Of a stretch of 23,878 nucleotides of DNA, positions 1 to 23,878 are shown piece by piece. Both the position numbers and the translations under genes were made by a program. This DNA comes from a virus: positions 1-23,878 of IMG/VR virus record IMGVR_UViG_3300001748_000029. One strand, given 5' to 3'. A model generated the notes under the pieces. That model searched no databases. It was not told the origin of the DNA and was given only the letters and a program-made list of their open reading frames with translations. Numbering within the stretch: the first letter of the stretch is position 1; each line of letters opens with the position of its first letter.

Positions 1-38
1 TTAAAAGATTCAGATTAAAAATTAATCCGCAAAAATAA
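1..38 (+). CDS. possible 3' end of an upstream gene (partial)
   Basis: Frame 3 reads KRFRLKINPQK and stops with TAA at 36-38. The stop overlaps the next start as TAATG, a junction also seen elsewhere in this window. Frame 1 could instead be the tail of the upstream gene, since it reads LKDSD and stops at 16-18. Only about a dozen residues are visible, so neither frame nor function can be settled. A tightly packed late operon upstream makes some gene end here likely. Confidence 0.3.
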   Translation, partial: KRFRLKINPQK

Positions 39-2893
39 TGAATAAACCAAAATTTAGTGTTGCACTTATCGCAAAAAATGAAGCATTAACCTTGCCTAGA
101 ATGATAGGGTCTTTGAAAGAATATCAGGACCGAGGTGGGGAGATTTGGGTATTGGACACAGGGTCCACAGATAATACAATCGAAGTAGCTAAAGAGTTAG
201 GGTGCAAGGTAGAAGCAGTAGGTGACAAGTTTAGAATAAACGTTGACGAAGAATTAGCTAAAAAAATAAACGAGAAGTTTATAGTAGACGGCGAGGCTCC
301 AGTAGTGAATGCTGGTGAGTCTCTTTTTGATTACGCTTCAGCAAGAAATTACATTGCTGATTTTCCAGAGAATGATATGATTGCCACACCAGACTGTGAC
401 GAGATATATACAAAATTTGATATAGATAAATTAGACGAAGTTATTTCTAACGGTGTAGAACAATTAGAATATGAGTTTGTATTTTCACATGATGAAAATA
501 ATAATCCAGTTATTAAGTTCCGACACTGTAAGTTTTATAATAGAAAAAAATTAAAGTGGGTAGGTATTATCCACGAAGTTTTAAAAGGACAAGCTAATAA
601 AATGTATCTCGGAGAAGATATTATTAAGTTAGAACATTACCAGAATGAAAAAACTAATCGTTCCGGTTACTTAAAAGGTCTAGCAATAGATTGTTATAAT
701 AATCCAGATAACGACAGGAACTCCCACTATTTTGCTCGGGAGATGTTCTATTTAGGACGACATAAATCAGCCATTAAAGAATTTTTAAATCATATTTCAA
801 TGGGACGATGGGGTACCGAAGCAGCTCAATCGATGATGTACATTGGAGATTGCTATAAAGCACTTAAAGATTACGATGAAATGCTAAAGTGGTATGTTAA
901 GTCAGTTGAGAAAGAAGCTCGCAGAGAACCACTTATGAGGTTGGCAGAGTATTATTTCCAAAAGAATATGCACCCACAAGTTATAGCTTATGCAGAAGCT
1001 GCACTCTCAATTACTCAGTTACCATTCTATTCCAATCACCAACCTTACTATGAGAATGTACCTCATGAATTACTTTACATTTCATATTGGTGGACCGGTA
1101 ATAAAGAAAAAAGTAAGGAACATTACATGAAAGCTTTAGCTTGGAAACCAAACCATCCTCGTTATATTAAAGATGGACAGTTTTATGGAGTAGACCAGAG
1201 TTTCAAGTCAGATGAGTATCTTAAAAAAATAAAGAATAATGAAAACTTCACTTTCGTAAAAAGAGGTGATGGTGAGTTAGCATGTATGAACGGAGAGACA
1301 GGAGCAAACTGTGATAACCATCCGTACTCTGAAGAACTTGGTAAAGCATTAAAAGAATCTTTTGAATTTCTAAAAGATAAAGCTGATATTGTAGAATGGG
1401 ATGACCAAAAAAATTACAACATCTTACTTCATAGAAAAGATAATGACTTAGAGAAAGTTCGAAACTTCTGGGTGACAGTTCAAGAATCACCACGCAGGAA
1501 ATTCTTTATCGGACCAGAGAGATTAAAAGGAGTTTGTGAATTACTAGGAGCTAAACATGTTGAAGTTCCATTAGTAAATGCTTTCGAATATATTACAGGT
1601 TCAGATTTAAGACCTGAAGATAATGATATATTTATTTTCAGTTGTGGAATGCCAGCTAAGTATTTAATTGCTAGAACACTAAAACAAAATCCCAACATTA
1701 CCTGTATTGATGCTGGAAGTGCTTTTGACCCAATCTTTGTGGGAGCAACACGAACAGAACAGGCCGACAAAGAAACTCTTAGAAGATTATATATGAAAAG
1801 ATATTCTCAAGAGGAATTAGATGAGAAGTTCAGTATACCTCAAGAAACTCATCCAGAGAGACTATTCAAATTAGAAAGAATTACTGATAACGATAAAGTT
1901 ATTTATGACTTAGGTTGTTCAACTTTCAAAACATTAGACAGAGCTATTGGAGTTGATATTGAACAAAAAGAAGGAGTAGATGTAGTAGCCAGTGTTGATG
2001 ACTTACCTACAATTGAAAGTAATTCAGTTGATGTTATTCTAGCCAGTCACATCATAGAACACATGGGAGATACTGAAAAAACATTATTTGAATGGCAGAG
2101 GATTCTAAAAGAAGAAGGTAGAATTATATTTATCCTACCAGACGATGAAGTAGTTGATACTATGAATCCAATGCTTAGCGGTGGTTGCCATAAACACGCA
2201 TTTACTCGTGACGCTTTAGCAAAGATTATAGAAAAAATGCCCGGATTCGAGTTAAGTGAATTAGTTACAGTTATGGAAGGATGGAGTTTTGGAGGAGTTA
2301 TTAGGAAGAAAACATCTGTTTTACCTAAAATAAGCTTTGTTATTCCAACCTTAGGAAGAGAAGAAGGCCTAAAACGCTGTTTAGACTCAATTGATAAGCT
2401 TAATTACCCTAAAGATAAAGTAGAAATTATTGTTAAAGAGGATAGTTTTGAGAACAGAACTGGAGTTCCCAAGTTAGTAAAACAAGGAGTCGAAGAATCA
2501 ACAGGTGATTGGGTCGTCTTCGCTTCCAACGATACAGAATTTACACCTAATTCAATTTTACAAGCTTTATACGAAGGTGAAAAAGGTTATGTGGCCTTCA
2601 ATACAGGTACTGTCTATCCAGATGAAGGGAACATCAACGAACATTTCATGATTCGCAAGGACATTATCGAAAAGATAGGTGAAGTTTTTGACACTGATTT
2701 CCATCATGTTGGAGTTGATAATTTGCTTCTAGCAAAAATGAGAAAATTAGGAGTGTTTGTTAGGTCGCAAAAAGCCGTAGTACAACATCACCATTTCGCT
2801 CAAGGTTCAGAGATGGACGAAACTTACAAATTAGGATGGTCTCATGTAGATGAGGACCGAGCATTATTAGCTAAGAAGTTATTAGAAATATAA
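38..2893 (+). CDS. multidomain glycosyltransferase-methyltransferase (GT2 / TPR / GT-D-like / SAM-MTase / GT2)
   Basis: This 951-residue cytoplasmic enzyme probably builds or decorates a glycan. Residues 1-205 are a family-2 glycosyltransferase: SVALIAKNEALTLP start, LDTGSTDNT at 39-47, a DxD-like PDCDE at 118-122, and WVGIIHEVL at 174-182. Residues 220-380 are helical and TPR-like. Residues 390-575 contain FVKRGDGEL (406-414) and CIDAGSAFD (556-564), which suggest a GT-D/DUF1792-type domain. Residues 605-755 are a class I methyltransferase: IYDLGCSTF at 622-630, GVD at 638-640, and an ILASHIIEHM motif IV region. Residues 763-951 start like a second GT2 (ISFVIPTLGREEGLKRCL), but the usual DxD is replaced by SNDTE at 830-834. 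The ATG follows an A-rich leader. The next gene begins one base after the stop. Family assignments are confident for GT2 and MTase and weaker for the GT-D part. The acceptor is unknown; virion protein, collagen-like fibre and host surface glycan are all possible. Confidence 0.85.
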   Translation: MNKPKFSVALIAKNEALTLPRMIGSLKEYQDRGGEIWVLDTGSTDNTIEVAKELGCKVEAVGDKFRINVDEELAKKINEKFIVDGEAPVVNAGESLFDYASARNYIADFPENDMIATPDCDEIYTKFDIDKLDEVISNGVEQLEYEFVFSHDENNNPVIKFRHCKFYNRKKLKWVGIIHEVLKGQANKMYLGEDIIKLEHYQNEKTNRSGYLKGLAIDCYNNPDNDRNSHYFAREMFYLGRHKSAIKEFLNHISMGRWGTEAAQSMMYIGDCYKALKDYDEMLKWYVKSVEKEARREPLMRLAEYYFQKNMHPQVIAYAEAALSITQLPFYSNHQPYYENVPHELLYISYWWTGNKEKSKEHYMKALAWKPNHPRYIKDGQFYGVDQSFKSDEYLKKIKNNENFTFVKRGDGELACMNGETGANCDNHPYSEELGKALKESFEFLKDKADIVEWDDQKNYNILLHRKDNDLEKVRNFWVTVQESPRRKFFIGPERLKGVCELLGAKHVEVPLVNAFEYITGSDLRPEDNDIFIFSCGMPAKYLIARTLKQNPNITCIDAGSAFDPIFVGATRTEQADKETLRRLYMKRYSQEELDEKFSIPQETHPERLFKLERITDNDKVIYDLGCSTFKTLDRAIGVDIEQKEGVDVVASVDDLPTIESNSVDVILASHIIEHMGDTEKTLFEWQRILKEEGRIIFILPDDEVVDTMNPMLSGGCHKHAFTRDALAKIIEKMPGFELSELVTVMEGWSFGGVIRKKTSVLPKISFVIPTLGREEGLKRCLDSIDKLNYPKDKVEIIVKEDSFENRTGVPKLVKQGVEESTGDWVVFASNDTEFTPNSILQALYEGEKGYVAFNTGTVYPDEGNINEHFMIRKDIIEKIGEVFDTDFHHVGVDNLLLAKMRKLGVFVRSQKAVVQHHHFAQGSEMDETYKLGWSHVDEDRALLAKKLLEI

Positions 2894-2894
2894 T

Positions 2895-3425
2895 ATGGAC
2901 GCAGAAACATCAAAAAAGTTTAACTTATATAGAAGTTTAGGTTCACAACTTATAAATAAAGGTAAGTGGTTTTTGAATCAAGCAACTCCCTTTGATAAAA
3001 GGATTTTATCTCAAGTTGAAATGATAAAAAATGTACAACATTTCACTGGGTTAATGCCAGTTCTTGCCGATGAGAAGTTCCATGCTACAGATATAGATAC
3101 TTGGAAAACTATTATAGCTAATGATTGGACTAACAAAAGAAAATATGTAGCTGATACTTTTGACTGTGATAACTTCGCAAGTTCTTTTTGTGCTTACTGT
3201 GCTGATATTTATGAATTAAATACAGCAGGTAGATTTACTGTAGAGTTACTTAATCCAGAAACTAACGAACATATTGGGTACCATCGAGCGGTTATTATTA
3301 TAGATAATAAATTAGACTGCTACCTGTTAGAAAGTCAGACAGATAAGATGGTTAAAATAGAAGATGGTGTAGACCCGGTTATAGATAACTGGAAATATAA
3401 AGTTAACCTTATTAGTTTTAATTAA
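2895..3425 (+). CDS. papain-like / agglutinin-C-like small protein
   Basis: A 176-residue soluble protein. The core pattern is TFDCDNFA (Cys91), GYHRAVIIID (His130) and YLLESQTDKM (Glu146 to Gln148). This Cys...His...E-x-Q order with intervening strands resembles the papain-like C-terminal domain of Marasmius oreades agglutinin and related phage proteins, where the last motif is usually EPQTD. If that is right, Cys91 and His130 would form a cysteine-protease or amidase dyad. The N-terminal 60 residues are helical and unassigned. The gene lies one base after the glycosyltransferase gene and eight bases before a two-helix membrane protein, so a role in lysis or in processing a virion protein is conceivable. 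The assignment rests on motif pattern only; a non-catalytic structural role is equally possible. Confidence 0.5.
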   Translation: MDAETSKKFNLYRSLGSQLINKGKWFLNQATPFDKRILSQVEMIKNVQHFTGLMPVLADEKFHATDIDTWKTIIANDWTNKRKYVADTFDCDNFASSFCAYCADIYELNTAGRFTVELLNPETNEHIGYHRAVIIIDNKLDCYLLESQTDKMVKIEDGVDPVIDNWKYKVNLISFN

Positions 3426-3433
3426 AAAAAAAT

Positions 3434-3658
3434 ATGTTAAATAAAATAAAAGCAGTTTTGTTAAGTAATAGGTTCAAATCATTTTACTGGAGATTAGGAA
3501 TGTTAGTATTAGCCGCACTTATTGGCGGGATATTAGATAATATTAATATTCTTTCACCATATCTTAGCCCAGCATCAATCGGTATATTAGGATTGATTTT
3601 AGGTGAAATTTCTAAGGCAGTTAACAACTCTGTAAAAGCAAGAAAATTGATTAAATAA
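3434..3658 (+). CDS. small two-helix membrane protein, possible holin
   Basis: A 74-residue protein with a basic N-terminus (MLNKIKAVLLSNRFKSFYWR). Two hydrophobic segments follow, about 21-38 (LGMLVLAALIGGIL) and 46-60 (ASIGILGLILGEI), separated by a short polar turn. The C-terminus is basic (VKARKLIK). Size, topology and charge pattern fit a class II-type holin, and its neighbour is a candidate cysteine hydrolase. No family-specific motif was recognised. It could equally be a small membrane protein used in virion assembly or DNA ejection. The start follows a run of A residues eight bases after the previous stop. Confidence 0.5.
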   Translation: MLNKIKAVLLSNRFKSFYWRLGMLVLAALIGGILDNINILSPYLSPASIGILGLILGEISKAVNNSVKARKLIK

Positions 3659-3711
3659 AATATAGAGTATAAAATTATAGTATAGGTATTAGTAATTAAT
3701 TAAAAAACAAG

Positions 3712-5097
3712 ATGTATCCCCAAATAAATATAAAACACAATATAGGGAACACGATTGAAGTCCCAAATCAATTGGACATCAAAGCTTCTACTTATATGAG
3801 TAGTAATATTGCTGCGGGGGTTCTAGCTGTACCTGTTGAAAATACAACAGATTTTACAGATGGTTCCATCTTGCTATTACTTTCATCTATAGGAGCTGAG
3901 AATGCTGAAATCGTAACCTCTACTTCTAATACAACATCATCGTTCGTGACTTTGGCTACTTTGATGGCTCATAGTCGAGGTGATTTAGTTAGTGAATTGA
4001 AGTACGACCAAATAGTTGTTTCAAAATGTGCCACAGTAGACGGAGTTTACTCTGTATTGGCTACCCAAACATTTTTTACAACACAACAGGAAACAGTTAT
4101 TTACGATACAACAGGTCTTTCAACGGACTACTACAAAATTCAGTGGAAAAATTCACTTACAGGTTTAACATCTGATGCGTCTACTCCAATAAGTGTTTCA
4201 GGTTATCCAACTAATTCTGTAGCGAATGTTATTTTTCCAGTTCTAAAAGCTATGGGAGTATCAGAAGATGACCCTAAGATTACAGTTGATTTCTGTTTAT
4301 CAGCAATTGATGACGCTAGGAAATTTACTCAAGCTAAACTATATGGTATTCGTCACGCTTGGCAACAGGAGTTCGAGTATCCTATTCAAGTTTTAGCAGG
4401 AACTAATTCTGTAGACCTACCTGACGATATTGATTTCAGTGAGACTGACCGTTCTGTTTTAGCCGCTAGATTCTTGGTAGACAATATAATGGCACCTTAT
4501 AATTTAAGGTATGTAGATAAGAAAGATTGGAATAATGTAGGGGCTTCAGTTCAAGGAGGAACTACAACAGCCGAGGCAGCTATAGGTGCAGTGAGTATAA
4601 CATTAAATAGTGTAGGAGATTTTCCGGATTCAGATTCAGGAGTAGCTTATATTGCTACAACAGATTATGACGAAGATATAGAACAAATTGCATACACGAG
4701 TATAGACTTAACAACGAATCAGTTACTTGGAGTAACTGGAATAACAAGGGTAATTCCATCTGGAACGAGGGTCTGGTCGAGACCGACAATTTCTCAGCCG
4801 GTCTGTTACACAGTTTATGACGGAAAATTGTTTTTCGATAGAATCATTCCAGATTCAATGCAGGGAAAAAATCTCTACATTGATTACTACAAGAAAATTG
4901 ATAAAGTTGAAAATCTCTATCAAGAGCTTTCAGAGCACTACAGAGAGATTTACAAATGGTACTTGCGTTACGCTATTAAATACCGAAAGGATATTTCATT
5001 AGAGAGTAACGACCCAGACTTAAAGAAGTTCGAATCATTAGTTCAAGCTTTGTTTGATAATCTTTACACAGGGCAAGGTACTGTTATTACAAATTAA
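3712..5097 (+). CDS. head-tail adaptor / tail-tube-like structural protein
   Basis: A 461-residue probable virion protein. The segments at 171-265 (helical, [16 protein letters not shown] then [14 protein letters not shown]) and 360-455 resemble T7 gp11-type and other podovirus adaptors. The second includes [13 protein letters not shown] and YIDYYKK followed by a helical C-terminus. Two beta-rich segments look like copies of one small domain: residues 33-96 ([14 protein letters not shown] ... HSRGDLVS) and 288-356 ([17 protein letters not shown] ... IPSGTRVWS). The second copy interrupts the adaptor fold. The gene sits before a fibre and a nozzle-like protein, as expected for the tail-assembly cluster. 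It is preceded by a 53-base A/T-rich gap in which I see no clear promoter. Assignment is from fold-like patterns and synteny, not a strong signature. Confidence 0.55.
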
Positions 5098-5114
5098 TTA
5101 AATTAAAAATTATT

Positions 5115-6092
5115 ATGGCATTAGGTCAAAATCCGTTGATTCCGTTAGTTGATATTCAACAACAGGAACAACCAAGTAATACAAGTTCGTACCAATTGAT
5201 TACCTTCGGGACAATCACAGGTGGTACACCATACGCAGGGACAGATTATGCAAATATTTTCGCATTGGAATGTATTTTGCAAGATTTAGATGGCTCTGCC
5301 GTTTATCAAATGACAGGTACTGTTGCTAACCCATCTTGGACAGCTATTGGTTCTGGAGCAGCTGGTGCAACTGGCTACACAGGTCCAACCGGCTACACAG
5401 GTTACACTGGAGCTGGAACAACAGGAGCAACTGGCTACACAGGTTACACTGGAGCTGGTGCAACTGGTCCTACAGGTTATACAGGTCCAGTCGGAGCTAC
5501 ATCCGCAACAGGTGCAACAGGTGCAACTGGTTATACAGGTCCAACCGGTGATACTGGGTATACTGGATACACAGGCTACACAGGTTATGGTCCAACAGGT
5601 TACACTGGTCCAGTCGGTCCTATAGGAACAACCGGTGACACTGGTGATACTGGAGCAGATGGAGCAGATGGAGCTACAGGTTACACTGGTCCAACAGGTT
5701 ACACTGGTGATGATGGTGCAGCTTCAACTGTAACAGGTCCAACAGGTCCAACAGGTTACACTGGTCCTACTGGTTACACTGGTCCATCCGGTGCTGACTC
5801 AGCAGTAACTGGCTACACTGGCTACACTGGTGCAACAGGTTACACAGGTCCTAGTGGAATTATCGTTGACGCAATTACTACTACAGCAGGAGGTAGTTCA
5901 GTTGAAAACTTGTCAGCTGGTGATTACGCTAACGTACTTGGAACTGACCGAGTATTCGTTCAATTAGTTGATAATGGAACGAACAACGTTTCAGTTCTTT
6001 CAGCAGTAACCAATGCTGGTTCTGTTGATGTGACATTCTCTGGTGACCCATCAAGTGATACGGTTATCAATGTATTAGTTACTAGAACTTAG
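5115..6092 (+). CDS. collagen-like fibre protein
   Basis: A 325-residue protein. Residues 1-80 form a globular N-terminal part, probably a virion attachment domain. Residues 81-248 are Gly-X-Y triplets dominated by GYTG, GPTG and GATG units and predicted to form a trimeric collagen triple helix. Residues 249-325 are a small beta-rich C-terminal domain ([15 protein letters not shown]...), likely the trimerisation or tip domain. The triplet register breaks near residues 129-131, 156-160, 201-208 and 227-233, which could be flexible hinges. Pro is mostly at X with Thr at Y, a pattern seen in phage and Bacillus exosporium collagen-like proteins. Thr at Y positions is a possible glycosylation substrate, interesting given the glycosyltransferase in the same operon. 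It sits between adaptor and nozzle genes, so a short-tail side fibre or head decoration is likely. Confidence 0.85.
5355..5858 (+). repeat. Gly-X-Y coding repeat of the collagen-like protein
   Basis: This is an imperfect 9- to 18-base tandem repetition encoding GYTGPTG-type units. Synonymous variants (ggctacacaggt, ggttacactggt) alternate, so the repeat is maintained at protein level more than at DNA level. Such tracts tend to change length by slippage in multiples of nine bases. Confidence 0.9.
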
Positions 6093-6100
6093 TTTTTCTA

Positions 6101-6132
6101 CCCCCTTCCTATTTTTGCGGATGGGGAGGGGG
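6101..6132 (+). other. intergenic GC-rich hairpin before the nozzle-like gene
   Basis: CCCCCTTCC at 6101-6109 pairs with GGGAGGGGG at 6124-6132 (nine pairs, one of them G-U in the rightward RNA) around a 14-base loop. A flanking CTA/TAG extends the stem past a bulged A. No U-run follows, so it is not a standard intrinsic terminator. It may act as an mRNA processing or stability element, or attenuate transcription between the fibre and nozzle genes. The G-runs could alternatively form a two-tetrad quadruplex. Confidence 0.5.
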
Positions 6133-6162
6133 ATAGGAAAGTTAAACCTAATAAATAAAAAT

Positions 6163-7629
6163 ATGTCAGAAACCATAAAAAATATAAAAATACCATCACC
6201 AACAGAAGGAATAATCCGTTCTGCTCAGTTGAATGACAATATCTGTCCAGAGAACTCTGTTCAATTATCTGTGAATGTTAACTTCGACAGGATTGGTGCT
6301 ATGACTACTAGGCCCGGAGTAGCAACTTATGCTTCAACATTAGATGGTAGTGTAAATGCTTTTGGTTCTCTAAATTCTCAATCGAGTGCAACTAAATATT
6401 TATTTGCTCAAGTAGACGATACTATTCAGTCTTTAAGTTCTGCTACAGGGACATGGTCAGAAGTCCGTTCTGGTTTAACTGGTTCTGCTAAAGCTAGATT
6501 CAGTCAGTTCCTAAATAGAACTTGGATGGTTAACGGTAATGCAGGAGATGTACCTAAAACTTCAGCAGGTGGAGCTTTTGATACAACTGATGTCCCCGCT
6601 ACATTCCCTAAAGCTGATTTTATTCAAGCTGGATTCGATGGCCGTGTTTGGGTGGGAGATGCTTCTAAGGATATTCTTTACTACACAGATATTGTTCAAT
6701 CTACAGATGGGATAAGTTACGATACACCATTAACTTTTGATATTACTACGAATTTCATTGCGAAGTTTTCACCTCAGAACGGAGAGTCTATGACAGGGTT
6801 ATTCCGAGTTCCGAAAGCTCTATTACTTTTCAAACAGAATCATATCTATCGTGTCTACGGGACAGAAAATGTTGACCCATACCCAGCCTACAATGTTGGA
6901 ACATATTCTCAGGAATCTATAGTTCAAGGAAAAGACGGTATCTATTTCCATCACTCTTCCGGGTTCTACAAATTCACATACGATGGTCAACCAACTGAAA
7001 TCTCAAGGCGAGTAATCGACTTTGTTAAAGCAATCCCACGAGCTTCCTATGAGAATGTTGTAGGTATTTACGATGGTTACGATGCAATTAAATGGTCAGT
7101 TGGAGAGGTAACTGTTGAAGGTGTAACCTACAAGAATTGCCAGATGAGATATACAATCTCTACTCAAGTTTGGACTATCTATGATTTTGATGATAACGAT
7201 ATAACAGCTTTGATTAGTTACGATAACGGTACAACTATTGAACAGGTGGTAGGAACAGCTGACGGACTTGTTGGTAAATTAGATTCTGGTTATACAGATT
7301 TCGGAGAGGATATTTATTTCGACATAATAGACAGATGGCGTTCATATACAGAAATGGATTCTCATTCAAAGGGTATCAGTGGTTTAGCATTCATGGTTGA
7401 TAATGGAGGAGGTACTGACGTTCAATACCAAACTGATTCTATGGGAGTAAATAAATGGAAGGACATCGATACAATCGGAGAAGATTTTGTTTCACTATTC
7501 CCAAATGTAACTACTGATGATTTTAATGAATCACGACTTCGAATAAAAGGATATTCAAACGGTGAACCAATAGTATTTGAAAGTATAGAATTACTTTCAA
7601 TTCAAAATAAAGGGTTAGATAAAAACTAA
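6163..7629 (+). CDS. P22 gp10-like DNA stabilisation / tail nozzle protein
   Basis: A 488-residue protein from the ATG beginning MSETIKNIKIPSP. The leader includes an N-terminal GAMTTRPGVATYAS motif, typical of podoviral stabilisation proteins ('RPG' after a beta start). Recurring beta-blade patterns follow: FLNRTWMVNG, FDGRVWVGDAS, LLLFKQNHIYRVYG, GIYFHHSSGFYKFTYDG and YTISTQVWTIYDFD. These fit the beta-propeller of P22 gp10-type nozzle proteins, which plug the short tail after DNA packaging. A longer reading from a TTG at 6115 is possible, but it would place coding sequence inside the GC-rich hairpin and yield an odd Gly/Arg-rich N-terminus. The ATG at 6163 has the A-rich leader used by other genes here. 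The next gene starts four bases after the stop. Confidence 0.65.
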   Translation: MSETIKNIKIPSPTEGIIRSAQLNDNICPENSVQLSVNVNFDRIGAMTTRPGVATYASTLDGSVNAFGSLNSQSSATKYLFAQVDDTIQSLSSATGTWSEVRSGLTGSAKARFSQFLNRTWMVNGNAGDVPKTSAGGAFDTTDVPATFPKADFIQAGFDGRVWVGDASKDILYYTDIVQSTDGISYDTPLTFDITTNFIAKFSPQNGESMTGLFRVPKALLLFKQNHIYRVYGTENVDPYPAYNVGTYSQESIVQGKDGIYFHHSSGFYKFTYDGQPTEISRRVIDFVKAIPRASYENVVGIYDGYDAIKWSVGEVTVEGVTYKNCQMRYTISTQVWTIYDFDDNDITALISYDNGTTIEQVVGTADGLVGKLDSGYTDFGEDIYFDIIDRWRSYTEMDSHSKGISGLAFMVDNGGGTDVQYQTDSMGVNKWKDIDTIGEDFVSLFPNVTTDDFNESRLRIKGYSNGEPIVFESIELLSIQNKGLDKN

Positions 7630-7633
7630 AAAC

Positions 7634-9172
7634 ATGCGTTTAAGCGAATTATTTTTAAATAGATTTTTATATAAAGATACATCTCAGGACATGGAGACTA
7701 AAAGTTCTGAGTTTTTGGCTGCTGATTCAACCCCTGATACTCCTGTACCATTAGCTTCTGGAGGGGCTGCTCAAGATATAAATACTAGCAATGTTCTAAT
7801 CAATGGAGCTCAGTTGGAGCCGGGTACTTATCCGACAACTGTTTTGGATGTTTCTAATTGGGGATGGACACAAACTTGTGTTTTCACTTCTGATTCCGCT
7901 GACACTGTTGTTTGGGATGGTGGGGATTTTATTTCTGCTGACGGAACCACCTATACTATTTCTGCCGGTACTACTGGAGCAATGACTCAGAAAACTTATA
8001 TTTATTTATCATTATTAGACCCAGTCAATCCTACTACCACCTACAAACATTCTATAACACCATCTGATGCTGTTGGTTTAGGTAAGGTTCTTATTGCTGT
8101 AGCTGAAGATGCAGCTGTCTCTGCTACCTTTAATCTTAACGAAGCTACTCAGATTGTTGGTGATAACATTCTAGCGAATACAATTGATGCTTCTAAAATC
8201 ACAGCAGGACAATTAGTGGTTGGAACTAATGTTGGTATAGGAACAGCTGAAGACTCTGCTGGAGTTACTACTATTATTGGAGATACAGTTGATACCGGAT
8301 ATATTAATGCTCTTTCAATTACAGTTTTAGGAGCAGTTACAGCTGGGTCTTTAACAGGGCTTACTATTACTGGGGGAACTATTCAAACTGATGATGGAAC
8401 AGGACACCGTGTCGTTATAACAGGGGCTAATGATGATATTAGATTTTATAACTCTTCAAATACAAATACAATTCTTTTAGATGGGTCAAGTACTGACTCT
8501 ACTCAAAGTCAGGTTCGTATTGGTGGTGGAATTGCTTTAACTGGCTCAACAGATGCTACTTATTCTTATGGTACAGAAATTTGGTCTGGAGGATTTGGTG
8601 GAACTGGAATTGCTACCTTTATTGATGCTATTGGAAATGGGCAATCAGCTTCATTATCGGTTCGTTCTAGTGGTGAATTATGGTTATACAGTACAGGGGG
8701 TGCTGTTAATTTTTCTGTAGATAATGATGGAAATATTAATACTCCATCAATAAATTTGAATGGAACTACCAGAACATCTTGGCCTTCAGCAAGTTATCCA
8801 AGTGCAGGAATAGCTCTTTCGACTGGTTCAGGTTGGGGTTCTTCAATAACAAATAATTCATCTAACTGGAATACAGCTTACGGATGGGGAAATCATGCGA
8901 GTGCTGGATATGCTGTGAAGGGAAGTTCTAATACATTTACAAGTACAAACACATTTAGTGGACTTATTACAGCAAATGGTGGAATAACACTTGGAGCAAG
9001 TGATGTTCTATTATTTAGTTCAGGAGCTTATATAGATGACCCGAAAGCAATATATATGAGTTCTGAAACATCAGCTCCCGGTGGAGCAGCTGGTGGAATT
9101 TATTATAATTCATTAACTGGTTACTTTTACGGTCATGATGGTTCAAGTTGGAAACAACTTGCTTTCGTATAG
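7634..9172 (+). CDS. tail fibre protein
   Basis: A 512-residue protein rich in Gly, Ser and Thr with very few charged residues. The N-terminal 50 residues (MRLSELFLNRFLYKD...) are probably the virion-docking part. Residues 55-170 form a beta domain (TVVWDGGDFISADGTTYTI). The linker ILANTIDASKITAGQL (179-194) is a recurrent phage fibre/tip motif, as is NWNTAYGWGNHASAGY (411-426). The C-terminus ends with a short beta tip (GGIYYNSLTGYFYGHDG, then SSWKQLAFV). No chaperone-type or endosialidase-type autoproteolytic C-terminus is visible. It most likely mediates host recognition. Composition matches the neighbouring structural genes, and the start is four bases after the previous stop. Confidence 0.75.
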   Translation: MRLSELFLNRFLYKDTSQDMETKSSEFLAADSTPDTPVPLASGGAAQDINTSNVLINGAQLEPGTYPTTVLDVSNWGWTQTCVFTSDSADTVVWDGGDFISADGTTYTISAGTTGAMTQKTYIYLSLLDPVNPTTTYKHSITPSDAVGLGKVLIAVAEDAAVSATFNLNEATQIVGDNILANTIDASKITAGQLVVGTNVGIGTAEDSAGVTTIIGDTVDTGYINALSITVLGAVTAGSLTGLTITGGTIQTDDGTGHRVVITGANDDIRFYNSSNTNTILLDGSSTDSTQSQVRIGGGIALTGSTDATYSYGTEIWSGGFGGTGIATFIDAIGNGQSASLSVRSSGELWLYSTGGAVNFSVDNDGNINTPSINLNGTTRTSWPSASYPSAGIALSTGSGWGSSITNNSSNWNTAYGWGNHASAGYAVKGSSNTFTSTNTFSGLITANGGITLGASDVLLFSSGAYIDDPKAIYMSSETSAPGGAAGGIYYNSLTGYFYGHDGSSWKQLAFV

Positions 9173-9217
9173 GAGTTTGCATAAACAAAATATTAACAAT
9201 ATAATTTAATTAATAAT

Positions 9218-10360
9218 ATGTACCCAACAACAAATTTACAACCCGGACAAAGAGGACCAGAAGTCGAAAAACTTCAGCAGTTTTTGTTGTCAGAGGGTCT
9301 TCTAACACAAGCACAAATAAATACTGGTCCGGGAATTTATGGTCCAGCAACTACTCAAGCAGTAAAATACTGGCAAGATATAAATGGTGTAGATAATACT
9401 TCTGGCCCGGGGTATTGGGGACCAAGGTCTATTGCAGCTGCTTCTGGTAATCCTATGGCCGGAGCTTCGAATGTTGCAGAACCTGCACAACCAGCCGTAC
9501 CCGCACAACCAACTCCATACGCTTATGGAAGAGCACCTGATGACCCTATGAATCAATTCAATACTCAAACAGGGCAACCTAATCCTAATTGGAATGGAGG
9601 TAATGCAACGATGGGAGGTGGTAGTGACGAACCATATTCAGAAGAAGAGTATACAGCTGCTTTGGAAGCGAACCCTATCATTCAAGCTTCTATAGCGAAA
9701 GGAAACACAGCAGAAGATTTAGCTTATGCAGCTGAAACTGGTGATTTAAGTGGTTTAGTTAACCAATTTGGACAACCTTTTAGCTTAGAAGAGCAACAAA
9801 CAGCCCTAAAACAGGCTGAAGATGACAATAAGTTGTATTACGATGCCCTAAAATCGAAGGAAACAGCTGATGCAGAGTCTGCTTTAGCCGAAAAAAAAGC
9901 CAATTATCAGGATTACTTACTAAACTCAGGACAGCAATTCGAAAGCGACAAGACAAAATCTGACCAGTCAGCAGCTAATCAAGGGGTATTATTCTCAGGG
10001 GGAAGAGTTCAAAGAGAAAAAAATCTAGCTCGAGCTTATGAACAAGACCAAGCTTCAAAATTAGATTCTCTTAGTAGAGATATTGGAAACACAGCTAGAG
10101 ACTATCAATATAAATACGGAAACGAAGCAGCTAATGGGTTATCTCAGTACTATAACTTGGGAGGAAATTCTTACAATCCTAATGTAGCAAGAGGTGGAGT
10201 TAGTTCAAACGCATTATCAAGTGTCTATAATCCAAACAAATACAACTATCAAGGAACTGTAAATACGCAAAAGAAAGCTGTTGCAAATCAAAGAGCGGCT
10301 GGATTGTTATGGAATAAAGGCAATAAATTATTAGCAACAGGAGCAGGTAATCAATATTAA
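9218..10360 (+). CDS. virion protein with N-terminal peptidoglycan-binding domain
   Basis: A 380-residue protein. Residues 6-75 match a PG_binding_1 domain: LQPGQRGPEVEKLQQFL, then GIYGPATTQAVKYWQ and GYWGPRSIAA. A low-complexity Pro/Ala/Asn linker spans about 75-145. Helical, Gln- and Ala-rich segments follow at about 150-300, and the C-terminus is Asn/Tyr-rich (YNPNKYNYQGTVNTQ). No catalytic domain is visible, so the protein probably binds the cell wall. Its place at the head of three candidate internal-virion genes suggests an ejection or tail-tip role in which wall binding helps DNA delivery. The motif FSGGRVQREKNLARAYEQD recalls helical segments of other phage internal proteins, but I cannot assign it to a family. 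Confidence 0.65.
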   Translation: MYPTTNLQPGQRGPEVEKLQQFLLSEGLLTQAQINTGPGIYGPATTQAVKYWQDINGVDNTSGPGYWGPRSIAAASGNPMAGASNVAEPAQPAVPAQPTPYAYGRAPDDPMNQFNTQTGQPNPNWNGGNATMGGGSDEPYSEEEYTAALEANPIIQASIAKGNTAEDLAYAAETGDLSGLVNQFGQPFSLEEQQTALKQAEDDNKLYYDALKSKETADAESALAEKKANYQDYLLNSGQQFESDKTKSDQSAANQGVLFSGGRVQREKNLARAYEQDQASKLDSLSRDIGNTARDYQYKYGNEAANGLSQYYNLGGNSYNPNVARGGVSSNALSSVYNPNKYNYQGTVNTQKKAVANQRAAGLLWNKGNKLLATGAGNQY

Positions 10361-10364
10361 TATT

Positions 10365-11393
10365 ATGAATCCATCAAATCCATTCTACAATCTAATCGAT
10401 AAGAACAATCCGTTCTACAGTAAAACACAAACAAGGGAACTTCCTAATGGTGGTGGTTCTTATAGTATTCCTAGTACTACTCCCGGTTCTCAGTTATTTA
10501 GTCCTCCATCAATGGCTACTCAAACATCTACTCCACCAACTCTTTTCGGTCAGCAGGAACAAACAGCCCCACCTAAAAAATCAAAGTATATGAATCCAGC
10601 TACAGGAAAATATTACACACCGGAAGAATATGCTAATAGTGTGGCTCTAAAAATTCCTGCAAGTAAAGGAACTGGTGATGTTACACAATACGCTGGTGAT
10701 GCTCTAGCTAACCCAGACGAATCAACAGAGGCTCTAAATACTCGTGCAACTAATATGAATAATACTCGGAATGATATTGCAACAGGAACTACAGACCCTT
10801 ACAAAGTAGGTAAAGATTCCGGTATAGCTTACAGTCCACAGGAATTGGCCGCTATTGAAAAAGCTTACGCTGGTATCTACGACCCAGCTTTGAATGATGT
10901 ATTCTCAAGATTAAAAACTAGAGAGGAAGAAGCCCAAAGAGATGCTGACAGAGAGGATAGAATTTTCGCAACCAATGAAAGTATCCGACAATGGAGAGCA
11001 ACTACTGGTTCTAAGATTGATACTGAAAATGATACTAAAAGTGACTTATTTACACAAAGTCAATTAAATAATGGAGCAACAAACGCAAGATTAACAGTAG
11101 GACCTGATGGAGCTTTTGAACAATTAAGTAATGACCTTAAAAACTTCTTTATTAATCCACCGAAAGAGGTAGACCCAGTTACTGGAAAGTCTTATGACAG
11201 TTTTATCGTTTGGGATAATTTAATAAAACAAGTTGAAGATGGTAAAATGTCAGTTAAAGAAGCAGCCGATGAAATCGAAAGTAGTGGTTTGTCAAATGAT
11301 GTTAAACATTATTATCTTGACCAATTACCATTAGAAGAAAAAGAAAAAGAAGGATACTTTAAAAGACTTTGGGGAGCAATAACAGGGAATTAA
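10365..11393 (+). CDS. unrecognised probable internal virion protein
   Basis: A 342-residue protein I do not recognise. The N-terminus repeats NPFY (5-8 and 15-18). A Pro/Ser/Thr-rich disordered stretch follows at 20-80, with a small motif YMNPATGKYYTPEEYA. A long charged helical region follows (FSRLKTREEEAQRDADRED), and the C-terminus is acidic and helical (EEKEKEGYFKRLWGAITGN). No signal peptide or membrane segment is evident. It lies four bases from genes on either side, between the peptidoglycan-binding protein and the giant peptidase-bearing protein, so co-assembly into the virion interior is a reasonable inference. Function is otherwise unknown. Confidence 0.55.
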   Translation: MNPSNPFYNLIDKNNPFYSKTQTRELPNGGGSYSIPSTTPGSQLFSPPSMATQTSTPPTLFGQQEQTAPPKKSKYMNPATGKYYTPEEYANSVALKIPASKGTGDVTQYAGDALANPDESTEALNTRATNMNNTRNDIATGTTDPYKVGKDSGIAYSPQELAAIEKAYAGIYDPALNDVFSRLKTREEEAQRDADREDRIFATNESIRQWRATTGSKIDTENDTKSDLFTQSQLNNGATNARLTVGPDGAFEQLSNDLKNFFINPPKEVDPVTGKSYDSFIVWDNLIKQVEDGKMSVKEAADEIESSGLSNDVKHYYLDQLPLEEKEKEGYFKRLWGAITGN

Positions 11394-11397
11394 AATA

Positions 11398-14300
11398 ATG
11401 TCTACTATAAATAGGTTCAAAAATTTAGATGACCGTTTATCAACAAGTACCACTACGAATAGATTTAAAGGGTTAGAAGAACAAGTACCATCTCAGAATG
11501 GTGCTGTTTCTAATACAAGAGAACTTAATCAATTTGGACTTCCAGTTTCTTATATTTCTCAAGGAAGTGGAACTACTGAGACCCCAGTAAAAGATGATGG
11601 CTTCTTAACAAAAGCTGCTAAATTTGTTCTTCCTAGAAAAGCAGAAGATTTCTTTGGACTAAATGATACCGAACAACAGAAACAAACAAGGGATAATATT
11701 ACTTCTTCATACGAAAACAAGTTTGCTAGAGAAGATTTAGGTAGATTACAACAACGAATAGACCCAGAGACAGGGAAACTTCCAACTCAAACAGCTGGTG
11801 GTGTTATAAAAGAAACTCCCGGTATAAAATATGTTCCATTTTTTGGTGCTGTACCATCAATAAAGGACTCTTATGCACTATATCAAGCTGCAAAAAGACT
11901 AGAATCAGGTACTAATACACCTGTAGATGACAATATTTTGGCACAATTTAAGGCAAAAAGTGAGCAGGATAAGACTTTTGGTGCAAAAGTACTGAATGTT
12001 CTTGTAGAACTTCCAGCATTCGCTGGTGAATTAGCAGCGACTGGAGGTATTTTCTCTAGTGTAAAAGGAGGGACGCAAAAACTTGTAACAAAGGGACTTG
12101 AAACAGCAGCTGAAAAATCAGCAAAGAGAAAGGCTATCGAGAGTGTTCTTACAAGGTCAGTAGGTAATGTTGCTGGTGCAACTGCACAAACTATACCAGC
12201 TAGATTCCTAGAAATAACGGCTGAAACTATCCAGAACATGACCCCTGAGTACCAATATCAACCCGGTGAAGCCAATACTTTTTCATCTTTTATATCAGAA
12301 CCCGGAGATGATGTCTGGTTAGCCGCAACTAAAGCTTTAAGCAATCAATGGGTGGAAGTTGTTTCTGAAAAATCAGGAGGTATTTTCAACGAAGCTCTTG
12401 CTCCAGTTAAAAGTAGACTAATGAAACTGGCTGTTTTTAAAGCTCTTGTTAAAAAAAATCCATCACTAACTTCAAGCAAGTTTATGAGTTTAGTAAACTC
12501 AGCTGGATGGAATGGAGTTCTTGCTGAAATGGGAGAAGAACGAATTGGGGAACTTATGAGAGGAGCCCTTACACAGGTAGGACTTAGTGAAGATGGTTTT
12601 AAAATGCCTAGCAAAGAACAATTGGCTGTAGAACTTGTTTCATTCGCAATTCCGGGAGCAGCTATTGGTATAGCTAATAAAGCAATGCAGTCACAGGATG
12701 GAAGTTTTAAAGGATTTAAAACAGATACTACCGGGATGACTAATTATGACAACCTTTTAAATACAACAGATAAGGCTTCAAATGGACAAACATTGCAGGA
12801 TTATTATAGAGATGAAAAAGGAATGTCTGGAGAAATTATTACAATGTCTCCAGATGAATATATAAATAGAGCAGCAGAAGGATTTAATAAAGATATTAAT
12901 GAACTTATAGAAACTAGGGGTACAAAATATCCAACACAATATGCTGAGAAAATGAACAATGGAGAAAACTTTAATATGCCTGTATTAGATTATAGTAAAG
13001 ATGGTTTTACTCAAGAGGGATTAAATAGAGCGATAGCAGCAAAACAATTAGGGATAAATGAAATGCCTGTTCTTGTAGTAAATAATAAACAAAAAACTTC
13101 AACAATAACTAACCAAGAAACTGCACCAACTCCAAAAGGTCCGGGACATAGAAAACTAAACGATACTTTGGATAGGATGGTTAGAAGTGGAACTCTCTTT
13201 GAAGAAGATGCGGTTATTCTTAAAACTCTTTTTGAAGATACAAACGATGATTACCTAGTCAAACTAAATTTAGAAGATGTTAAAAATCTACCTGCTCTTG
13301 GAAGATTTCGGATTAAACAGAGAATGAGAGATATGGCTATTCTTGATGGGAGCAACAGACTTCAAATGAGAAAGGGAGAGGCAGAAAATAATTCAATGAC
13401 TTCTGCTGCAAAAACATTCGTACATGAATACGGACACTCTGGCTGGTATATGATTTTGTCACAAGAGGAAAGAGATATGGTTAAAGATGTTTATAGAAAA
13501 CTTGGTAGGAAAGGGAGAATATCTTTATTTGAAAAAGGTGCTGGAAGCAACCCAAATTATCACGGCAGAGCAGAAAGAAAAGATGTTGGTAGAGAGTTTT
13601 GGGCTGAGAGTTTTGCTGAGTATGTTATGGAAAATAAAGTCCCAGCTGAACAGATGAGGCCTCTTTTAGAAAAAGTCGGTCGTTACCTTTACAATGGGCT
13701 AAAGAGATTAGTATTTCGTGGAAATGTAAATGCTATAAATAAACTAAAACCACTATACGAAAAGATATTAGCTGGAGATAAAACAACTCCACTATCAGTG
13801 TTTGCAAATAAAGAGCCTCCTAGCTTCAATGCCGAGGTCCGGAAAATGATAGGAGAAATAGAAGCAGAAGATGAAAAAGGATTTCAGGAGCGTAGGAAAG
13901 AGATGCTAGGGAAACCTACTACTAAACAAGTCCCTGTTAAAAGTCTATTCCCCGGAGTTACTGAACAACCTATTCAAAAACCCCAAGGTGAATCTCCTGT
14001 TGATATGTTTCCAGATGTACCTCCAGATTTAATTGATACAGTAGAACCGATAGAGAAAGTTCTTGAAGGTGATAAAAGAACTCCTATAAATGAGAGGGTT
14101 CGTTTTATTGATTATCTTAGAACACCATGGAGAGTATTTGAAAGGATGGGGATTAGAGCACAATATCAATCTTTACTTAAAGCTTATGAAAATTATGTTC
14201 AAGAACTACCAAAAAATATAGATAAAATAACAACATGGTCTAAACAAGTTTCTCAAGAAGGTAATGAAAAAATATTCCGTTCTTTAGATGGTGAAACAGT

Positions 14301-15837
14301 AGAATTAAATCCAGAGGAAATTAAAGTTAAGAACGAAATAAAATCTTGGTTACGCCAATGGGCTGATAGATTAGGTATGGACCCAGATGCTAGAATTTCT
14401 GAGTATATTACTCACATTTTTCCGTTTGGAAAAAATGGTGAAATTCCAGAAGAATTAGCTTATGTAATAAATAAAAAAATTCCCGGAAGTGTTTATGACC
14501 CATTTTTACTACAAAGAAAGGGTGCAGAAGGTTATTTAAAGGATACTTGGGCCGCACTTGATGCTTATGTTAAGCGTGCAACTAGAAAAGTTCACATGGA
14601 CCCTGCATTAGCAGAATTAAAAGATGCGTCTGATGACCTTACAGACGTTAGTCAGTTAAATTACATAAATAAATATGTTGGGACTATTAATATGAGACCA
14701 ACAGAATTGGATACAGCAATCGACAACCATATAAAAGAACTATTTGGATTTAGATTCGGGGTAAGACCAACAGCAGCAATAACTAGAACTATTCGTAAAA
14801 CCATAGCTAGAGCTAAAATTGCTGGTTCAGTTGTTTCATTTGGTAAAAACTTAACTCAGGGGGTTAACACCTTTTCTGAACTTGGTACACACTACACAAC
14901 TAAGGGATATATTGATTTAGTAAAATTTGGTAAGAAAGAATTAGAGGAAAATGGTGTTCTTATCCAACCATTTATCGAGGATAGAACTTATAGTGCTGTT
15001 AAAAAAGCAGCTGAGAAATTTGATAATGCTATGTTTGTAAACATGTCTGCGTCAGAATTAGTTAACAGAGGAGCAGCTTATTACGGGGCTAAAGCAAAAT
15101 TCCTTAATGGTAAAATTAAACCAAAAGAGTTTAGGAATGCTCTAGGTAGAGAAATGCCAGCTGATTATTCTCCAACAATGGAAGATGCAATTGATTATGG
15201 TAAAGCTATTTCAGCTAAAACTCAATTCTTATTTGGCCCACTAGATACTCCAGTAGGGATGAGTAGTGATATTGCAAAAACTGCTGCACAGTTCCAAACT
15301 TTTGGATTAAAACAACAAGAATTTATTTGGCAAATGTTAGGGGAAAAAGAATATCTAAAATTCACTAGATATATGCTAAGCTCTATGCTCCTATTTGCTT
15401 ACATCGGCTCAGCCTTTGGAATGAGATGGGATGATTCACTTAAAACTTTACGATGGGGATACCCACCAATTGTCCAATTTATAATAGATTTAGCTCAAAA
15501 AGGAGTATTTGGTAAAGATAAATATGGTAATAAACTAGACCCTATGGAAAGAGTTTCTGGAGTGGCCGGTTCTCTATTTACCAATGTAGTCCCAACTGGT
15601 GCTCAAATAAAAAGAAGTGTTGAAGGATTTAATGCTGTTAACGAAGGAGCTGTTTACGGTAAAGCACCAGATGGAGCTCAACGAGGAGATTTCCAATATG
15701 AAATAGACCAAACTCCTATGAATTACATTAGAGGTACACTATTCGGTAAAGGGAACTTACCATCAGCTCAAGAGTACTATAAAAATAAAGAGTCTGGTAA
15801 AAAACCTTCAGGTAATAATAGATTCTCAGGTTTATAA
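11398..15837 (+). CDS. giant internal/ejection-type protein with ParB-like and HEYGH metallopeptidase segments
   Basis: A 1479-residue protein and the last rightward gene. A short motif NRFK-x-L occurs at 5-10 and 21-26 and again as NRFSGL at the extreme C-terminus (1474-1479). Residues 478-562 (GEIITMSPDEYI ... DGFTQEGLNRAIAAKQLGI then NEMPVLVV) resemble the ParB/sulfiredoxin-like domain found in phage large polyvalent proteins. Residues 673-682 (TFVHEYGHSG) carry an HExxH zinc-peptidase motif. Glu733 and Glu737 in REFWAESFAEY are candidate third ligands about 55 residues later, so a gluzincin-like active site is plausible. The long helical remainder (900-1460) includes a hydrophobic stretch near 1325-1342 and resembles podoviral internal ejection proteins. 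Likely roles are transit of DNA across the envelope and cleavage of virion or host proteins. The overall assignment comes from size, position and motifs. Confidence 0.6.
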   Translation: MSTINRFKNLDDRLSTSTTTNRFKGLEEQVPSQNGAVSNTRELNQFGLPVSYISQGSGTTETPVKDDGFLTKAAKFVLPRKAEDFFGLNDTEQQKQTRDNITSSYENKFAREDLGRLQQRIDPETGKLPTQTAGGVIKETPGIKYVPFFGAVPSIKDSYALYQAAKRLESGTNTPVDDNILAQFKAKSEQDKTFGAKVLNVLVELPAFAGELAATGGIFSSVKGGTQKLVTKGLETAAEKSAKRKAIESVLTRSVGNVAGATAQTIPARFLEITAETIQNMTPEYQYQPGEANTFSSFISEPGDDVWLAATKALSNQWVEVVSEKSGGIFNEALAPVKSRLMKLAVFKALVKKNPSLTSSKFMSLVNSAGWNGVLAEMGEERIGELMRGALTQVGLSEDGFKMPSKEQLAVELVSFAIPGAAIGIANKAMQSQDGSFKGFKTDTTGMTNYDNLLNTTDKASNGQTLQDYYRDEKGMSGEIITMSPDEYINRAAEGFNKDINELIETRGTKYPTQYAEKMNNGENFNMPVLDYSKDGFTQEGLNRAIAAKQLGINEMPVLVVNNKQKTSTITNQETAPTPKGPGHRKLNDTLDRMVRSGTLFEEDAVILKTLFEDTNDDYLVKLNLEDVKNLPALGRFRIKQRMRDMAILDGSNRLQMRKGEAENNSMTSAAKTFVHEYGHSGWYMILSQEERDMVKDVYRKLGRKGRISLFEKGAGSNPNYHGRAERKDVGREFWAESFAEYVMENKVPAEQMRPLLEKVGRYLYNGLKRLVFRGNVNAINKLKPLYEKILAGDKTTPLSVFANKEPPSFNAEVRKMIGEIEAEDEKGFQERRKEMLGKPTTKQVPVKSLFPGVTEQPIQKPQGESPVDMFPDVPPDLIDTVEPIEKVLEGDKRTPINERVRFIDYLRTPWRVFERMGIRAQYQSLLKAYENYVQELPKNIDKITTWSKQVSQEGNEKIFRSLDGETVELNPEEIKVKNEIKSWLRQWADRLGMDPDARISEYITHIFPFGKNGEIPEELAYVINKKIPGSVYDPFLLQRKGAEGYLKDTWAALDAYVKRATRKVHMDPALAELKDASDDLTDVSQLNYINKYVGTINMRPTELDTAIDNHIKELFGFRFGVRPTAAITRTIRKTIARAKIAGSVVSFGKNLTQGVNTFSELGTHYTTKGYIDLVKFGKKELEENGVLIQPFIEDRTYSAVKKAAEKFDNAMFVNMSASELVNRGAAYYGAKAKFLNGKIKPKEFRNALGREMPADYSPTMEDAIDYGKAISAKTQFLFGPLDTPVGMSSDIAKTAAQFQTFGLKQQEFIWQMLGEKEYLKFTRYMLSSMLLFAYIGSAFGMRWDDSLKTLRWGYPPIVQFIIDLAQKGVFGKDKYGNKLDPMERVSGVAGSLFTNVVPTGAQIKRSVEGFNAVNEGAVYGKAPDGAQRGDFQYEIDQTPMNYIRGTLFGKGNLPSAQEYYKNKESGKKPSGNNRFSGL

Positions 15838-15840
15838 ATT

Positions 15841-15900
15841 AAAAAACACCCAATTCATATAATATTTTATAAAAAAATGTTATGAAGGAGGGTGTTTTTT
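15841..15900. terminator. bidirectional intrinsic terminator
   Basis: AAAAAACACCC at 15841-15851 is perfectly complementary to GGGTGTTTTTT at 15890-15900 (11 pairs). A second inner stem is TTCATA (854-859 of this block) with TATGAA (15881-15886). The T-run ends the rightward transcript three bases past the giant-protein stop, and the A-run gives a U-run for the leftward transcript. It therefore serves both converging arms. The 38-base loop is A/T-rich and longer than usual. Confidence 0.85.
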
Positions 15901-15904
15901 AGTG

Positions 15905-16021
15905 TACCGATGATACCAAATAGTCGTATGACTATCTTTTACCGTTGCCATTGATTCTGTTGCGAAGAACTATGGGTGGCTGGACTCCATTCAAAGATAG
16001 CTTCTCGATATATCCAGTATC
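15905..16021. other. non-coding, potentially structured convergence-zone element
   Basis: No open frame of note lies between the terminator and the stop of the last leftward gene. The stretch is about 41% GC, reaching 50% at 15941-15990, higher than its surroundings. Complementary blocks include GATAC (15912-15916) with GTATC (16017-16021), ATAGTC (15921-15926 region) with GACTAT four bases on, CTATCTTT (15932-15939) with AAAGATAG (15993-16000), and CTGGA (15980-15984) with TCCAG (16013-16017). The last two cross, and the second and third are mutually exclusive. It lies in the 3' untranslated end of the leftward transcript. It could be a small RNA, a processing element, or a DNA site. Confidence 0.4.
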
Positions 16022-16037
16022 TTATTTAATTGTAAAA

Positions 16038-16253
16038 TTATTTCTCTAAACACGCAAGAAGTAGAGGTGTAAAATTAATTGCTGTCTTTTCAAAACCATT
16101 AATTTTTATTTCGTTAATAAAAATATCCTCTGCTCTTTGTGTAATCTCAGGAGTTAATTCTACATTCTCTTCTTTAGCTATTTCAGATAACAACATTCCG
16201 AACTCCAAAGCTAATTCTACTGTTCTTTTTCTATAGAATGGTAATTTAATCAT
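16038..16253 (-). CDS. small helical hypothetical protein
   Basis: A 71-residue protein (MIKLPFYRKRTVELALEFGM...), helical and mildly amphipathic, with no recognised motif. It is the last gene of the leftward operon, and its ATG overlaps the previous stop as ATGA, indicating translational coupling. Its stop lies just before the structured convergence zone. Function unknown. Confidence 0.65.
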   Translation of the reverse strand: MIKLPFYRKRTVELALEFGMLLSEIAKEENVELTPEITQRAEDIFINEIKINGFEKTAINFTPLLLACLEK

Positions 16254-16420
16254 TTCTTTTTTTCTTTAGTTTCTGGTAATGGTGTTGTTATTTCTTGTTC
16301 TTTCAGATTCTCTAACACTCTAGCAATTTGAACTAAATTAAATCCTGTTTCAGCAGGAGCTACCTGATTTTTTAGAATCATAACTAACTCATCTCTTGTT
16401 TTTTTAGGTAGTAATAACAT
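16250..16420 (-). CDS. 56-residue hypothetical protein
   Basis: An open frame of 56 residues begins MLLLPKKTRDELVMILKNQ, continues with a predicted helix (NLVQIARVLENLKEQE) and ends in a Lys-rich tail. It starts one base after the upstream stop, and its TGA overlaps the ATG of the next gene. That spacing and its exact fit between two genes support a real coding region. No family recognised. The pattern of two short helices could be a protein-protein contact module. Confidence 0.6.
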   Translation of the reverse strand: MLLLPKKTRDELVMILKNQVAPAETGFNLVQIARVLENLKEQEITTPLPETKEKKK

Positions 16421-16421
16421 A

Positions 16422-16775
16422 TTAATTTGCTTTATAAATTGTTAAACAATCATCTTGTTTTTTCTCAAATCTTTCTTCTATATTTGTATATTTATATGCT
16501 GGTAATTCACAATCCGGTTTTCTACCCATTGTTTCACAGGCATTATCCCAATCTAAACTGTAAACTTCATAAGCATTATTCTTACAATCTTTGTAATTAA
16601 TTTCTCTTTTCATTTGTGCAAAAGACTCAGCTCTTTCTTTTTGTAACTGTATTTCTAATTCATTTGCTAATTCCTCTCTTGGAATTGCAATAAAAGCTGT
16701 ATAAAGTATCCAAAGTACTAAAAACACTACTATAATTCCGATAATATTAAGTATATTTTTCTTTAAAAAATTCAT
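16422..16775 (-). CDS. membrane-anchored cysteine-containing small protein
   Basis: A 117-residue protein with a basic start and one hydrophobic segment at about 8-30 (NILNIIGIIVVFLVLWILY), followed by a charged helical stretch at 33-58. Four cysteines (64, 80, 89, 110) lie in the part beyond the membrane, which could form two disulphides if exported. Topology (short cytoplasmic N-terminus, single anchor, external coiled region) is spanin-like, but no outer-membrane partner gene was seen in the other frames. The start overlaps the stop of the nuclease gene by one base (TAATG). Function unknown. Confidence 0.6.
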   Translation of the reverse strand: MNFLKKNILNIIGIIVVFLVLWILYTAFIAIPREELANELEIQLQKERAESFAQMKREINYKDCKNNAYEVYSLDWDNACETMGRKPDCELPAYKYTNIEERFEKKQDDCLTIYKAN

Positions 16776-17392
16776 TATATTTCCTTTAAAAACGACTTAT
16801 AAGCTTCACTTATCTCAGTCGCTGATTTAACTATTAATTTCTCCATTCTTTCAATTTCCCCTTCATGGAAAGGTCTATGAAAGGATTTTATTATACCTGT
16901 TATGTTAATTTTCTTCTCTCCTTCTCTCCAAAAATCAACTGGTTCTTCTTTAACATCTTTAGTTTGTATCCAGTCTAAGTCACAATACTCAGGGACTTCT
17001 CCATAACTATACTTCAAAGCGACTGCATAGAAGAGTAATTGGCCATGCTTGATGACTTTAGCTTTGGTCCAAGGAATTTTTCCAGTCTTATATTCCCGGA
17101 AGACATTATTGATTGAATCGTAACTGTCCAAATAAGAAAGTATTGGAACTCCAAGAACATCTGTTTTAATTTCGAACTCCGGCTTATCATAAACTACTAA
17201 ATCTGGGAGAAGTTCTTTGTGTTTACCTTCTTCTATCATCCCAGCAATACCTTTCCCAAACCTCAAATACTTGGTATCTAATTTCTTCCCGCATTCGAAA
17301 TACTCTCTTCTATAACGGGTAGGATTAGATTGCCAACATGATAGTTGGGACCAAGATAGGTGAGGCTTTGGTAAGATTAGTTTATTTTTCAT
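16775..17392 (-). CDS. RecB/Cas4-family PD-(D/E)XK nuclease
   Basis: A 205-residue protein with the RecB-type nuclease order. An N-terminal LSWSQLSCWQSNPTRYRREY (12-31) is followed by LRFGKGIAGMIEEG (43-56), then GVPILSYLDSYD (Asp89 or Asp92), REYKTGK (Glu100, Lys102) and HGQLLFYA (Gln118). These are motifs I, II, III and QxxxY of the family, so a metal-dependent DNA exonuclease is likely. The four-cysteine iron-sulphur cluster of Cas4 and AddB is absent. The gene overlaps the stop of the upstream Lys/Pro-rich protein gene by 11 bases, suggesting linked production. A role in phage recombination or host DNA degradation fits the operon. Confidence 0.75.
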   Translation of the reverse strand: MKNKLILPKPHLSWSQLSCWQSNPTRYRREYFECGKKLDTKYLRFGKGIAGMIEEGKHKELLPDLVVYDKPEFEIKTDVLGVPILSYLDSYDSINNVFREYKTGKIPWTKAKVIKHGQLLFYAVALKYSYGEVPEYCDLDWIQTKDVKEEPVDFWREGEKKINITGIIKSFHRPFHEGEIERMEKLIVKSATEISEAYKSFLKEI

Positions 17393-17909
17393 TTTCTTTT
17401 AGTTCATCTTCTTTGAACATTACAAGCCCAGCTAGAGTTATTTTATCATCCTCTGTTAACTTAACTGATGCTTTTATCTGTTGAATGATTAAATTTAGAG
17501 CATCCATGCTCATACATGATTCAATTGCTTGAGTGGCTTTGGTTAGAGCTACTGAACTTACGGGTGATTGCTCCATAGCTGGTGTTTGAACTGGTTCTGG
17601 AGCTGTCTTATTTTCTGGAGCTTGTGGAGGAACAGGATTAACAGGATTTGGTTTAACTTCAGGTTTTACCGTCCTCTTACTGATTTGGAAATACTCCTTC
17701 CATAATTTATTCATGTGAGGAGCCATGTAAGCGTGAGCTTCTTCCGGATTCCCTGCTTTTACTACAATCTCTGGTTGGATGTTAGCATAATCACCAGTAG
17801 GGATAACCATTTTGATAGAGTAGCTTATCATTTCTACTTTTGGTTTTGGGGTAGCCTTCTTCTTTGCTACTTTCTTTTTTACGACTTTTTTAGTTTTTGC
17901 GGATTCCAT
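17382..17909 (-). CDS. Lys/Pro-rich protein of unknown function, partner of the RecB-like nuclease
   Basis: A 175-residue protein. Residues 1-25 are strongly basic (KVVKKKVAKKKATPKPK). Residues 28-73 form a compact domain with YSIKMVIPTGDYANIQPEI and EEAHAYMAPHMNKLWKEY. Residues 80-118 are a Pro-rich linker. Residues 119-172 are helical (LTKATQAIESCMSMDALNLI). The middle motif, SIK...IPTG-x-YANIQPEI, looks like one I associate with uncharacterised phage proteins, but I cannot name its function. The basic tail suggests nucleic-acid contact. Its gene is fused by an 11-base overlap to the nuclease gene, so the two proteins may work together. Confidence 0.65.
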   Translation of the reverse strand: MESAKTKKVVKKKVAKKKATPKPKVEMISYSIKMVIPTGDYANIQPEIVVKAGNPEEAHAYMAPHMNKLWKEYFQISKRTVKPEVKPNPVNPVPPQAPENKTAPEPVQTPAMEQSPVSSVALTKATQAIESCMSMDALNLIIQQIKASVKLTEDDKITLAGLVMFKEDELKENEK

Positions 17910-17915
17910 AATTTT

Positions 17916-18068
17916 TTATTCTTCTTTAGTTATTAATTCGATTTCTTCTACAAGTTTACATAATGGGCAAAATCTAATTACAGTATAAGTAAATTTACCT
18001 TCAGTAATAGATACTCTTTTTTGCACTTGATTGTAAACCCATTCATGTACATGTGGTCCTTGTGACAT
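17916..18068 (-). CDS. 50-residue putative zinc-binding protein
   Basis: A 50-residue open frame, MSQGPHVHEWVYNQVQKRV..., with His6 and His8 near the N-terminus and FCPLCK (Cys34, Cys37) near the C-terminus. The HxH...CxxC arrangement could hold one zinc ion, giving a minimal zinc finger. It sits six bases from genes on both sides, consistent with a real operon member. Family and target unknown. Confidence 0.6.
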   Translation of the reverse strand: MSQGPHVHEWVYNQVQKRVSITEGKFTYTVIRFCPLCKLVEEIELITKEE

Positions 18069-18074
18069 GGTTTT

Positions 18075-18377
18075 TTATAAACTTACTTTAGTAAATCGTA
18101 GAGAAGGCTCTTCGACAAATGTAGCCAACCCTGTACTTTCTTCATGAGCTTTTTGAGCTTTGAACTCTTCATTTAGCTCTGCAACTTTTGGTGTATAAGT
18201 CCATTTTTTCAACTTAGAAATAGTGAACTTACCTACTGATGTATCGACTTTATCCTCTCCTTTTTCAGCCATTTCTTCTATAATCTCTTCTTTGAGACCC
18301 TCTTCTCTTTCTTTTAATTTTTTTATCTGAGACTTGATTACAGCATATTCTTCGTAATTATTTAATAGTGGTGACAT
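18075..18377 (-). CDS. coiled-coil phage protein of unknown function
   Basis: A 100-residue protein. Residues 10-40 are a charged coiled coil (IKSQIKKLKEREEGLKEE). A short beta section follows (VDTSVGKFTISKLKKWTY), then a second helix (VAELNEEFKAQKAHEEST) and a final beta stretch ending LRFTKVSL. The general plan is common among small phage early proteins. It could bind a nuclease or polymerase in the manner of Gam-like inhibitors, but nothing here demonstrates that. The start lies two bases after the ribbon-helix-helix gene. Confidence 0.6.
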   Translation of the reverse strand: MSPLLNNYEEYAVIKSQIKKLKEREEGLKEEIIEEMAEKGEDKVDTSVGKFTISKLKKWTYTPKVAELNEEFKAQKAHEESTGLATFVEEPSLRFTKVSL

Positions 18378-18379
18378 AA

Positions 18380-18532
18380 TTAATTTTTCTTAATGAAGAA
18401 ATCTATAATCAATCTATAGACTTCTCCCTCTGTTAAATTATCTTTTTTTGCTTTTGCTTTAACAAAAGCTTGTTGGTCCTCTCTTATTCGAGTATTAACC
18501 CTTGCGAATGGTTTTACTTTTTGTTTTGACAT
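18380..18532 (-). CDS. ribbon-helix-helix-like small protein
   Basis: A 50-residue open frame. A basic N-terminal strand (FARVNTRIRED) leads to a helix (QQAFVKAKAKKDN), a turn (LTEGEV) and a second helix (YRLIIDFFIKKN). That is the strand-helix-helix layout of CopG/Arc/MetJ repressors, with the RVNTRIR strand as the DNA-reading element of a dimer. It starts two bases after the resolvase stop and ends two bases before the next start. It is a candidate transcriptional regulator of this operon or of the rightward arm. No operator was identified. Confidence 0.65.
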   Translation of the reverse strand: MSKQKVKPFARVNTRIREDQQAFVKAKAKKDNLTEGEVYRLIIDFFIKKN

Positions 18533-18534
18533 TT

Positions 18535-18909
18535 TTAAATTTTAATTATTTTTTCTGATAATTTCTCCGCAGTCGACCTACTGATAGAGATAACTCCTTT
18601 GTCCCTTAATTTAACAATCTCTTCAAACCTTATTAAACAAAATTCTTTCTTGAACTTGATAATAAGGTAAGAGGGTAAAGGTGGTATACTGAAAGAATCA
18701 CAAGGTTTTGGTCTACTGATTTCATCCGATAGTTTCCATACTATTCCACTCTTTTCTGTAGCTTGTAATCCTTCCCACTGAACTTTTTCTATTTTACTAA
18801 AAGGAAATGTTTCTTTATCGGTCTGTTTTAATTCAAAAAATCCATACAACCTTTTTTCTTTTACATATTGATTAAATATTGTCTGCCATTTTGCTTCTTT
18901 TTTTAACAT
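18535..18909 (-). CDS. PD-(D/E)XK nuclease, Holliday-junction-resolvase-like
   Basis: A 124-residue protein from MLKKEAKWQTIF. Candidate catalytic residues are Glu5, the FFELK motif (Glu26, Lys28), Gln44 in KVQWEGLQ, and Asp71 in KPCDSF. WKLSDEISRPKP and YLIIKFKKEFCLIRF complete a pattern shared with phage RecU/Hjc-like resolvases, in which the order E...ExK...Q...D is conserved. It probably resolves branched DNA during replication or packaging. A TTG at 18960 would add 17 residues and leave a one-base gap to the upstream stop. I prefer the ATG at 18909 because its leader is A/T-rich and the added sequence is a simple DTDTD repeat. Confidence 0.65.
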   Translation of the reverse strand: MLKKEAKWQTIFNQYVKEKRLYGFFELKQTDKETFPFSKIEKVQWEGLQATEKSGIVWKLSDEISRPKPCDSFSIPPLPSYLIIKFKKEFCLIRFEEIVKLRDKGVISISRSTAEKLSEKIIKI

Positions 18910-18961
18910 AATTCTATTATATTCTATGTCGGTGTCGGTGTCAAGCTGACTTATCCCCAAC

Positions 18962-20236
18962 TTATATATTTAGAGTAAGTTTTTCTTGGAAATCCTGCCC
19001 ACTCATAATTGAATTGTGACAATCCAAATCGCAACCTTTGACTACCAAGTGAATGTATAAATTCTTTTTTAATTTATTAGCACGGAGCACTCGACCAACG
19101 CTCTGTTCATAACTAACATATCTCCAAGACTTACTGGCATAGATTACACACGGAAATGACGATAAAGAATATCCGGAAGAAATATCACACTGAGCGATAA
19201 TTATATGCGGTTCCGGACTCTCGTTTACCTTTCTGATAAAGGTTCTATCTTTAGTCTGGCCAGTCAGGGTGGAAACATTGTAACCCTCTTTCTTTAGGGC
19301 TTTCTCTATTTCAGTGATTTGAGCGGTATAATTAGCAAAAATTAATAATTTTGGAAACTCTAAAGCCCTTTCTTTTATGTAATCTATCTTATAAGATTTG
19401 AAAATTTTAGTCTCACTGCTCATTTTATCTGTTTTTCCGTCCAATTCTTCGATTTTCTTACCATATAGCACTCCATTCTCTATCGTACGAAGCCGTGCTC
19501 GCCTTACAAGGGGGTCTGCCTCCGCAAATGATATATCTGTCACGGCTTGCTTTTGCTCCTTGCTAAGGTCAATTTCAACGACTTTATGGGTCTGGTCAGG
19601 TACATCAAAGAAGTCATTCAATCCTCCGGTATAACCTAACTTCTGGATTAGTTCAGCTAGTCTTTGTTTGGTTGCTTCATCTTTCTTTGGAATCCATACT
19701 CTACGCAATCCAATTCGTATTTGTGTGTAGTAAACATCCCGGAATTTATCAAAATCCCAGTCTTGTCCAAAAAGGAATCCAATAGCCCAAACTGACATAG
19801 GTTTTGGAGCGGGAGTAGCGGATGACAGGTAGAGTCTTTTAGGAGAATGTTTCATGAGGAACTTGTAGGTGGCCTCGAATATCTGGGAGGTTTTAGGTTT
19901 CCGGATTTTATTCTTTTGAACATAGGAGGGAAGTACTCCAAGATTATTGTGGCATTCGTCTATGATAACCGTATCGTGGTATTCTAAATCGTCCCAGCTC
20001 TTTCTTAAATCTTCCTTGCTAATTACTTGCAGATTCTTTTTAGTCTCCCATTTTTCATTTTCAATCTGCCATGTTTCATCATCTCGCTGTTGTTTCGGAC
20101 AGATAACTAAAACTTTACCTTCAGCTAATTCCAAAGCTGTTCTGGTCTTACTTGCTCCGGTACCAAGAAACAAACCACACTTCAATGGGTCCTTATCTAT
20201 AATTTTCTTTTGGTGGTCGTATAATTTTGGTATCAT
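18962..20236 (-). CDS. SF2/SNF2-type DNA helicase
   Basis: A 424-residue ATPase. Motif I is LGTGASKT (24-31; Lys30), motif II is IIDECH (91-96), motif III is SSAT (138-141), and the C-terminal RecA lobe carries LLIFANYTAQ, LTGQTKDR (324-331) and motif VI QSVGRVLRA (378-386). These are the helicase signatures of superfamily 2, closest to the DEAD/DEAH and SNF2-like remodelling helicases encoded by many phages. It may process forks or recombination intermediates together with SSB and the two nucleases. It lacks accessory domains. The ATG overlaps the stop of the 52-residue gene as ATGA. Confidence 0.85.
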   Translation of the reverse strand: MIPKLYDHQKKIIDKDPLKCGLFLGTGASKTRTALELAEGKVLVICPKQQRDDETWQIENEKWETKKNLQVISKEDLRKSWDDLEYHDTVIIDECHNNLGVLPSYVQKNKIRKPKTSQIFEATYKFLMKHSPKRLYLSSATPAPKPMSVWAIGFLFGQDWDFDKFRDVYYTQIRIGLRRVWIPKKDEATKQRLAELIQKLGYTGGLNDFFDVPDQTHKVVEIDLSKEQKQAVTDISFAEADPLVRRARLRTIENGVLYGKKIEELDGKTDKMSSETKIFKSYKIDYIKERALEFPKLLIFANYTAQITEIEKALKKEGYNVSTLTGQTKDRTFIRKVNESPEPHIIIAQCDISSGYSLSSFPCVIYASKSWRYVSYEQSVGRVLRANKLKKNLYIHLVVKGCDLDCHNSIMSGQDFQEKLTLNI

Positions 20237-20391
20237 TTTTTATTTGTTAATCTTTTTTTTATATTATTTTTTATAGATTCATTTCTTTTTAACCAAGCTT
20301 GACATTCAAATGGTCCAATACCGTCACTTATTTCTCGCTGACTCATCATGCTTTTTGCTAAATCTCTTTTTGGTCTTTTATTTCTTGTCAT
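20233..20391 (-). CDS. 52-residue basic hypothetical protein
   Basis: A 52-residue frame beginning MTRNKRPKRDLAKSMMSQRE and ending in a Lys/Asn-rich tail. Its TGA overlaps the ATG of the helicase gene and it starts 18 bases after the primase stop, filling what otherwise is an empty gap in a densely packed operon. It is highly basic with one Cys and one Trp (FECQAWLKR). No family recognised. It could be a small DNA-binding factor or a coupling peptide for the helicase. Confidence 0.6.
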   Translation of the reverse strand: MTRNKRPKRDLAKSMMSQREISDGIGPFECQAWLKRNESIKNNIKKRLTNKK

Positions 20392-20409
20392 TTTATTTTT
20401 TATTAATTA

Positions 20410-22797
20410 TTAAAAGTCATTTTCATAATTTCTAATCCCGTTACTATTTCTTATCCATTGAGGTGCTAATTTTATTCCAACAAATTTTGCTTCATTCCCT
20501 CCGAAGATTCTAGGAGTAAATGTAAAACGATTTCCTTTTGCCCCGTAAGCTTTTACTTCTTTCGTAAAGGTTATATTAGCTTTAGGTTTTCTCCCTCCCT
20601 CGGACAAACTCCATTTTTTGTATTCAGCGTATAGTTCCGGAGTTTCAATACTTTCTGTAGGGTCAAGTTCAATACATTGTGATAAGAATCCCTCCACTGA
20701 TGAGTTCTCTGCTCGGTATTCATTTAAGATATTAGTTTGTTCCTGTGTAATTACGAAGTTTTTACTTTCAGCTAAATCACAGGCCCCCTCTATCATCCAG
20801 TTCAGTATTCCAGAAACCTCTTGTGCCAGTAGTCCTACACTGGAGCGGAGTTCGAAGTTGGGATTATCTCTGTAGTTATTCAAGAATTGGATAACACTCA
20901 TTCTCCTTTCTGTAGCCGTTGAAACATCATCTACTCTTGGCATTTGGTTAACAGCAAAGACAAACTTAGCTTGAGGTCGGAATGTAAATTGAGGTTTGTA
21001 TTTAATATCAATTGTTATTAGCTCTCCGGAGATTAGTTTTTTTAATTTATCACTGTGGTAATAATTTCCGGGGACTTCTTCAATAACATTCAACCTCTTT
21101 CCAATCAATCCATGCATTCCAAATTGCCCGTACAAATCCCCTAAATCAATATGAGATGTAGCGTCTTTACCAATTATCATTGCTATGGTGTCAATAAATG
21201 TAGACTTTCCGTTTCCACCATCTCCAATCATAAACAAAGCTCGGTCGTAAAGCATAGAAGAGGATAGAATATACCCGCTAAATTGTTTTATTAGTCTGGT
21301 CTTTTCTTCTTGTTCTGGTCCGGACATCCATTCACTAACACATTTATCCCATATCGGACATTTTGCTTTAGGGTCATAAACAACCGGATATTGTATTAAG
21401 GACACAAAGTCTGGAGTGTGAGGTTTTAGTTCTTTAGTATATATATCTAACAAGCCATTCTTAACATTAATTATATAGCCCCCGTCATTAGAGATTTTAA
21501 GTAATGGGATAATTGATAAAAGACAAGCAACCTTATCGGACACATTCTTTTTTGTCCTATAGCCCCAGAGCATATCTTCATAAAGTCCACTCAGAACCAT
21601 ATCGGATATTTCTTGGTCACTCATCATTTTATACACTCCGTCCTTGTAGTTAAATACTATTCCAATTTCATTCTTTCTGAGGTGAGGGTGCATAGCCAGT
21701 AGTTCTCTTTCGTAGTTTGAAAATCGAACTCTGTCCTGCTCTTTTCTTTTTTTAAGGACTGTAGTGAAAGCAATCTGTATTTTCTGACTCTCTTCCGAAG
21801 ACATATTGTGAGCAATAATCTCATTCTTATAGGAGTAAGTATATCCACTACTAAAAGCACTATTAATAGTGTTCATAATCTCCTGTGCTCCACCTCGTTC
21901 TTTCTCTATACCATGCCACCCAACTTTCTCAATCTGTTCCAAAGCTCTTTTCTTTGTCCAACCAGCTTGTCGCATTAGTGTAGCTGTAATAAGAAGTGCA
22001 TTGTTTCTAGCATTTGGTATAGGTAAACTTTCAGGGTGAGCGGAGATTAGTCTTTTGAAACTATCTCTCTCCTCAATCGGATATTCCTCATTCACTCTAT
22101 CAAAGAAGTTCTTCTTCTCTGCCTCTGCCATTTTCTTAGCTTTGTCGTTAGTAGGTGCTTGTTCCCAATTAAGTTTCTGTTCTACAGTAACTGTTGGAAA
22201 AACTTCCTCTACTTCGTCCAAAGAATAAACATTAGCCTCTCTCTTATATATCCCTTTGATTTTGAAAACACCTTTAGTTCCTTTTTTGTACTGGTCTCCA
22301 GTCTTTTTCCAGTAGAAAGTCTTAGGTACTCTTAAAATTCTAGTTAAATCTTTTACTACTGGGTCAGCTTTCAAAGCTGTAACTATATTTTGTTCAATTT
22401 TTTCCCAACGAGTAATGGATTTTTCCCACTCTTCCGGAGTAATTTCCTCCTTGTAGATTATTTCGTCCAAACACCAATAAATATGATAACCGTTCATTGT
22501 CTCCAATATAAAAGTAGGGTCTAACTTGCTTTTAATTGCTTCTAATTCTTCTAAGTCTTTCCGGCCGTCTATATCTACAAAGAAAGCATTAATATTAGAA
22601 CAATTTTCTTTCTGAGCATTTGGAGCATTCTTAAATCCATTGACAGTAAAATAACTCTCATACCCATTTATATTTAATTCGTCCCTTCTCTCAGAACATG
22701 AAACTGGAGGTCTGCCTTCACCTGTTTGGTCTATGTATCTGTATACATGGTCTGGAAAAAAAGTTAAGAATACATCTTTGTTTTCTTTTTTTTCCAT
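20410..22797 (-). CDS. primase-helicase (AEP-type primase with SF3 helicase)
   Basis: A 795-residue replication initiation protein. Residues 10-165 carry an archaeo-eukaryotic-type primase: FFVDIDG (72-78, catalytic Asp75 and Asp77), ETMNGYHIYW (99-108, His105) and RILRVPKTFYWK (153-164). Residues 245-320 look like a PriCT-type linker (NARNNALLITATLMRQAG). Residues 360-515 resemble the D5_N region. Residues 520-645 are the superfamily 3 helicase: Walker A GDGGNGKST (525-533), Walker B LNVIEEVPG (569-577), sensor-1 FAVNQMP (Asn617), and ATERRMS with the arginine finger. Residues 700-780 form a D5-type C-terminus. It should make primers and unwind the phage origin. It has a 161-base upstream gap containing a long hairpin. 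Confidence 0.9.
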   Translation of the reverse strand: MEKKENKDVFLTFFPDHVYRYIDQTGEGRPPVSCSERRDELNINGYESYFTVNGFKNAPNAQKENCSNINAFFVDIDGRKDLEELEAIKSKLDPTFILETMNGYHIYWCLDEIIYKEEITPEEWEKSITRWEKIEQNIVTALKADPVVKDLTRILRVPKTFYWKKTGDQYKKGTKGVFKIKGIYKREANVYSLDEVEEVFPTVTVEQKLNWEQAPTNDKAKKMAEAEKKNFFDRVNEEYPIEERDSFKRLISAHPESLPIPNARNNALLITATLMRQAGWTKKRALEQIEKVGWHGIEKERGGAQEIMNTINSAFSSGYTYSYKNEIIAHNMSSEESQKIQIAFTTVLKKRKEQDRVRFSNYERELLAMHPHLRKNEIGIVFNYKDGVYKMMSDQEISDMVLSGLYEDMLWGYRTKKNVSDKVACLLSIIPLLKISNDGGYIINVKNGLLDIYTKELKPHTPDFVSLIQYPVVYDPKAKCPIWDKCVSEWMSGPEQEEKTRLIKQFSGYILSSSMLYDRALFMIGDGGNGKSTFIDTIAMIIGKDATSHIDLGDLYGQFGMHGLIGKRLNVIEEVPGNYYHSDKLKKLISGELITIDIKYKPQFTFRPQAKFVFAVNQMPRVDDVSTATERRMSVIQFLNNYRDNPNFELRSSVGLLAQEVSGILNWMIEGACDLAESKNFVITQEQTNILNEYRAENSSVEGFLSQCIELDPTESIETPELYAEYKKWSLSEGGRKPKANITFTKEVKAYGAKGNRFTFTPRIFGGNEAKFVGIKLAPQWIRNSNGIRNYENDF

Positions 22798-22958
22798 AAT
22801 TATTTATCTTAAATTAGAGACAAAATGAAAACAGCCATTGAGCAACATGTAGGAGGTAATGTAACGAACCCCCTAACGAACAATGACTGTTTTCTTCTTG
22901 TCTCCAATATTAAGTTTTGTTTTTTGTTACATTTTTGCATTTGCGTGCTTTTATTTAA
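22798..22958. other. intergenic region between HNH and primase genes
   Basis: A 161-base gap, large by the standards of this operon. It holds the hairpin above. The 50 bases before it (22905-22958) are A/T-rich, and I see no convincing promoter there. A sequence close to the Bacteroidota -7 element (TAATATTG, one base off TAnnTTTG) occurs on the leftward strand just upstream of the hairpin, but no matching upstream box is clear. Confidence 0.5.
22817..22904 (-). promoter_or_regulatory. long leader hairpin upstream of the primase-helicase gene
   Basis: Arms at 22817-22840 and 22881-22904 are inverted repeats. As leftward RNA they give 23 paired positions of 24: two G-U wobbles and one A-A mismatch. 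An inner stem pairs 22850-22856 with 22869-22875 (seven pairs, one G-U), with a 12-base loop. The direct repeat TAACGAAC occurs at 22862-22869 and 22874-22881. The stem ends 20 bases before the primase ATG at 22797. There is no U-run right after the stem, so it is not an ordinary terminator. It may be a structured 5' untranslated leader or a replication origin. Confidence 0.7.
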
Positions 22959-23366
22959 TTAGTTTTTAGAAAAGACATTTTGTTTATGGTGTTCCCTGTG
23001 GTGCTTAAAACACAACCATCTTACTTTTAATTTTTTCCGATAATCATCGTGGTGTGCTTGAGAATTTATATCTCCACAAATTTCACAAGGTTTTCTTTTT
23101 AGTTTTCCATCTCTTATAGCATTTGAGACAGCATTGTTTGCTCTATTCTTTCCTTTATGCTTCAACCTTCTTTTCTTTTGGTACTTTATTTTTTGTTTTT
23201 TCCTTTCTGGTCTTTTATTTCTTTCTACTTCATATTTTACATAATGCTCTTTGTTTATACGGTAATTTTTTTTTACCCTTTTTTTTGTACATTCCTTGCA
23301 CTCACCTTGTACACCATAAAATTCATTATCCTTTTTTTCTTTTTTACAATCTTTACATTTTTTCAT
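22959..23366 (-). CDS. HNH endonuclease
   Basis: A 135-residue protein. An N-terminal zinc ribbon has two CxxC pairs (Cys4/Cys7 and Cys23/Cys26). A long, very basic helical middle (PERKKQKIKYQKKRRLKHKG) follows. The HNH core is CEIC (94-97), AHHDDY (His105/His106), WLC at 117-119 and HHREHH (122-127). This is the arrangement of free-standing phage HNH homing-type enzymes. It lies between SSB and primase-helicase genes and could have inserted there. It may introduce nicks or breaks at a target in competing phages. The start at 23366 has no Shine-Dalgarno. Confidence 0.85.
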   Translation of the reverse strand: MKKCKDCKKEKKDNEFYGVQGECKECTKKRVKKNYRINKEHYVKYEVERNKRPERKKQKIKYQKKRRLKHKGKNRANNAVSNAIRDGKLKRKPCEICGDINSQAHHDDYRKKLKVRWLCFKHHREHHKQNVFSKN

Positions 23367-23397
23367 ATAATAATTGTATCATACCTTTTTAGAAAGG

Positions 23398-23878
23398 TCA
23401 AAAGGGAATGTCGTCTGGATTTATTTCTTCAGCAGGTGCTGGTTCTCCTTGTAATCCTGTTGGTGCTGGAGCTTGTTCTGGTGCAATACCGGCTTCTGCT
23501 GTCTCATTTGCTTTCATAGATTCCAACTTAGGGATAATTGTAGTTTCAACCATATTTTGTAGAAACTCCATTCTTTTAGTATCGTCCCAAACAAGTTCGC
23601 CTTTAACTGTTACTTGCTCCATGTCTGGCATTCCATTTGGATTGTCTTTAGTGTAAGCATGTTTCAAAACATTTCCGTCTTGATTAATAAACAACGAACT
23701 TCTATTTTTCCCGTCTACTTCTTTAACACTAGGTGAAACTTTCATTTCCTTTGTTAAGTCTACATTCGGTAGCATTTTTAGAAACGCTGTGGAAAAACTA
23801 TTACTGTAAGATAATTGTAAGATGTACAATTCTTCTTGGTCTCTGAAACCGAAGTTCCAAGTCTTTCCGTAATTACCG
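23398..23878 (-). CDS. phage single-stranded DNA-binding protein (5' end beyond window)
   Basis: The frame stays open to the window edge, so the true start lies to the right. The visible part begins NYGKTWNFGFRDQEELYILQ, a beta-rich segment like phage OB-fold SSB proteins, followed by LPNVDLTKEMKVSPS and a further strand-rich region. An acidic, Ala/Pro-rich tail ends EEINPDDIPF. The DDIPF tip matches the partner-recruiting C-terminus of bacterial SSB. It should coat ssDNA during replication and recombination and recruit other proteins through that tip. Reading from the TTG at 23829 would truncate the fold and is unlikely. Confidence 0.75.
   Translation of the reverse strand, partial: GNYGKTWNFGFRDQEELYILQLSYSNSFSTAFLKMLPNVDLTKEMKVSPSVKEVDGKNRSSLFINQDGNVLKHAYTKDNPNGMPDMEQVTVKGELVWDDTKRMEFLQNMVETTIIPKLESMKANETAEAGIAPEQAPAPTGLQGEPAPAEEINPDDIPF

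Follow-up and report, generated by a model that had tools for sequence, protein, structure and literature searches.

A candidate structured mRNA leader with a long hairpin and a leader reading frame ahead of a phage primase-helicase gene

Introduction

Replication of I-complex plasmids is reportedly controlled by a stem-loop pseudoknot that acts as a switch, an arrangement attributed to Asano and Mizobuchi (1998). In these plasmids, the replication gene is expressed only if a leader peptide ORF ahead of it is translated (PMC10286972). In phage f1 genes VII-IX, the downstream gene needs the upstream ORF to be translated through a long hairpin (review PMC12548453). Structured RNA and homing endonucleases also meet in T-even phages: a homing endonuclease frame (segG) enters the structured RNA of the T4/RB69 gene 32 mRNA pseudoknot (PMC535899), and RNA hairpins mask the ribosome sites of T-even homing endonucleases themselves (PMC2988022).

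Here we describe an element from an uncultured virus that combines a stem of 30-45 bp, a leader ORF that crosses it and a loop whose sequence co-varies with the leader start, all ahead of a primase-helicase gene. From sequence comparison, we propose that it acts in cis, as a structured leader of a replication-operon mRNA which, with its leader ORF, controls translation of the primase-helicase, a reading to which we assign a probability of roughly 0.55. A limited literature search found no description of such a structured RNA.

Genomic setting

The DNA analysed, hereafter the window, is a viral record from IMG/VR, 23,878 bases long. A replication operon read leftward contains the hairpin, with an SSB-like gene and an HNH-type endonuclease gene on one side and the primase-helicase gene on the other:

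20410..22797, minus strand: primase-helicase gene, the presumed target (795 aa; D5_N and DUF5906 domains)
22959..23366, minus strand: HNH-type endonuclease gene, adjoining the hairpin upstream (135 aa; phrog_2340 endonuclease, E 1.3e-24)
23398-23877: gene ending NPDDIPF, which we take to be SSB-like from a reading of its C-terminus, with no database assignment

The genes of the window have A-rich starts and no Shine-Dalgarno motif. The HNH-type gene is probably a mobile passenger; in other loci, HNH-type ORFs lie on the opposite side of the hairpin. Elsewhere in the window, residues 97-389 of a 951-aa ORF (38-2893) match a glycosyltransferase family, with weak methyltransferase and second glycosyltransferase matches further on, and this ORF is perhaps a fused multi-domain enzyme.

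A long hairpin in the leftward RNA

The hairpin region comprises two nested features:

22808..22914, minus strand: long hairpin in the leader RNA (fold z -10; covariation; G-U:A-C 73:11 family-wide)
22817-22840 and 22881-22904, minus strand: core arms of the hairpin, flanked by weak A-U pairs

The left arm (22817-22840, GAGACAAAATGAAAACAGCCATTG) and the reverse complement of 22881-22904 (GAGACAAGAAGAAAACAGTCATTG) are identical at 21 of 24 positions; the three differences become G-U, A-A and U-G in the leftward RNA, and the apical stem adds one further G-U. The leftward RNA folds at -50.4 kcal/mol, against -19.2 +/- 3.1 for shuffled sequences (z -10.0; none of 200 shuffles was as stable), while the rightward strand of the same region reaches -32.2 (z -5.2). 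Across the whole window, no other 120-nt stretch of the minus strand folds as stably. Weak A-U pairs lengthen it to about 22808-22914. The longest exact run within the stem is 8 bases, which is why an inverted-repeat search with a seed of 9 missed it. The original prediction of a long hairpin is therefore borne out by the arm matches and by the strongest fold on that strand, as is its remark that two of the three outer-arm differences and the single apical-stem difference form G-U pairs in leftward RNA. Its description of the unit is incomplete, in that a complementary motif at 22926-22933 and a leader ORF at 22809-22940 also belong to it. A rho-independent terminator or attenuator was considered and rejected: no U run follows the stem, and no leftward terminator-like site occurs in 22700-23450.

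Relatives and spread of the element

Primase searches yielded 40 related uncultured phage contigs, the window counted. Some of them are near-duplicates; statistics were computed on 28-32 loci and 16 lineage groups drawn by sequence similarity. A comparable hairpin architecture is found in 37 of the 40 contigs; L031 ends before the region, and L027 and L028 carry the primase without the hairpin. Beyond this set, a search of the genome collection gave no primase relative, cultured phages gave only distant primase matches (<60% identity, none spanning 80% of the protein), and the element is generally missing ahead of more distant primases (25-33% identity). Scans of all viral contigs with two strict loop patterns returned six loci with a hairpin, every one preceding this primase, and a seventh, hairpin-less match attributed to chance; matches to a loose loop pattern were mostly chance. 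At the Rfam 15 gathering threshold, no family matched in the window or in 11 relatives, and below threshold there were weak microRNA matches only.

The hairpin is not always adjacent to the primase. In seven loci (L003, L012, L013, L017, L018, L020 and L034) it stands about 480-1,020 nt upstream with an inserted ORF between, and in several of these the inserted ORF is, by inspection, of HNH type. Three GC-richer members (L011, L029 and L053) have another strong hairpin, placed after the element and before the primase start. At about 3110-3250 of L085, whose primase is distantly related (about 31% identity), a long hairpin of similar appearance with the loop GGGGGTAACACCTCC precedes an HNH-like ORF; an upstream partner for this loop is not evident. 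Directly upstream of the hairpin, a tRNA-like element in a stem was seen at L035:4721-4796, where ARAGORN calls a tRNA with an odd anticodon, and at about 4660-4770 of L022, where a T-arm-like GUGGUUCGAUUCCAC was recognized by eye. Since the ARAGORN call was obtained in L035 only, the tRNA-like element was rejected as part of the unit.

Selection on sense-strand structure

Stem sequences vary widely between loci, with pairing retained. In an alignment of the window with seven relatives, 18 of 43 pairs changed on both sides (8.9 in shuffles) and 91% of cells paired (41-51% with the partners slid); one U-G pair, at columns 61-115, is a wobble in all eight aligned sequences. RNAalifold, to which the structure was not supplied, found two-sided changes in 17 of 35 consensus pairs of one subgroup and, in a second clade, in 12 of 33 pairs. 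Family-wide, the stem cells of the sense strand, aligned with all mismatches weighed equally, comprise 769 Watson-Crick, 73 G-U, 11 A-C and 38 other combinations. Looser alignment costs give a G-U:A-C ratio of 76:21, and G-U outnumbers A-C in 15 of the 16 lineage groups, counts to be read with the kinship of the loci in mind and to which strand-biased mutation could also contribute. This excess of G-U among the stem mismatches, together with the compensatory changes, strongly supports selection on sense-strand structure across the family, in line with the proposal that the structure of the leftward strand is what selection acts on. Arms varying without compensation were looked for, and compensatory changes were found instead. 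The selected molecule would be the sense RNA, or that single DNA strand, with RNA as the best reading because the reading frame through the hairpin supports it.

G-T is tolerated also in single-stranded DNA, a point in favour of a replication origin, which had been put forward as a second role for the hairpin: single-stranded sense DNA would fold into the hairpin and recruit the neighbouring primase-helicase. The element is always near a replication gene, and DnaA-box-like sites occur nearby in the L022 group, L014 and L012. However, these sites are few and patchy, with none near the hairpin in the window; GC skew in six contigs of 44-46 kb turns with gene orientation and not at the hairpin; and an origin would not be expected to have an AUG-started frame across its hairpin. 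The origin claim thus finds no support here, and we regard it as very unlikely. L001, L004, L013, L014, L017, L021, L029 and L033 share a TTATCCACA site, matching the DnaA-box consensus, about +3.3 to +5.2 kb downstream of the primase start, and it is possible that the origin is located at these sites rather than at the hairpin.

A long, near-perfect stem between cistrons, free to vary in sequence and kept despite ORF insertion, would also suit an RNase III processing site, where cutting of the duplex would separate the upstream messages (SSB-like, HNH) from that of the primase and set their stability. Such a site would leave both the open frame through the stem and the co-change of the loop with its upstream partner (both described below) unexplained, and we hold this reading to be unlikely.

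The apical loop and its upstream partner

The apical loop carries a motif, X', that is complementary to a segment of 6-11 nt, X, ending 41-79 nt upstream of the loop motif:

22858..22865, minus strand: X' loop motif, GUUACAUU in leftward RNA, complementary to X and varying in step with it across lineages
22926..22933, minus strand: X motif, AAUGUAAC, upstream of the hairpin and within the leader ORF start region

The two co-vary across about 14 lineages, as the following X/X' pairs illustrate:

Window: AAUGUAAC/GUUACAUU
L005: AAUGUAGAA/UUCUACAUU
L014: AUGCAAC/GUUGCAU
L009: UAUGGCACA/UGUGCCAUA
L022: AUACUAC/GUAGUAU
L030: UCGCGAAA/UUUCGCGA
L011: CUUCCAC/GUGGAAG

Loops score 18.8 on average with their own partners, 12.2 with shuffled ones and 12.6 with those of other lineages, and 24 of 32 loci are individually significant for X-X' complementarity (p < 0.05). 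X was looked for upstream of the hairpin and found absent in L008, L026 and L033. A partner of the loop at the primase start scores 11.2 in matched and 11.4 in mismatched loci, with none in the window; a further X-like copy at that start appears specific in L068, L022, L021 and L073 and is not general. Direct masking of the primase start by X' was accordingly rejected as a general mechanism, matched loci being no better than mismatched ones, and kept for a few loci.

A geometry estimate that allows 6 A for each linker nucleotide and 2.8 A for each stem pair lets X contact X' beside the full stem in L004, L009, L017 and L126 only; in the window, by our own estimate, the contact needs the weak outer pairs to open. 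A static H-type pseudoknot alongside the full stem was rejected, the linker being too short in most loci. Because coexistence with the full stem is excluded in most loci, X:X' is an alternative state, a contact in trans, or no base pair at all. In seven loci (L005, L006, L019, L025, L073, L008 and L026), the 5' arm has a further complementary strand upstream of the hairpin (e.g. CUCCCCCGA in L005), a would-be competitor of the 3' arm, in a layout that comprises three strands and resembles a switch.

The co-change of X and X', together with a geometry that bars contact in cis beside the full stem in most loci, would fit a contact in trans, in which the stalked X' pairs with the single-stranded X of another transcript and masks the leader start of that transcript. 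If so, primase output would drop as transcript number climbs, the mRNA acting as its own antisense, and lineage-specific loop/start pairs could act like incompatibility groups between co-infecting phages. Pairing over 6-11 bp between separate mRNAs would need a high concentration, however, and cis alternatives account for the same complementarity; we consider a contact in trans quite unlikely.

A reading frame through the hairpin

A putative leader ORF begins near X and crosses the entire hairpin:

22809..22940, minus strand: putative leader ORF of 43 codons plus stop, spanning the whole hairpin (MQKCNKKQNLILETRRKQSLFVRGFVTLPPTCCSMAVFILSLI)

In 19 of 28 loci an AUG-initiated frame starting near X traverses the hairpin, where shuffled palindromes predict 3.1 +/- 1.6, and frames are open through the loop in 18/37 cases with an AUG at X and 4/47 without (p 4e-5, uncorrected for kinship). 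Open frames are equally common on both strands (18/28 each); because a palindrome offers no independent control, this strand comparison was replaced by the shuffled-palindrome null and the frame comparison. A leader frame of at least 26 codons, starting -19 to +5 nt from X, is present in 24 of 29 loci, and the remaining five form a clade (L005, L006, L019, L025 and L073) with only AUGUAG at X. In the window, the leader ORF ends 12 nt upstream of the primase start. The leader stop falls -15 to +16 nt from the primase AUG in 15 of 20 loci, a proximity partly forced since the hairpin ends close to the primase start, and stop and start overlap as AUGA in L002, L068 and L126 and as UGAUG in L010.

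A functional small protein, with the hairpin merely as its regulator, would explain why the frame is kept open and why the peptides are alike in close pairs such as L017/L020. Peptides are unrelated between lineages, however, and differences by codon position (0.18, 0.22 and 0.25) together with out-of-frame indels give no codon-position signal, so that the openness of the leader frame, rather than the peptide sequence, seems to be kept. A small protein is the least probable of the readings weighed here.

In L013 and L017, the leader frame runs on into the inserted ORF, and in L003 and L020 the first codons of the inserted endonuclease-like ORF are, by inspection, similar to those of the primase. 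These cases suggest the regulated start region as a settling place for inserted HNH elements.

Proposed control of primase translation

The structure, the X/X' complementarity and the open frame are read from the sequences themselves; from them we infer translation of the leader, its coupling to the primase and the direction of control. Ribosomes would initiate at X, at an A-rich start without a Shine-Dalgarno motif, and would melt the hairpin as they translate. Termination of the leader beside the primase start would then hand translation on to the primase. Pairing of X with X' would mask the leader start and so close the leader route to the primase. Because X:X' and the full stem are mutually exclusive in most loci, the pairing most probably belongs to an alternative fold, one that the RNA adopts either during its synthesis, ahead of transcription of the 3' arm, or when the outer stem is kept apart by a ribosome.

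The original prediction held that the hairpin gates primase synthesis. This is plausible, with a different lever: a leader ORF through the hairpin is likelier than direct masking of the primase start; the hairpin persists with an ORF in between (L003, L012, L013, L017 and L020). Those same interposed ORFs also count against the leader-ORF model, as do the AUG-UAG clade (L005/L006/L019/L025/L073), the X-less loci (L008, L026 and L033), the primases without a hairpin (L027 and L028) and the incompatibility of X:X' with the full stem in most loci. The roughly 14 lineages with differing loop/partner pairs offer a natural mutation series for the metering of a replication protein without a Shine-Dalgarno motif.

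Comparison with known systems

Like the hairpins of T-even homing endonucleases, the element is an RNA hairpin beside HNH/GIY endonuclease genes in a phage replication region; unlike them, it is kept also in loci without an endonuclease. The T4/RB69 gene 32 leader is likewise a structured leader controlling translation in a phage replication region, with an endonuclease frame entering the structure. In that leader, a short pseudoknot of about 28 nt ahead of the Ssb gene is the binding site of the phage Ssb itself, whereas here a hairpin of 30-45 bp stands ahead of a primase, as a candidate structure without a known protein ligand. Phage f1 genes VII-IX share an upstream ORF that passes through a long hairpin before the next gene, but gene VII is a real protein gene, and loop-to-upstream complementarity is not described there.

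As in the I-complex (repY-repZ of ColIb-P9; repB-repA of IncB/K/Z), a leader ORF overlaps a structured RNA before a replication gene. In those plasmids, the loop finds its partner close to the start of the initiator itself, in competition with an antisense RNA made from the opposite strand, whereas here the leader start is the loop's general partner, and the search for an antisense promoter gave nothing conspicuous: no sigma-70-like promoter lies at the hairpin and two occur in the region, against 3.0 expected, under a consensus that may not be that of the host. Since the loop is in general matched to the leader start, not to that of the initiator, and no antisense RNA came to light, these comparisons point to leader-ORF translational control in an element that is not a member of the I-complex.
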